A stretch of DNA of 64,000 bases, taken from Frankiales bacterium (GTDB lineage: Bacteria > Actinomycetota > Actinomycetes > S36-B12 > CAIYMF01). Shown here in pieces: positions 1-64,000 of the stretch; position 1 is the first letter of the stretch; each line of letters begins with the position of its first letter. The notes beneath the pieces are model-generated. The model saw nothing but the letters and a program-made list of their open reading frames with translations. It made no database searches and was not told the DNA's origin. The position numbers and the translations under genes were made by a program. The stretch is from contig WGLY01000015.1 in assembly GCA_016125335.1 (NCBI GenBank), positions 62,001-126,000 on the forward strand, read 5' to 3'.

Positions 1-611
1 CCGGCCTGCTTGCCGAAGTCGAGCAGCTGGGCCTGCGAGTAGCCGTCGCCCTCGTTGGCCGGCTGGTTGTGGAACACCACCGAGTGGTACTGCTGCGCCT
101 TGCCGGCGTCGATCGCGCAGCCCCAGGCCATGGCCGCGGCCAGCGAGGAGTTGGGGTTGGGGCTCGTGGCGGCGAACCGGGCGTCGAGGAACGCCGTGGG
201 CCGCCACACGAGGTTGACCTTGCCCTCGTCGGCCATCTTCACGACGTCCGCGCCGTGGGTCTGCTCGAACTGCCCGCAGCTGGGGCACTGGAAGTCCTCC
301 CAGATGGCCAGCGTCGGCTTGCCGGCGGCGGTGTTGTACGGCACGCCCCAGGGCGTGGAGCCGGTGCCGGTGAGGACCCCCGTGGGCACGGCGGCGTCGG
401 CCACGGTGCCGCTGGTGGTGCCGGCGCTCGACTGCTGGGAGTTGTTCCAGTAGACGGCGCCGAAGATCAGGCCGACGGCGACGACCACGGCGATGCCGCC
501 GAGGATGCGCACGCGCCGGTCGCGGCGGCGCTGCTCGGCCTCGGCCGCGGCGCGCGCCGCGGCGGCCTTCTCCTTGGTCGTGCGCTTGCTCTCCTTGGGG
601 GCGGGGCTCAT
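1..611 (-). CDS. DsbA-family thioredoxin-fold membrane protein (3' end outside window)
   Basis: A thiol-disulfide oxidoreductase of the DsbA/thioredoxin type, anchored in the membrane with its catalytic domain outside. After an ATG at 611 come a basic, alanine-rich cytoplasmic stretch (residues 1-33), one membrane helix (about 34-54), a short linker, and a thioredoxin-like domain with the CPSC redox motif (Cys108, Cys111) in the context DFQCPSCGQFE. The stop codon lies beyond the left edge, so about 203 residues are visible. The ATG overlaps the stop of the upstream MauE/DoxX-like gene by 4 nt (ATGA), which suggests translational coupling and a shared redox role. The substrate cannot be read from the sequence. 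Confidence 0.85.
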   Translation of the reverse strand, partial: MSPAPKESKRTTKEKAAAARAAAEAEQRRRDRRVRILGGIAVVVAVGLIFGAVYWNNSQQSSAGTTSGTVADAAVPTGVLTGTGSTPWGVPYNTAAGKPTLAIWEDFQCPSCGQFEQTHGADVVKMADEGKVNLVWRPTAFLDARFAATSPNPNSSLAAAMAWGCAIDAGKAQQYHSVVFHNQPANEGDGYSQAQLLDFGKQA

Positions 612-1138
612 CGGGTCGGCTCCTCGAGCGCGGAGGGGTCATCGGTCAGGTCGTCGTCGTAGGCGTCCGGGTCGAACGGCTCGCCGTCGAGCGAGAGCTT
701 GGTGCGGGGCCACGCCACAAGCCACACGGCCATCCCCATGAACAGGAAGTCGCGCAGCAGCTCGGAGGTGTAGCGCCAGACCTTGCCCTCCTCGCTCACG
801 TCGCCGCCGCCGCCGAAGCAGCCGCAGTCGATCGAGTAGCCGCGGATCCACACGCTGGAGATGCCGAGGATGAACCCGAGCATCAGCAGGGCGGTGCCCA
901 GTGCGGCCCAGCGGGTGAACAGCCCGACGAGGAGCAGCACGGCGAGCAGCACCTCGACGCCGGGCAGCGCCCAGCCGAGGAAGTCGACCCACGACGCCGG
1001 GAACACGCGGTAGGCGAGGATCGCCTCGCGGCGCGCGTCGTTGGACTCGAGCAGCTTGGCCAGCCCGGACCAGAACAGGATCCCGGCCAGGACGAGGCGC
1101 AGGGCGGTGCCGATCCAGGCACGGACGTCAGGACTCAC
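608..1138 (-). CDS. MauE/DoxX-family redox-associated membrane protein
   Basis: A small polytopic membrane protein (about 176 aa, about four helices) of the MauE/DoxX family. Members of this family pass reducing equivalents to, or assist, DsbA-like partners. A CGCF motif after the third helix offers a cysteine pair. I chose GTG at 1138 (VSPDVRAW) because GATGAT at 1151-1146 sits 7 nt upstream, matching the leaderless arrangement seen at many other genes here; an in-frame ATG at 1150 would add four residues. Its end overlaps the DsbA-like gene by 4 nt. It lies downstream of trpA after a 181-nt gap. Family is fairly sure; function is inferred. Confidence 0.8.
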   Translation of the reverse strand: MSPDVRAWIGTALRLVLAGILFWSGLAKLLESNDARREAILAYRVFPASWVDFLGWALPGVEVLLAVLLLVGLFTRWAALGTALLMLGFILGISSVWIRGYSIDCGCFGGGGDVSEEGKVWRYTSELLRDFLFMGMAVWLVAWPRTKLSLDGEPFDPDAYDDDLTDDPSALEEPTR

Positions 1139-1145
1139 GTGCCCG

Positions 1146-1151
1146 ATCATC
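1146..1151 (-). promoter_or_regulatory. Putative -10 box of the MauE-DsbA pair
   Basis: GATGAT on the minus strand, 7 nt before GTG 1138, fits the nAnnnT-(6/7)-start pattern found at many genes in this window. It suggests a transcript beginning at or near the start codon. No clear -35 is visible. Confidence 0.35.
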
Positions 1152-1319
1152 CCTCACCAGTCCCGTCCCCCCGTGCCCCGGGGCCCCGTGCTGCGTCCCC
1201 GTGTCGGACGGCCCGGCGGCCGCCGGAGTTCCCCGTGGCGCTCCCCCAGCGGTGCCGTGCGACGGCGGCGGCCGCCGTCCCGGCCACCTCCGGGCGCCCC
1301 GGACGGGCTGCCGGACCGG

Positions 1320-2114
1320 TCAGCGGCGGCGCACGCCCTGCGCGAGCTCGGCCGCCAGGCGGCCCACGGAGGCGATCCCCTCGGCCCGCGTGGGCGCGTC
1401 GAGCAGGCGGCGCACGAACGCCGAGCCCACGATCACCCCGTCGGCGTAGGCGGCGACGTCGGCGGCCTGCTCGGCGGTGGTCACGCCGAGGCCCACGGCC
1501 ACCGGCAGCGACGTGTGCGGCCGGGTGCGGGCCACGAGGGCCGGCGCCGCGGCCGACACGGACGCGACGCCGGTGACGCCCATGAGGCTCGCGGCGTAGA
1601 CGAACCCCGTGGTGATCCCGCAGACCACGCCGATCCGCTCCTCGGTGGAGCTCGGCGCGACCAGGAACACGCGGTCGAGGCCCGCGGCGTCCGTGGCGGC
1701 GATCCACGGCCCGGCCTCCTCGGGGGTGAGGTCCGGGGTGATGACGCCGACGCCGCCGGCTGCCGCGAGGTCGGTCGCGAAGCGCTCGACGCCGTAGCGC
1801 TCGACCGGGCTCCAGTAGGTCATCACGAGGGTGGGCGCGCCCGTGGCCGCGACCGCCTCGACGGTCTTGAGCACGAGCGAGGTGGTGACGCCGCCCCGCA
1901 GGGCGGCCTCGGCCGCCGCCTGGATCGTGGGCCCGTCCATCAGCGGGTCGCTGTAGGGCAGCCCGATCTCCACGATGTCGACGCCGTTCTCGACCATCAC
2001 CCGGATGGCGTCGATCGCGCCGTCGACGTCGGGGAAGCCGGCGGGCAGGTAGCCGACGAGCGCGGCACGGTTCTCGGCCCTCGCCGCGGCGAAGGTCTCG
2101 TGCAGGCGGCTCAC
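1320..2114 (-). CDS. trpA: Tryptophan synthase alpha subunit
   Basis: Cleaves indole-3-glycerol phosphate to indole and glyceraldehyde 3-phosphate and passes indole through a tunnel to TrpB in the cytosolic alpha2-beta2 complex. The 264-residue TIM barrel has the usual length. The catalytic glutamate lies in [10 protein letters not shown] and the catalytic aspartate in MDGPTIQ; GLGV and VGSAF near the C terminus belong to the phosphate site. The GTG start at 2114 overlaps the trpB stop (GTGA), so the two are probably translationally coupled. It is the last gene of trpC-trpB-trpA. Confidence 0.97.
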
Positions 2115-3364
2115 GCCCGCCCCTCCGGTGCGCGCTCGCCCTCGAGCAGGCCGAACCACCGGCTCGCGGTCTCGACGTCCTTGTCGCCGCGGCCCGAGCA
2201 GTTCACGACGATGACCGCGTCGGGCCCGAGCTCGCGGCCCAGCCGCAGGGTGCCGGCGAGCGCGTGCGCCGTCTCGATGGCCGGGATGATCCCCTCGGTG
2301 AGGCACAGCAGGCGGAACGCGTCCATCGCCTCGGTGTCGGTCACCGCGGAGTAGTGCGCCCGGCCCGTGTCGGCCAGCCAGGCGTGCTCGGGCCCCACGC
2401 CCGGGTAGTCGAGCCCGGCGCTGATCGAGTGCGACTCGATCGTCTGCCCGTCGTCGTCCTGGAGGACGTACGAGCGGGTGCCGTGCAGCACGCCCACGGA
2501 GCCGCCGGTGATCGTGGCGGCGTGCCGCCCGGTCTCGACCCCCTCGCCGCCCGCCTCGTAGCCGTGCAGCGCCACGCCCGGGTCGTCGACGAACCCCGAG
2601 AAGATGCCGATCGCGTTGGAGCCGCCGCCGACGCAGGCGGTGACGGCGTCGGGCAGCCGGCCGACGAGCTCGAGCACCTGGGCCCGGGCCTCGACGCCGA
2701 TCACCTTCTGGAACTCGCGCACCATCTCCGGGAACGGCGCCGGGCCGGCGACCGTGCCGATGAGGTAGTGGGTGTCCTCGACGTTGGTGACCCAGTCGCG
2801 CATGGCCTCGTTCATGGCGTCCTTGAGGGTGCGGCTGCCGGCCCGCACGGGCACGACCTCGGCCCCGAGCAGGCGCATGCGCGCGACGTTGAGCGCCTGG
2901 CGCCGGGTGTCCTCCTCGCCCATGTAGACCACGCACTCGAGGCCCATCAGCGCGGCCGCGGTGGCCGTGGCGACGCCGTGCTGCCCCGCACCGGTCTCGG
3001 CGATGACCCGCTTCTTGCCCATGCGGACGGTGAGCAGCGCCTGGCCGAGCACGTTGTTGATCTTGTGCGACCCGGTGTGGTTGAGGTCCTCGCGCTTGAG
3101 CAGGACGCGCGCCCCGCCGGCGTGCGCGCCGAAGCGCGGGCAGTCCGTGAGCGGGCTCGGGCGGCCCGTGTACGACGCGAGCAGCCCGGCGAGCTCCGCG
3201 TGGAACGCCGGGTCGGCCTGCGCGGCGCGGAAGGCGGCGTCGAGCTCGTCGAGGGCGACGATGAGCGCCTCGGGCACGAACCGTCCGCCGTAGCGGCCGA
3301 AGTGGCCGGCGGGGTCGGGGACCTGCGCAGCGGCGGAGTCCGGGTCGCTGTGCGTGGTGGTCAT
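2111..3364 (-). CDS. trpB: Tryptophan synthase beta subunit
   Basis: The PLP enzyme that joins indole and L-serine to make L-tryptophan. It is 417 aa, with a poorly conserved N-terminal 20 residues before [12 protein letters not shown]. The PLP lysine is in HTGSHKINN, the phosphate-binding loop is [10 protein letters not shown], and the indole-site motif [13 protein letters not shown] is intact. The ATG start at 3364 lies 10 nt after the trpC stop, and the end overlaps trpA by 4 nt. Confidence 0.98.
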
Positions 3365-3374
3365 GGGGCCTCCG

Positions 3375-4184
3375 TCAGCCTCGGGCGTTCTTCACCGCGG
3401 GGTGCGCGCCGGCGGTGACGAGGTCGTGCACCGCGGTGCGCGGGTCGCCCCCGGTGACGAGACTCTCCCCCACCAGCACGGCGTCCGCACCCGCGTGGGC
3501 GTAGGCGAGCAGGTCGTGGGGGCCGCGGACGCCGGACTCGGCGATGCGCACGCACGACGACGGGATCGACGGAGCGACCCGGGCGAAGGTCTCGCGGTCG
3601 ACCTCGAGGGTCTTGAGGTTGCGGACGTTGACGCCCACCACGGTGGCGCCGGCGTCGAGCGCGCGGGCCACCTCCTCGGTGTCGTGCACCTCGACGAGCG
3701 GGGTGAGCCCGAGGCTGCGGGCGCGCTCCACGAGCGACACCAGCGCCTCCTGCTCGAGGGCGGCGACGATGAGCAGCGCGACGTCGGCGCCGTGGGCCCG
3801 CGCCTCCCACAGCTGGTAGCTGCTGACGATGAAGTCCTTGCGCAGCACGGGGACGTCGACCGCGGCCCGCACGGCCGCGAGGTCGTCGAGCGACCCGCCG
3901 AAGCGCCGCCCCTCGGTGAGCACGCTGATCACGTGGGCGCCGCCGGCCTGGTAGTCGAGGGCCAGCGCGGCCGGGTCGGCGATCGCCGCCAGCGCGCCCT
4001 TGCTCGGGCTGGAGCGCTTGACCTCCGCGATGACCGAGACGCCGTCGCCGCGCAGCACGGCCTCGGCGTCGAGGGCCGGCGGGCGGGCCGCGGCCAGCTC
4101 CTTGAGCTCGTCGAGGGTGGTCCGCGCCTGACGCTCGGCGAGGTCGGCGCGGACGCCGTCCAGGATGTCGTCGAGCACCGTCAT
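3375..4184 (-). CDS. trpC: Indole-3-glycerol phosphate synthase
   Basis: Closes the ring of CdRP to give indole-3-glycerol phosphate. The 269-residue TIM barrel shows [13 protein letters not shown] (catalytic Lys and Ser), LRKDF (second catalytic Lys), [13 protein letters not shown] (Asn) and IAESGV. It is monofunctional, with no TrpF domain. The ATG is preceded at 6 nt by TAGCCT and no Shine-Dalgarno is visible, so a leaderless mRNA for trpC-trpB-trpA is likely. That would make this unit separable from the upstream trpE block. Confidence 0.97.
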
Positions 4185-4190
4185 GCGACG

Positions 4191-4196
4191 AGGCTA
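4191..4196 (-). promoter_or_regulatory. Putative leaderless promoter -10 of trpCBA
   Basis: TAGCCT on the minus strand, exactly 6 nt before the trpC ATG. This matches the nAnnnT-6-start pattern found at hisD and several plus-strand genes. No attenuator or T-box fits in the 83-nt gap upstream. Confidence 0.5.
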
Positions 4197-4267
4197 GCCG
4201 TCGGGGTCGACCCGGTTTCGCCGGGGGCGCGCGAGGTGCGGCCCGCGACCGGGCCGACGTCGTCGTC

Positions 4268-4708
4268 CTAGACCGTGGCCGAGCCCAGCCAGGCCAGCGC
4301 GGGCACGGCGTCGATGTTGCGCGCGACGGTGAAGGCCAGCACCACCGCCGTGGCGGTCCAGAGCAGGGCCCTGCTCGCGGCGGGGCTCAGCCGCGCGGAC
4401 ACCGGTCGGGGGGGCTCGCCGGTCCAGGCCCGGCGCAGCCACCGCACCCAGAGCACCAGCGCCGGCACGGCGAGCAGCACCACGAGCGCGTTGTGCGAGA
4501 GGGCGCCGGCCACGTCGCCGTGCGCCAGCGCGTGCACGCTGCGCAGCCCGCCGCAGAACGGGCAGTCGAGCCCGGTGAGCGCCTTGGTGGGGCACAGCGG
4601 GTAGTGGCCGGGCTGGTTCGGGTCGACCAGGCCCACGTAGGCCGTGCCCAGCAGCACCGCGCCGCCGACCAGGAGCGGGCCGGCCAGGCGCCGGGTGCGC
4701 GGGCTCAT
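4268..4708 (-). CDS. DUF2752 family membrane protein
   Basis: A 146-residue membrane protein of the DUF2752 family. Landmarks are a first helix at about residues 10-27, the family signature DPNQPGHYPLCP, then GLDCPFCGGLRSVHAL, and two further helices. The clustered cysteines (CP, CPFC) could bind metal or form disulfides. Its function is not established. The ATG at 4708 lies 1 nt after the stop of the sensor kinase, so it is co-transcribed with the two-component system. Confidence 0.85.
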   Translation of the reverse strand: MSPRTRRLAGPLLVGGAVLLGTAYVGLVDPNQPGHYPLCPTKALTGLDCPFCGGLRSVHALAHGDVAGALSHNALVVLLAVPALVLWVRWLRRAWTGEPPRPVSARLSPAASRALLWTATAVVLAFTVARNIDAVPALAWLGSATV

Positions 4709-4709
4709 G

Positions 4710-6146
4710 TCAGGAAGGGTAGGCGCCGGCGGGGGCGTGCGGCAGCGCGACACCGATCCGCGCGCCGCCCTCGGGTGCGTTGCCGGCGTAGGCCCGGCCG
4801 CCGAGCCGTGCTGCCAGCCGCCCCACCAGCGCCAGCCCGACGCCGGTGCCGACCTGGCGGACGCCGTGGTAGCGCTCGAAGAGCGCGGCCGGCTCGAACG
4901 CGACCGCGACGTCGTCCGGGGTGAGGCCGGGGCCGCCGTCGCGCACCTCGACCGCGGCGCCCCACGTCTCCGGGCGCACGGACAGCACGAGCGGGCGCCC
5001 GGACGGCGTGACGCGCAGCGCGTTCTCGGCCAGGTTGTCGACGATCTGGCGCACGCGCAGCGGGTCCGTGCGCACCACCAGCGGTGTCGCGGGCAGCTCC
5101 GGCACGAACACCACGCCCTCGCGCTCGCAACGGGCCGACCACACGGCGGCGGCGTCGGCGCCCAGCGCGGCGAGGTCGACGTCCACCGGTGAGAGGCGCA
5201 GGTCGGCCGCCCCGAGGCGGGCGAGATCGAGCAGGTCGGCCACGAGCCGGTCGAGGCGCTCGGACTCGCGCAGCAGGGTGGCACCGGTGCGCGGCACCTC
5301 GCCGGGCGCCACGACGCCGTCGGCGAGGGCCTCGGCGTATCCCTTGATGCCCGTCAGCGGTGTGCGCAGCTCGTGCGACACGGAGAGCAGGAAGTCGCGC
5401 TGGCGGCTCTCGCTGGAGGCCAGCGCCCCGGAGAGCCGGTTGATCGACTCCCCCACCGACGCGACCTCGGCGGGACCGTCCGGCACGAGGGCGACGTCGC
5501 GCGCGCCGTCGGCGAGCCGGTGCGCGGCCTCCGCCGCGTCGCGCAGCGGCCGGACCACACGACGGGCCACCACGTAGCCGAGCAGCGCCGCGACGACGAG
5601 ACCCGCGAGCAGGGCGAGGGCGAGGCGGCGCAGCGCCAGCCCGGCCTGCGAGCCGGCCACCGCGGCGTCCTGCACGAGGAAGACCGACACCCCGGAGCTG
5701 ACCTGGCGGCCCTCGACGTAGACGGTGCCGCCGTCGCCGCCCCGCACGTCGCTGACGCTGCCGCCCGCCGCCGTGACGGCGACGTCCGCCGCCGTCACCG
5801 GCGGCTGCGGCGGACGGCGCGGGCGGACCACCTGCACGGTGATGCCCTGAGCCACGAGCGCCGCGCGCCACCGGGCCAGTCCGGAGCCTACCGGGTCGTT
5901 CTCGGCGCGCGCCACGACATCGACCACGAGGTCGGCCTCGCGGGCCAGGGTGTCGCGGGCCTGCGCCTCGCTCGCGCGCGACACCAGCGGGATCGACACC
6001 AGTGCCGCGACCACGACCGCCACCACCGCGACCAGCGAGGTGGTGAGGGCGAACTGGCGGGTGAGGCTCGGCCGCCGGCGCGGGGCCGCGGCGGGCGGGG
6101 GCGCGGGCACGGCGTACCCGGCCGCCGGGGACGGCGGGACGCTCAC
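4710..6146 (-). CDS. Two-component sensor histidine kinase with HAMP domain
   Basis: A 478-residue OmpR-partner type kinase. A Pro/Ala-rich N terminus is followed by helix 1 (about 33-57), an extracytoplasmic sensor region of about 115 residues, helix 2 (about 170-195), a HAMP linker, the HisKA domain with phospho-acceptor His258 in SVSHELRTPL, and the HATPase domain with LAENAL (N box), RDGGPGL (G1) and GTGVGLALV (G2). The GTG start at 6146 lies 4 nt after the response regulator stop. The signal is unknown; the sensor region matches no domain I recognise. Confidence 0.93.
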   Translation of the reverse strand: MSVPPSPAAGYAVPAPPPAAAPRRRPSLTRQFALTTSLVAVVAVVVAALVSIPLVSRASEAQARDTLAREADLVVDVVARAENDPVGSGLARWRAALVAQGITVQVVRPRRPPQPPVTAADVAVTAAGGSVSDVRGGDGGTVYVEGRQVSSGVSVFLVQDAAVAGSQAGLALRRLALALLAGLVVAALLGYVVARRVVRPLRDAAEAAHRLADGARDVALVPDGPAEVASVGESINRLSGALASSESRQRDFLLSVSHELRTPLTGIKGYAEALADGVVAPGEVPRTGATLLRESERLDRLVADLLDLARLGAADLRLSPVDVDLAALGADAAAVWSARCEREGVVFVPELPATPLVVRTDPLRVRQIVDNLAENALRVTPSGRPLVLSVRPETWGAAVEVRDGGPGLTPDDVAVAFEPAALFERYHGVRQVGTGVGLALVGRLAARLGGRAYAGNAPEGGARIGVALPHAPAGAYPS

Positions 6147-6150
6147 CGGC

Positions 6151-6852
6151 TCACGCCCCGCCGCGCGGGTCGGCGCTGTAGCCCACGCCGCGCACGGTGC
6201 GGATCGGGCTGGCCGCGCCGAGCTTCGCGCGCACCTGGGCGACGTGGACGTCGACGGTGCGCGTGCCCACCACGGCGGCGTAGCCCCACACCTCGCTGAG
6301 CAGCTGCTCGCGGGTGAACACCCGCCCCGGCGACCGCATGAGGTGCGCGAGCAGGTCGAACTCGGTGGCGGTCAGCTCGACGTCGCGGCCCGCCACGGCG
6401 ACCCGCCGGGTGCCGCGGTCGACGGTGACCTCGCCGACGGCGAGCGGCGCCGAGGCCGTGGCCGGCCCGTCGGCGCGGCGCAGCACCGACTTCACCCGCG
6501 CCACCACCTCGCGCGGCGAGAACGGCTTGGTGATGTAGTCGTCGGCGCCGAGCTCGAGGCCGAGCACGCGGTCGATCTCGTCGTCGCGCGCCGTGCAGAA
6601 CAGCACCGGCACCCAGTCGCCCTCGGCCCGCAGCGCGCGGCACACCTCGGTGCCGTCGAGCTCGGGCAGCCCGACGTCGAGCACGACCGCCACCGGGGCC
6701 AGCGACCGGGCGGCGGCCAGGCCGGCCCGGCCGTCGCGCTCGACGTGGACGCCGTAGCCCTCGCGCGCGAGGTACATCCGGAGCAGGTCGGCGATGGAGG
6801 CCTCGTCCTCCACGACCAGGACGAGGCCGCGCTCGGACCCCGGGGTGCTCAC
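6151..6852 (-). CDS. OmpR/PhoB-family response regulator
   Basis: A 233-residue transcription factor. The receiver domain has the acidic pair in VVEDE, phospho-acceptor Asp59 in VLDVGLPELDG, and Lys in YITKPFSPRE. The winged-helix DNA-binding domain contains LTATEFDLLAHL, a recognition-helix region at VVGTRTVDVHVAQVR and IRTVRGVGY. GTG start at 6852. Two 25-nt direct repeats lie just upstream and may be its own binding sites. It is paired with the kinase 4 nt downstream. Targets cannot be read from the window. Confidence 0.94.
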   Translation of the reverse strand: MSTPGSERGLVLVVEDEASIADLLRMYLAREGYGVHVERDGRAGLAAARSLAPVAVVLDVGLPELDGTEVCRALRAEGDWVPVLFCTARDDEIDRVLGLELGADDYITKPFSPREVVARVKSVLRRADGPATASAPLAVGEVTVDRGTRRVAVAGRDVELTATEFDLLAHLMRSPGRVFTREQLLSEVWGYAAVVGTRTVDVHVAQVRAKLGAASPIRTVRGVGYSADPRGGA

Positions 6853-6862
6853 GCGTCCCAGC

Positions 6863-6931
6863 GTGTCAGAGCCGGGTCACGGGACCGCTCAGCGCGTGTA
6901 CGAGTCGTGTCAGGACCGGGTCACGGGACGA
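6863..6931 (-). promoter_or_regulatory. Direct repeats upstream of the response regulator gene
   Basis: Two near-identical 25-nt copies at 6863-6887 and 6907-6931 (plus-strand core CCGGGTCACGGGAC, each preceded by GTGTCAG). Start-to-start spacing is 44 bp, about four helical turns. They lie 11-79 nt upstream of the response regulator start. Same-face direct repeats suit an OmpR-type dimer, so autoregulation is the simplest reading. Confidence 0.55.
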
Positions 6932-7046
6932 CGGGACGGTGGGAGGCCGGTCGCGGCCGGCGTGCCGTGGCCGCCGGGTCGGGACGAGGCGGGTGCGACC
7001 GCGCGGTGCGGCGCGGCGGTGTGCGGCGCCGGGTGCGGCGCGCGGG

Positions 7047-7265
7047 TCAGTGCTCGGCGCTCTCGGCCTGCTTGCCCAGGCCCGCCATCGACATGACCTT
7101 GCCGACGACCGCGCCGACCACGGCGAGACCGACGGCGCCGATCCAGAACAGGGTCCAGTTGTCCGTGAGGACGGCGATGGCGCCGATGACGAACGCGATC
7201 ATGATGATCGTGACGGCGGTCCACGCAGCGGGGGTGTTGCCGTGGTCCTCGTGCTCGGCGGTCAT
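7047..7265 (-). CDS. HGxxPAAW family small membrane protein
   Basis: A 72-residue protein with the defining signature HGNTPAAW near the N terminus (HGxxPAAW family) and two membrane helices (about 15-35 and 39-60). Its biochemical role is unknown. In Actinobacteria it is recurrently found next to trp genes. Here its ATG overlaps the stop of the Trp-associated membrane protein (ATGA), so it is the last gene of hisI-trpE-membrane protein-HGxxPAAW. A 194-nt gap follows before the two-component system. Confidence 0.88.
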   Translation of the reverse strand: MTAEHEDHGNTPAAWTAVTIIMIAFVIGAIAVLTDNWTLFWIGAVGLAVVGAVVGKVMSMAGLGKQAESAEH

Positions 7266-8155
7266 CGTGGTCCCTCCTCGACGGTCGTCGGCGCCATCAT
7301 GTCAGACCCGGTCCGCGGCGCGGGGCCGGGCCGCGCCGTCGCGGCGGCGTCGGTCCCCGCCGGCCCGCCGTCGCCCGTGCCGGGTGCCTCGGCCGACGGG
7401 TGGCCCGCGCCGGCGGCGGCCTCGTCGACGGGCGCGTTCGCGGGAGCGTCCGCGGGTGCGGAGCGCGGCGCGGTGTCGGTGTCCGCGTCGGGGTCGGCGT
7501 CGGCGTCGGTGTCGGCGTCCAGGGTGGGGTCGACCCCGCGGTCGAGCTGGTCCCAGGCCGACTCCGGTCGCGCGGCCCGCGGCCCGGGCGCGGCCGGCTG
7601 CGCGCCGTCGCGCTCGTAGCGCCGGCCCATCTGCGGCCAGCCGCCGCCGCGCAGCAGGGCCAGCACCCCGGCGGCGGCGACCAGCACGCCTCCGAGCAGC
7701 GCGACCAGCCACCACAGCGAGCCGACCACGACCGCGCCGGCGGGCGAGCCGGTGCGCTCGGCCACCACCTGCGCGATCGTCGCCCCGGCGCCGGTGGCGC
7801 CCGAGGCCGTGAGCGCGAACTGCACCGCGATCCACGCCGTTCCGGCACCGGCGAGCACCAGCAGCGCGCCGACGACGACGCGGCCGCGCGAGCGCGTGGC
7901 GACCAGGCCCGCCACCCCGGCCAGCGCCAGCACAGCGAGCGCCGAGAGGGCCGGCGCGACGTCGGATCCGGTCACCGCGACGGCGAGGGTGGGCAGACCG
8001 GCCCCGCCGACGGCGGCGCTGGCCCACACCCGTCCGGCCGAGAGCAGCAGTGCGCCGGCGCCGACCGCGAGCAGCACCAGCGCGAGGGCGTAGCTGCGGT
8101 CGCGGCCCGGTGCAGGCCCGGTCGTGGCGGAGCCAGCGGCGTCCGGCTGGGTCAC
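7262..8155 (-). CDS. Trp biosynthesis-associated membrane protein (TIGR02234-like)
   Basis: A 297-residue protein with four predicted helices in its first 180 residues, including a conserved-looking GRVWASA loop, then a long hydrophilic tail (about 190-297) rich in Asp, Ala and Pro with a run of DADTDAD-type dipeptides. The N-terminal half matches the TIGR02234 family, which is found beside trpE in Actinobacteria; its function is unproven and transport or membrane association of pathway components is only a guess. GTG start at 8155 overlaps the trpE stop by 4 nt, and its own stop overlaps the HGxxPAAW gene. Confidence 0.82.
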   Translation of the reverse strand: MTQPDAAGSATTGPAPGRDRSYALALVLLAVGAGALLLSAGRVWASAAVGGAGLPTLAVAVTGSDVAPALSALAVLALAGVAGLVATRSRGRVVVGALLVLAGAGTAWIAVQFALTASGATGAGATIAQVVAERTGSPAGAVVVGSLWWLVALLGGVLVAAAGVLALLRGGGWPQMGRRYERDGAQPAAPGPRAARPESAWDQLDRGVDPTLDADTDADADPDADTDTAPRSAPADAPANAPVDEAAAGAGHPSAEAPGTGDGGPAGTDAAATARPGPAPRTGSDMMAPTTVEEGPR

Positions 8156-9726
8156 GCGCCCGCCGTCCGCATCGTCGAGGCCATGGCGACGGCGCGCAGC
8201 ACCGCCGCGGCCTTGTTCACGCACTCGACGTGCTCGGTCTCCGGGACGGAGTCGGCCACGAGGCCGGCCCCGGCCTGCACGTACGCGACGCCGTCCTTGA
8301 CCACCGCGGTGCGGATCGCGATGGCGGTGTCGAGGTCGCCGGCGAAGTCGAGGTAGCCGATGGCGCCGCCGTAGATGCCGCGGCGCACCGGCTCGAGGTC
8401 GTCGATGATCTCCATCGCGCGCGGCTTGGGCGCGCCCGAGAGCGTGCCCGCCGGGAAGGTCGCCGCGAGCACGTCGTACGCCGTGCGGCCGGGGGCGACC
8501 CGGCCGACCACCGTCGAGACGATGTGCATGATGTGGCTGTAGCGCTCGACCGACATGAAGTCGATCACCTCGACCGTGCCCGGCGCGCACACCCGGCCGA
8601 GGTCGTTGCGGCCGAGGTCGACGAGCATGAGGTGCTCGGCGCGCTCCTTCTCGTCGGCGAGCAGCTCGTCGGCGAGTGCGTTGTCGGCCTCCGGGGTTGC
8701 GCCCCGGGGGCGCGAGCCGGCGATGGGGTGCAGCAGCGCGCGCCCCTCCTCGACCTTCACCAGCGCCTCGGGCGAGGACCCGACGACGTCGAAGGCGACC
8801 TCGTCGGACAGCGACCCGTCGGCCGTTCGCACGGGCACGCGGAGCAGGTACATGTAGGGGCTGGGGTTGGTCACGCGCAGCACCCGGTAGACGTCCAGCG
8901 ACGACGCCGGGCACGGCGCGGAGAAGCGCTGCGACAGCACGATCTGGAAGGCGTCGCCCGCGCGGATGTGCTCCTTGCACGCCTCGACCCCGGCCTGGAA
9001 GTCCTCGGGCGTCGACCGCGCCGACACCTCCACGGTCGCCGTGGTGTCGTAGGTGGACGCCGACGCCGCGGAGCTGCGGGCGAGGTCGGCCTGCATCGCG
9101 TCGAGCCGGGCGACGGCGTCGTGCCACGCCTCGTCGACGCGCTCGTCGGTGGCGTCGTAGTTGATCGCGTTGGCGATGAGCAGGACCGACCCGTCGTGGT
9201 GGTCGAGCACGGCGAGGTCGGTGGCGAGCAGCATCGCGAGCTCCGGCACGCCGAGCTCGTCCGGGTTGGCGTCGGGCAGCCGCTCCCAGCGCCGCACGAC
9301 GTCGTAGGAGAGGTAGCCGACCATCCCGCCGGTGAGCGGCGGCAGCCCGGGCAGGCGCTCGGTGTGCAGGGCCGCGATGGTGTCGCGCAGGGCCTGCACG
9401 GGGTCGCCCGTGGTGGGCAGCCCGACCGGGGCGTTGCCGTACCAGCGGGCCTCGCCGCCGGTCTCGGTGAGCATCGCGGCGCAGCGCACGCCGACGAACG
9501 AGTAGCGCGACCACGAGCGCCCGTGCTCGGCGGACTCGAGCAGGAACGTGCCGGCGCGCTCCCCCGCGAGCTTGCGGTAGAGGCCCGTGGGGGTCTCGCC
9601 GTCGGCGAGCAGCCGGCGCACCACTGGGATCACCCGGCGGTCGCGGGCGAGGACCCGGAAGGTGTCGAGGTCGGGCGAGGCCGACCCGGCGAACGTGGCG
9701 GCGTAGGGCTCGGCGGTGGCGGTCAC
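8152..9726 (-). CDS. trpE: Anthranilate synthase component I
   Basis: Makes anthranilate from chorismate with ammonia supplied by TrpG, which is not in the window. At 524 aa it is full length. The feedback-inhibition motif is present as LLESAEHG near the N terminus. Catalytic and chorismate-binding motifs are [33 protein letters not shown] and YGGAIGY. The GTG start at 9726 overlaps the hisI stop by 4 nt, leaving no room for a trp attenuator. Expression is therefore likely driven from hisI or further upstream. Confidence 0.97.
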
Positions 9727-10112
9727 GAGCTGCTCCCGGCGAGGTCGAGCAGGAGGTCGGCGTCGAAGCAGGTGCGCTCGCCCGTGTGGCAGGCGGCGCC
9801 CACCTGGTCGACCGCGAGCAGGACGGCGTCGCCGTCGCAGTCGAGGCGCACGGAGCGCACGTGCTGGGCGTGGCCGGAGGTGTCGCCCTTCACCCAGTAC
9901 TCCTGCCGCGAGCGCGACCAGTACGTCGCGCGGCCGGTGGTGAGGGTGCGGCGCAGCGCCTCGGCGTCCATCCAGGCCAGCATGAGCACCTCGCCGGTGT
10001 CCCACTGCTGGGCCACCGCCGCGACGAGGCCCGTCTGGGGGTCGGGACGAAGCCGCGCGCGCACGGCCTCCCACTGCTCGGCGTCGAACGCGACCTGCTC
10101 CACGGGCGCCAT
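9723..10112 (-). CDS. hisI: Phosphoribosyl-AMP cyclohydrolase
   Basis: Opens the purine ring of PR-AMP in histidine synthesis using Zn and Mg. It is 129 aa and monofunctional (no HisE domain). Metal and catalytic motifs are present: [30 protein letters not shown] and [11 protein letters not shown] start at 10112. It overlaps trpE by 4 nt, tying a histidine gene to tryptophan synthesis. The other his genes lie at 15-27 kb. Confidence 0.96.
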
Positions 10113-10247
10113 TGTGCCGTGCGGGGGCGAGCCCGTTTCGCGCCCCGAGGGCCCGGGCCGTCCGCGGGCCGTCGGCGCCGTCCCGGACGGCGGCCGGGAG
10201 CGACCACCTGCGCCGGGTGTGCCGGGCGCGCCGGCGCGGCTGCCGGA

Positions 10248-13200
10248 TCAGGCCGAGAGCAGCCAGGACCGCGCGTCGCCGCGCAGCAGCAGCGCGACGA
10301 CCGAGCCGGAGAGCGCGAGCGTGACCACGAACGAGATGAGCGAGCCGTTGCCCGTGAGCAGCGTGCCGACCGACCAGAGCAGGTTGAGCCCGCTCAGGAC
10401 GAGCAGCACCCACGCGCCCCAGCGCCGTCCGCGCACCGCGGCGACCCCGCAGGCGAGGTAGACCGCGCCGTCCGCGAGCAGCACGAGGGCCCCCACGAGC
10501 ACGAGCGAGGAGACCGAGACCGTGAGGGTGCCGTCGCCGCTCGCGATCGCCCGGTTGAGGGTGTCGAGGTCGTGGGCGAGCGAGAGGTAGGCCAGCACGG
10601 CGAGGACGCCGACGACCAGCGTGATCGCGCCCTCCACGATGCCGATGACGCCGGCGGCGGTCACGCCGCCGGGGATCCGGCCCGGGGCGGGGTGCGCGTC
10701 CCCTGCGACGTGGGGCGACATCGGACCCGGTGCGACGGAGTCCCAGGGGCTCACCGGACCCGGCGCCGCCACGGCGGCCCCGGCGATCCCGGGAGCGGCG
10801 TAGGGCCCGGTGGGGACGGCGGGCAGGTCGATCGGCGTGCCGAACCGGTTCACGGCGCCCGGTTGGTACCCGGCCTCCGCGGGGGCGGGGGGCACCGGCG
10901 CGGCCGGGGTCGGTGCGGCCGGGGTCGGCGGCTCGGCCAGCAGCGTCCCGGTCGCGCCGGCGGGGTCGGGGACGAGCAGGGTCGACGCGGCGGCGGCCGC
11001 GACCGGCATGCCGGCGGCCACCGTCGCGACCGGAGCGGCCACGCTCGCCGGGGCGCTCGCGGCGGCGACGGCCGGCGCGGGCACGCTCGCCGCGGCCCCG
11101 GGGTCGGACCCGGGCCACGACGCGAACGCCGGCTCTGCCGACGGCTCGGGCATCGCGGGGGCGCTCTGCTGCACGGGGATCGGGTCGGGTGCCCGCTCGG
11201 CCGCAGCGACCGGCTCGGCGGCGGGCTCGGGCAGGTACGGCCCCGGCTCCGGCACGCCCACCGCCACCGGCACCTCCGCGACGACGGCCTCGGCCACGAC
11301 CGGCTCGGGGACGGCAGCGGCCGCAACGACGGCGTCGGGGACGACGATCTCGGGGTCGGCCGCAGCGACCGGCTCCACGTCGGGCTCGGGCAGGTACGGA
11401 CCGTGCTCCGGCACGAGCTCCGCCACCGGCACGTCGACGGCGAGCTCCTCGGGCTCGACAGCCTCGGGCCCGGCCGCGGGGACGAGCTCGGCGGCGGGCT
11501 CGGGCAGGTAGGGGCCCGGCTCGGGCACGCTCACCGGCACCGGCACGTCCGCGACGACGGCCTCGGCGACGGCCGCCTCGGACACGACCTCCTCAGCGTC
11601 GGGCGCGGGCGGGTACGGACCCGGCGCCGGCATGCTCACCGGCACCTCCGCGACGACGGCCTCCGCTGCGACCGGCTCGGCGACCTCGACCGCAGCCGCA
11701 GGCGCGACAGGCTCGGGCACGACCGCCTCGGGCACAACGGTCCCGGGCCCGGCCGCGGGGACGAGCTCGGCGGCGGGCTCGGGCAGGTAGGGGCCCGGCT
11801 CCGGCACGCTCACCGGCGCCGGCACCTCCGCGACGACGGCGTCGGGGACGACGATCTCGGGGTCGGCCGCAGCGACCGGCTCTGCGTCGGGCTCGGGCAG
11901 GTACGGACCGTGCTCCGGCACGAGCTCCGCCACCGGCACGTCGACGGCGAGCTCCTCGGGCTCGACAGCCTCGGGCCCGGCCGCGGGCACGAGCTCAGCG
12001 GCGGGCTCGGGCAGGTACGGACCCGGCTCCGGCACGCTCGCCGGCGGCGGCACCTCCGCGACGACGGCCTCGGCCACGACCGGCTCCGGGACCGCAGCCA
12101 CAGGGACGACAGCCACAGGCGCGACGACCTCGGGGGCGACGGCCTGGGTCTCGGGCAGGTACGGACCGGGCTCCGGCACGCTCACCGTCACCGGCGTCTC
12201 CGACACGACCGCCTCGGACACGACCTCCTCGGCCACGACCGGCTCGGCGACCGCAACCGCAGGGACGACGACCTCAGGCACGACAGCCTCGGGGGCCACG
12301 GTCACGGACTCGGCGGCAGCGACCGGCTCGGCGGCGGGCTCGGGCAGGTAGAGGCCCGGCTCGGGCACGCTCGCCGTCACCGGCACGTCCGGCACGGCCG
12401 GCCCGGACACGACCTCCTCGGCGGCCGGCTCGGCGACCGCAGCCACCGGGTCGACAGCCTCAGCCACGACCGCCTCAGGCCCCGCGGCCGGCTCGTCCGC
12501 GGGCTCGGGCAGGTACGGACCGGGCTGCGGCACGGACTCCGCCACCGGCACGTCCGACCCGACCGCCTCGGGAACGACGATCTCGGGGTCGGCCGCAGCG
12601 ACCAGCGCCTCGGCAGGCTCGGGCAGGTACGGACCGGGCTCCGGCACGGACTCCGCCACCGGCACGTCCGACCCGACCGCCTCGGGAACGACGATCTCGG
12701 GGCCGGCCGCAGCGACCAGCGCCTCAGCAGGCTCGGGCAGGTACGGACCGGGCTCCGGCACGACCTCCGCCACCGGCGCCTCGATGGTGCCCACCTCGGG
12801 CTCGGGTGCGGGGGCGGTCTCGGACACGGGCTCGGGCAGGTACGGGCCGGGCGCCGGTACGAACTCCGCCACCGGCACCTCGATGGCGCTCGCCTCGGGA
12901 CCGACGATCTCGGGGCCGGCCGCAGCGACCAGCGCCTCGGCAGGCTCGGGCAGGTACGGACCGGGCTCCGGCACGGACTCCGCCACCGGCACCTCGACGG
13001 CGCTCGCCTCGGGCTCGGGCGCAGCGGCGGTCTCGGACCCGGGCTCGGGCAGGTACGGCCCCGGCTCCGGCACGGACTCCGCCAGCGGAACCGCCGCGAC
13101 GTCGGCCTCGGACTCGACCGCCTCCGGGACCGCAGCCACGGGGACGACAGCCTCCGGCACGACAGCCTCAGGCATCGGGGCCAGCCCGGCCGCGGGCTCG

Positions 13201-13958
13201 GGCAGGTATGGACCGGGCTCCGGCGCGCCCCCCTCCGCCGCCACCTCGGGCACGACGGCCTCGGGCACGACGGCCTCGGGCACGTCGGCCTCGGAGGTGA
13301 CAGCGTCGGGAGCGACCGCGGCGAGAACTCCCACCGCCTCGTCGGACGCCGAGACCTCGGGGGCGTCCGACGCCACCGGTGCCGGCGGGAGGTCCGGGGC
13401 CGCCGGCTCGGGGGCCGCCGACTCACGGGCTTCCGGCTCAGGGGCCGCCGACTCCGGTGCCGGTGGCTGCGGGACGTGCGTCGCGGGGGCCGCCGACGAC
13501 GGTGCAGCGGGGTACGGAGTCGGGCTCGGGACCTGCGCCGGCGCGGCCGGCCGGACCGGCTCCGCCTCGGGGGTGCCGACGGCGAGCGCGAGCCGCTGCT
13601 CCTCGGTCAGCCGCGCGGTCGGGTCGGACCCGGGCAGCGGCGCCGCGAAGGGCGGCAGCGGGGCCGGCGGCGGCAGGATCGGTGTGGCCGGGGCGGCGCC
13701 CTCGACGTCGACGGGGATCCCGAAGCGGTTGACCTGCACCGAGTAGGCCTCGTGCAGCACCCGGTCGATGTCCGGGGCGGCCTCGACCACTCCGGGGTCG
13801 ACGGCGGTGACCGGTGCGGACACGGCGTCGAGCGGGATGCCGAAGCGGTCGACGGCGCGCGAGGGTGCAGGAGCGGGCGAGCCCTGCCCGTCGTCGGCAG
13901 GGCCGGTCCCGTCGTCGGGCGTGCCGATGGCGAAGAAGTCGTAGCCCGGGTCGGCCAT
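10248..13958 (-). CDS. Large Pro/Glu/Ala-rich tandem-repeat protein with C-terminal membrane domain
   Basis: I do not recognise this 1236-residue protein. The start is ATG 13958 with AGGAG about 8 nt upstream. Residues 1-90 carry two copies of V(D/N)RFGIPxD (FGIP at 39-42 and 79-82). From about residue 250 to 915 there are 16 copies of a unit centred on VPEPGPYLPEP, with spacers of valine, alanine, proline and glutamate, usually 33-60 residues long; two copies read HGPYLPEP and one PGLYLPEP. A third motif, VNRFGTPID, lies near residue 1036, followed by four predicted helices in the last 140 residues. The repeats should be extended and acidic, giving a long filament tethered to the membrane. 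It stands alone between hisI and a divergent gene. Codon use resembles its neighbours. Confidence 0.85.
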   Translation of the reverse strand: MADPGYDFFAIGTPDDGTGPADDGQGSPAPAPSRAVDRFGIPLDAVSAPVTAVDPGVVEAAPDIDRVLHEAYSVQVNRFGIPVDVEGAAPATPILPPPAPLPPFAAPLPGSDPTARLTEEQRLALAVGTPEAEPVRPAAPAQVPSPTPYPAAPSSAAPATHVPQPPAPESAAPEPEARESAAPEPAAPDLPPAPVASDAPEVSASDEAVGVLAAVAPDAVTSEADVPEAVVPEAVVPEVAAEGGAPEPGPYLPEPAAGLAPMPEAVVPEAVVPVAAVPEAVESEADVAAVPLAESVPEPGPYLPEPGSETAAAPEPEASAVEVPVAESVPEPGPYLPEPAEALVAAAGPEIVGPEASAIEVPVAEFVPAPGPYLPEPVSETAPAPEPEVGTIEAPVAEVVPEPGPYLPEPAEALVAAAGPEIVVPEAVGSDVPVAESVPEPGPYLPEPAEALVAAADPEIVVPEAVGSDVPVAESVPQPGPYLPEPADEPAAGPEAVVAEAVDPVAAVAEPAAEEVVSGPAVPDVPVTASVPEPGLYLPEPAAEPVAAAESVTVAPEAVVPEVVVPAVAVAEPVVAEEVVSEAVVSETPVTVSVPEPGPYLPETQAVAPEVVAPVAVVPVAAVPEPVVAEAVVAEVPPPASVPEPGPYLPEPAAELVPAAGPEAVEPEELAVDVPVAELVPEHGPYLPEPDAEPVAAADPEIVVPDAVVAEVPAPVSVPEPGPYLPEPAAELVPAAGPGTVVPEAVVPEPVAPAAAVEVAEPVAAEAVVAEVPVSMPAPGPYPPAPDAEEVVSEAAVAEAVVADVPVPVSVPEPGPYLPEPAAELVPAAGPEAVEPEELAVDVPVAELVPEHGPYLPEPDVEPVAAADPEIVVPDAVVAAAAVPEPVVAEAVVAEVPVAVGVPEPGPYLPEPAAEPVAAAERAPDPIPVQQSAPAMPEPSAEPAFASWPGSDPGAAASVPAPAVAAASAPASVAAPVATVAAGMPVAAAAASTLLVPDPAGATGTLLAEPPTPAAPTPAAPVPPAPAEAGYQPGAVNRFGTPIDLPAVPTGPYAAPGIAGAAVAAPGPVSPWDSVAPGPMSPHVAGDAHPAPGRIPGGVTAAGVIGIVEGAITLVVGVLAVLAYLSLAHDLDTLNRAIASGDGTLTVSVSSLVLVGALVLLADGAVYLACGVAAVRGRRWGAWVLLVLSGLNLLWSVGTLLTGNGSLISFVVTLALSGSVVALLLRGDARSWLLSA
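11220..13215 (-). repeat. Coding tandem repeat, 16 imperfect copies
   Basis: Each copy is marked on the plus strand by the core GGCTCGGGCAGGTA, which encodes YLPEP. Local periods include 114 bp (38 codons): 12541 onward recurs at 12655. A longer block at about 11326-11522 recurs 507 bp (169 codons) away at about 11833-12029 with few changes. All periods are multiples of three, so the frame is kept. Confidence 0.85.
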
Positions 13959-14139
13959 GGTCGTGCTCCTCTGCGCGGGGCCGGGCGGCACCCGTCCTCC
14001 CCGAGGGACTCGACACGTCCGGCCACCACCTTGACGCCCGGACCGCGCCCGGGCGGTCGCCGGGACCCCGGACGGACCAACCACGAACCGGGCCCGGCCG
14101 GCACCGGGGGGACGCCGCAGCCCGGATCCCGCCCGTGCG

Positions 14140-14188
14140 CGCCACGACCGGGCGCCCCGGGCGGCGGCAGGGGCCACCGGTCGTGGCG
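14140..14188. promoter_or_regulatory. 12-bp perfect inverted repeat upstream of the TIGR03085 gene
   Basis: CGCCACGACCGG at 14140-14151 and its exact complement CCGGTCGTGGCG at 14177-14188, 25 nt apart. It ends 16 nt before the TAGGGT -10 of the plus-strand gene. An operator or RNA-independent DNA fold is possible; no regulator is known. Confidence 0.45.
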
Positions 14189-14203
14189 GGCCCGGTCCCT
14201 GCC

Positions 14204-14209
14204 TAGGGT
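14204..14209 (+). promoter_or_regulatory. Putative leaderless promoter -10
   Basis: TAGGGT exactly 6 nt before GTG 14216, with no Shine-Dalgarno between. Confidence 0.5.
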
Positions 14210-14215
14210 GGCGGG

Positions 14216-14884
14216 GTGACCTCCAGTCCCGCTGCCGCGCCGGTGCCCGCCAACGCGACGGCCCAGGCCGAGCGGGACGCCCTGTGCGACCTGCTTCTCG
14301 CGACCGGGCCGGACGCCGCCACGCTGTGCTCGGGGTGGACCACCCGCGACCTCGCCGCCCACCTCGTCATCCGCGAGAACCGCCCCGACGCCGCGCTCGG
14401 GATCGTGCTGCCGCCCGTGGCGCCATGGACGGGGCGCGTGCAGTCCGACACGGCCCGGCAGGACTTCGCGTCGCTGGTGGAGTCGGTCCGCCAGGGCCCG
14501 CCCCGCTGGTCGCCCCAGGCGCTGGCCCCGGTCGACGGGGCGACGAACACGATCGAGTTCTTCGTGCACCACGAGGACGTGCGCCGCGCCCAGGACGGCT
14601 GGGAGCCGCGCGAGCTCGACGCGCCGACCTCGGACCAGCTGTGGTCTCGGTTGCGCGACGGCTCCCGGTGGCTGCTGCGCCGCAGCCCCGTGGGCGTGAT
14701 GGCCACCCCGACGGACGGGCCGGACGCCGGTCGCGAGGTGCGGCTGCGCGGCGGCGAGCCCGTGGTGCGCCTCGTGGGTCCGGTGGGCGAGATCGTGCTG
14801 GCGTGCTACGGCCGGCTCACCCGCGGCCTCGAGGTGCGCGGCGGCGGCCCGGAGGTCACCGCCTTCCTCAGCTTCCCGCGCTGA
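14216..14884 (+). CDS. TIGR03085 family metal-binding protein (DinB/MDMPI-like)
   Basis: A 222-residue member of the maleylpyruvate isomerase/DinB four-helix-bundle superfamily, TIGR03085 type. Putative metal-binding histidines lie in LAAHLVIREN and FFVHHEDVRRA. Substrate unknown; relatives may use mycothiol or act as thiol transferases. GTG at 14216 was chosen because it follows TAGGGT by 6 nt (leaderless). It is a single gene, divergent from the repeat protein and convergent with hisF. A perfect 12-bp inverted repeat lies just upstream. Confidence 0.85.
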   Translation: MTSSPAAAPVPANATAQAERDALCDLLLATGPDAATLCSGWTTRDLAAHLVIRENRPDAALGIVLPPVAPWTGRVQSDTARQDFASLVESVRQGPPRWSPQALAPVDGATNTIEFFVHHEDVRRAQDGWEPRELDAPTSDQLWSRLRDGSRWLLRRSPVGVMATPTDGPDAGREVRLRGGEPVVRLVGPVGEIVLACYGRLTRGLEVRGGGPEVTAFLSFPR

Positions 14885-14901
14885 CCTGGCACTGTCCCCG
14901 C

Positions 14902-14970
14902 CGACCCCGCACGTCCCGCGGACCTCGCCTCCCCGTCGACCCCGCACGTCCCGCCGACCCCGCACGTCCC
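14902..14970. repeat. Three short direct repeats in the TIGR03085-hisF gap
   Basis: GACCCCGCACGTCCCG-type units occur three times between about 14902 and 14970, in a 192-nt GC-rich gap between the ends of two convergent genes. No hairpin with a T tract is seen. Meaning unknown. Confidence 0.5.
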
Positions 14971-15076
14971 GAGGACGTCGCGTGCCCGCGGACGCCGCGT
15001 CCTGCCCGGACGCCGCTCCCCCGCTGACGCCTCTCCCGCTCGAGGCGCGTTGGCCGAGGGCGCCCGCGTGCGCCCG

Positions 15077-15868
15077 TCAGCCCGGCTGGACGACGGGACG
15101 CCGTACCGGGTGCCCGGCCTGCTCGAGGGCGGCCTTCACCTGCGGGATGCGCAGGTCGCCGAAGTGGAAGACGCTCGCGGCCAGCACGGCGTCGGCGCCC
15201 GCCTCCACCGCCGGGGCGAAGTCCTCGAGCCGGCCCGCGCCGCCGCTGGCGATCACCGGCACGGTCACCGCGGCGCGCACGGCGCGGATGAGCGCGAGGT
15301 CGTAGCCGTCCTTGGTGCCGTCGGCGTCCATCGAGTTGAGCAGGATCTCCCCCGCGCCGAGCTCGGCGGCGCGCGCGGCCCAGGCGACGGCGTCGATGCC
15401 GGTGGAGCGGCGGCCGCCGTGCGTGGTGACCTCCCAGCCGGAGTCGGTGCGCACGCCCTCGGGGCAGCGCCGCGCGTCGACCGAGAGCACGATGCACTGG
15501 GCGCCGAAGCGCTGCGCGGCCTCGTGCAGCAGCTCCGGTCGGGCGATGGCCGCGGTGTTGATGCCCACCTTGTCGGCCCCCGCGCGCAGCAGCCGGTCGA
15601 CGTCGTCGACGCCGCGCACACCGCCCCCGACGGTGAGCGGGATGAACACCTGCTCGGCCGTGCGCCGCACGACGTCGTAGGTGGTCTCGCGGTCGCCGCT
15701 GCTCGCGGTGATGTCGAGGAAGACCAGCTCGTCGGCGCCCTGCGCGTCGTAGGCGCGGGCCAGCTCGACCGGGTCGCCGGCGTCACGCAGGTCGACGAAG
15801 TTGACGCCCTTGACCACGCGGCCCGCGTCGACGTCGAGGCAGGGGATCACCCGCACGGCCAGACTCAC
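15077..15868 (-). CDS. hisF: Imidazole glycerol phosphate synthase subunit HisF
   Basis: The cyclase half of IGP synthase. It uses ammonia from HisH to turn PRFAR into IGP and AICAR. The 263-residue TIM barrel is complete: catalytic Asp in [14 protein letters not shown] and in [13 protein letters not shown], and phosphate loops VGGGVR and ASGGAG. GTG start at 15868 follows TAGGCT by 7 nt. It is split from hisH by about 7 kb, so the two subunits of one enzyme are expressed from different units. Confidence 0.97.
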
Positions 15869-15875
15869 GCCCCGG

Positions 15876-15881
15876 AGCCTA
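15876..15881 (-). promoter_or_regulatory. Putative -10 of hisF
   Basis: TAGGCT on the minus strand, 7 nt before the GTG start of hisF; leaderless-type spacing. Confidence 0.45.
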
Positions 15882-15944
15882 CGCAGCCGCGCCGGCGCGC
15901 TCCCCGGCGTACCACGGGCCGGACACCCCCGCCCCGGACCACCT

Positions 15945-16007
15945 CGTCGTTACTGCCGGAATGACCGGAGAACGGCCGCGTCTCCGCGCTTTCGGGCAGT
16001 AACGACG
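15945..16007. repeat. 63-nt near-perfect palindrome in a divergent intergenic region
   Basis: Arms of 27 nt (15945-15971 and 15981-16007) match at 23 of 27 positions around a 9-nt centre. The outer 13 bp (CGTCGTTACTGCC) are perfect and the inner six (CGGAGA) are perfect. It lies between the divergent hisF and GAP-family genes, where no terminator is needed. It could be a REP/MITE-like element, a large operator or a structured RNA. There is only one copy in the window. Confidence 0.75.
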
Positions 16008-16165
16008 GATCCAGCGGGGCGGGTTCGGGGTGCCGTGCGCGCCCTCGGCCCGGGTCGCTGACAGGATCGGGCCCGCCCGCGCACGGAGCCGGGCTCGTGC
16101 GACGGGACGCGCGGTACCCGAGCGGGTGCCGACCAGCCCGGCGCGGCGGCGGTGGAGGAGGCCGG

Positions 16166-16807
16166 ATGGGCGAGGTGCTGACGCTCGCGCTCGCGGTGGC
16201 GGCGTCGCCGTTCCCGATCATCCCGGCGATCCTGCTGCTGTTCACCGAGCGGGCCCGGCCGACGTCGCTGGCCTTCCTGGCCGGGTGGAGCGGCGGCATC
16301 CTGCTGGTCTCGACGGTGTTCGTGCTCATCCCCGAGGTCCTCTCGGGCGAGGGCACGCCCACCTGGGCGTCGTGGGCGCGCGTGGTGCTCGGCCTGGTGC
16401 TCGTCGTCCTCGGCGCCCGGCAGTGGCTGCGCCGCGACGAGCCGGCCGAGACACCGGCCTGGATGCGGTCGCTGGAGACGGCGACGCCGCGCTCGGCGCT
16501 GCGGCTGGGCCTGCTGCTCTCGGCCGCCAACCCGAAGATCGTGGTGATCGCCGCCGCCGCCGGCATCGCCATCAGCAGCGGCGACGCGAGCGGCTGGGCG
16601 GAGGCGGCCGAGGTGGCCGTGTTCACGCTCGTCGGGTCGATCACCGTCGCGGTCCCCGTGCTCACCTACGCGGTGCTGGGCGAGCGCGTGCTGCGCCCCC
16701 TGGGCGTGGCGAAGGACTGGCTCACCGCGCACCACACCGCGGTGATGGCCGTCGTGCTGGTGGTCCTCGGACTGCTCGTGGCGCTCAAGGGCGTCCAGGG
16801 TCTCTGA
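16166..16807 (+). CDS. GAP family (Sap, sulfolipid-addressing-like) membrane protein
   Basis: A 213-residue protein with six predicted membrane helices, related to the GAP/LysE-like family. Helix 1 contains SPFPIIPAILLLFT and the central loop holds SAANPKIVVIAAAAG, both typical of this family. Mycobacterial relatives (Gap, Sap) help export glycolipids; the substrate here is unknown. I chose ATG 16166 because GGAGGAG lies 6 nt upstream; in-frame codons upstream are arginine/glycine-rich and not membrane-like. It is a single gene with a normal Shine-Dalgarno, unlike the neighbours downstream. Confidence 0.8.
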   Translation: MGEVLTLALAVAASPFPIIPAILLLFTERARPTSLAFLAGWSGGILLVSTVFVLIPEVLSGEGTPTWASWARVVLGLVLVVLGARQWLRRDEPAETPAWMRSLETATPRSALRLGLLLSAANPKIVVIAAAAGIAISSGDASGWAEAAEVAVFTLVGSITVAVPVLTYAVLGERVLRPLGVAKDWLTAHHTAVMAVVLVVLGLLVALKGVQGL

Positions 16808-16912
16808 CCGACGACGGGCCGCGGCGGGCCGCGCCGCCCGTCGTCCGACAGCCGGCGTCCGCCCTGTGACCGGGACGACGCGCGCCGGGATGCCACGCCC
16901 GGTGGGCCGACC

Positions 16913-16918
16913 TAGCGT
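16913..16918 (+). promoter_or_regulatory. Putative leaderless promoter -10
   Basis: TAGCGT exactly 6 nt before ATG 16925. Confidence 0.5.
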
Positions 16919-16924
16919 GGAGGC

Positions 16925-17320
16925 ATGACCGCGACGACCGACGAGGAGCTCGAGCGGCTCGGAGCCGCGACGTACGTCTCCCTCACCACCTTCCGGCGCG
17001 ACGGGCGGGCCGTGGCGACCCCGGTGTGGGCCAGCCGCGAGGCCGACGCGCTGTGGGTGTGGACGGAGGCGGGCTCCGGCAAGGTGAAGCGGCTGCACCA
17101 CGACTCGCGGGTGCTGCTCGCCCCGTGCGACGCGCGCGGCCGGCTCCAGGGCGCCCACGTCGAGGGCACCGCGCGGGTGTCGTCCGCGCCGGAGGACCTC
17201 GAGCGCGTGACGCGTCTGCACGCGGCCAAGTACCGGCTGGCCTTCCACGCCTGGCGCACGCTCGGGCGCCTCGTGCGCGGCCTGCCCGAGTACGTCGCCG
17301 TCGAGATCACCCTGCCCTGA
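16925..17320 (+). CDS. PPOX-class F420-dependent oxidoreductase
   Basis: A 131-residue split-barrel flavin/deazaflavin reductase (pyridoxamine-phosphate-oxidase-like). The family pattern is visible: YVSLTTFRRDGRAVATPVW, then LWVWTEAGSGKVKRL (cofactor-binding Lys/Arg) and RVLLAPCDARGRLQG. Related proteins use coenzyme F420 to reduce varied substrates; this substrate is unknown. ATG 16925 follows TAGCGT by 6 nt, so the mRNA is probably leaderless. A 101-nt gap separates it from the DinB unit. Confidence 0.87.
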   Translation: MTATTDEELERLGAATYVSLTTFRRDGRAVATPVWASREADALWVWTEAGSGKVKRLHHDSRVLLAPCDARGRLQGAHVEGTARVSSAPEDLERVTRLHAAKYRLAFHAWRTLGRLVRGLPEYVAVEITLP

Positions 17321-17409
17321 CGCCCGAGAAGGCTCAGCGTCACCTGGGCAGACCCGTCGCGCGAGCCCGGGAACGGACGATGCGGGGTCCGGGAGGCCCG
17401 CGCACCTCC

Positions 17410-17415
17410 TACGGT
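17410..17415 (+). promoter_or_regulatory. Putative leaderless promoter -10 of the leader ORF/DinB unit
   Basis: TACGGT exactly 6 nt before ATG 17422, which places transcription start at or next to a 28-codon ORF and not at the DinB gene itself. Confidence 0.5.
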
Positions 17416-17421
17416 GGACGG

Positions 17422-17508
17422 ATGCTCACCGGACCGCACCGCCCGCGCACCGCCAACCGCAGCACCGTGACCGCACGCCGCCTGCCGACCCTCGCGAGGC
17501 GGTCGTGA
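17422..17508 (+). CDS. 28-aa basic leader ORF overlapping a DinB gene
   Basis: ATG 17422 opens a 28-residue reading frame rich in Arg, Thr and Pro (MLTGPHRPRTANRSTV...RRS). Its TGA overlaps the GTG of the next gene (GTGA). TACGGT lies 6 nt before the ATG, as at other leaderless genes here. The likely job is to load ribosomes for the DinB gene by translational coupling. A functional peptide is possible but unsupported. Confidence 0.5.
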   Translation: MLTGPHRPRTANRSTVTARRLPTLARRS

Positions 17509-18074
17509 CCACGCCACCGGGGTTCGTCGCCGGCCGGCCGCCCGAGTGGGACGTCGAGAAGTTCCTGCACGGCGACGAGGTCGAGACCGCCCTCATCACC
17601 CTGGAGCGCAACCGGCTCACGTTCGCCTGGAAGTGCGCCGACGTCGACGCCGCCGGCCTGGCCCTGCGCCTGGAGCCCTCGGCGGTGACGCTGGGCGGCC
17701 TGCTCAAGCACCTGGCGTGGGTGGAGGAGCTGTACTTCGAGCACCGGCTCGCCGGGCGCCCCATGATGGCCCCGTTCGACGGGCTCTCCCTCGACGACGA
17801 CTGGGACCACTGGGCGTGGCGCGACGCCGGGGACGCGCCACAGGACCTGCGCGACCTCTGGGCCGCCACGGTCCACCGCTCGCGTGACGCGCTGGCGTCC
17901 GCGCTCCCGTCCGGCGGGATGGACCAGCACACGCACGACGGGATGAGCCTGCGGCGGCTGCTGGCCGACATGATCGAGGAGTACGCGCGGCACACCGGCC
18001 ACGCGGACCTGCTGCGCGAGGCCGTCGACGGCTCCACCGGCGAAGGGGCACCGCAGGACTTCCCGGTGCCCTAG
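17505..18074 (+). CDS. DinB family protein (DUF664)
   Basis: A 189-residue four-helix DinB-superfamily protein of the DUF664 type. Likely metal-binding histidines are in LLKHLAWVEELYFEH and in YARHTGHADLL. Related proteins are putative thiol (mycothiol/bacillithiol) S-transferases; the substrate is unknown. GTG start at 17505 overlaps the stop of the 28-codon leader ORF, with no separate Shine-Dalgarno. A GC-rich hairpin follows the stop. Confidence 0.85.
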   Translation: MTTPPGFVAGRPPEWDVEKFLHGDEVETALITLERNRLTFAWKCADVDAAGLALRLEPSAVTLGGLLKHLAWVEELYFEHRLAGRPMMAPFDGLSLDDDWDHWAWRDAGDAPQDLRDLWAATVHRSRDALASALPSGGMDQHTHDGMSLRRLLADMIEEYARHTGHADLLREAVDGSTGEGAPQDFPVP

Positions 18075-18095
18075 GCGACCGCCGGCGACGGACCG

Positions 18096-18125
18096 GGGGC
18101 GCCTCCCACCCGGGCGCGGCGCCCC
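18096..18125 (+). terminator. Possible terminator hairpin after the DinB gene
   Basis: GGGGCGCC (18096-18103) pairs with GGCGCCCC (18118-18125) across 14 nt, 22 nt after the stop. No T tract follows, so strength is uncertain. The rest of the gap to 18370 shows no gene. Confidence 0.4.
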
Positions 18126-18370
18126 TGAGGACCTGGGGATCCGCCAGCACGAGGAGCGCCCGCGGCGCAGACCCCCGCACCCGGGCACCGCGGCGCACGG
18201 AGCGCCCCGCGCAGGCGCGACGGCCTTCCCGCCGGCTCGCGACCGTCACGACCCGTCCACGGGGACCCGCACCGGCCGCGCCGGCGCCCGGCGCCCGGCG
18301 GGCACGGAACCGTCCACCTCGCCGGGAGCCGTCCGGCGTCCGTCTCCTGCCCGGTGGCACCGGTCGACCG

Positions 18371-20023
18371 TCAGAACGGCGGGACGTCGGGCCCGGTGCC
18401 GGACACGTCCCCGGGAGGTGCGTCGAGCGGCTCGGGCAGGTACGAGCGCGCGGGGGTCGTGCCGTACTGCCCCAGGCGCGTGCACCAGGCGGCCCGGCCG
18501 TCGGCGCCGTGCTCGACGTAGCGCAGGTGCCCGTCGGTCTTGAGGGAGTGGTCGCGCGCGCAGAGCGCGTGCGTGTTGGCGGTGTCGCTGGGGCCGTGCG
18601 GGAACGGGACGACGTGGTCGAGCTGCGACCGGTGGGCGGGTTGTCCGCAGCCCGGTGATCGGCAGGTGCCGTCGCGCGCCGCGACGAAGGCGCGCAAGGC
18701 GTCGGGCAGGTAGGTGCGCGTGCCGTAGTCGAGCAGGTGCCCGTCGACCGGATCGGTGACGACGCGGCGCATCGACCCGCACGACGTCGCGAGCTCGCGG
18801 GCGATCTCGGCCGGCACGGGCTGCCCGGACAGCAGGCCCGGCTCCTCGGCCAGCCCCAGCAGGGTTGCGAGGTCGACCACGACCTGGAGCTCACCGCGCC
18901 GGCTGCGTCGCCCGCCTCCACGACGGCGGCGACCCGCTGAGACCTCGGGGTCTGCGGTACCGGTGCGGGCGGGAGCGCCCGGGCCGTCGGACGCGTCGAC
19001 GTCGGCACCGGCGCCGGGACGGGAGATGTCGTCGGCTGCCAGCACCCGGTCGAGGTGGGCGGCCGCCCGGGCCGGCCCGATCTCGTCCGGCACTGCGGCG
19101 GCGCAGGGCGGGCAGCCGCGGCGGTGCGCCAGGAAGCGGTCAGCGTCGGTGTCGAGCGCCTCGATGATCGCGCGGGCGTCCTCGATCCGGTGCACGGCCG
19201 TGATCTGTCCCAGCCCGTCGGGCAGCGGGCGGAACCACACGCCGAGGTCGTGGCGACGGGCGCGGCGGATCCGCGCGGCCTGGCCGGCCGGGTCGAGGCG
19301 GGTCAGCACGCGCGTGAGCTCCGCACCCACCCGGTGCGAGCCGAGCCGGCCGACGCGGGCCAGCACGTGGGTGAGCGCGGTGTCGAGCGTCGCGGGGTCG
19401 TGCCCGGCGGTGCGGTCGAGGAAGGCCGCGACGTGCCGGGAGGAGATCGCCCCGCACTCCCACGCGTCGCGCACCGACCGCAGCTCGCGCGCGAGGCGCC
19501 GCGCGGCGTCGAGGTCGCGCCGGGCTGCCGAGTCCGAGCACGACCTCGCCAGGCGCACCTCCAGCGCGAGCGCACGGTCCGGGTCCGCGACGATCCACGC
19601 GGAGGACGCCGTGACGCTCCCCGGGATCGCGCGCGTGGAGGTGTCGGCGTCGGCGAGGTCGGACAGCGCCCTGGCGGCCTGCGCCGCCGCCCAGGCGGCG
19701 ACCCGGTCGGCCAGGCGCAGCCGGTCGAGCAGGCCGTCCTCGTCGAGGAGCGCCGGATCGACGGCGACGAGCTCCGCCGCCGTCGCGGCCGAGACGGGAC
19801 GGGCCAGCGCGTCGGAGAGCATCCGGCGGGCCGCCGCCCGGGCCGCGACCCGAGGCGGGAGCGGCGACCGGGGCGCCATCCCGTGCCGGCCGGCCGGGCC
19901 CACCCGCACCGGGCGCGTGCCCGGTGCGCGCACGACGTCGACGTCGCGCAGCCGGGCGCAGGGGCCAGCGAGCCCGGCCACGGCGAACCGCGCCTCGAGC
20001 ACCGACACCCCTCGACCTCGCAT
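18371..20023 (-). CDS. DUF222 domain protein with C-terminal HNH endonuclease domain
   Basis: A 550-residue member of a family that is often multi-copy in Actinobacteria. An N-terminal DUF222 helical region (about 60-290) is followed by a low-complexity basic linker (about 350-390, Arg/Gly-rich) and an HNH nuclease domain. The metal and nuclease motifs are CRSPGCGQPA, SQLDHVVPF and NTHALCARDH. The start is ATG 20023 with GGGAGG about 9 nt upstream. Role unknown; it has no partner genes, so calling it a defence or mobile gene is not justified. Confidence 0.85.
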   Translation of the reverse strand: MRGRGVSVLEARFAVAGLAGPCARLRDVDVVRAPGTRPVRVGPAGRHGMAPRSPLPPRVAARAAARRMLSDALARPVSAATAAELVAVDPALLDEDGLLDRLRLADRVAAWAAAQAARALSDLADADTSTRAIPGSVTASSAWIVADPDRALALEVRLARSCSDSAARRDLDAARRLARELRSVRDAWECGAISSRHVAAFLDRTAGHDPATLDTALTHVLARVGRLGSHRVGAELTRVLTRLDPAGQAARIRRARRHDLGVWFRPLPDGLGQITAVHRIEDARAIIEALDTDADRFLAHRRGCPPCAAAVPDEIGPARAAAHLDRVLAADDISRPGAGADVDASDGPGAPARTGTADPEVSAGRRRRGGGRRSRRGELQVVVDLATLLGLAEEPGLLSGQPVPAEIARELATSCGSMRRVVTDPVDGHLLDYGTRTYLPDALRAFVAARDGTCRSPGCGQPAHRSQLDHVVPFPHGPSDTANTHALCARDHSLKTDGHLRYVEHGADGRAAWCTRLGQYGTTPARSYLPEPLDAPPGDVSGTGPDVPPF

Positions 20024-20655
20024 GCCCCCATCCTCCCGCCCACCTCCGACAACGCGGGCGATCCACCGATCCCCCACCGCACCCGACGCCGGGATCCCGT
20101 GCAGCGCAAGCGATCACAGCCGCGGCACCGTGAACGGCGACCCGCACCGGCCGCGTCGGTGGCTGACGGAGAGGAATCGTCGTCCCCGGGATACGTTGCG
20201 GCCCAGCCGATCTCAGGACCGGCGAGACCGCTGCTGCGCCGGCAGCCGTGACGACGAGGAGCCGCACGACCCCTCGGGATCCCAGGCAGTCCAGCCGCCC
20301 CGGGCTCCGGTGCGCAGCCGAACCGCACCTGACCCGGACCGCGCCCGTCGCGCGCGAGCCGGTGATCCCCGGCGACTCAGCGCGGTTCAGCAGCGAGGCC
20401 CAGCCCGGCCCTCACCGCGTCGTCTGCGTGTGCCGTCCCCGGGACAAGCCCCAGGATCCGGCGGTGCCCCGGCTGATCTCGGCACCCACGAGCAAGCGCG
20501 CCTCACCGGACCGGCAGCGTTCACGAGTCGCGCGAGAGCCGGGGACCCCGGATGGCCCCACCGGTCTCAGCGCCGGCGCAGCCGATGTCACGGCATGGGC
20601 GGCGTCCGCGGCGGCGCGTCAGCCCGGCTCGGCCGGTGGGCGCCGGACAGGTGGC
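20024..20655. other. 632-nt gene-free region with diverged repeats
   Basis: No reading frame here looks like a protein. Loosely related segments recur about 170-190 nt apart: GGGATCCCGTGCAG near 20091 and GGGATCCCAGGCAG near 20277, and a pair of similar stretches starting near 20322 and 20494 (shared GCGAG(A)GCCGG...CCCCGG). It may be decayed repeats. No tRNA or clear promoter is seen other than the HNH Shine-Dalgarno. Confidence 0.4.
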
Positions 20656-21276
20656 TCAGCCGCCGACCGTGCGCCGGCGCAGCACCACGACGGCGAAGTC
20701 GGAGCCGATCTGCCACGGGCGCAGGTCCCAGGTGGCGAAGCGGTGCTCCACGTCGAGCCCGGCAGCGTCCGCGTCGCGCGAGAGCGAGTCGACGCCGTAC
20801 CCGCGGTCGGTGGCGAAGCCCACCACCACCACGCCGTCGGCCACCACGTGCGCCGCAACCCGGGCCAGCACCTCGCCTTCACTGCCCGGCGCGACGTAGA
20901 CCATCACGTTGCCGGCGAGCACCGCCGCGTCGAACGGGTCGGCCACCCCGAGCGCGGGAAGGTCGAGCGTCGCGAGGTCGGCCACGAGCCAGCGCGGGCC
21001 GGGGTGGTCGGCCCGGGCGCCCTCGACGAGCACGGGGTCGGCGTCCACCCCCACCACGCGGTGCCCCCGCGCGTGCAGCACGGCACCCACGCGCCCGCTG
21101 CCGCAGCCGGCGTCGAGGATCCGCGAGCCCGGCGCCACGATCGCGTCGAGCAGGCGCGCCTCGCCCCCGAGGTCCGCGCCGTCGCGGGCCAGCGCGCGGA
21201 AGTGCGCCAGGAACCGCTCGGAGTGCCCGGACGCGGTCTCGGTCTCCCACCGGGTGGGCCGCGACGAGGTCGTCAT
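20656..21276 (-). CDS. SAM-dependent methyltransferase (class I)
   Basis: A 206-residue Rossmann-fold methyltransferase. Motif I is LDAGCGSGRVG, the acidic residue binding the SAM ribose lies in VVGVDADP, and motif IV-like AAVLAGNVMVYV follows. Substrate unknown. ATG 21276 overlaps the RidA stop (ATGA), making it the last gene of the histidine operon. Nothing suggests a direct role in histidine synthesis. Confidence 0.87.
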   Translation of the reverse strand: MTTSSRPTRWETETASGHSERFLAHFRALARDGADLGGEARLLDAIVAPGSRILDAGCGSGRVGAVLHARGHRVVGVDADPVLVEGARADHPGPRWLVADLATLDLPALGVADPFDAAVLAGNVMVYVAPGSEGEVLARVAAHVVADGVVVVGFATDRGYGVDSLSRDADAAGLDVEHRFATWDLRPWQIGSDFAVVVLRRRTVGG

Positions 21277-21671
21277 GCGCGCACCTCCGGCCGGTAGGCG
21301 TCCGCCTCGACCTCCACCAGCATCCGCGGGTCGACGAAGCGCGACACCTCCACCATCGTGGCCGCGGGCCGCACGTGCTCGAAGAGCTCGCGGTGGGCCC
21401 GGCCGACGGCGTCCTGCGTGCTGATGTCGGACACGTACATCCGGGTGCGCACCACGTCCTCGAGCGCGAGCCCGGCCTGCTCGAGGGCGCGGCGCACCAC
21501 CCCGAACGCCTCGAGCGTCTGGGCGTAGGCGTCGCCCTCGTGGAGCACCTCGCCGTCGACCACCGACGTCGATCCCGACACGAGCACCCACGGGCCGGCC
21601 ACCACTGCGCGCGAGTAGCCGACGACGTCCTCCCACGGACCCCCGGAGGAGATCCGGCGCACGCCCGTCAC
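21273..21671 (-). CDS. RidA/YjgF/Rid-family protein
   Basis: A 132-residue Rid-family protein; the archetype deaminates reactive enamines and imines from PLP enzymes. Landmarks are [21 protein letters not shown], the YAQT segment, and [10 protein letters not shown] with the arginine that binds substrate carboxylate in RidA. The usual archetypal C terminus differs, so it may belong to another Rid subgroup. GTG 21671 overlaps the priA stop and its end overlaps the methyltransferase gene. Confidence 0.87.
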
Positions 21672-22477
21672 GGCATGACGCCGGGGATCTCGTCGCCGCG
21701 GCCGAACGGCGAGTCGCGGGCCTCGACGCGGGGCGCCACCGCCGCGAGCGCCTCGGCCAGGGTGAACGCGCCGGCGTAGAGCGCCTTGCCGACGATCGCG
21801 CCCTCGACGCCCTCGGGCACGAGCTGGGCGATCGCGTGCAGGTCGGCCAGCGAGGAGACGCCGCCGGAGGCCACGACCGGGCGGTCCGTGGCGACGCACA
21901 CGCGGCGCAGCAGGTCGAGGTTGGGGCCGCTCAGCGTGCCGTCCCTGGCGACGTCGGTGACGACGTAGCGCGCGCAGCCCTGGCCGTCGAGGCGGGCCAG
22001 CACCTCGAACAGCTCGCCGCCCTCCTGGGTCCACCCGCGCGCGGCCAGCGTCGTGCCGCGCACGTCGAGGCCGACCGCGACGCGGTCGCCGAACTCGCCG
22101 ATGGCCCGCGCCGTCCACTCCGGGTCCTCGAGCGCCGCCGTGCCGATGTTCACCCGCGTGCAGCCGGTGGCGAGCGCCGCGCGCAGCGACGCGTCGTCGC
22201 GGATGCCGCCGGACAGCTCCACCTGCACGTCCATGCGCCCCACGACCTCGGCGATGAGCTCGGCGTTCGAGCCCCGGCCGAAGGCCGCGTCGAGGTCGAC
22301 GAGGTGGATCCACTCGGCGCCCTGCTCCTGCCAGGCCAGCGCAGCCTCGAGCGGGTCGCCGTAGGACGTCTCCGACCCGGCGGCGCCCTGCACGAGGCGC
22401 ACCGCCTGACCCCCGGCGACGTCGACGGCCGGGAGCAGCTCGAGCACGGGAACGGGGCGGGGGTCCTGGTCGCTCAT
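21668..22477 (-). CDS. priA: Phosphoribosyl isomerase A (dual HisA/TrpF)
   Basis: Isomerises ProFAR in histidine synthesis and, in Actinobacteria, also PRA in tryptophan synthesis. It is 269 aa, a full TIM barrel. Catalytic aspartates lie in [14 protein letters not shown] and in [14 protein letters not shown]; phosphate loops are SGGIRD and SGGVSS. The trp genes here lack trpF, and TrpC carries no TrpF domain, which fits dual function by PriA. It sits 89 nt after a small membrane gene and overlaps ridA by 4 nt. ATG start at 22477. Confidence 0.95.
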
Positions 22478-22566
22478 GCGCCGACCCTAGCGACCGGCGC
22501 CGGCGGCCGGCCGCTCGCCGTGGGCGCCGGCGCCGGGCACCCGGGCGGGCACGCCACCGGGCGGTC

Positions 22567-22926
22567 TCAGCGCCGGTCGAAGAGCAGCACGCGCAGCACC
22601 GGCAGCAGCAGCACAGTGAGCCCCAGCACCCCGACGCGCACGAGGAGCGAGGGCACCAGCACCCAGGCCAGCACCTGCACCGCGACGGCCACGAGCAGGA
22701 GCACCAGCGTGCGCCGGCGCCGGCGGCGGGCGAACGGGTCGCCCTTCGGGTAGGTGCGCCGCCACCACCGGCGCACGGACGCGCGGGCACGAGCGGCCGG
22801 TCCGGTCACCGTGCCCACCACCGCGGCGCGCGACTCGGCCCGACGCCGCGAGGCCTCCCGGCGACGCCGCTCCTCCGCGGCGGCGGCCTCGCGCTCGGCC
22901 CGGCGCCGCTGCCGCTCGCGGCTCAC
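22567..22926 (-). CDS. Basic hypothetical membrane protein in the his operon
   Basis: An unrecognised 119-residue protein. Residues 1-70 are extremely rich in Arg, Glu and Ala and probably form a charged helix, ending in [16 protein letters not shown]. Two hydrophobic helices (about 72-92 and 95-113) follow. GTG 22926 overlaps the hisH stop by 4 nt, so it is translated with the operon. No function can be assigned. Confidence 0.75.
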
Positions 22927-23561
22927 GCCAGCGACCCCACCCAGTTGCGCAGCAGCACCGCACCGGCGTCGCCGGACTTCTCCGGGTGGAACTGCGTGGC
23001 CACCAGCGGCCCGTTCTCGACCGCGGCCACGAAGGGCTCCCCGTGCGTGGCCCAGGTGACGAGCGGTGCCGCGGTGCGGGAGTGCTCGTCGACCGCGAGC
23101 TCCCAGCGGCGCACGGCGTAGGAGTGGACGAAGTAGAAGCGCTCGCCCTCCACCCCGCGGAAGAGCGCCGAGCCCTCGGGCACGTCCACGGTGTTCCAGC
23201 CCATGTGCGGCAGCACCGGCGCGTGCAGCTCGTCGACGACGCCGGGCCACTCCCCCAGGCCCTCGGTGTCGACCCCGTGCTCCACCCCGTGCTCGAAGAG
23301 CACCTGCATGCCCACGCAGATGCCCAGCACCGGACGTCCGCCGGCCAGCCGCCGCCCCACCACCTCGCCGCCGCGCACGGCCCGGATGCCGGCCATGCAC
23401 GCGGCGAACGCGCCGACGCCGGGCACCACGAGCCCGTCGCACTCGGTGGCCGCCGTGCGGTCGGCGGTGACGGTCACGTCCGCACCCGCGCGGGCCAGCG
23501 CCCGCTCGGCCGAGCGCAGGTTGCCCGAGCCGTAGTCGAGGACGACGACGCGCGGGCTCAC
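22923..23561 (-). CDS. hisH: Imidazole glycerol phosphate synthase subunit HisH
   Basis: The glutaminase half of IGP synthase. The 212-residue class I amidotransferase has the oxyanion strand VPGVGAF, nucleophile Cys in LGICVGMQ, and the His/Glu pair in QFHPEKSGD. The GTG start at 23561 overlaps the stop of a 48-codon ORF. Its partner HisF is encoded separately at 15077-15868. Confidence 0.96.
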
Positions 23562-23704
23562 TTCGGCAGCCACAGGATCGTGGCGGCGCCGGCCATCAGC
23601 GCGGCGACGCCCACCACGGCGGCCGGCGTCCATGCGCGGTTGCGCACGAACGACCAGGTGCCTCCGATGAGGAACCCGGTGAGCACGAGCAGGGCGATCC
23701 ACAC
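23558..23704 (-). CDS. 48-aa small membrane protein between hisB and hisH
   Basis: A 48-codon frame starting GTG 23704 and ending in a TGA that overlaps the hisH start (GTGA). It has two hydrophobic segments ([16 protein letters not shown] and [16 protein letters not shown]) separated by a basic loop with FVRNRAW, i.e. a small two-helix membrane protein. It starts 4 nt after the hisB stop, and the operon would be uncoupled without it. Function unknown. Confidence 0.75.
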
Positions 23705-23708
23705 GGCG

Positions 23709-24296
23709 CTACAGCGAGCCCTTCGTGCTCGGGACGCCGACCACGCGCGGGTCGGCCTCGACCGCTGTGCGCAGCGCGCGGGCGAACGCCTTGAACTGCG
23801 CCTCCACCACGTGGTGCGCGTTGCGCCCGGACAGCACGTTCACGTGCAGGGTGATGCGCGCCTCCGCGACCAGCGACTCGAAGATGTGCCGCGTGAGCGT
23901 GGTGTCGTAGGTGCCGATCAGCTCGACGACCTCGGGCTCGGTGTGCACGAGGTAGGGCCGGCCGGAGAGGTCGATCGCGCACTGCACGAGGGTCTCGTCG
24001 AGCGGCACGAGCGAGTCGCCGTAGCGCCGGATGCCGGCCTTGTCGCCCAGCGCCTCGCGCAGCGCCTGGCCCACCGCGAGCGAGGTGTCCTCCACGGTGT
24101 GGTGCGCGTCGACCTCGAGGTCGCCGCGCGTGCGCACGGTGAGGTCGAGACCGCCGTGCTTGCCCAGCTGGGCGAGCATGTGGTCGAAGAACGGCACGCC
24201 GGTGTCCACCTGCGTGACGCCCGTGCCGTCGACCTCGAGCTCGACGAGGACGTCGCTCTCCTTGGTCGTGCGCTGCACGCGCGCGGACCTGCTCAT
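23709..24296 (-). CDS. hisB: Imidazoleglycerol-phosphate dehydratase
   Basis: Dehydrates IGP to imidazole acetol phosphate with two Mn ions per site. It is 195 aa, monofunctional with no phosphatase domain. Metal ligands are in [23 protein letters not shown] and the second set [14 protein letters not shown]-like [13 protein letters not shown]. The C terminus GVPSTKGSL is typical. ATG 24296 overlaps the hisC stop. Confidence 0.97.
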
Positions 24297-25381
24297 GCCG
24301 TGACCTCCTCCAGCGCCGCACGGAACGCGGCGTTCTCCTCGGGCGTGCCGACGCTGACCCGCAGCCATCCGTCCGGGCCCGTCTCGCGGATCAGCACGCC
24401 GCGATCGAGCAGCGACCGCCACACCGCGTGCCGGTCGGCGAAGCGGCCGAACAGCACGAAGTTGGCGTCGCTGTCCGCGGCGTCGAGGCCCTGCGCGCGC
24501 AGCCAGGCGACGAGCGCGTCGCGCTCCTCGCGCAGCAGGGCCACCTGGGCCTGGAGCTCGCCTGCGTGCGCGAGCGCCGCCCGCGCGACCGCCTGCGTGA
24601 CGGCCGAGAGGTGGTAGGGCAGGCGCACGAGCCGCACGGCGTCGACGACGGCGGGCGAGGCCGCGAGGTAGCCCAGCCGCGCGCCGGCCAGCGCGAAGGC
24701 CTTCGACATCGTGCGGGTCACCACCAGCCGCGGGTGGTCGGCGAGCAGCTCGACGGCGCTCGGCACGCCCTGCTGGCGGAACTCGGCGTAGGCCTCGTCG
24801 ACCACCACGACCCCGGGCGCCACGGCCAGGACCGCGCGCACGACGTCGAGCGGGAGCGAGGTGCCCGTGGGGTTGTTGGGCGAGGCGAGGAGCACCACCG
24901 ACGGCTCGTGCTCCGCGATCGCCGCGGTGGCGACGTCGACGTCCACGGTGAAGTCGTCGCGCCGCGGCGCCACGACGTAGCGGGTGAACGTGTCGCGGCA
25001 GTACTCCGGGTACATCGAGTAGGTCGGCTCGAAGCCGAGCGCCACCCGGCCGGGACCGCCGAAGGCCAGCATCAGCTGGTGCATCACCTCGTTGCTGCCG
25101 TTGGCGGCCCACAGCTGCTCGCCGGTGAGCGCCACGCCCGTCTCGAGCGAGAGGTACGCCGCGAGGTCGGCCCGCAGCGCGACCGCGTCGCGGTCGGGGT
25201 AGCGGTTGAGCCCGCGGGTCGCCTCGGCCACGGCCGCGGCGACGTCGGCCACCAGCGACTCGGACGGCGGGTAGGGGTTCTCGTTGACGTTGAGCCGCAC
25301 GGCCACGTCGAGCTGCGGGGCGCCGTAGGCCACCTGCCCCCGCAGGTCGTCGCGCAGCGGGAGGTCGTCGGGTGCGCCCAC
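24293..25381 (-). CDS. hisC: Histidinol-phosphate aminotransferase
   Basis: A PLP enzyme that transaminates imidazole acetol phosphate to histidinol phosphate. The 362-residue class I/II fold shows [26 protein letters not shown] and the PLP lysine in [18 protein letters not shown] start 25381 lies 1 nt after the hisD stop and its end overlaps hisB by 4 nt. Confidence 0.96.
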
Positions 25382-25382
25382 G

Positions 25383-26699
25383 TCAGCCGCCGGCGTGGCG
25401 GTGCGTGCGCACCTCGATGGCGGCGGCGTGCCCGGGCAGGTCCTCGGCGTTGGCCAGTGCGACCACGTGGTGGCCGACGTCGCGCAGCGCCGCCTCGTCG
25501 TAGTCGATGACGTGGATGCCGCGCAGGAAGGTCTGCACGGACAGCCCCGAGGAGTGGCAGGCGCAGCCGCCGGTGGGCAGGACGTGGTTGGAGCCCGCGG
25601 CGTAGTCGCCGAGCGAGACCGGCGAGTGGTCGCCCACGAAGATCGCGCCGGCGTTGCGCACCCGCATGGCGACCGCCCGCGCGTCGCGGGTGTGGATCTC
25701 GAGGTGCTCCGCGGCGTAGGCGTCGACCACGCGGAGCCCGGCCTCGAGGTCGTCGACGAGCACGATGCCGCTCTGCCGGCCCGCGAGCGCCTCGGCGATC
25801 CGCTCGTGGTGCTTGGTGGCGGGCACCTGCACCTCGAGCTCGGCCTCCACGGCGAGGGCGAGCTGCTCGCTCGTGGTGACGAGCACCGACGCGGCGATCA
25901 CGTCGTGCTCGGCCTGGCTGATGAGGTCGGCCGCGACGAAGGCCGGGTCGGCGGTGTCGTCGGCCAGGATCGCGATCTCCGTGGGGCCGGCCTCGGAGTC
26001 GATCCCGATGCGGCCCTTGAGCAGCCGCTTGGCGGCCGTCACGTAGATGTTGCCGGGGCCGGTCACCATGACGACGGGGCGGCAGTCGTCCGGGCCGTCG
26101 CCGGTGCCGTGGGCGAACATGGCCACCGCCTGCGCGCCGCCGGCGGCGTAGACCTCGTGCACGCCCAGCAGGGCGCAGGCCGCGAGGATCGTGGGGTGCG
26201 GCAGGCCGCCGTGGTCGCGCTGCGGCGGCGAGGCCACCGCGAAGGAGCCGACGCCGGCCACCTGCGCCGGGACGACGTTCATGACGACGCTGCTCGGGTA
26301 GACGGCGCGGCCGCCGGGCACGTAGAGCCCCACGCGGTCGACGGGCACCCAGCGCTCGGTGACCGTGCCGCCCGGCACGACGTGCGTGGCGACGTCGGTG
26401 CGGCGCTGGTCCTCGTGCACCCGGCGGGCCCGGCGGATCGACTCCTCGAGCGCCTCGCGGACGGCCGGGTCGAGCGCGGCGAGCGCCGCGTCGAGCGCCT
26501 CCTGCGGCACGCGCAGCGACGGCGGGCGCACGCCGTCGAGGCGCTCCCCCCACTCGAGCACCGCCTCGGCGCCTCGCTCGCGGACGTCGGCCACGATGGG
26601 CCCGACCGTGGCCAGCACGCTCTCGACGTCGACCTCGGCGCGCGGCAGCACGTCGCGGGGGTCGGCGGACGACCCGCGGAGGTCGAGGCGGCGGATCAC
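25383..26699 (-). CDS. hisD: Histidinol dehydrogenase
   Basis: A zinc enzyme that oxidises histidinol to histidine with 2 NAD+. It is 438 aa. Diagnostic segments are [34 protein letters not shown], the catalytic [10 protein letters not shown] region and [15 protein letters not shown]. The GTG start at 26699 follows TAGACT by 6 nt without a Shine-Dalgarno, so the operon mRNA is probably leaderless. It is the first gene of hisD-C-B-smORF-H-hypothetical-priA-ridA-methyltransferase. Confidence 0.97.
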
Positions 26700-26705
26700 G
26701 CGTCC

Positions 26706-26711
26706 AGTCTA
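26706..26711 (-). promoter_or_regulatory. Putative leaderless promoter -10 of the his operon
   Basis: TAGACT on the minus strand, exactly 6 nt before GTG of hisD. No attenuator or T-box is seen in the short gap to the divergent gene. Confidence 0.5.
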
Positions 26712-26763
26712 GGGATCCGGACCCGCCCGGCTCGACCGGGATGCAGGGGCGCCCCGCATGGGC

Positions 26764-26769
26764 CAGGGT
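26764..26769 (+). promoter_or_regulatory. Putative leaderless promoter -10
   Basis: CAGGGT exactly 6 nt before GTG 26776; this decides the start used for the LON-like gene over the ATG at 26758. Confidence 0.45.
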
Positions 26770-26775
26770 GGGCCG

Positions 26776-27477
26776 GTGACGGCACGTCAGGTCGGCGCGC
26801 GGGAGGTGATCCCGCTCTTCCCGCTGGGCACCGTGCTGGTGCCCGGCCTGGTGCTGCCGCTGCACATCTTCGAGGAGCGCTACCGCCGCCTCATGACCGA
26901 CCTGCTCGCCCGCGACGAGCCCGACCGCGTCTTCGGCGTCGTGGCCATCCGGGAGGGCTGGGAGGTGGGCGCGGACGGCGTCACCGCGATGTTCGACGTC
27001 GGCACGCTCGCCGTGCTGCGCGAGATCCGCACCTACGCCGACGGCCGCTCGGACGTGGTGGCCAACGGCGACGCCCGGTTCCGCGTGCTGCGCCTGGCGG
27101 ACACGGGTACGCCGTACCACTGCGCCGAGGTGGAGTGGCTCGGGGAGTCCGACGGCGGCGGGGCCGGCGAGTCCGGGCTGCTCGCCACGGCCGTCGCCCG
27201 CCGCTTCGACGTCTACCGGGGCCTGCTCACGCGGGTGGGCGCCGTGGAGGCGGCGCAGATGGCCACCCTCCCCGAGGACCCGGCCGTGCTGTCCTACCTG
27301 GTCGCCGTCGCGATGGTGCTCGACCTGCACGACCGCCAGCGCCTGCTCGAGTGCGACTCCACCTGCGAGCGCCTGCGCGCCGAGATCGGGCTGCTGGGCC
27401 GCGAGACAACGCTGGTGCAGGAGCTGCCGTCGCTGCCGGCGGTCGACCTCGCGCGCACGCCGAGCACGATGAACTGA
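26776..27477 (+). CDS. LON peptidase N-terminal-domain (substrate-binding) protein
   Basis: A 233-residue protein with a stand-alone LON substrate-binding domain and no ATPase or protease domain. The opening motif IPLFPLGTVLVPGLVLPLHIFEERYR is diagnostic, followed by VFGVVAIREG. The C-terminal half is helical. Such proteins are widespread and uncharacterised; peptide or substrate binding is inferred. I prefer GTG 26776, which follows CAGGGT by 6 nt, over the ATG at 26758, which lies upstream of that box. Confidence 0.85.
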   Translation: MTARQVGAREVIPLFPLGTVLVPGLVLPLHIFEERYRRLMTDLLARDEPDRVFGVVAIREGWEVGADGVTAMFDVGTLAVLREIRTYADGRSDVVANGDARFRVLRLADTGTPYHCAEVEWLGESDGGGAGESGLLATAVARRFDVYRGLLTRVGAVEAAQMATLPEDPAVLSYLVAVAMVLDLHDRQRLLECDSTCERLRAEIGLLGRETTLVQELPSLPAVDLARTPSTMN

Positions 27478-27521
27478 GCCCGAGCGGCTGGCCCGCCTGC
27501 AGGCCGGCCCCCGCGGTGGGC

Positions 27522-27527
27522 CAGGAT
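27522..27527 (+). promoter_or_regulatory. Putative leaderless promoter -10
   Basis: CAGGAT exactly 6 nt before GTG 27534. Confidence 0.45.
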
Positions 27528-27533
27528 CGCGGC

Positions 27534-28037
27534 GTGGCCAAGAAGGACGCGTCGCGCACCTCCGGCGGTGCGACCCCCGCGACGGCGGCGCTGCTGCGCG
27601 CAGGCGTGCCGTTCACCATCCACGCCTACGAGCACAACCCCGCGGCGCCCTCCTACGGCCTCGAGGCGGCCGAGGCCCTCGGGCTCGCGCCCGAGACCGT
27701 GTTCAAGACCCTGCTCGCCGACGTCGACGGCGCGCTCGTCGTCGCGATCGTCCCGGTGGCGGCCAAGCTCGACCTCAAGGCGCTGGCCGCCGCGGTGGGC
27801 GGCAAGCGCGCCGCCATGGCCGACCCGGCGGTGGCCGAGCGCACCACGGGCTACGTCGTGGGCGGGATCAGCCCGATCGGGCAGCGCAAGGCGCTGCGGA
27901 CCGTGCTCGACGCGAGCGCGCTGGACCACCCGACGGTCTACGTGAGCGGCGGCCGCCGCGGCTTCGACCTCGGCCTCGCGCCGTCGGACCTGGTCGCCCA
28001 GACCCGCGCCACCACCGCCCCGATCGCCCGGAGCTGA
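27534..28037 (+). CDS. ybaK: YbaK/EbsC-type Cys-tRNA(Pro) deacylase
   Basis: An editing enzyme that hydrolyses mischarged Cys-tRNA(Pro). It is 167 aa. The single YbaK domain starts at about residue 18 and contains VFKTLLADVDG, the catalytic lysine region AKLDLKALAAAVG and the signature GGISPIGQRK. GTG 27534 follows CAGGAT by 6 nt, so it probably has its own leaderless promoter. It converges on dnaE with 21 nt between stops. Confidence 0.92.
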   Translation: MAKKDASRTSGGATPATAALLRAGVPFTIHAYEHNPAAPSYGLEAAEALGLAPETVFKTLLADVDGALVVAIVPVAAKLDLKALAAAVGGKRAAMADPAVAERTTGYVVGGISPIGQRKALRTVLDASALDHPTVYVSGGRRGFDLGLAPSDLVAQTRATTAPIARS

Positions 28038-28058
28038 CCCTCCATCCGGGCCCGAGGC

Positions 28059-31595
<3,537 letters not shown>

Positions 31596-31680
31596 CGTGC
31601 GCTCCCCTCGGGTCGGCGCCTCGCGGCGTCGGGTCATGACCCCCAGGTCGCCGGGGGAAGTCGGCTCGTCGGGAGCTTTC

Positions 31681-31686
31681 ACCCTA
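31681..31686 (-). promoter_or_regulatory. Putative -10 of dnaE
   Basis: TAGGGT on the minus strand. It overlaps the in-frame GTG at 31682, so that codon could not be in the mRNA as a start if this box is real. It leaves a leader of about 75-80 nt before TTG 31595. Confidence 0.45.
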
Positions 31687-31817
31687 ACGCGGGCGACCGA
31701 CGGCGCCGGGCCGGGCGCGGGCCCCGGCAGGTCGCCCGGCGTGTCGCCGCCCGGGCCCGGTCGCGGCGGTGTCCGGCCGCCGGCCGACCACCCGCCGCGC
31801 GCCCCGCGCGGCGGCCG

Positions 31818-32489
31818 TCAGGACGACGTCGGCGAGCCCGACGCGGACTCGTCCGGGGCGGCCGGCGCGCTCCCGGAGGTGGCGCCCGTGGCACCGGCGG
31901 ACGGGGTGGCCGACGAGGTGGGCACGGACTCGACGAAGCCCAGCGCGGCGCGCGCCTCCGCCTCGCTGGCGAATCCGGAGAGCACCATCACGCCGCCGTC
32001 GACCTGCTCGGTGATCGGGGGCGCGGCCTGCACCCGGCCGTGGGTGACGATGGCGACCTGGGACCTGGGCGGCTGCTGCACGAGCGCCTCCGCCGTCAGC
32101 CGGCTCAGGGACGCCGCCCCGCGCGGGTCGAGGCGCACCTCGATCACCGGTCGCCCGGCCTCCCAGCTCACGTCGAGCCCGGTGACGCGGGCCCCGGTGA
32201 CGCGGGCCGGACCGAGCGAGTAGACGTAGACGCGGTCCTGCGAGCACAGCGTGGCGGGCTGGGCTGGGTCGGGCGTGGCCGGGGCGACCACCGCGCAGTC
32301 GCCCCCGCCGGCGATCCCCGCGGTGAGCACGGGGCGCAGCTGGAGGTCGAGCTGGGGCGGTGTCGGCGCGGGGGTGAGCGGGGCGGACGTGGGGGCCGTG
32401 CTGGTGGTGGGCACCACCGAGCACCCCGCCAGCGCCAGTGCCGCGGGCAGGAGCGCCCCGAGTGCGCGTCGCCGCCGCGTGCCCGTCAT
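31818..32489 (-). CDS. Lipoprotein with SecDF P1 head-like region
   Basis: A 223-residue exported lipoprotein. It has an Arg-rich N region, hydrophobic core and lipobox LAGC (Cys23), then a Thr/Pro-rich linker. The central part (LRPVL, TLCSQDRVYVYSLGPARVTGARV, SEAEARAALGF) resembles the SecD/SecDF P1 head fold. The C-terminal 35 residues are Ser/Ala/Gly-rich. ATG 32489 follows CACACT by 6 nt. Role unknown; kinship to SecD is limited to this domain. Confidence 0.78.
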   Translation of the reverse strand: MTGTRRRRALGALLPAALALAGCSVVPTTSTAPTSAPLTPAPTPPQLDLQLRPVLTAGIAGGGDCAVVAPATPDPAQPATLCSQDRVYVYSLGPARVTGARVTGLDVSWEAGRPVIEVRLDPRGAASLSRLTAEALVQQPPRSQVAIVTHGRVQAAPPITEQVDGGVMVLSGFASEAEARAALGFVESVPTSSATPSAGATGATSGSAPAAPDESASGSPTSS

Positions 32490-32526
32490 GCCGCCAGTGT
32501 GCAGCACGCGGCTCGGGCCCCCCGGG

Positions 32527-33393
32527 TCAGTGCCGGGCGAGGCCGTCGAGCTCGGCGTAGGTCGCGTCGTCGAGCTCCACGAGCGCGGCCGCGCAGTTCT
32601 CCTCCACGTGCGCGACGCTCGAGGTGCCGGGGATGGGCAGCATCACCGGCGAGCGGCGCAGCAGCCACGCCAGGGCGAGCTCGGCGGGGGTGTGGCCGGT
32701 GCGCTCGGCGATGCGCGAGAGCGCGCCGTCGGGCGCCACGAGGCTGCCGCTCGCGATGGGGAACCACGGGATGAAGCCGATCCCCTCCTGCTCGCAGTGG
32801 TCGAGCAGCTCCTCGCTCTGGCGGTTGCCCAGGTTGTAGAGGTTCTGCACGGTCGCGATCGGCGTGATCGCCCGGGCGGCCTCGAGCTCGGCGACGCTCA
32901 CCTCGGAGAGCCCGACGTGGCGGACCTTGCCCTCGGCGACGAGGTCGCGCAGGAGGCCCACCTGGTCCTCGAGCGGCACGGCCGGGTCGATCCGGTGCAG
33001 CTGGAGCAGGTCGAGCGTGTCCACCCCGAGCCGGCGCAGCGACATCTCGGCGCACTGGCGCAGGTACTCGGGGCGCCCGACGACCTCCCACCGGTCCGGG
33101 CCCTGCCGGGTGAACCCCGCCTTGGTCGCGACGACGACGTCGCCGTAGGGGTGCAGCGCCTCACGGATCAGGTCCTCGGACACGAACGGCCCGTAGGAGT
33201 CCGCGGTGTCGATGAAGTCGACGCCGAGCTCCACGGCGCGGCGCAGCGTGGCGACGGCGCCGGGCCGGTCGACCGGCTCGCCCCAGATGCCGGGGCCGGT
33301 GATGCGCATCGCGCCGAAGCCGAGGCGGTGGACCTCGAGGTCGCCGCCGATGCGGAAGGTGCCGGATGCCTGCACGGGTGCCGTCGTCGTCAT
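32527..33393 (-). CDS. Aldo/keto reductase
   Basis: A 288-residue NADPH-dependent (beta/alpha)8 oxidoreductase. The catalytic tetrad is visible: Asp and Tyr in [12 protein letters not shown], Lys in VVATKAGF, and His in LLQLHRID. The cofactor region [13 protein letters not shown] is near the C terminus. Substrate unknown. ATG 33393 (MTTTAPV) is preferred because upstream codons are proline/arginine-rich without similarity. It is divergent from the TspO-like gene and 37 nt before the lipoprotein gene. Confidence 0.92.
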
Positions 33394-33496
33394 GCGAGCA
33401 TCCAACCCGACCTGCGCCGCACCCGCCCCCCGGGGGGTGGCCGGCGCCGACCGGTCCGGACGGTTGACCGGCACCTCGCGGGGTAGGGGGCGGCTC

Positions 33497-34000
33497 ATGG
33501 CACGCATCGCACCGGCGCTGGGACTCCTCGGCGCCTACCTGGCCGGGCAGGGAGCCTCGCTGGCGCTCACGGGCGCCGGCACGGGCACGGGGGGCAGCGA
33601 GCGGTCGCGGCGCACGTTCGCGTCGCTGCCGACGCCGTCGTGGGCCCCGCCGTCGTGGACCTACGGCGTCGTCTGGTCCGGTCTGGCCGTGACCTCGAGC
33701 GCGGCCGGGTGGCGCGTGTGGACCGCCTCCGGCGGCGCCGCGGCCGAGGGCCCCGCGCGCACCGCGCTCGCCCTGTGGGCCGCCGCGATCGTGCCACGCT
33801 CCGCCTACACGCCGCTGGCCTTCCGGGCGCGGCGCCAGTGGGCCGCCACGGCCGACTCCGCCGCGCTCGCGGCCACCTGGGCCGGCTTCGCGCTGGCCGC
33901 GCGCCGGGTCGACCGCACCGCGTTCGCGCTCGCCCTGCCGGAGCTGGCCTGGACCTCGTTCGCGACCGTGCTCTCGGCGGCCACCGCCCGCCGCTCCTGA
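33497..34000 (+). CDS. TspO/MBR family membrane protein
   Basis: A 167-residue five-helix membrane protein of the TspO/MBR family. The tryptophan-rich family motif appears as [17 protein letters not shown] after helix 1. Relatives bind porphyrins or other lipophilic ligands. ATG 33497 follows TAGGGG by 7 nt. It lies 81 nt ahead of a second plus-strand gene with its own putative promoter. Confidence 0.8.
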
Positions 34001-34069
34001 GCCGTCGCTGCGGCCTGCGCCGGTCCTGCCGTGCGCGTCCGACCCCTCCCCTCCCGGGCCCGGCTGTGC

Positions 34070-34075
34070 CAGGGT
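34070..34075 (+). promoter_or_regulatory. Putative leaderless promoter -10
   Basis: CAGGGT exactly 6 nt before GTG 34082. Confidence 0.45.
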
Positions 34076-34081
34076 CGGCGC

Positions 34082-34453
34082 GTGCCCGACGTGGACCTGC
34101 TCCGGCGGCTGGTCGCCGCGTTCAACGCGCACGACCTCGACCGGGTGATGGAGTTCTTCGCCGACGACTGCGTGCTCGAGATGCCCCGCGGACGCGACCC
34201 CTGGGGCACGCGCCTCGTCGGCCGCGAGGCGGTGCGGGGCGGCCTGGCCCAGCGCTTCGCGGGCCTGCCCGACGTCCACTACGGCGACGACGACCACTGG
34301 GCCGCCGGGCGCCACGGCGTGTCGCGATGGCTGCTCACCGGCACGACCCCCGAGGGACGTCGCGTGCAGGTGCGCGGCTGCGACCTGCTCGACTTCGACG
34401 ACGACGACCGCGTCGTGCGCAAGGACTCGTACTGGAAGATCGTCGAGGACTGA
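34082..34453 (+). CDS. NTF2-like/SnoaL-like protein
   Basis: A 123-residue alpha+beta cone-fold protein. The N-terminal helix DLLRRLVAAFNAHDLDRVMEFFADDCVLEM is the SnoaL/NTF2-like signature, followed by GREAVRGGLAQRFAGLPD and a final strand RKDSYWKI. Members are hydrolases, isomerases or ligand carriers; this ligand is unknown. GTG 34082 follows CAGGGT by 6 nt. It converges with the serine hydrolase gene. Confidence 0.83.
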   Translation: MPDVDLLRRLVAAFNAHDLDRVMEFFADDCVLEMPRGRDPWGTRLVGREAVRGGLAQRFAGLPDVHYGDDDHWAAGRHGVSRWLLTGTTPEGRRVQVRGCDLLDFDDDDRVVRKDSYWKIVED

Positions 34454-34474
34454 CGCGTCCGCCCGTGGCGGCGC

Positions 34475-35920
34475 TCAGTGCAGGGGCAGCCGCTCCGCCT
34501 CGCCGAGCACGACGCGCAGGGACTGCACGCGCGGCTCGCGGTCCGGCGACAGCAGCACCTCCACGGTCGCCCGGCCCGTGGCGCCCTCCAGCCACCAGCG
34601 CACGTGGGCCGGCGAGGTGGACCGCGGCGGCCGCGCCGAACGCCGGAAGGGTCCGATGGCGGCGCGCACCGCGGCCGCGTCGGCGGCGCGCTCGGCGCGC
34701 GGGCGGTCGAGGTCCATGTTCGGCGCGAACACCGAGTCGGCGAGGTCGTCGTCCCACTCCTGCACCAGCCGCTCCGCGACGTCCATCGCGGCCAGCGTCG
34801 AGGGCCACACGCCCGCGAGCGGGTCGGCCGGGGCGTCGGCGAGCTCCGCGGCGACGAGCTCGTCCATCACGGCGGTCGCCACCCGCACGCACGGCGCGTA
34901 GGTGCGGTTGCCCAGCGCGACCACCCCCCAGCCCGTGGCCGGGTGCCAGCGCATGTGCGAGCCGTAGCCCGGGTAGCCGCCCGAGTGCGAGACGAACCGG
35001 CCCAGCTCGTGGTCGTCGTCGCAGATGAGGCCCATGGCGTAGGACGTGGTGACGACCCGCCCGGGCCCGCCCGGCTCCGGGACGGTGGTGCCGATCAGGC
35101 GGGCGGGCTCCTGCATCTCGCGCCGGCTCCAGCGGTCCAGCGGGTGCGCCGCGCCGGTGGGGGCCCAGGCGTCCTGGAAGCCGGCCACCCAGCGGGCCAG
35201 GTCGCGCACGGTGCTGTGCAGCCCGCCCATGGGGCTGAACGCGCCCGGGCCCGTGGGCGGCACGACGACCAGCCCGGCGGCCACCGGGGCGTGCCCCGGC
35301 ACCAGCCGGTCGCCGGGCACGGCCTGCGCGTCATAGGTGGTCGAGGTCATCCCGAGCGGCCCGAGGAGCTCGGCGGCGACCAGGTCGCGGTAGTCGACGC
35401 CGGACACCTCGGTGAGGACGCGCCCGAGCAGCGCGTAGCCGAGGTTGGAGTACTCGAAGCCGGTCCGCGGCGGACGGGCGAACGACAGCCCGTTCGCGAC
35501 GAGGGCGTCGAAGTCCGGCACGGGCAGGCTCTCGTGCCGGTCGCCCCAGGGGTCGTCCGTGGGGAAGCCCGCGCCCATGGTGAGCAGGTCCCGCAGCGTG
35601 ATGGGGTGCCCGCCCTCGGGGCTGCGCAGCCGCGAGGTCCACGGCAGGTGGTCGGCCAGCGCGTCGTCGAGGCGGAGCAGCCCGCGGTCGCGCAGCAGCA
35701 GGAGCGTGGCCGCAGTGAACGACTTGGTCATCGACGCGATGCGCAGGACGTCGTCCGGGCCGGGGGTGCGGCCGGCGCCCACCTCCACTGTCCCCGCGCC
35801 GGACGCGTGCACGAGGGCGCCGTCCTTCACCAGGCCGTAGGCGACGCCGGGGACGTCCTCGGCGTCGCGGAAGGCGGCGAGCCGCTCGTCGACCAGGGCA
35901 GCGGCAGCGGGGACGTCCAT
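34475..35920 (-). CDS. Serine hydrolase, beta-lactamase (class C)/EstB-like family
   Basis: A 481-residue serine hydrolase with penicillin-binding fold. Catalytic SxxK is in SMTKSF, YxN in FEYSNLGYAL, and the third motif is HSGGYPG. No signal peptide is visible, so it is probably cytosolic. The last 110 residues form an extra domain of unknown type. Esterase or D-amino-peptide hydrolase activity is likely, and a true beta-lactamase is unlikely. ATG start at 35920; 48 nt from the rluA-like stop upstream. Confidence 0.87.
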   Translation of the reverse strand: MDVPAAAALVDERLAAFRDAEDVPGVAYGLVKDGALVHASGAGTVEVGAGRTPGPDDVLRIASMTKSFTAATLLLLRDRGLLRLDDALADHLPWTSRLRSPEGGHPITLRDLLTMGAGFPTDDPWGDRHESLPVPDFDALVANGLSFARPPRTGFEYSNLGYALLGRVLTEVSGVDYRDLVAAELLGPLGMTSTTYDAQAVPGDRLVPGHAPVAAGLVVVPPTGPGAFSPMGGLHSTVRDLARWVAGFQDAWAPTGAAHPLDRWSRREMQEPARLIGTTVPEPGGPGRVVTTSYAMGLICDDDHELGRFVSHSGGYPGYGSHMRWHPATGWGVVALGNRTYAPCVRVATAVMDELVAAELADAPADPLAGVWPSTLAAMDVAERLVQEWDDDLADSVFAPNMDLDRPRAERAADAAAVRAAIGPFRRSARPPRSTSPAHVRWWLEGATGRATVEVLLSPDREPRVQSLRVVLGEAERLPLH

Positions 35921-35968
35921 GGCGCCGCAGTCTGGCGCAGCACCGGCGCGGGCGCGACGGACGACGCG

Positions 35969-36898
35969 TCAGCCGGCGTCGCGGACGAGGTCGAGGGCGT
36001 GCTGGAGGTCCGCGGGGTACGGCGAGGTGAAGGTGACCCGCTCGCCGGAGCCGGGGTGGGTGAACGTGAGGCTGACGGCGTGCAGCCACTGCCGGGTGAG
36101 CCCGAGCCGCTGCGCGAGGACCGGGTCGGCGCCGTAGGTGAGGTCGCCGACGAGCGGGTGGCGCAGCGCGGACATGTGCACGCGGATCTGGTGGGTGCGC
36201 CCCGTCTCGAGGTGCACCTCGACGAGCGAGGCGTGCCGGAAGACGTCGAGGGTCTCGTAGTGGGTGACGCTCGGCTTGCCGTCGCTCACCACCGCCCAGC
36301 GGTACTCGTGCACGGGGTGGCGGCCGATCGGGGCGTCGACCGTCCCCCGCTCCGGGTCCAGCCGGCCCTGCACGAGCGCGTGGTAGACCTTGTCGACCGT
36401 GCGCTCGCGGAACTGCCGCTTGAGCAGCGTGTAGGCGCGCTCGCTCTTGGCCACCACCATCAGCCCGGTGGTCCCGACGTCGAGGCGGTGCACGACCCCC
36501 TGCCGCTCGGCCGCACCGGAGGTCGACACGCGGAAGCCGGCGCCGGCGAGCCCGCCCACGACCGTGGGCCCGGTCCACCCGGGCGAGGGATGGGCGGCCA
36601 CGCCCACCGGCTTGTCCACGACCACGACGTCGTCGTCGTCGTGCACCACCCGCAGGCCCTCGACGGTCTGCGACACGACCTGCACGGGCGCGGGCGGGTC
36701 GGGCAGCGTGACCTCGAGCCAGGTGCCGGCCACCACGCGGTCGGACTTGCCGACGACGACACCGTCGAGCAGCACGTGCCCGTCGGCGGCGAGGTCGGCC
36801 GCCTTCGTGCGCGAGAGCCCGAACAGCCGCGCGAGGGCGGCGTCGACGCGCTCGCCCTCGAGCCCCTCGGGCACGGGCAGGCTGCGGTGCTCGCCCAC
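35969..36898 (-). CDS. RluA-family rRNA pseudouridine synthase
   Basis: A 309-residue RNA pseudouridine synthase. An N-terminal S4 domain (about 10-75) precedes the catalytic domain with [15 protein letters not shown] and motif [19 protein letters not shown], whose Asp is the nucleophile; motif III is [21 protein letters not shown]. An RluD-like target in 23S rRNA is likely but not proven. GTG 36898 lies 36 nt after lspA, the usual lspA-rluD pairing. Confidence 0.95.
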
Positions 36899-36934
36899 GT
36901 CAGGCGCCCGGGGGCCGGCCGGGGCGCGCCCGCC

Positions 36935-37669
36935 TCACGAGCGCCGGCCCGAGATCTCGACGCCGCGCAGCGACAGCAGCACCATGAAGATCGCCGAGCA
37001 GACGATCGCGGAGTCGGCCAGGTTGAACACCGCGAAGTGCGGCAGGGCGATGAAGTCGACGACGTGGCCCTGGAGGAAGCCGGGCTCGCGGAACAGCCGG
37101 TCGATGAGGTTGCCCACCGCGCCGCCGAGCAGGCCGCCGAGCGCGATCGCCCAGGCCAGGCTGCCGAGCCGGCGCGAGGTGCGCACGATGACGACGACGA
37201 CCGCCACGGCGATCGCGCTGAACACGAAGGTGACGCCGGTGCCGATGCTGAAGGCGGCGCCGGGGTTGCGCAGGAACACCAGGCGCACCCACTGGCCCAC
37301 CACCTCGACCGGCGGCTGGCCCTCGAGGTAGCGCACGGCGAGGTACTTGGTCAGCTGGTCGAGCAGCACCACGGCCAGCGCCACCCCGAACGTGACGCGG
37401 ACCAGGTGCCGGTTGCCCGTCCGGCCGCCGGCCCGCTCGGGCGAGGCCGACCCCTCCGCGCCGGGCCCGGGGGTCGGCGCTCCGCCCGCGGGATCGCTCG
37501 TCGCGGGACCGGACGTCGCGGCAGCGCTCGTCACGGGGCCGTCCGGCGCGGTGTCGCTCGTCGCGCGGTTCGGCGACGACGGGTCCGTCGGATCGGGCTG
37601 CGTCGCGGGCCGCGCTGCTGCGTCGGCCCCGGGGAGGGCCCCGGCGTCCCCGGGATCGGCGTCGCTCAC
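36935..37669 (-). CDS. lspA: Lipoprotein signal peptidase with long N-terminal extension
   Basis: The aspartyl protease that removes signal peptides from prolipoproteins. It is 244 aa, well over the usual 160-180, because of an 85-residue disordered N-terminal region rich in Ala, Pro, Ser and Thr. Four helices follow. Catalytic aspartates are in GNLIDRLF and FNLADSAI; the conserved LRNPGAAFSI is present. GTG 37669 lies 8 nt after TACCCT. Pairs with the RluA-like gene. Confidence 0.95.
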   Translation of the reverse strand: MSDADPGDAGALPGADAAARPATQPDPTDPSSPNRATSDTAPDGPVTSAAATSGPATSDPAGGAPTPGPGAEGSASPERAGGRTGNRHLVRVTFGVALAVVLLDQLTKYLAVRYLEGQPPVEVVGQWVRLVFLRNPGAAFSIGTGVTFVFSAIAVAVVVVIVRTSRRLGSLAWAIALGGLLGGAVGNLIDRLFREPGFLQGHVVDFIALPHFAVFNLADSAIVCSAIFMVLLSLRGVEISGRRS

Positions 37670-37763
37670 GAGAGGCGAGGGTACGGGCCGTGCCGGGGCA
37701 CCGACGAATCCCCCACCGCGGGCACCGCGTCCGGGCCGGGACCGCGAGGGGGCGCGCCTGGGG

Positions 37764-38924
37764 TCAGGCGCGCTCCTCGAGCTGCTTGCAGCTCACGCAG
37801 AGCGTCGCCCGCGGGAAGGCCTGGAGCCGCAACTTGCCGATGGGGTTGCCGCAGTTCTCGCAGATGCCGTAGGTGCCGTCCTGGAGCCGGGCCAGCGCGC
37901 GCTCGTTCTGCAGCAGCAGCTCGCGGGCGTTGTTCGCCAGCTGCATCTCGTGCTCGCGCTCGAAGGTCTTGGTGCCCGCGTCGGCCTGGTCGTCGCCGGC
38001 GCCGTCGCCGGAGTCGCGCAGCAGGTCGGCGATGCCCTCCTCGGCGTCGCTGATCTGGGCCCGCAGGCGGGCGATCTCGACGTCGAGCTCGGTGCGGACC
38101 TCGGCCAGCTCGGCCTCGGTCCAGGGCGACTCGTCCTCGCGGACCACCAGGCGCCGCGTGGTCCCCCCGGTCTTGGCGGGAGCCGCCTTGGCGGGAGCCG
38201 CCTTGGCAGGAGCCGCCTTGGCAGGAGCCGCCTTCGCAGGAGCCGCCTTCGCAGGAGCCGCCTTCGCAGGAGCCGCCTTCGCAGGAGCCGCCTTGGCAGG
38301 GGCGGCCTTCGCAGGAGCCGTCTTGGCAGGAGCCGCCTTCACAGCCTTCGCGGGAGCGGCCTTCGCCGGAGCGGCCTTCGCGGGAACCGCCTTCGCCGGA
38401 GCCTTGGTCGCCTTCACGGGCGCCTTCACCGGCGCCTTCGCGGGCGCCTGGACCGGGGCCTTCGCCGCCTTGGTCGCCTTCGCCGGCGACTGGGCCGGGG
38501 CCTTCACGGCCTTCGCCGGGGCCTTGGCGGCCTTCGCAGGAGCCTTCGCCGCCTTGGTCGCCTTCGCGGGCGCCTTCGCCGCCTTGGCCGGGGCCTTGGC
38601 CGCCTTCGCAGGAGCCTTCGCCGCCTTGGCCGGGGCCTTGGCCCCCTTCGCGGGCGCCTTGCTCGCCTTCGCGGGGGCCTTGGCTGCCTTGGCCGGGGCC
38701 TTGGTCGCCTTGGCGGGGGCCTTGGTCGCCTTGGCGGGGGCCTTGGTCGCCTTGGCGGGGGCCTTGGTCGCCTTGGCGGGGGCCTTGGTCGCCTTGGCCG
38801 GGGCCTTCGCCGCCTTGGCGGGGGCCTTGGCCGCCTTCGCGGGGGTCTTCGCCGGAGCCTTCGCGGCCTTCGTCGCCGCGGAGCGCGCGGCCGGAGCCGC
38901 CGTCCTCCTCGCGGTCGCTGCCAT
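37764..38924 (-). CDS. TraR/DksA zinc-finger protein with histone-H1-like tail
   Basis: A 386-residue protein. Residues 1-251 are almost only Lys, Ala and Pro: a first block of KAPAKAT/KAPAKAA heptads and a second of about eleven AAPAK pentads, resembling histone-H1/HU tails. Residues 252-386 are a TraR/DksA protein with a coiled coil and C4 zinc finger (CENC...CVSC). DksA-like proteins act at the RNA polymerase secondary channel. The tail should bind DNA or RNA. ATG 38924 has GGAGG 5 nt upstream. Alone between lspA and DUF167. Confidence 0.9.
   Translation of the reverse strand: MAATARRTAAPAARSAATKAAKAPAKTPAKAAKAPAKAAKAPAKATKAPAKATKAPAKATKAPAKATKAPAKATKAPAKAAKAPAKASKAPAKGAKAPAKAAKAPAKAAKAPAKAAKAPAKATKAAKAPAKAAKAPAKAVKAPAQSPAKATKAAKAPVQAPAKAPVKAPVKATKAPAKAVPAKAAPAKAAPAKAVKAAPAKTAPAKAAPAKAAPAKAAPAKAAPAKAAPAKAAPAKAAPAKAAPAKAAPAKTGGTTRRLVVREDESPWTEAELAEVRTELDVEIARLRAQISDAEEGIADLLRDSGDGAGDDQADAGTKTFEREHEMQLANNARELLLQNERALARLQDGTYGICENCGNPIGKLRLQAFPRATLCVSCKQLEERA
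38172..38870 (-). repeat. Coding tandem repeats (15-nt and 21-nt units)
   Basis: About 700 bp of short in-frame repeats. On the plus strand the 15-nt unit is close to GGAGCCGCCTTCGCA, most regular at 38168-38340, and 21-nt units (GCCTTGGTCGCCTTGGCGGGG-like, 7 codons) dominate 38690-38800. They encode the AAPAK and KAPAKAT repeats. This kind of DNA is prone to slippage and assembly collapse. Confidence 0.85.
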
Positions 38925-39140
38925 CGCCGCCTCCTCGGTCGGGCCTCCCCCACCCCGCCGCCCGGACGCCGGGGCTCGCGGAGCACGTCGTCACCGCGAG
39001 TCACGCGAGGATAGGTGCGGCCCGCCCGATGATCAACAAGGCGCGCCGCCCGAGCGCTCACGGCCACCCGGACGTGACGCGCGGTGCCGGTCCCCCGCCT
39101 CCGCGTCGCCACATCGACCACGGAGAGTGACGGCGACGGG

Positions 39141-39440
39141 TCAGCCGGCGTCCCCCAGCGCCTCGATCCGGGCCGCCACGTCGGGCGGCGGGTCGAGGAT
39201 CTCGAGCAGCTTGTCGCGGCTGGTCCGCCCGTGCACGAGCACCACCTGGCGCCGGCGCACCCCGAGCGCCTCGGCCACCGCCGCGAGGACCGCCTCGGTG
39301 GCCGCGCCGTCGACGGCCCGGGCGCCCACCGCCACGACGAGCGCGGCCGACCCCGCGGCGGCCTCGCCGTACCAGCCGCCGACCCGCGTTCGGGACGCAC
39401 CGGGACGCACCCGGACGGCGAGGCGGTGGGACGCGGGCAT
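39141..39440 (-). CDS. DUF167 (YggU-like) protein
   Basis: A 99-residue protein of the DUF167/YggU family. It starts with RLAVRVRPGASRTRVGG, has VDGAATEAVLAAVAEAL and RRRQVVLVHGRTSRDKLLEI, the complete family pattern. Function unknown. ATG 39440 follows CACGCT by 7 nt. It is divergent from the ileS T-box leader. Confidence 0.88.
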   Translation of the reverse strand: MPASHRLAVRVRPGASRTRVGGWYGEAAAGSAALVVAVGARAVDGAATEAVLAAVAEALGVRRRQVVLVHGRTSRDKLLEILDPPPDVAARIEALGDAG

Positions 39441-39470
39441 ACGTGGCAGCGTGCCAGACCGCGCGGCCGT

Positions 39471-39476
39471 TACCCT
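39471..39476 (+). promoter_or_regulatory. Putative -10 of the ileS transcript
   Basis: TACCCT about 7 nt upstream of the T-box leader start near 39483; no clear -35 is seen. Confidence 0.45.
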
Positions 39477-39482
39477 GGTGCG

Positions 39483-39777
39483 CGTCACGGCAGGCGACGA
39501 CGGGGACGAGTAGTCCCGCACGCAGCCACCAGCGACCCGGGGACGGTGCGAGCCCGGGGGCGTGCGCGGGACGAAGATCACCCCCGAGCATCCCGGAAGA
39601 GCCGCGGGGAACCGCGGGGTAGACCCGGAGCCGTCGACGCGCGAGTGGGGTCGGCGCCCGGCGCCGGCCCAAGGAGGGTGGTACCGCGGGAACCGCGACC
39701 GCACCGGTCGAGGTCCTCGTCCCTCCGTCCCGAGCAGCCCCGGCGCAGGCCGGGCACCGCACGACGACGGAGGTCCG
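39483..39777 (+). promoter_or_regulatory. ileS T-box riboswitch (translational type)
   Basis: A tRNA(Ile)-sensing leader. The specifier ATC is at 39577-39579 in GAAGATCACC. The conserved T-box sequence AGGGTGGTACCGCG lies at 39675-39688, with the TGGT that pairs with the tRNA NCCA end. CCTCCGTC (39722-39729) can pair with GACGGAGG (39766-39773), hiding the Shine-Dalgarno GGAGG of ileS. Uncharged tRNA(Ile) should free it. No terminator with a T tract exists, so control is translational, as known for actinobacterial ileS T-boxes. The 5' edge is approximate. Confidence 0.93.
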
Positions 39778-42936
<3,159 letters not shown>

Positions 42937-42942
42937 CCGCGG

Positions 42943-42993
42943 GGACGACGACGCCGGGCCCTCCCCGAGGGGAGCGGCCCGGCGTCGTCGTCC
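42943..42993. terminator. Strong bidirectional terminator between ileS and divIVA
   Basis: An 18-bp perfect stem (42943-42960 with 42976-42993), extended inside by CTCCCC/GGGGAG around GA. It starts 7 nt after the ileS stop and lies 20 nt beyond the divIVA stop. The genes converge, so it can serve both. Confidence 0.88.
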
Positions 42994-43012
42994 TGCTGAG
43001 GTGGCCCGGCGA

Positions 43013-43816
43013 TCAGGCCTGCGCGGGCGGCGCGTCGTCGTTCGGGACGGCGAACGGCGAGGGCGCCGACGGCGGGGCGGCGGGCGGCCCCGACGGCGCG
43101 GGGTGGCTCACCACGGGCGGCGTCGACGGCGGGGGCGCCGCGGGGGCCGGGGCGGACGGCGGCGCCAGCGTGGGGGTGGGGGCCGAGGCCGGGGAGGCCG
43201 GTGCCGGGGCGGCCGCCGGGGGTGCGGCAGGAGCGGCCGCGGCCGGCGCGGGGGCGCCCGCCGGGGCGGAGGCGGGTGCCGCGGGCTGGCCCGGCGTCTC
43301 GTCCGAGCCCCGGTGCTCGAGCTCCTTGAGCGCCGACTCGTGGTGCTGGCGCAGCCGGGTGCGGTACTCGCGCTCGAAGGCGCGCAGGCCCTCCACGCGG
43401 CGCTCGAGGCTCGCGCGCTCGGCCTGCCCGGCCCGCTCGAGCTCGGCGACCTTGGCCCGGGCGCCCGCGACGAGCGCGTCGGCCTCGGCCTTCGCCTTGG
43501 CCTTGTGCTCCTCGGCCGTCTTCTGCGCCAGCGCGAGCATCGCGACCGCCTGCTCGGTCGGCTCGGGCGCGCTCGAGGCCACGGCGGGAGCCGGCGCCGG
43601 CGCCTGGTGCACGGCCGCCGCGGCGGCCTGCTGGGCGCTCGCGGCCGTCTGCTCGGCGGCGGCGAGCCGTCCGCGCAGCTCGGCGTTCTCGCGCGCGAGG
43701 CTGCCGAGCTCGAGCTCGACCTGGTCGAGGAACGAGTCGACCTCGTCCATCTCGTAGCCCTTGCGCTTCGCGGTCGAGAACTGCTTGTTGCGAACGTCCT
43801 CGGGGGTCAAGGCCAT
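43013..43816 (-). CDS. divIVA: DivIVA/Wag31-family polar growth protein
   Basis: A coiled-coil scaffold that marks curved membrane at cell poles and septa. It is 267 aa. The N-terminal DivIVA domain (ALTPEDVRNKQFSTAKRKGYEMDEVDSFLDQ) binds membrane; two coiled-coil segments (about 25-55 and 85-165) follow. The last 90 residues are Pro/Ala/Ser-rich and probably disordered. ATG 43816 has AAGGTG upstream; GTG 43825 is an alternative. TAGACT at 43866-43861 may be its -10. It ends the pgeF-yggS-sepF-yggT-divIVA series. Confidence 0.95.
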   Translation of the reverse strand: MALTPEDVRNKQFSTAKRKGYEMDEVDSFLDQVELELGSLARENAELRGRLAAAEQTAASAQQAAAAAVHQAPAPAPAVASSAPEPTEQAVAMLALAQKTAEEHKAKAKAEADALVAGARAKVAELERAGQAERASLERRVEGLRAFEREYRTRLRQHHESALKELEHRGSDETPGQPAAPASAPAGAPAPAAAAPAAPPAAAPAPASPASAPTPTLAPPSAPAPAAPPPSTPPVVSHPAPSGPPAAPPSAPSPFAVPNDDAPPAQA

Positions 43817-43860
43817 CGGATTCACCTTCGTGGGCGGGTGGGTCGGACTGGCTGGGGTCG

Positions 43861-43866
43861 AGTCTA
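43861..43866 (-). promoter_or_regulatory. Putative -10 of divIVA
   Basis: TAGACT on the minus strand in the 62-nt gap after yggT, 44 nt before the divIVA ATG. Confidence 0.4.
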
Positions 43867-43878
43867 GGCAGCGGCGGG

Positions 43879-44163
43879 CTAGAAGTAGCGGACGAGCAGC
43901 GCGATGAGCACCTGGACGAGGATGAAGAGCACGACGAACGCGAGGTCCAACGCCACACCGCCGATGCGCAACGGCGGGATGAACCGGCGGAGAAGCTTCA
44001 GGGGCGGGTCGGTGACGGTGTAGACGCCCTCGACGAGCAGCAGCACGAACCCGGTCGGCCGCCAGTCGCGCGCGAAGAAGAACACGTACTCCAGCACGAT
44101 CCGCGCGATGAGCACGATGATGTAGATCTGCAGGAAGCCGGCGAGGACCCGCCCCACGGTCAC
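43879..44163 (-). CDS. YggT family membrane protein
   Basis: A 94-residue protein with two membrane helices of the YggT family; the loop TDPPLKLLRRFIPPLRIGGVALD is the family signature. It is regularly found between sepF and divIVA in Actinobacteria, with an undefined role in division or envelope. GTG start at 44163; 58 nt from sepF. Confidence 0.9.
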   Translation of the reverse strand: MTVGRVLAGFLQIYIIVLIARIVLEYVFFFARDWRPTGFVLLLVEGVYTVTDPPLKLLRRFIPPLRIGGVALDLAFVVLFILVQVLIALLVRYF

Positions 44164-44221
44164 GTCATCCTCGCATCAGTCGTGTCCGTCGCGGCCGCGA
44201 CGGCTCCTCGGTCGGCCGGGC

Positions 44222-44791
44222 TCAGCTCTGGTTGAAGAACCCGTCCTGCGCCAGCCGGCGCGCCTCGGCGGCGACGTCGACGTTCACGGGCGAGAGCAGG
44301 AACACCTTGTTCGTGACGCGCTCGATCGAGCCGCGGCAGCCGAACACCAGTCCGGCGGCGAAGTCCACGAGGCGCTTGGCGTCGATGTCGTCCATGTCGG
44401 TGAGGTTCATGATCACCGGAACGCCCTCGCGGAACTCCTCGCCGATGCGGCGGGCGTCGTTGTAGGTGCGCGGGTGCAGGGTGGTGATGCGGTAGAAGTC
44501 GCTGACGCCGATCGGCTCGGGCTCGGGCTCCAGCCGCGCGTGCAGCGCGGTGTCGGTCGCGAGGCTCGACCGCGAGGCGGGCACGCCCGCGGACACGCTC
44601 GCGGAGGCGCGGTGCGCGGGGGCGGAGCCGCCGGCGCGGACCGGCTCCGGGCGCACCTCGCGCACGGAGGAGTAGCGGGTCTCGTCGTGGCGCACCCGGG
44701 TGTCGACGTAGTCGTCCTCGTGCTCGGCGTACTCGAGGCCCTCGTCCTCGACCAGGCCGAGGTAGACGGCCATCTTGCGCATCGCGCCCAT
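44222..44791 (-). CDS. sepF: Cell division protein SepF
   Basis: The membrane anchor of FtsZ in Actinobacteria, which lack FtsA. The 189-residue protein has an N-terminal amphipathic helix ([13 protein letters not shown]), a variable linker, and the SepF core with [25 protein letters not shown] and [14 protein letters not shown] 44791 has GGAGGAG 6 nt upstream. TAGCGT at 44850-44845, inside the end of yggS, may give it a separate promoter. Confidence 0.96.
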
Positions 44792-44844
44792 GCCAGCTCC
44801 TCCACCGCTCCCTCGACGTGCCGTCGGGCACCGCCGTGGCGGAA

Positions 44845-44850
44845 ACGCTA
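44845..44850 (-). promoter_or_regulatory. Putative -10 of sepF
   Basis: TAGCGT on the minus strand, overlapping the last codons of yggS and giving a leader of about 45-50 nt to sepF. Confidence 0.4.
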
Positions 44851-45546
44851 CCCGAGGCCGGGACGACCGCCGAGCACCGCCGTCCCGACCCGCACGTGTG
44901 TCGCACCCGCGGCGACCGCCTCCTCGAGGTCGCCGCTCATCCCGGCGGAGAGCACGTCCGCCCCGGGGTGGTCCCGGCGCAGCGACGCGGCGGCCTCCGC
45001 GAGGCGGGCGAAGGCGGCGGCCGGGTCCTCCCCCAGGGGGGCCACCGCCATGAGCCCGCGCAGCCGCAGACGGTCGCGGGCGGCCACGTCGTCGGCCAGG
45101 CGCGCGAGGTCGGCGGGGTCGGCGCCGCCGCGGCCCGGCTGGGGCGGCTGGGCGAGGTCGACCTGGAGCAGCACGTCGAGCGTGCGGTCGGCGTGCTCCG
45201 CCGCGCGGGCGAGCGCCTCGACCAGCTCCGGCCGGTCGACCGACTCGACGACGTCGGCGTAGCCGGCCACCGAGCGGGCCTTGTTGCGCTGGAGCTGGCC
45301 CACGAAGTGCCAGCGCAGCCCGAGGCCCGCGCACGCGTCGTGCTTGGGCCGCGCCTCCTGGTCGCGGTTCTCGGCCACCTCGCGCACGCCGAGGCCGGCG
45401 AGCAGGGCGACGTCCTCCGCGGGCCAGGTCTTGGTCACCACCACGAGCGTCACCGAGCCCGGCTCGCGGCCGGCCCTCCGCTCGGCGCCCTCGATGCGCG
45501 CGTGCACCCGCGCGAGGTTGGCCGCCAGCTCGTCCCGCCGTGTCAC
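44848..45546 (-). CDS. PLP homeostasis protein, YggS/PLPBP family
   Basis: A 232-residue single-domain PLP-binding barrel. The PLP lysine is in [32 protein letters not shown] and VRVGTAVLG are the family motifs. It buffers free PLP and has no enzyme activity known. GTG 45546 overlaps the pgeF stop by 4 nt. The usual place in Actinobacteria is between pgeF and sepF. Confidence 0.95.
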
Positions 45547-46289
45547 TGCGACCCACCGCTCCCCGGCTCGAGGACGACGACGCCGCCGTGCCGTCCCGTG
45601 ACGCCGTCACGGTAGTGGGAGTACAGCGCGGGAGTCTCCGCGGTGCAGCCGAGGTGGCGCTCGGCCGCGACACCCGCCCGTGCGAGGCGCTCGTCGACCG
45701 CAGCGCGCAGGTCGAGCCCCCGCCCGCCGGCGGCCGACGTGGCGGCGGCGGCGGGGGCGACCTCGACGACGTCGCGGTAGCGCTCCTCGTGCACCCCGTA
45801 GCAGCGGCCGCAGATCGCCGGGCCCACGAGCGCGTGCAGCCCCGCGGGGGTCGCGCCCAGGTCGTGCATGACGCGCAGCGTCTCGCCGACGACGTCGGAG
45901 CGCACCCCGCGCCAGCCCGCGTGCACCACCGCCACGACGCCGCTCCCGGAGTCGGCGAGGAGCACGGGGACGCAGTCCGCGGCGAGCACCAGCAGGGCCA
46001 GTCCCGGCACCGTGGTGACCAGGGCGTCGACGTCGGGCACGGGACCAGGGGTGGGGCCGGTGACGACCGCGACCGCGTTGCCGTGCACCGGCGCCATCGC
46101 CACCAGGCGGGACCCGTCGACGCCGGCGTGGGCGGCCAGGGCGCGCCGGTTGGCGGCCACGGCGCCGGGGTCGTCGCCGACGTGGTCGGCGAGGTTGCCG
46201 TCGTCGTACGGGGGCCGGCTCGCGCCCCCGCGGCGGTCGGCGAAGGCCCAGCGGGCGCGCGCACCGAGCGTGCCCGTCCGCGTCGTCAC
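45543..46289 (-). CDS. pgeF: Peptidoglycan-editing factor PgeF (YfiH, laccase-domain)
   Basis: A 248-residue CNF1/YfiH-like protein. The catalytic triad region shows [17 protein letters not shown] and VHAGWRG. In E. coli PgeF removes L-Ser-containing muropeptides; older literature calls the family polyphenol oxidases and purine nucleoside phosphorylases. GTG 46289. It is the first gene after the ftsZ terminator and overlaps yggS. Confidence 0.93.
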
Positions 46290-46325
46290 CGGGTCACCCT
46301 CTCACCCGGCCGTCGGCCGCAGACG

Positions 46326-46367
46326 CGACAGGCCCTCCCCCCGCTGCACGGGAGGGAGGGCCTGTCG
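46326..46367 (-). terminator. ftsZ terminator hairpin
   Basis: A 14-bp perfect stem (46326-46339 with 46354-46367) around a 14-nt loop, 7 nt after the ftsZ stop. No long T tract. It separates ftsZ from pgeF. Confidence 0.82.
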
Positions 46368-46373
46368 ACGGGA

Positions 46374-47537
46374 CTACTTGAGGAAGTCCGGGACGTCGAG
46401 GTCGTCGTCGTCGATCGAGTCGTCGAACACGATGCGGCGCGGCTCCCGCTTGGGCTCCTCGTCCTGCGGCACCGGGATGACCGGCGGCTGCCCGGGCTCC
46501 GCGGCGGCACGCGCGGTGTCGACCGCGAGCGGGGTGTCGTCGTAGTCGCCCTTGGTGACCGGCTTGGCGCCGGCCCGGCGGGCCGGCGGCAGGCCGCCGT
46601 CGAAGCCGGCGGCGATCACCGTGACGCGCACCTCGTCGCCGAGGGTGTCGTCGATGACCGCGCCGAAGATGATGTTGGCCTCGGGGTGCGCGGCGTCGGC
46701 GACCAGCCGCGCGGCCTCGTTGATCTCGAACAGCCCGAGGTCCGACCCGCCGGAGATGGACAGCAGCACGCCGTGGGCGCCGTCGATGCTGGCCTCGAGC
46801 AGCGGGCTGGAGATCGCGCTCTCGGCGGCGGCGACGGCGCGGTCGTCGCCGCGCGCGGAGCCGATGCCCATGAGCGCCGAGCCGGCGCCGGCCATGACGC
46901 TCTTGACGTCGGCGAAGTCGAGGTTGATCAGACCCGGCGTGGTGATGAGGTCGGTGATGCCGCTGACGCCCTGCAGCAGCACCTGGTCGGCCTGGCGGAA
47001 CGCGTCGAGCATCGAGATGTTGCGGTCGGACAGGGAGAGCAGGCGGTCGTTCGGGATGACGATGAGGGTGTCGACCTCGGCGCGCAGCGAGTCGACGCCG
47101 GTGTCGGCCTGCACGCCGCGGCGCTTGCCCTCGAAGCCGAACGGGCGGGTCACCACGCCGATGGTGAGGGCGCCGAGCTGACGCGCGATCTTCGCGATCA
47201 CCGGGGCACCGCCGGTGCCGGTGCCGCCGCCCTCGCCCGCGGTCACGAAGACCATGTCGGAGCCCTTGAGGACCTCCTCGATGTCCTCGGCGTGGTCCTC
47301 CGCGGCGCGCCGGCCGACCTCGGGGTCGGCGCCGGCGCCGAGCCCGCGGGTCAGCTCGCGACCGATGTCGAGCTTCACGTCGGCGTCGCTCATGAGCAGC
47401 GCCTGGGCGTCGGTGTTCACCGCGATGAACTCGACGCCCTTGAGTCCGACCTCGATCATGCGGTTGACGGCGTTGACGCCGCCGCCGCCGATGCCGACGA
47501 CCTTGATGACCGCGAGGTAGTTCTGGGGAGCCGCCAC
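46374..47537 (-). CDS. ftsZ: Cell division GTPase FtsZ
   Basis: The tubulin-like GTPase that forms the Z ring. It is 387 aa. The GTP site includes [13 protein letters not shown] and the signature [10 protein letters not shown]; the T7 loop [11 protein letters not shown] provides catalytic residues. The C-terminal peptide [11 protein letters not shown] binds SepF and FtsW in Actinobacteria. GTG 47537 has AAAGG 7 nt upstream. A 204-nt gap separates it from ftsQ, giving room for its own promoters. Confidence 0.98.
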
Positions 47538-47741
47538 GGGACAGCCTTTCCGCTCGTCCGGATCGCGCGTGCGCGAACCCTCACCCTCATCTAGAGGCTC
47601 AGAGTTATGTCATGCTGACGTTGGGGGTGAACGTACGCCGGGACCCCCGGACGGCGCAAGGCGCCGACCGCAGCCCGGGGTGGGAGGTGCGCCACACGCG
47701 CGCCATCCGTTGCGCCGCAACCGAAAGCGGCCGGGGTCGGC
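47538..47741 (-). promoter_or_regulatory. ftsZ upstream region
   Basis: The 204 nt between ftsQ and ftsZ include the only AT-richer patch here (minus strand GACATAACTCTGAG near 47600-47615), a likely promoter area. Exact -10/-35 assignment is uncertain. Confidence 0.4.
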
Positions 47742-48464
47742 TCAGCCGGCGCTCGCGGACGCCGACGTGCCGCGCGTCGTCGGCAGGTCCGGGGCGCTCA
47801 CGTCGTAGGAGCGCGCCTTGACGTGCAGCAGTGCGGCGAGCACCTCGGCCTTGCGGGCGGAGTCCTCGGCGCTCCCCCACTGCACGGTGGCACCGCCGGC
47901 GAGGTGGAGCACGACGTCGTCGCGCGAGCGCGCCACGACGGTGGCCACCTGCTCGGCGAGCGTGGGCGGCAGGGCCGAGACCACCGCCGCCGCCGTCGCG
48001 CGGGCGGGGTCCGACCTCGCGGTGACCACCGGCAGGCCCTGCGCGCCGGCGGGGTCGCCGAAGCGCACCCCGGTCGCGTCGAGGTAGGTGAAGCCCGAGC
48101 CCGAGCGCATCACGGCCACGGGGGTGCGCTCGGTGACCACGATCACCAGGACGTCCGGCCACCCCCGGCGCACCTCGACCGAGGCGACCTCCGGGATCGC
48201 GGACACCCGGGCGGTGATGCCGTCGACGTCCACGCGGGCCAGCGGCTGGTGGGCGGGGACGGCGGCGGCCTGGCGCACCTCGTCGATGCTCACGGTGCGG
48301 GCGCCGAGCACCCGCACCTCGGACACGGAGAACCAGGTCGAGAACCACACGGCCCAGACCACGCCGGCGGCGAGGAGCACCACGAGCGCCGCGACCGCCC
48401 ATCGGAGCACCCGACGCTTGCGGGTGGCCGCCCCGAAGCGCTGCGCGGACTCGACGACGGTCAT
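47742..48464 (-). CDS. ftsQ: Cell division protein FtsQ
   Basis: A bitopic divisome protein that links FtsL/FtsB and septal synthases. It is 240 aa with a basic cytoplasmic N terminus, one helix (about 20-43), a POTRA domain (FSVSEVRVLGARTVSIDEV) and the FtsQ beta domain containing FTYLDATGVRF. ATG 48464 overlaps the murC stop by 4 nt. Confidence 0.95.
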   Translation of the reverse strand: MTVVESAQRFGAATRKRRVLRWAVAALVVLLAAGVVWAVWFSTWFSVSEVRVLGARTVSIDEVRQAAAVPAHQPLARVDVDGITARVSAIPEVASVEVRRGWPDVLVIVVTERTPVAVMRSGSGFTYLDATGVRFGDPAGAQGLPVVTARSDPARATAAAVVSALPPTLAEQVATVVARSRDDVVLHLAGGATVQWGSAEDSARKAEVLAALLHVKARSYDVSAPDLPTTRGTSASASAG

Positions 48465-49888
48465 CGGCTGACGACCTCGCGCGCCCGCAGCAGGTCGAGG
48501 ACCTCGGTCGCGATCATCGCGATGTCGCCGGCCCCGAGGGTCATGACGACGTCGCCGGGCCGGGCCCGCTCGGCGAGCCGCGCGGCGACCCGGCTCCACG
48601 ACGGCTCGAACACCACGCTCTCCGCGGGCAGCGGGACGTGCGAGGCCATCGCCACCCCGGACGCCCCCGGGATCGGCTCCTCACCGGGCGCGAACACCTC
48701 GAGCACGACGACCTCGTCGGCGAGCCCGAGCGCCTCGCCGAACTCCTTCACGAACATCGCCGTGCGGTAGTAGTGGTGCGCCTGGAACGCCACGACGAGC
48801 CGGCCGTCGCCCACCTGGTCGCGCATGGCGGAGAGGGTCGCGGCGATCTCCGTGGGGTGGTGGGCGTAGTCGTCGTACACGCGCACCCCGTCCGCGGTGC
48901 CCTTGAAGTCGAACCGGCGCCGCGTGCCGGAGAACGACTCGAGCCCCGCCCGCAGGTCGCCCGCGGAGTGCCCGAGGCCCAGCCCCGTGACGAACGCGGC
49001 CGTGGCGTTGAGGACGTTGTGCCGGCCCGGCACGCCGAGCTCGACGGTGCCGAGCCGCACGCCGCGGTCGAGCAGCTCGAAGCGCCAGCCGCGCTCCCCC
49101 GGCGCGACGAGCTCGACCCGGACGTCGGCGTCCTCGCTGCGGCCGTAGGTGCGCACGTCGACGCCCTCGGCGCGGGCCCGGGCGGCCAGCCGCGCCGAGC
49201 CGGCGTCGTCGGCGCACACCACGACGAAGCCGCTGTTGTCGCGGATCCCGGTGCAGAAGTCGAGGAAACCCTGCTCGATCGCCTCGAACGTGCCCCAGTG
49301 GTCGAGGTGGTCCGGCTCGACGTTCGTGACGATCCCGGCGTGGGCGGGCAGGGCGAGGAACGCGCCGTCGCTCTCGTCGGCCTCGGCCACGAAGTCCGGG
49401 CCGCTGCCCAGGTGCGCGTTGCTGCCGCTCTCGTTGAGCTCGCTGCCGATGGCGAAGCTGGGGTCCGCGCCGCAGTGCTGCAGCGCGACCGTGAGCATCG
49501 AGGTGGTGGTGGTCTTGCCATGGGTCCCGGCGACGGCCACGCCGCGGTAGCCGGTCATGAGCGTGGCCAGCGCCTCGGCGCGTCCCATCACGCGCAGGCC
49601 CCGGGCCCGCGCGGCGACCAGCTCCGGGTTCCGCTCGCCGATCGCGGTGGACACGATGACGGTGTCCGCGCCGTCGACGTGCGCGGCGTCGTGCCCCACG
49701 GCCGCCTCGACGCCGAGCGCGCGCAGCGCGGCGAGCCGGCGCGAGTCCTTCGCGTCGCTGCCGCTGACGACGACCCCGCGCGCGACCAGGATGCGCGCGA
49801 TGCCGGACATCCCGGCACCGCCGATCCCGACCACGTGCACGTGGCCCAACCCCGACAGGTCGAGCGGCTCGACCGGCGTGGCCGTCAT
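48461..49888 (-). CDS. murC: UDP-N-acetylmuramate-L-alanine ligase
   Basis: Adds L-Ala to UDP-MurNAc with ATP. It is 475 aa. The UDP-binding [18 protein letters not shown]-loop [12 protein letters not shown], and [10 protein letters not shown] are typical of MurC. It overlaps murG upstream and ftsQ downstream by 4 nt each. No Ddl domain is fused. Confidence 0.97.
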
Positions 49889-51006
49889 GACGGACCTCCT
49901 GCCTCACGTGCGGTGCCGGCCGTCGGGCCGTGCGCCTCGACGGCCTCCAGCACCAGTGCCCTCAGTCTCTCGTCCGCGTCGCGCTGACCGTGGGACGCGG
50001 CCGCCGACCCCATGGCGCGTCGCTGCTCGGCGTCGAGCAGCAGCGGCGCCAGCACCGCCAGGATGCGCTCCGCGTCGAGGTCCGCGTCGTCCACGACCAG
50101 TCCGCCGCCGGCCTCGACGACCGGGAGCGCGTTGAGCCGCTGCTCGCCGTTGCCGATCGGCAGCGGCACGTAGAGCGCGGGGAGGCCGACCGCCGCGAAC
50201 TCGGCGCAGGTCATGGCGCCCGCCCGGCTGAGGGCGACGTCGGCCGCCGCGAGGGCGAGGTCCATGCGCTCGATGTAGGGGACGGCGACGTAGGGCGCCG
50301 GGCCCAGCGCGCCGGTCGGCCGCTGGTCGTCGTTGCGCAGCCCGGCCGCGTGCAGCACCTGGATGCCCTGGGCGGTGAGGCCGGCGGCCGCGCCGACCAC
50401 CGCCTCGTTGATGCGGCGGGCGCCCTGCGAGCCGCCGGTGACCAGCAGCGTGGGCCGGTCCGGGTCGAGGCCGAAGTGGGCGCGCGCCGTGGCGCGCAGC
50501 GCGTCGCGGTCGAGCTCGGCGATCTGGCGGCGCAGCGGCATGGCGATGTGGCGCGAGCCGGCGATGGCGCCGGGGACCGCGCAGCCGACGTAGGGGGTGA
50601 ACCTGGCGCCCACGCGGTTGGCCAGGCCCGGGCGGGCGTTGGCCTCGTGCACGACGAGCGGGACGCGCCCCCGCGCGCCGAGGTAGGCGGGCAGCGCGAC
50701 GTAGCCGCCGAAGCCCACCACCACGTCGGCACCGGTGTCGTCCAGGACCGCGCGCACCTCGGCGACGGCGCGGCGCACGCGGGAGGGCAGCCGGGCCAGG
50801 TCCGCACCCGGTCGGCGCGGCATGGGCGTCGCGGTGATGAGACGCAGCTCGTAGCCGCGCTCGGGCACGAGGCGCGTCTCCAGCCCGCGCTCGGTGCCCA
50901 GGGCCGTGATGCCGCACGCGGGGTCGTGGCGGCGCAGGCAGTCGGCGAGGTTGAGCGCGGGTTCCGCGTGCCCGGCCGTGCCCCCGCCCGCGAGGACGAC
51001 GTGCAC
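49885..51006 (-). CDS. murG: Lipid II synthase MurG (GlcNAc transferase)
   Basis: Transfers GlcNAc from UDP-GlcNAc to lipid I at the inner face of the membrane. The 373-residue GT-B fold has the glycine-rich loop [10 protein letters not shown], membrane patch near the N domain, and [14 protein letters not shown]. The sugar-donor loop includes [18 protein letters not shown] 51006 lies 4 nt after the ftsW stop. Confidence 0.97.
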
Positions 51007-51010
51007 CGGG

Positions 51011-52201
51011 TCACCGGCCCCGGGCGGTGCTCGTGCGGCGGCGCGGCCGCAGGTCGACCGTGCGCGCCTCCGCGCGCGCGAAGGACATGAGCATGCCGAG
51101 CGCGACGAGGGTGGGCACGAGCGAGGATCCGCCGTAGCTCACCAGCGGCAGCGGGACGCCGGTGATCGGGATCAGCTGGAGCACGGCGCCGATGTTGAGG
51201 AGGGTCTGCGTGAGGAGCCAGGCGACGACTGCCGCGGAGGCCGTGCGGATGAACGGGTCCGAGGTGCGCCGCGCGAGGCGCAGGCCCGCGATCCCGATCG
51301 CGGCGAACAGCGAGATCACCAGGAGCGACCCGACGATGCCGAGCTCCTCGCCGACCACGGCGTAGATGAAGTCGGTGTGCGCCTCCGGCAGCCAGCCCCA
51401 CTTCTCCCGGCTGGCGCCGAGCCCCACACCGAACCAGCCGCCGCCGCCGAGCGCGCTCTTGCCGTGCAGCACCTGCCAGCCGCTGCCCAGGGCGTTCGCC
51501 TCGGGGTCGAGCCACGACGCGAACCTGCCGAGGCGGTAGGAGTGGCCGAGGCTGAGCAGCGCGACCCCGCCGACGACGCCGACCGCACCGACCGCGAACA
51601 GCCGCAGGGGCGCGCCGTTGACGAACAGGATCGCGGCCACCATCGGCACCAGGATGAGCGCGGTGCCGACGTCGCCCTCGAGCACGACGAGCCCGACGAT
51701 GAGCAGCGCCACCGGCATCAGCGGCACCAGCAGGTGCTTCCACTGGTGCAGCACCGCCTGCTTGCGCGCCATGAGGTCGGCGCCCCACACCACGAGGGCG
51801 AGCTTGGCGAACTCGCTGGGCTGGAAGCGGAACGGCCCGCCGAGCTCCACCCAGTTGCGCTGCCCCGCGACGCTGTGGCCCACCACGAGAACCAGCACGA
51901 GTGTCGCGATCGCGACGGCGAGCAGCGGGTAGGCGAAGCGGCGCCACACGCGCACGGGCAGGCGGCTGGCCACCACCATCGCGACCAGCCCGAGGACGGC
52001 GAAGAGCACCTGGCGCAGCCAGAGCGTGTAGGCCGAGCCGAAGACGCGGTAGCTCTCGACCGTGGACGCCGAGAGCACCATCGCGATGCCGAGCACGAGC
52101 AGCAGCAGGGTGGCGCCGAGCAGCACGTGGTAGGTGGCCAGCGGGTGCTCGGAGCGGGGGCGGTCGACGGACTCGACCCGCCGGACTGTCTCGGCCGTCA
52201 C
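51011..52201 (-). CDS. ftsW: Septal SEDS glycosyltransferase FtsW
   Basis: A ten-helix SEDS polymerase that works with FtsI. It is 396 aa. Diagnostic segments are [59 protein letters not shown] and [17 protein letters not shown] 52201 overlaps murD by 4 nt. The last 20 residues are basic and cytoplasmic. Confidence 0.97.
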
Positions 52202-53637
52202 CGGCCGACCTGCCGCAGCACCGCGGTCGCGAACTGCTCGCCGCGGTCGGCGTAGTCGCGGAACATGTCCCAGGAGGCGCAGCCCGGCGCGAGGAGCACG
52301 GTGTCGCCGGGGCGCGCGAGCCCGGCGGCGGCTGCGACGACGTCCTCCATGGCCCCAGTGTCCGTGCGCGGGACGTCGATGACGGGGACATCCGGCGCGT
52401 GTCGCGCGAGCGCGTCGCGGACCAGGCCCCGGTCGACGCCGAGGAGCACGGCGCCGCGCAGCCGCGGGGCCGCGGCGACGACGAGGTCGTCGAAGGTCTG
52501 GCCCTTCGCCATGCCGCCGGCGATCCACACCACGCTGTCGCACGCGAGCAGCGAGGTCAGCGCGGCGTGGCCGTTGGTGGCCTTGGAGTCGTCGACCCAG
52601 CGCACGCCGCCGGCCTCGGCGACCAGCGCGATGCGGTGCCCCGCGGGCTCGAAGGCGCGCAGCCCGTCGCGCACGGCCGACGCCGGGACGCCGTAGGCAC
52701 GAGCCAGGGCAGCGGCAGCGAGCGCGTTGACGACGTTGTGCGGCGCGAAGGGTCGCACGTCGTGCACGGAGGCGAGCTCCTGCGCGCTCTCGGCGCGGTT
52801 CTCCACGAACGCGCGGTCGACGAGCAGGTCGTCGACCACTCCCAGCATGGACGGCCCCGGCACGCCGAGCGTGATGCCGATCGCGCGGCAGCCCTCCACG
52901 ACGTCGGCCTCCTCCACCATGCGCTCGGTGGCCGGGTCGGCGGTGTTGTACACGGCCGCCACCTGCGTGCCGGAGTAGATGCGCGCCTTCGCGTCGCGGT
53001 AGGCGTCGAACGTGCCGAACAGGTCGACGTGGTCCTCGGCGAGGTTGAGGCAGACCGACGCCACCGGGCTGGCCGAGGTGAGGAACGGGAGCTGGGGCGC
53101 GCCCACCTCGACCGCGAGGACGTCGTAGCCCTGCGGGTCCATCACGGCGTCCACCAACGAGACGCCGATGTTGCCGACCGCGGCCGTGCGCAGTCCGGCG
53201 GCGCGCAGGATCGACTCGAGCATGAGCGTGGTCGTCGTCTTGCCGTTGGTGCCGGTGACGGTGAGCCATGCGGCCGGGTTCTCGCCGCGCAGCCGCCAGG
53301 CCAGCTCGAGCTCGCCCCACACGGGCACGCCGGCCCCCTGGGCCGCGAGGATGACCGGCGAGCGCGGCGGCAGGCCGGGCGAGACCACGAGGACGTCGGC
53401 CCCGTCGGGCAGCGTGTCGCCGTCACCCAGGCGCACGACCGCGCCGACGACCTCGAGCACGTCGGCGCGCTCCCGCTGCCGCTCGCCGTCGGCGGAGTCG
53501 ATCACCGTGACCCGGGCGCCGAGCTGGAGCAGGTGGTCGGCCGCGGCGAACCCCGCGACGCCGACGCCGGCCACCACGGCGTGCACGGCCGACCAGTCCG
53601 ACCCCCGCGTGTGGGCGGAGACGTCGACGCCGGTCAC
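52198..53637 (-). CDS. murD: UDP-MurNAc-L-Ala-D-Glu ligase (variant middle motif)
   Basis: Adds D-Glu to UDP-MurNAc-L-Ala. It is 479 aa with P-loop VTGTNGKTTTTLML and the C-terminal DDSKATN loop. The segment that reads (L/V)ELSSFQL in most MurD proteins is here VEVGAPQLPF, and the following ribose/metal stretch is NLAEDHVDLFG. The rest is normal, so it is probably active with a lineage-specific variation. GTG 53637 overlaps mraY. Confidence 0.94.
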   Translation of the reverse strand: MTGVDVSAHTRGSDWSAVHAVVAGVGVAGFAAADHLLQLGARVTVIDSADGERQRERADVLEVVGAVVRLGDGDTLPDGADVLVVSPGLPPRSPVILAAQGAGVPVWGELELAWRLRGENPAAWLTVTGTNGKTTTTLMLESILRAAGLRTAAVGNIGVSLVDAVMDPQGYDVLAVEVGAPQLPFLTSASPVASVCLNLAEDHVDLFGTFDAYRDAKARIYSGTQVAAVYNTADPATERMVEEADVVEGCRAIGITLGVPGPSMLGVVDDLLVDRAFVENRAESAQELASVHDVRPFAPHNVVNALAAAALARAYGVPASAVRDGLRAFEPAGHRIALVAEAGGVRWVDDSKATNGHAALTSLLACDSVVWIAGGMAKGQTFDDLVVAAAPRLRGAVLLGVDRGLVRDALARHAPDVPVIDVPRTDTGAMEDVVAAAAGLARPGDTVLLAPGCASWDMFRDYADRGEQFATAVLRQVGR

Positions 53638-54701
53638 TGCCGGACCCACTCCGCGTAGAACAGGCCGAGGCCGAGGGCGACGAACAGTCCCTGGATGATC
53701 CAGAAGCGCACCACGATCTGGATCTCGGCCCAGCCGAGCATCTCGAAGTGGTGGTGCAGCGGCGCCATCCGGAACATCCGCCGGCCGGTGAGCTTGAAGC
53801 TGCCCACCTGCCCGATGACCGAGAGCGCGACGATGACGAACAGCCCGGCCAGCAGCGGGAGCAGCAGCTCGGTGCGGGACAGGATCCCCAGCGCGGCGAT
53901 CGCACCGCCGAGCGAGAGGGCCCCCGTGTCGCCCATCCAGATGCTCGCCGGCGACGAGTTCCACCACAGGAAGCCGAAGCAGGCGCCGGCGGCGGCCGCC
54001 GCGAAGATGGCGAGGTCGAGCGGGTCGCGGACGTCGTAGCAGCGGGCGAACTCGCCGAACTGGCAGTTCTGGCCGTACTGCCAGACCGACAGCAGCGTGT
54101 AGGCGCCGAGGGTCATCACCGAGGCTCCCGCGGCGAGCCCGTCGAGGCCGTCGGTGAGGTTGACCGCGTTGGTGGTGGCCGTGATGAGGAACCACGCCCA
54201 CAGCAGGAACAGGGCGGTCGGCAGCACGATCGCCGTGTTGCGGAACAGCGAGACGGCGTGCGAGGCGGGGTTGCGGCCGTACTCGTCCGGGAAGTGCACC
54301 GCGAGGTAGGCGAACGACAGGGCGACGGCCGCCTGGCCCACCAGCTTGGTGCGGGCCCGGACCCCGGTGCTGCGCTGCTTGAAGATCTTCAGGTAGTCGT
54401 CGGCGATGCCCACGGCACCGAGCCCGACCGTCAGGTAGATCGCGAGCAGCCCGGACACGCTCGGCACCCGCCAGGCCACGAGGTGCGCGCCGAAGTACCC
54501 GATGAGCAGGCCGGCGAGGATCGCCAGGCCGCCCATCGACGGCGTGCCCAGCTTGGCGCCGTGCTCCGGGTAGGGCTCGTCCGGCGTCGACACCCGGATC
54601 GCCTGCGCGTAGTTGTGGTTGCGCAGGAAGCGGATGAGCAGCGGGGTGCCGAGCAGGGCGACGAACAGGCCCAGTCCGGCCGCGATGAGGACGAGCTTCA
54701 C
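53634..54701 (-). CDS. mraY: Phospho-MurNAc-pentapeptide transferase
   Basis: Transfers phospho-MurNAc-pentapeptide to undecaprenyl phosphate (lipid I). It is 355 aa with ten helices. Metal and substrate motifs are ADDYLKIF, VNLTDGLDGLAAG, GDTGALSLGG and HHHFEMLGW. GTG 54701 overlaps murF and its stop overlaps murD. Confidence 0.98.
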   Translation of the reverse strand: MKLVLIAAGLGLFVALLGTPLLIRFLRNHNYAQAIRVSTPDEPYPEHGAKLGTPSMGGLAILAGLLIGYFGAHLVAWRVPSVSGLLAIYLTVGLGAVGIADDYLKIFKQRSTGVRARTKLVGQAAVALSFAYLAVHFPDEYGRNPASHAVSLFRNTAIVLPTALFLLWAWFLITATTNAVNLTDGLDGLAAGASVMTLGAYTLLSVWQYGQNCQFGEFARCYDVRDPLDLAIFAAAAAGACFGFLWWNSSPASIWMGDTGALSLGGAIAALGILSRTELLLPLLAGLFVIVALSVIGQVGSFKLTGRRMFRMAPLHHHFEMLGWAEIQIVVRFWIIQGLFVALGLGLFYAEWVRQ

Positions 54702-56131
54702 GCCGGCTCACCGGTCCCCTGGGCCGCGACCGGCGCGGCGAGCAGCGCCTCCGCGACGCGCTCGAGCCCGACCGACCGCGACGCCTTCACCAGCACGACG
54801 TCGCCGGCGCGCAGCTCGGTGCGCAGCAGGTCCGCCGCGGCGCCGACGTCCTCGACGAGCACCGCCGAACCCCCTGCGGCGAGAGCCGCGTCCCTCATCG
54901 CCGTCACGGACGCCGACGACCCGACGGCCACCAGCCGCTCGACGCCCAGTCGCACCGCTGTCCTCCCGATCTCCGTGTGCTCCGCCTCCGCCGCGGGGCC
55001 GAGCTCGAGCATCTCGCCCAGCACCGCGACCGCCCGGCGGGGGCCCCGCGTCGGCGTGGCGTGCGTCATGGCGGCGAGGGTCTCGAGCGCGGCTGTCATC
55101 GAAGCAGGGTTGGCGTTGTAGGCGTCGTTGACCACGGTGACACCCGCTGCGGTGTCGGTCACGTCGCCGCGCCAGCGACTCGCCGGACGGGCCGCTGTGA
55201 GCCGCTCGGCCACCTCGTCGAGGTCGGCCCCGAGCACCAGTGCGACCGCCGCCGCGGCCAGGCCGTTGGCCACGTGGTGGCGGCCGTGCAGGGCGCTGGC
55301 GACCCGGGCCCGCCGCCCGGCGTGCACGAGGTCGTACGACGGGCGCGCGGCGTCGTCGAGCACGACCGACTCCGCGCGCACGTCGGCGTCGGCCGACTCC
55401 CCGAACAGCACGACGCGCGCCGCGGTGCGCGACGCCATGGCGCGCACGCGCGGGTCGTCCGCGTTGAGCACGGCGACGCCGCCGCGCTCCGCGGCGGGCA
55501 GCGCCTCGACGAGCTCGCCCTTCGCGACGGCGATGGCGTCCACCGAGCCGAACTCGCCGACGTGCGCGCTGCCGACGTTGAGCACGAGCCCCACAGCCGG
55601 CGGGGAGATCGTCGTGAGGTAGCGCACGTGGCCCACGCCGCGCGCGCCCATCTCGACCACGAGCACCCGCGTGGTGGGACCGACACCGAGCACGGTGACC
55701 GGCAGGCCCACCTCGGTGTTGAAGGACCCGGCCGGCGCGAGGGTCTCCCCCACCGCCGGGAGCACCTGCGCGAGCAGGTCCTTGGTGCTCGTCTTGCCGG
55801 AGGACCCGGTGAGGCCGACCACGACGAGGTCCGGGAAGCGGTCGAGCACCGCGCGCGCGAGGCGGCCGAGCGCCGCGACGGTGTCGTCGACGACGACGCA
55901 CGGGACGTCGAGGGGGCGCGAGGCGAGCACGCCGACGGCCCCGGCCGCGACCGCCTGCGCCGCGTGGTCGTGCGCGTCGTGGTGCTCGCCCACGACGGCC
56001 ACGAACAGGTCGCCCGCACGGGTGGTGCGCGAGTCGGTGCTGATGCCGACGGCGGTCTCGTCGCCACGGGCTCCGCCGCCCAGCCGGCCGCCGACCGCGG
56101 CGGCGACCTCGGCCAGGGTGAGCGCGATCAC
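54698..56131 (-). CDS. murF: UDP-MurNAc-tripeptide D-Ala-D-Ala ligase
   Basis: Adds D-Ala-D-Ala to the UDP-MurNAc-tripeptide. It is 477 aa. P-loop GLTGSSGKTSTKDLL, the MGARGVGH motif, and the C-domain NDAYNANPASM are typical of MurF. GTG 56131 overlaps the murE stop and the end overlaps mraY. Confidence 0.97.
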   Translation of the reverse strand: MIALTLAEVAAAVGGRLGGGARGDETAVGISTDSRTTRAGDLFVAVVGEHHDAHDHAAQAVAAGAVGVLASRPLDVPCVVVDDTVAALGRLARAVLDRFPDLVVVGLTGSSGKTSTKDLLAQVLPAVGETLAPAGSFNTEVGLPVTVLGVGPTTRVLVVEMGARGVGHVRYLTTISPPAVGLVLNVGSAHVGEFGSVDAIAVAKGELVEALPAAERGGVAVLNADDPRVRAMASRTAARVVLFGESADADVRAESVVLDDAARPSYDLVHAGRRARVASALHGRHHVANGLAAAAVALVLGADLDEVAERLTAARPASRWRGDVTDTAAGVTVVNDAYNANPASMTAALETLAAMTHATPTRGPRRAVAVLGEMLELGPAAEAEHTEIGRTAVRLGVERLVAVGSSASVTAMRDAALAAGGSAVLVEDVGAAADLLRTELRAGDVVLVKASRSVGLERVAEALLAAPVAAQGTGEPA

Positions 56132-57735
56132 GGCCGCACCGCCGTCCCGGCCGCGGCGCCCGGCCCGGGGTGCACGGCCTCGAGCGCCTCGGCCAGCACC
56201 ACCCGGTCGTCGAACGGGGTCACGACGCCGCCGGCCTCCTGGCCCTGCTCGTGGCCCTTGCCCAGGACGAGGACGACGTCGCCCGGCTGCGCCGCGGAGA
56301 CCGCGGCGGCGACGGCGTCGCGGCGGTCGCCGATCTCGGAGGTCCGCGTCCCGGGATGCACGGCGGCACCGCGCAGGAGCTCGGCCCGGATCGCCTCCGG
56401 CGGCTCGGACCGCGGGTTGTCGTCGGTGACCACCACGACCTCGGCACCCCGCGCCGCCGCCTCGCCCATCGCGCGGCGCTTGTGCGGGTCGCGGTCGCCG
56501 CCGGCACCGAGCACCACCAGCACACGGCCGCCGGCACCGCGCGCCTCGAGCACCTCGCGGGCCGCGACGAGCGCCCGCTCGACCGCGTCCGGGGTGTGGG
56601 CGTAGTCGACGTAGGCGAACAGTCCTCGCGACGCGTCGGGGTCCGGCACGCGCTCCATCCGCCCCGGCACGCCGGGGCAGGCCGCGATGCCGTCGGCCGC
56701 GACGTCGGCGTCGACCCCGCAGGCCTCCAGGACCGCGAGCGCGCCCAGGGCGTTGGCGGCGTTGAACGCGCCGGGCAGCCGCACCTCGAGCGGCACGTCG
56801 GCGAACCCGCCGCCGGACAGCCGGCCGTGCGCCCGCATCACGGTGCCGCCCGGCACGCCGACGACGCCACGCGCGGTCCACGTCGCGGCGGTGCCGCCGA
56901 GCGCGTAGGTCGTCACCTCGAGACCCCGCGCGCCGGCCAGCTCCGCCATGCGGCGGCCCCACTCGTCGTCGACGCACACGACGGCCCGGCCGGCGCGGTC
57001 GGCGCGGAACAGCTCGGCCTTGGCGTCGAAGTAGTCGTCCATGTCGCGGTGGAAGTCGAGGTGGTCCGGGCTGAGGTTGGTGAACGCGACGACGTCGAAC
57101 CGGACGCCGTCGACACGGCCGAGCCGCAGGGCGTGGCTCGACACCTCCATGGTCACCGCCGTCACCCCGCGCTCGCGCATGACGGCGAGCAGGGCGTGCA
57201 CGTCGGTGGCCTCGGGGGTGGTGCGCGCGGTCGCCACCGGCTCGTCGCCGATCAGCGTGCCCACCGTGCCGATGACGCCGGTGGTGCGCCCGTCGGCGCG
57301 CAGCCCGGCGTCTACCAGGTAGCTCGTCGTGGTCTTGCCGTTGGTGCCGGTGATGCCGACGACGAGCAGGTCCTGCGAGGGGTCGCCGTAGACCCGGGAC
57401 GCGATCGCCCCGAGCGCGGCGCGCGGGTCGTCCGACACCAGGACCGGGACGCCGGCGGCGAGGGCGCGGTCGAGCCCCGCGGGGTCGGTGAGGACGGCGG
57501 AGGCGCCGGCCGCGGCGGCCTCGCGGACGAACTCGGCCCCGTGCGTGCGGAACCCCGGCAGCGCGGCGTAGAGGTCGCCGGGGAGCACGGCGCGGGAGTC
57601 GTGCGTGACGCCGGTGACGACCGTGGCGGACGCCGCGTCGGGCGACGGGTCGTTGCTGCGGCCGTGCGCCCCCAGCAGCGGTACGAGCTCGGCGACCGGC
57701 AGCGGGCGCGTGCTCGGTCGCGGGCCTGCGGACAC
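56128..57735 (-). CDS. murE: UDP-MurNAc-tripeptide synthetase (meso-DAP-adding)
   Basis: Adds the third stem residue. It is 535 aa with P-loop GITGTNGKTTTSYL and carbamyl-lysine region HRDMDDYFDAKAELF. The specificity loop reads DNPRSEPP; DNPR marks meso-diaminopimelate ligases, so the wall is probably of the meso-DAP type. GTG 57735 follows TAGGGT by 7 nt, which suggests an internal promoter although ftsI ends only 21 nt upstream. Confidence 0.97.
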   Translation of the reverse strand: MSAGPRPSTRPLPVAELVPLLGAHGRSNDPSPDAASATVVTGVTHDSRAVLPGDLYAALPGFRTHGAEFVREAAAAGASAVLTDPAGLDRALAAGVPVLVSDDPRAALGAIASRVYGDPSQDLLVVGITGTNGKTTTSYLVDAGLRADGRTTGVIGTVGTLIGDEPVATARTTPEATDVHALLAVMRERGVTAVTMEVSSHALRLGRVDGVRFDVVAFTNLSPDHLDFHRDMDDYFDAKAELFRADRAGRAVVCVDDEWGRRMAELAGARGLEVTTYALGGTAATWTARGVVGVPGGTVMRAHGRLSGGGFADVPLEVRLPGAFNAANALGALAVLEACGVDADVAADGIAACPGVPGRMERVPDPDASRGLFAYVDYAHTPDAVERALVAAREVLEARGAGGRVLVVLGAGGDRDPHKRRAMGEAAARGAEVVVVTDDNPRSEPPEAIRAELLRGAAVHPGTRTSEIGDRRDAVAAAVSAAQPGDVVLVLGKGHEQGQEAGGVVTPFDDRVVLAEALEAVHPGPGAAAGTAVRP

Positions 57736-57742
57736 GTTCCCG

Positions 57743-57748
57743 ACCCTA
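57743..57748 (-). promoter_or_regulatory. Putative internal promoter -10 of murE
   Basis: TAGGGT on the minus strand, 7 nt before the murE GTG, within the 21-nt gap after ftsI. It matches the leaderless pattern at hisF and hisD. Confidence 0.45.
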
Positions 57749-57756
57749 TCCGGCGG

Positions 57757-59634
57757 TCACCAGAACACCGGGAGGCGCGGGTGCGCGGTGCCGGTCGGGG
57801 GGATGCGCAGGTGCTCGAGCCCGAAGGTCATGACCTTCTTGAAGACCGGGGCTGCGAGCTGGCCGCCGAAGTGGCCGTTGCGCGGGTTCTGGAGGAAGAC
57901 GCCGATGACCAGCCGTGGTGCGTCCGCGGGCGCCATGCCCACGAACGACGCGGTGTAGCCGCGGTAGCAGCCGCACGTCTCGTCGATGCGGTTGGCCGTG
58001 CCGGTCTTGCCCGCCACGCGGTAGCCGGAGATCGCCGCCTTCGGCGCGGTGCCCTGGTCGGAGACGACCGACTCGAGCATGGTGCGCACCTGCCGCGCGG
58101 TGCTCGCGCTGACCACCCGCGTGCTGGCCGGCGCCGGCGCCGGCTGGAAGGTGCCGTCGGGCGCCGTGTAGCCGGCGACCAGCGTCGGCGCGACGCGCAC
58201 GCCGTCGTTGGCGATGGTCGCGTAGACGGACGCGGCCTGCACGGCCGTCAGCGACAGGCCCTGGCCGAAGGCGAGGGTGCCGAACGTCGTGCCCGACCAG
58301 TCCGCGGGCGGGGGGACGTAGCCGTCGCTCTCGCCCGGGAAGTGCAGGCCGGTCGGCTGGCCGATGCCGAACTTCTTCAGGTACGAGTAGAGCTTGTCGC
58401 CGCCGATGCGCTGCGCCGCGAGGATCGTGCCGATGTTGCTGGAGCGCGCCAGCACGCCGTTGAGGGTGAGGTGCAGCGTGCCGTGCGGCACGTCGTCGTG
58501 CCAGGTCTTGTACCGCGTGCGCAGCACGGGCGGGACGGTGATACGCGTGTAGGGGTTGGCCTTCTTCTCCTGGATCACCGCGGCCATCGTCATGACCTTG
58601 CTGGTCGACCCGGGCTCGAACACGTCCGAGACGGCACGGTTGCGCACGTCGCTCTGCGCCGCGTCCGCGGGCTTGTTGGGGTCGAACGTGGGGACGGTCG
58701 CCAGGGCGTAGATCTGGCCCGTCCTCGGGTCCATCACCACCACGGAGCCGCTGTCGGCGCGCGCGCTGCGCACGGCCGACGCCAGGGACGACTGGGCCAC
58801 CCACTGGAGGTCGCGGTCGATCGTGAGCTGGATCCCGGTGCCGGGCACCGCCGGCGTCCCCGAGCTGCCCGCGGTCGGGATCTCGGTGCCGAGCGGCGAG
58901 CTCTGGTAGACCTCGCTGCCCGGTGTGCCGGCCAGCTCGGAGTTGAAGCCGTACTCGAGGCCGGAGCCGCCGTCGCCGTCGGCGCGGACGTAGCCCACGA
59001 CGTTCGCCGCGACCGACCCGGCCGGGTACACGCGCGTGGAGGTGGCCTCGCTGAAGACGCCGGGGAGCCGCAGGGCGGCGACCCGGGCCCACGTTTCGGG
59101 AGTGACTCCCTTGGCCAGGTAGATGAACCGGCGGGTGCCGGTCATCCGCTGCTCGTAGGCGGTCGCGTCGCCGCCGAGGACCGCGGCGAGCTGCTCGCCC
59201 TCGCCCGCGGGGTCGGTCACCAGCGTCTGGTCGGCCGTGACGTTGCGGGCGGCCACCGTGGTGGCCAGCTGGACGCCGTTGCGGTCGGTGATGTCCCCGC
59301 GCACCGCGGGGATGACGATCGTGCGCGTGCGGTCCTTCACGCCCTCGGCGGCCAGGGTGGGGCCCTGGATCGCCTGGAGGTCGATCACGCGCGCGGCCAC
59401 GACCGAGAGCACCACGAGGAGGAACACCTGCCAGGCGCGGATGCGGCGCAGCGGGTTGCCGGGACGGTAGGTGCGGCCCGCCGGGCGGGCGGGCGGCCGT
59501 GCCGGCCGGGTCTGCTGCGACGGCGCGCGCGGCGCCGTGCGCCCGGTGCCCCGCGCGGAGGTGCCGGGGCGCGATCCGGCGCGCGGGCGCTGCCCCGAGG
59601 GAGTCCGCCGGGGCGGCGGGGCGAGCGTGGTCAT
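57757..59634 (-). CDS. ftsI: Septal penicillin-binding protein 3 (FtsI)
   Basis: The class B transpeptidase of the septum. It is 625 aa: a 65-residue Pro/Arg/Thr-rich cytoplasmic tail, one helix (about 68-88), the pedestal domain (VRGDITDRNGVQLA) and the transpeptidase domain with SxxK (PGSTSKVMT), SxN (ARSSNIG) and KTG (AGKTGTAN). A Cys pair (ETCGCYRG) lies near the active site. ATG 59634 overlaps the FtsL-like gene stop. Confidence 0.96.
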   Translation of the reverse strand: MTTLAPPPRRTPSGQRPRAGSRPGTSARGTGRTAPRAPSQQTRPARPPARPAGRTYRPGNPLRRIRAWQVFLLVVLSVVAARVIDLQAIQGPTLAAEGVKDRTRTIVIPAVRGDITDRNGVQLATTVAARNVTADQTLVTDPAGEGEQLAAVLGGDATAYEQRMTGTRRFIYLAKGVTPETWARVAALRLPGVFSEATSTRVYPAGSVAANVVGYVRADGDGGSGLEYGFNSELAGTPGSEVYQSSPLGTEIPTAGSSGTPAVPGTGIQLTIDRDLQWVAQSSLASAVRSARADSGSVVVMDPRTGQIYALATVPTFDPNKPADAAQSDVRNRAVSDVFEPGSTSKVMTMAAVIQEKKANPYTRITVPPVLRTRYKTWHDDVPHGTLHLTLNGVLARSSNIGTILAAQRIGGDKLYSYLKKFGIGQPTGLHFPGESDGYVPPPADWSGTTFGTLAFGQGLSLTAVQAASVYATIANDGVRVAPTLVAGYTAPDGTFQPAPAPASTRVVSASTARQVRTMLESVVSDQGTAPKAAISGYRVAGKTGTANRIDETCGCYRGYTASFVGMAPADAPRLVIGVFLQNPRNGHFGGQLAAPVFKKVMTFGLEHLRIPPTGTAHPRLPVFW

Positions 59635-60356
59635 CGGTGGGTTCCTCCGCCCGTGGTGCCGCCGGTGCCCGACGTGCCGGTGCCGCCGGAGGTGCGCGTC
59701 GTCCCGCGGGCCGCGCCGTGGCCGGCCGAGGACGCGCCACCACCGGCGCGGGTCGTGGTGCGGGTCGTGCGCTGCGCGGGCGCCGGATCGGCGACCGCGG
59801 CGTCGATCCCGGCGGGCCGGCCGGCGGCGGTGGTGGTGCTCGACGACGTGGCCGCTGCGCCCGTGGCGCCCGACGGGTCGGGGCTGGTCGAGGCGGCGTC
59901 GATGGCCGGCTGCTTCGGCGCGGGACGCGGCGGGGCGGCCGCCGCGACGGGGACGCCGAGCACCGCGCCGTCGGAGAGCCGCAGGAACACCGGCGAGGCC
60001 ACCGGCACCATGTGCAGCTGGAGCGCGCGGCGCTGCAGCGCCTCGGGCGACTCCTTCAGCGCGACGTCCTGGAGCAGCTGCTGCTCCTGGTCCTCGAGAT
60101 CGCTCTGCGCCTTCGACAGCGAGCTGAGCTCGAAGGCACCCTGGGCCAGCGACGTGTTGAGCACGAGCAGCACGACCATCCCGGACAGCAGGAGCCCGAC
60201 GACGACGGCCGCGAAGATCCCGGTGCCGGCGACCACCGGTGCCGGCTCCGGGAGGGCGACGAGCTGCGGACGGCGCCGGGCGGCGGGCCGGGGCCGCGGC
60301 GAGCCGGCCCGGCGCGACGACGGACGGGCCGGCGCGGAGCGCGCCGCGGTGCTCAC
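59631..60356 (-). CDS. FtsL-like division protein with long C-terminal tail
   Basis: A 241-residue bitopic protein in the FtsL position between rsmH and ftsI. It has a basic cytoplasmic N terminus, one helix (about 42-66), and a leucine-zipper-like coiled coil ([21 protein letters not shown]) as in FtsL/DivIC proteins. The last 90 residues are Ala, Thr, Gly and Ser and have no fold that I recognise. FtsL is normally about 100-120 aa. GTG 60356 overlaps rsmH. Confidence 0.85.
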
Positions 60357-61366
60357 GCCGCCTCCCTCAGCCGCTCGGCGGCACGGAGGCGGACGGAGGC
60401 GGCCCGCGGGTTAGCGGCGATCTCGGCGTCGGACGCCTTCTCCGCCCCACGGGTGAGCAGGCGCAGCTCGGGCTCGTGCCCCGCGGGCACGAACGGGAGG
60501 TCGTCGGGCACGTCGGTGCTCGCCCGGGACACCAAGGCACGCTTGACGATGCGGTCCTCGAGGGACTGGTAGCTCAGCACCACCACGCGGCCGCCGACGC
60601 GCAGCGCGTCGACGGCTGCCGGCACCGCCCGCTCGAGCACCTCGAGCTCGGCGTTGACCTCGATGCGCAGCGCCTGGAAGGTGCGCTTGGCCGGGTTGCC
60701 GCCGGTGCGCCGGGCGGGCGCGGGGATGGAGGCGCGCACCAGCTCGACGAGCCGGGCGCTGGTGTCGAACGGCGCGCGGCCGCGCTCGCGCACCACGGCG
60801 TCGGCGATGCGGCGGGCGAAGCGCTCCTCGCCGTAGTCGCGCAGCACACGGGCGAGCTCGGCCGCGGCGTAGGTGTTGAGCACCTCCGCGGCGGTGATGC
60901 CGCGGGTCGGGTCCATCCGCATGTCGAGCGGGGCGTCCTGCGCGTAGGCGAACCCGCGGGCCGCCTGGTCGAGCTGCATCGACGAGACGCCGAGGTCGAA
61001 CAGCACGCCGTCGACGCGCGGCGCGGCCGCCTCGTCGAGCACCCGCGGCAGCTCGTCGTACACCGCGTGCACGAGCACCGTCCGCGCGGCATGGGCGGCC
61101 AGGCGCCGGGACGAGCGGGCGAGGGCGTCGGCGTCGCGGTCGATCCCCACGAGCCGCACGTCGGGGAAGCGGGTGAGCAGCGCCTCGCTGTGCCCGCCGA
61201 GGCCGAGCGTGGCGTCGACGACGACCGCGCCGGGACGCTCGAGCGCCGGGGCCAGCAGGGCCAGGCAGCGCTCCAGCAGCACCGGCACGTGCGACGGCTC
61301 CCCCGCTGGTGCGGGTCCGCCGTCCGCGGCGTCGTCGTCCGCCGGGCCGTCGTACGGGTCGGGCAC
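60353..61366 (-). CDS. rsmH: 16S rRNA m4C1402 methyltransferase RsmH (MraW)
   Basis: Methylates N4 of C1402 in 16S rRNA. It is 337 aa. Motifs include HVPVLLERC at the N terminus, [15 protein letters not shown] (SAM site), [20 protein letters not shown] and [12 protein letters not shown]. The GTG start at 61366 lies 3 nt after the stop of a 54-codon membrane gene. It overlaps the FtsL-like gene by 4 nt. Confidence 0.97.
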
Positions 61367-61369
61367 GGG

Positions 61370-61534
61370 TCAGCCCAGCCGCGAGACGAGGTCGGCGAGG
61401 GCGACCAGGAAGGCCGCGGCGAGGGCGCACGACGCGACGAGGACACCGGCCGGGCCGGTCGCCACGGCGACCGCGCGGGGCCGGCGCACGACGACGGGGG
61501 GACGGTCCTCGTGCCGGAGGAGAGTCAGGTCCAT
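61370..61534 (-). CDS. 54-aa single-helix membrane protein between mraZ and rsmH
   Basis: A short gene with ATG 61534 preceded by GAGGGAG at 5-6 nt. Its 54 residues have a charged N terminus (LLRHEDRPPVVVRRPRA) and one or two hydrophobic segments at residues 23-50 ending in VSRLG. It is 3 nt from rsmH, hence inside the dcw unit. I do not recognise it; some actinobacteria have a small membrane gene here. Confidence 0.65.
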   Translation of the reverse strand: MDLTLLRHEDRPPVVVRRPRAVAVATGPAGVLVASCALAAAFLVALADLVSRLG

Positions 61535-61736
61535 GGGGGCTCCCTCGCCCGGAGGCGCTCGCGGTGGGAACGGGATGTGCGGGGCCGGCTCGGGGCCGGT
61601 TGGCTCGGGCTCGCGGGGTCGGGCGTCGGTCCTGGGACCAGGTCCCCTGTCCGTCAGCCGGGGTGGGTCTCCCTGGCACCGGGGAAGGTGCGCCAGGAAG
61701 CCGGGTGACGGACCGGAGACCTCGTCCCACGACGGG

Positions 61737-62165
61737 CTACGACGAGGGCACCACCTCCCCGTCGAGGTCCACGAAGGACTGCTCGGTGCCGGCCAGGTAG
61801 GACTCCCACGTCGCGGCGTCCCAGATCTCGATGCGGGTGTCGGCGCCGACGACGACGCAGTCGCGGGTGAGCCCGGCGTACTCGCGCAGGGGCTGCGGGA
61901 TGGTGATGCGGCCCTGCCGGTCGGGGGTCTCGTCCGACGCGCTGGCGAACAGCACACGGGTGTAGGCGCGGGTGCGCTCGTTGGTCTGCGACCCGGCGCG
62001 CAGGGTGGCGGCGTACTCGGCGAAGCCCTCGGCGGTCCAGACCACGAGGCAGCGGTCCTGGCCCTTGGTGATCACCAGGCCGTCGGCGAGGGCGTCGCGG
62101 AACTTGGCCGGCAGGATCACGCGGTTCTTCTCGTCGAGGCGCGGCGTGTGCGTCCCGAGGAACAC
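61737..62165 (-). CDS. mraZ: Transcriptional regulator MraZ
   Basis: A dimeric-repeat AbrB-fold protein that forms rings and binds direct repeats upstream of the dcw operon. It is 142 aa from GTG 62165 ([19 protein letters not shown]), the family's usual start, with GGAGG 8 nt upstream; longer frames up to 62267 would include its own operator. Two SpoVT/AbrB-type segments are visible: [17 protein letters not shown] and [17 protein letters not shown]. It lies first in the dcw cluster. Confidence 0.94.
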
Positions 62166-62218
62166 CGCCACCACCTCCACCCGCCCCCGCGGAGGGTCCT
62201 GTCCCTCCGTCGCGCGCC

Positions 62219-62246
62219 AACATACTCCACTTCCCTCCACCGTCAA
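62219..62246 (-). promoter_or_regulatory. Predicted dcw (mraZ) promoter
   Basis: On the minus strand: TTGACG (-35, 62246-62241), 16-nt spacer, TATGTT (-10, 62224-62219). It lies within the TGG repeat array and gives a leader of about 45 nt before mraZ. Confidence 0.65.
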
Positions 62247-62270
62247 CCACCATGACCCACCAATCACCCA
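62227..62270 (-). promoter_or_regulatory. MraZ-box array over the mraZ promoter
   Basis: Five TGG cores on the minus strand (TGGGT, TGGGT, TGGTT, TGGAG, TGGAG), with spacings of 11, 10, 10 and 10 bp from 62270 to 62227. MraZ of E. coli binds TGGGN repeats with 5-nt spacers, i.e. 10-bp period. The array overlaps the -35 and the spacer, so autorepression is likely. Confidence 0.75.
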
Positions 62271-62351
62271 CGCGGCGCCCCACTGCCGCAGGTCGGGGGC
62301 CTGACGAGGACGGCGACGCAGCCGGCATCACGGCATCACCGCAGGTCACGG

Positions 62352-62369
62352 CGGTGGAGGAAAGTGGAG
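62352..62369 (+). promoter_or_regulatory. Mirror copy of the MraZ-box core on the plus strand
   Basis: CGGTGGAGGAAAGTGGAG matches the minus-strand copy at 62242-62225 at 17 of 18 positions. TGG cores are at 62355 and 62365, 10 bp apart. No plus-strand gene follows. Confidence 0.6.
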
Positions 62370-62432
62370 GGGTCAGGGCGCGACGGGCCCCGACGGGCGT
62401 CCCCGCGGTCCCGACGCCGGCACGCAGCGGCA

Positions 62433-62455
62433 TGGAGCGGGCTGGAGCGGGGTGG
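62433..62455 (+). promoter_or_regulatory. Second plus-strand TGG array
   Basis: TGGAGCGGGC, TGGAGCGGGG and TGG repeated with exactly 10-bp period at 62433, 62443 and 62453. It may be a distant MraZ site. The whole 62166-62565 gap has no other gene-like feature. Confidence 0.45.
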
Positions 62456-62565
62456 CAGCGGCACGGCCGCGGCCACGAGGGGCGCCGCGCGGTGGCGCGG
62501 TGCGCGGGCGCCGGAGGCGTCCGGGGGCAGGGGTCGGTGCCGGCGGCCGGGTCAGGCCGGCCGGG

Positions 62566-63117
62566 TCACAGCTGCGAGCGGCTCTCGGTGTCGGTGGGGC
62601 TCGGCGGGGCGGCGTGCACCGGCCAGTCGTGGATCACCGAGGTGCGCAGGACGACGTCCTGCACGGAGCGGTTCTCCCGGCTCACCGCGCACCAGAACAG
62701 GCCGACCGGGAACACGGCGCAGAAGCCGGCCCGCAGCACCGCCGCCCACCAGTGCATCCGGGTGCCCTTGCGGCCCACCACGCGCAGCCCCATGAGGCGC
62801 GCGCCGACGGTGCGCCCCGTCGTCGCGAACGCGAGCGCGAGGTAGATCACGAGGTAGCCGAAGCCGACGAGCAGGAACAGCCCGAACGACCACGTGGGCA
62901 GCACGTAGTCGCGCGGGTCGACCAGGAACTTGAGCACCACGATCGCGAGGTAGGTGCCCACCGTCGTCGACGCCACGAGGAGGTAGTCGATGGCGCCGGC
63001 CGCGGTGCGCGACACCACGCCGGCGCGCAGCCCCTGGAACACGCGCGCCTTCGGGGGGATGGGGTTCAGGTGCGGCACCGGGTGCTGCGGGCCGTGGACC
63101 GGGCTCGGATCGGTCAT
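62566..63117 (-). CDS. RDD family membrane protein
   Basis: A 183-residue membrane protein of the RDD family with three to four helices. The family motif occurs as AGAIDYLLV early and as TTGRTVGARLMGLRVV later; ENRSVQDVV near the C terminus is also typical. Function is unknown. ATG 63117 overlaps the stop of the repeat protein (ATGA). It lies upstream of mraZ but is separated by 400 nt. Confidence 0.88.
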   Translation of the reverse strand: MTDPSPVHGPQHPVPHLNPIPPKARVFQGLRAGVVSRTAAGAIDYLLVASTTVGTYLAIVVLKFLVDPRDYVLPTWSFGLFLLVGFGYLVIYLALAFATTGRTVGARLMGLRVVGRKGTRMHWWAAVLRAGFCAVFPVGLFWCAVSRENRSVQDVVLRTSVIHDWPVHAAPPSPTDTESRSQL

Positions 63118-63986
63118 GCGTCCCCTCCCCCGTCGTCGCGCGGCTGCGGCCCGGAAGCGTCCGAGATCTGCCGCTGCTCCTCGCGCTCGGCCTCCCGCAG
63201 CGCGGACCGGACCTCCTCCTGCGCACGCGCCTCGGCGCCCGGCGCGGTGGTGCGCCGGGCCTTGCGCCGCAGCATGATCCGGTCGACCCAGCGGTTGACC
63301 AGCTCGTCGCCGGCGACCGCCGAGAGCCGCGCCTGGTCGACCACCTCGGCCGCCACGCCGGTCGAGGACTCCCGGATGATCTCGGGCAGGTCGACCTCCT
63401 CGATGACGTCCTCCGCGAGGCCGGCGAGATCGACCCGGCTGCGCACGATCTCCGTGAGGTCGATGCTGGCGATCGCGGACTCGACGATCCGCTGGAGGTC
63501 GACGCGGTCGAGCACGACGTCGGTGAGCTCCATCGAGTCGAGCACCGCCACGACGAGGCGCTCGAGGTCGACGCGCTCGAGCACGATGCCGGTGATGTCG
63601 ACCCGGTCGAGCACCGGCCCCATCACGGCGGGCACCAGCAGGTCGAGCGCGTCGTTGCCCGCCGCGGTGACGTCGGCGCCCGCCGCGAAGCGCACCTGGC
63701 GACCACGGTCGCCGAGCCGCTGCGCGAGGGCCGCCGGGGTCCAGTCCGGGTGCACGAGCGGCGGGCGGGCCAGCAGCGCGAGCCCCACCCGCGCGACAGG
63801 TCCGACGGTGCGCCGCACCACGGAGCCGGCGGCCAGCACGGGACGGGCGACGACCACCGCCGCGCCGAGGGCGACGTCGAGCGGCACCTCGACCGCGGCC
63901 GGCATCCGCGGGCCGGCCCGGTGCACGACGGGCACCACCTCGCGCCCGGGCTCTCCCGCGGCGGGCGCGCCGACGGGCCCGGTCAC
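63114..63986 (-). CDS. Hypothetical protein with VDL-rich tandem repeats (5' end may be outside)
   Basis: An unrecognised protein of at least 290 residues. Residues 35-80 are Ala/Val-rich and may associate with membrane. Residues 122-195 contain about 3.5 repeats of 23-24 residues with the pattern (D/E)LTxIVxxRVDLxxIV, followed by DLPEII. The C-terminal 60 residues are charged and helical (RSALREAEREEQRQ). GTG 63986 is used, but the frame is open to the right edge, so the start may be further upstream. The stop overlaps the RDD gene by 4 nt, so the two probably act together. Confidence 0.75.
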   Translation of the reverse strand: MTGPVGAPAAGEPGREVVPVVHRAGPRMPAAVEVPLDVALGAAVVVARPVLAAGSVVRRTVGPVARVGLALLARPPLVHPDWTPAALAQRLGDRGRQVRFAAGADVTAAGNDALDLLVPAVMGPVLDRVDITGIVLERVDLERLVVAVLDSMELTDVVLDRVDLQRIVESAIASIDLTEIVRSRVDLAGLAEDVIEEVDLPEIIRESSTGVAAEVVDQARLSAVAGDELVNRWVDRIMLRRKARRTTAPGAEARAQEEVRSALREAEREEQRQISDASGPQPRDDGGGDA

Positions 63987-64000
63987 CGGGTCGTCGGCGG

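Follow-up and report, generated by a model that had tools for sequence, protein, structure and literature searches.

A predicted four-helix membrane protein with a giant repeat-bearing tail in a Frankiales bacterium: member of a small family and candidate docking scaffold

Results

The locus and its reading frame

The window analyzed here, a 64,000-nucleotide stretch of contig WGLY01000015.1 of a Frankiales bacterium, contains on its minus strand a long gene, denoted gene X below, which is flanked by genes of amino acid biosynthesis. The following features are relevant (nucleotide positions refer to the window, residues to the gene X protein):

9723..10112, minus strand: hisI, the next gene downstream (NF000768, above cut-off)
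10248..13958, minus strand: gene X, 1236 amino acids plus stop (translation, coding statistics, in-frame homologues at both ends)
10284..10670, minus strand: four predicted transmembrane helices, residues 1097-1225 (hydropathy and AlphaFold2)
10788..10814, minus strand: PTGPYAAPG, conserved block, residues 1049-1057 (P, G, P, A, A, P and G invariant in 8/8 family members)
10827..10853, minus strand: VNRFGTPID, juxtamembrane, residues 1036-1044 (N, F, G and P invariant in 8/8)
11223..13217, minus strand: 16 units of the PGPYLPEP type in an array (residues 248-912), successive units 33-63 amino acids apart
13707..13733, minus strand: VNRFGIPVD, residues 76-84, within a stretch common to the orthologue in genome G010 (AYSVQVNRFGIPVDVEGAAPATPIL versus AYSVEVNRFGSPVTLEGAAPATPIL)
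13827..13853, minus strand: VDRFGIPLD, residues 36-44 (pattern scan; counterpart in G010)
13923..13943, minus strand: YDFFAIG, residues 6-12, the N-terminal YDFF family motif (YDFF near the N terminus in 7/7 relatives)
13966..13971, minus strand: GAGGAG, Shine-Dalgarno-like, 7 nt 5' of the ATG (read from the sequence)
14216..14884, plus strand: divergent neighbor resembling the mycothiol maleylpyruvate isomerase N-terminal domain (PF11716, 22.9 bits, just below the cut-off of 24.2)
15077..15868, minus strand: hisF (TIGR00735, above cut-off)

That the frame of gene X is real follows from the G+C content at codon positions 1, 2 and 3 (0.865, 0.566 and 0.928), from tandem-repeat periods that are all multiples of 3, from the GAGGAG element and from homologues that align in frame at both the N- and C-terminal ends. 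GGAG also precedes the start codon in all six relatives whose start lies on the contig. No sigma-70-like promoter or intrinsic terminator was found between positions 9600 and 14300, a search that is weakly informative in such G+C-rich DNA, and no paralogue was found in the same genome, where a search with the last 210 residues recovered only gene X itself.

The protein contains no lysine; residues 1-1095 include 173 D+E versus 11 K+R (computed pI 4.05), and residues 179 to 921 are devoid of both K and R. Sixteen tyrosines are present in residues 218-912, one in each repeat unit, and the acidic array has almost no other aromatic residue. The original prediction, which described 1236 residues, three V(D/N)RFG(I/T)P motifs, 16 PGPYLPEP-type repeats and four C-terminal helices, was borne out by translation, pattern scan, hydropathy and AlphaFold2. 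The pattern V[DN]RFG[IT]P[LVI]D starts at residues 36, 76 and 1036, so that the motif indeed lies at both ends, and RFGxP is expected only 0.001 times per shuffled gene X protein (2,000 shuffles). In the whole genome, the RFG(I/T)P-type pattern has five sites, three in gene X and two in unrelated frames. The exact sequence PGPYLPEP occurs 11 times, and relaxing the pattern to [PH]G[PL]Y[LP]P[EA][PT] raises the number to 16; GPY is common to these repeats and the juxtamembrane PTGPYAAPG block. Tandem repeats are prone to assembly errors, and the array is found in one genome only, but an artefactual origin of the array or of its copy number is hardly credible given that the units differ from each other, that the frame is open throughout and that the gene lies on a 247-kb contig of a 41-contig, 99.73% complete genome.

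Predicted membrane topology and structure

Hydropathy (19-residue windows above 1.6) marks residues 1097-1132, 1142-1176, 1182-1202 and 1204-1228, and AlphaFold2 places the helices at 1097-1139, 1149-1175, 1179-1202 and 1207-1225, with ten-residue means of 76-92 across the helices and 55-66 near the first external loop. The hydropathy scan also marks Val/Ala-rich tail stretches (windows starting at 552-563, 605-616, 871-876 and 973-978; peak 1.94), which are broken by Pro and Glu and were left out of the helix count. The tail models covered the last 70 tail residues of gene X and the whole 100-residue tail of the relative L036, the PGPYLPEP array lying outside them, and gave ten-residue means of 34-61; the long acidic N-terminal tail is probably disordered. 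Helices 2 and 3 are joined by a basic loop (R1176/R1178/R1179), and the N terminus of the protein is not hydrophobic, the highest 15-residue mean over residues 1-60 being 1.37. By the positive-inside rule, these two features suggest that both termini, and with them the tail, are cytoplasmic.

Of the “membrane-tethered, extended acidic fibre” originally proposed, the tethering, the acidity and probably the extended shape thus stand, whereas the charges and the missing hydrophobic N terminus point to a cytoplasmic tail instead of an external fiber. Wall-spanning proteins with acidic, proline-rich repeats are known, which lends the notion of an extracellular or cell-wall-spanning fiber some precedent; nevertheless, with the basic loop placing both ends inside, a non-hydrophobic N terminus and no LPxTG found in the protein, this reading is very improbable and was rejected on the predicted topology.

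A Foldseek search gave no match at E<=0.001. In a comparison with the tetraspanin-like four-helix fold, VIA-align yielded Z scores of 10.8 against Tspan15 (3.1 A, 127 aligned) and 9.7 against CD9 (3.3 A, 134 aligned), whereas a value near 13 or higher is recommended for helical bundles. Among solved structures, no relative of the whole protein was found at E<=0.001, and the single profile match, a receptor (E 0.04), is at chance level.

A small family next to hisI

Across all 17 genomes of the taxonomic family, gene X is detected in eight, its own and seven others, and undetected in nine, so that it is dispensable in the lineage. The orthologues comprise 234-370 amino acids (L008 of G004 is truncated by the contig start and lacks its first residues), so that gene X is 3.3 to 5.3 times as long. 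All eight proteins share YDFF, a juxtamembrane (V/L)N(Q/R/H)FGxP ... GP(Y/F/A/S)AAPG block, where the variable position is Y in five and F, A or S in one each, and four hydrophobic helices; the rest of the proline-rich tail varies. The relatives of 234-260 amino acids have one NxFGxP motif each. The G010 protein, of 370 amino acids, has four copies, among them counterparts of copies 1 and 2 of gene X; it thus keeps the two N-terminal RFG motifs and has no PGPYLPEP array. The conservation of N(Q/R/H)FGxP in 8/8 members, together with the matched N-terminal copies in G010, supports the original view that the RFG motif is functional and not a product of drift; the processing-site role also suggested there received no support.

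At the DNA level, a pattern for YDFF(A/G)TG was found in three of 394 genomes of the class, always inside gene X; four of the sampled genomes had the gene, and the AIG variant of the present genome falls outside the pattern. The NxFGxP pattern has eight sites in seven of the 17 family genomes, seven of them in gene X; the remaining one, in G014, which has no gene X, falls in an ORF of 81 aa whose codons are A+T-rich and is probably a chance match. Exact PGPYLPEP is present in one of the 166 genomes of the order, the one studied here. Judging from these sequence comparisons, gene X is not an orphan but a member of a small family whose defining parts are the N-terminal YDFF and the juxtamembrane NxFGxP...GPYAAPG block, and the PGPYLPEP array is a lineage-specific addition.

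The seven other orthologues are located upstream of hisI and trpE, and the expectation that the gene would lie beside hisI in relatives held in 7/7 cases, with hisI following directly in four and after one intervening gene in three. The neighbors identified are trpE, hisI, the maleylpyruvate isomerase-like gene, hisF, SfLAP and DUF222; the surrounding genes of amino acid biosynthesis provide no functional clue to gene X. Septum_form (PF13845) is the next gene in two of the seven relatives, above cut-off in G007 and below it in G006. A frame similar by eye to the G006 gene is present in G008, which has no gene X; its scanned part gave no Pfam match at 1e-3.

Distant relatives

No Pfam or NCBIfam model matches the gene X family above cut-off, and, within the searches made, no characterized family covers both motifs and helices, in agreement with the original impression that no named family has such an architecture. 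The membrane domains of single members show weak similarity, always below the curated cut-off, to DUF4064 (19.8 versus 32.1 bits), DUF7144 (12.1 versus 27), YbjO-like (17.1 and 14.2 versus 24.2), DUF6264, DUF2127 and DUF3185. The family profile matched 18 of the 166 genomes of the order at E<=0.001, eight of which represent the family itself; in the other ten, the match is confined to the membrane region (E 9.9e-7 to 9.1e-4), and around L044-L047, the four of these ten that were checked, no his/trp neighbors were found, save one response-regulator fragment. In a sample of the class, 18 of 148 genomes matched, one of them the genome of gene X itself; in the remaining 17 the similarity lies in the C-terminal part of the profile and in some cases extends into the juxtamembrane block.

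None of 29 distant membrane-domain relatives scanned contains YDFF, NxFGxP, GP(Y/F)xxP or PGPY, with L078 having YEYF, and therefore YDFF and NxFGxP mark the small family and not the superfamily. Neither of the two outcomes named beforehand as speaking against the original proposal, a characterized family spanning motifs and helices or a lack of the motif in every homologue of the membrane domain, was encountered in these searches. An hhalign comparison of the membrane domain with A5, an alignment of four-helix proteins that we take to be of Nocardia type, gave 98.1% over 156 columns, A5 consisting of eight chosen, mutually alike proteins from the 20 non-own class-sample matches; two unrelated membrane families (2 and 6 sequences) used as controls gave 0.6% and 0.2%. 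The A5 proteins, mostly of about 200-275 amino acids as open frames (394 in the L069 frame), resemble gene X in having a proline-rich N-terminal tail followed by four helices and differ in having neither YDFF nor NxFGxP. The gene X membrane domain is thus distantly related to other actinobacterial four-helix proteins with proline-rich tails.

A phage or plasmid origin was also considered and received no support: tblastn found no match in the phage collection with the relative L033 as query or in the plasmid collection with the C-terminal part of gene X, and PADLOC gave no match.

Constraint on the repeats

The pN/pS ratio was calculated for the 10-aa core of the 16 units from all pairs, using codons with a single difference only. 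It is 0.17 in the core (unit bootstrap 0.04-0.41), 4.04 in the ten residues upstream (bootstrap 2.0-18.7) and 0.99 downstream, and synonymous divergence is highest in the core among the three regions. When the core is compared in six frames, the true frame has the lowest ratio, 0.20, followed by 0.48. The PGPYLPEP cores are under protein-level constraint and the spacers are not. The repeat pairs are non-independent, exchange between units may keep the cores alike, and some of the closest repeats differ at codon positions 1-2 as often as at position 3. Over a wider 19-residue window, the ratio rises to 0.63, and 15-bp sub-repeats suggest replication slippage.

The latter two observations, the unconstrained spacers, the restriction of the exact repeat to one genome in 166 and the fact that relatives manage without the array would all fit a tail without any docking role, serving passively as a linker or an entropic brush. 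The array would then be a product of replication slippage and unequal crossing-over, favored by G+C-rich DNA, and the juxtamembrane block alone would be important, helping the membrane domain to fold or pack. We regard this explanation as rather unlikely: it sits poorly with the low core ratio despite the highest synonymous divergence, with the retention of YDFF at the far N terminus, distant from the membrane, and with the persistence of the N-terminal RFG copies in two genomes.

Discussion

With moderate confidence, we propose that gene X encodes a membrane-anchored multivalent docking scaffold for at least one soluble protein of the cytoplasm. Four helices would anchor it in the inner membrane, with both termini in the cytoplasm, and its acidic disordered N-terminal tail would bear short linear motifs, namely YDFF at the far end and NxFGxP and GPY near the membrane; these motifs would dock the partner or partners at the membrane. 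The addition of PGPYLPEP units and the retention of extra NxFGxP copies in this lineage, which would account for the excess length over the relatives, may provide more docking sites (valency) and a longer reach. Tails rich in proline are a common feature of actinobacterial membrane proteins, and many of them may be only linkers.

By analogy, docking would most likely work as in Rv0954 or GlpR of the division machinery, with membership in either family not implied. Rv0954 of the mycobacterial divisome is described in PMC8093794 as located at mid-cell, with four predicted helices, both ends in the cytoplasm and a cytoplasmic tail rich in proline. By this description, gene X is similar in its four predicted helices, proline-rich tail and putatively cytoplasmic ends; the tail, however, is N-terminal and P/A/V/E-rich in gene X and C-terminal and P/Q-rich in Rv0954. 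GlpR (Cgl0885), according to PMC10522489, is the membrane receptor of the gephyrin-like Glp and has three predicted helices, an acidic cytoplasmic disordered region (IDR1, pI 4.05) and a second, basic disordered region. So described, IDR1 resembles the acidic, putatively cytoplasmic gene X tail, the identical pI being meaningless alone, whereas gene X has four helices and no second basic region, and membrane-anchored docking, shown for GlpR, is inferred for gene X. No moeA-like gene is present among the gene X neighbors identified.

The family PF17270 (DUF5336), which we take to be that of Rv0954, had no match at E<=0.01 in any of the 17 family genomes; of the 14 control genomes, B. subtilis alone gave a match, and that one below cut-off, which leaves this search with no strong positive control. 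PF17270 was also not among the matches at E<=1 for the gene X protein and seven relatives, and the distant membrane-domain relatives L065 and L066 scored 17.7 and 21.7 bits versus a cut-off of 28.6.

It seems doubtful that gene X is a component of division or polar growth, where it would be the equivalent of Rv0954 or GlpR and tether a protein of the divisome; this would be a subset of the docking reading, and the odds of the two overlap. The anatomy resembling Rv0954 (PMC8093794), the acidic, putatively cytoplasmic and disordered tail as in GlpR (PMC10522489) and Septum_form next to two relatives, once above cut-off, favor such a role, but PF17270 is not matched, the tail is at the end opposite to that described for Rv0954, GlpR is described with three helices, the Septum_form-like frame occurs in G008 without gene X, and Septum_form is merely a family name. 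A partner in the division or polar-growth machinery would be a guess by analogy. Returning to the docking scaffold, a more specific and speculative version, which we consider unlikely as it stands, is a sticker-and-spacer arrangement in which 16 Tyr-bearing PGPYLPEP stickers, one per 33-63 residues, derived by amplification from the juxtamembrane GPYxxP motif, would turn a few-site adaptor into a multivalent organizer that clusters its partner at the membrane, perhaps as a condensate.

A search of literature text for YDFFATG, NQFGTP and PGPYLPEP gave no match, and “VNRFG” occurred, in the text available, only in papers on unrelated subjects. Since no Pfam or NCBIfam cut-off was passed and the four relatives from a named collection are all from metagenome-assembled genomes, the gene X protein has probably never been studied before. 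The family forms a natural series, from proteins of 234-260 amino acids with one NxFGxP motif through one of 370 with four to one of 1236 with three and 16 PGPYLPEP units, which allows one to ask how disordered tails gain copies of short docking motifs and whether copy number alters function.

Gene X and its genomic neighborhood

On one side of gene X lie hisF and a divergent maleylpyruvate-isomerase-like (MPI-like) gene, whose Pfam score falls just under the cut-off; on the other side, hisI is followed by trpE and the gene of a tryptophan-associated membrane protein, past which come a two-component pair, a DUF2752 gene, trpC and trpB. The features in the window are as follows.

13958-10248, minus strand: gene X, translated into 1236 residues, a repeat-bearing N-terminal tail followed by four C-terminal helices
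4710-6852, minus strand: histidine kinase and response regulator within the trp cluster
16097-16807, plus strand: SfLAP (PF11139) membrane protein, adjoining hisF
18371-20077, minus strand: DUF222-HNH endonuclease gene, between hisF and a hisA-type gene

Both the kinase and the regulator are matched in two other genomes of the same taxonomic family (G006, G007), and the regulator in a third (G010), which also has an SfLAP protein.

The reading frame of X is genuine, because of its codon-position G+C pattern (0.865/0.566/0.928 at positions 1/2/3; 0.74-0.80/0.50-0.58/0.96-0.99 in the reference genes trpB, hisF, hisA and MPI-like) and the GAGGAG located 7 nt before its ATG. The motif and repeat counts of the original prediction were correct: V(D/N)RFG(I/T)P occurs three times, at residues 36, 76 and 1036 (the expectation for RFGxP is 0.001 per shuffled copy of the protein), and 16 PGPYLPEP-type units, 11 of them exact, are found at residues 248-912 with a spacing of 33-63 residues. 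The protein contains no lysine, and residues 1-1095 comprise 173 acidic versus 11 basic residues, with a computed pI of 4.05.

Distribution of X in the taxonomic family

Matches to the C-terminal 210 residues of X were detected in 8 of the 17 genomes of the window's taxonomic family, its own included. Five of the seven relatives (G010, G003, G011, G006, G007) retain the order hisF, MPI-like gene, X, hisI, trpE; in the other two (G009, G004), the contig starts at X, followed by hisI and trpE. X stands immediately before hisI in G010, G003, G011 and G004. The two are separated by a Septum_form (PF13845) gene in G006 and G007 and by a different gene in G009.

L041 (G007), 9963-10673, convergent with X: Septum_form gene, 45.4 bits, above the cut-off of 25
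L040 (G006), 7518-8162, convergent with X: Septum_form gene, 20.0 bits, below the cut-off of 25

All nine family genomes without an X match have hisI. The distance between the MPI-like and hisI matches is 93-142 bp in four of these (G005, G012, G013, G014), and that between the hisF and hisI matches is about 140-180 bp in two more (G015, G016); within 1.5 kb, no hisF was seen in G001 or G002. The 856-bp gap in G008 contains a reading frame that by eye resembles the G006 Septum_form gene, its scanned part yielding no Pfam match at 1e-3. In a HisI+TrpE tree, several branches of which are weak (0.28, 0.44), the presence of X is patchy, with G008 clustering with the X-bearing G006 (support 0.73); this distribution likely reflects repeated loss. 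Four relatives in public records all come from MAGs, labeled Actinomycetes, Candidatus Nanopelagicales, Micrococcales and Actinomycetota.

A conserved family signature

Lengths among the relatives range from 234 to 370 aa (the G004 copy is cut N-terminally by the contig end). All seven carry YDFF near the N terminus (YDFFATG in six, YDFFGTA in one), followed by a variable, proline-rich segment, (V/L)N(Q/R/H)FGxP, a GP(Y/F/A/S)AAPG block and the helices. The N, F, G and P of the former block and the P, G, P, A, A, P and G of the latter are invariant in all eight proteins. At the DNA level, the YDFF(A/G)TG pattern was found in 3 of the 394 genomes of a class sample, always inside gene X, this sample including four X-bearing genomes and the window's AIG variant being unable to match the pattern. 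The G010 relative contains four copies of NxFGxP, the generalized form of the motif, within 370 aa; two correspond to the N-terminal copies of the window's protein, one of them lying in the common stretch AYSV(Q/E)VNRFG(I/S)PV..EGAAPATPIL. Two similar motifs were noted elsewhere.

L093 (G014, without X), 1308-1551, plus strand: NRFGIPVD, encoded by an 81-aa ORF whose codons are A+T-rich, probably a chance occurrence
L078 (G205, another family), 68-289, minus strand, and upstream: four-helix protein starting MTQSYEYFVAP, faintly YDFF-like, possibly a distant relative whose N-terminal motif has degenerated

Topology and relation to known proteins

AlphaFold2 predicted four helices, with most ten-residue means at 76-92, and gave low confidence (34-61) to the modeled parts of the tail, the repeat array lying outside the models. 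According to the positive-inside rule, basic loops of membrane proteins face the cytoplasm; helices 2 and 3 of X are joined by a loop with three arginines and no acidic residues, and its first external loop is acidic, so both ends would be cytoplasmic. Neither a hydrophobic N terminus nor LPxTG was found in the sequence of X. Of the predicted membrane-tethered acidic fibre with a functional motif, the tether, the acidity and a functional-looking motif stand; an external fibre is unlikely, the tail being probably inside the cell.

No Pfam model scored above its cut-off for X or its seven relatives, none of the NCBIfam models gave a meaningful match, and Foldseek returned no match at E<=0.001 for the structure model of X; the best VIA-align matches, tetraspanins (Z 10.8 and 9.7), were both under the level advised for helical bundles. 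PF17270 (DUF5336) had zero matches in the 17 family genomes, so X is not assigned to it. X belongs to a small, dispensable family without a name in the searched libraries. Its membrane domain is related to four-helix proteins of the class sample with proline-rich N-terminal tails, which we take to be "Nocardia-type" (hhalign 98.1% over 156 columns; 0.6% and 0.2% for two unrelated membrane families used as controls). Two of these four-helix proteins match, weakly and below the cut-off, DUF5336, presumably the family of Rv0954. Rv0954 is described as part of the mycobacterial divisome, having four predicted helices, both ends in the cytoplasm and a tail rich in proline (PMC8093794). GlpR, a membrane protein that has an acidic cytoplasmic disordered region and binds a cytoplasmic hub (PMC10522489), offers a further precedent; its helix number differs from that of X.

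The repeat array and a putative role

PGPYLPEP, searched in its exact form across the order, occurs in one genome out of 166, where its 11 sites all fall within X, and the repeat is absent from the sequences of all seven relatives; the repeats are a lineage-specific addition to this small family. Across all pairs of the 16 units, using codons with one difference, the ten-residue repeat core shows a pN/pS ratio of 0.17 (pS 0.218, pN 0.037; 0.04-0.41 on resampling of units), and the ten residues upstream and downstream show 4.04 (upstream spacer 2.0-18.7 on resampling) and 0.99. Among the six frames, the core ratio is lowest in the true one (0.20, next 0.48); the ratio is 0.63 when the window is widened to 19 residues, and a third-position excess is missing from some close pairs of repeats. 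Because the pairs are non-independent and the ratios may be skewed by exchange between units, these values support but do not prove selection on the core. The units share GPY with the conserved juxtamembrane block, a tripeptide suggesting that the array may derive from it.

Docking motifs within a disordered tail would be the simplest reading of the conserved YDFF tip and of the juxtamembrane block, and the window's X would multiply such docking sites through its three NxFGxP copies and 16 PGPYLPEP units. By analogy, our best guess, offered with low confidence, is a putative partner in division or polar growth.
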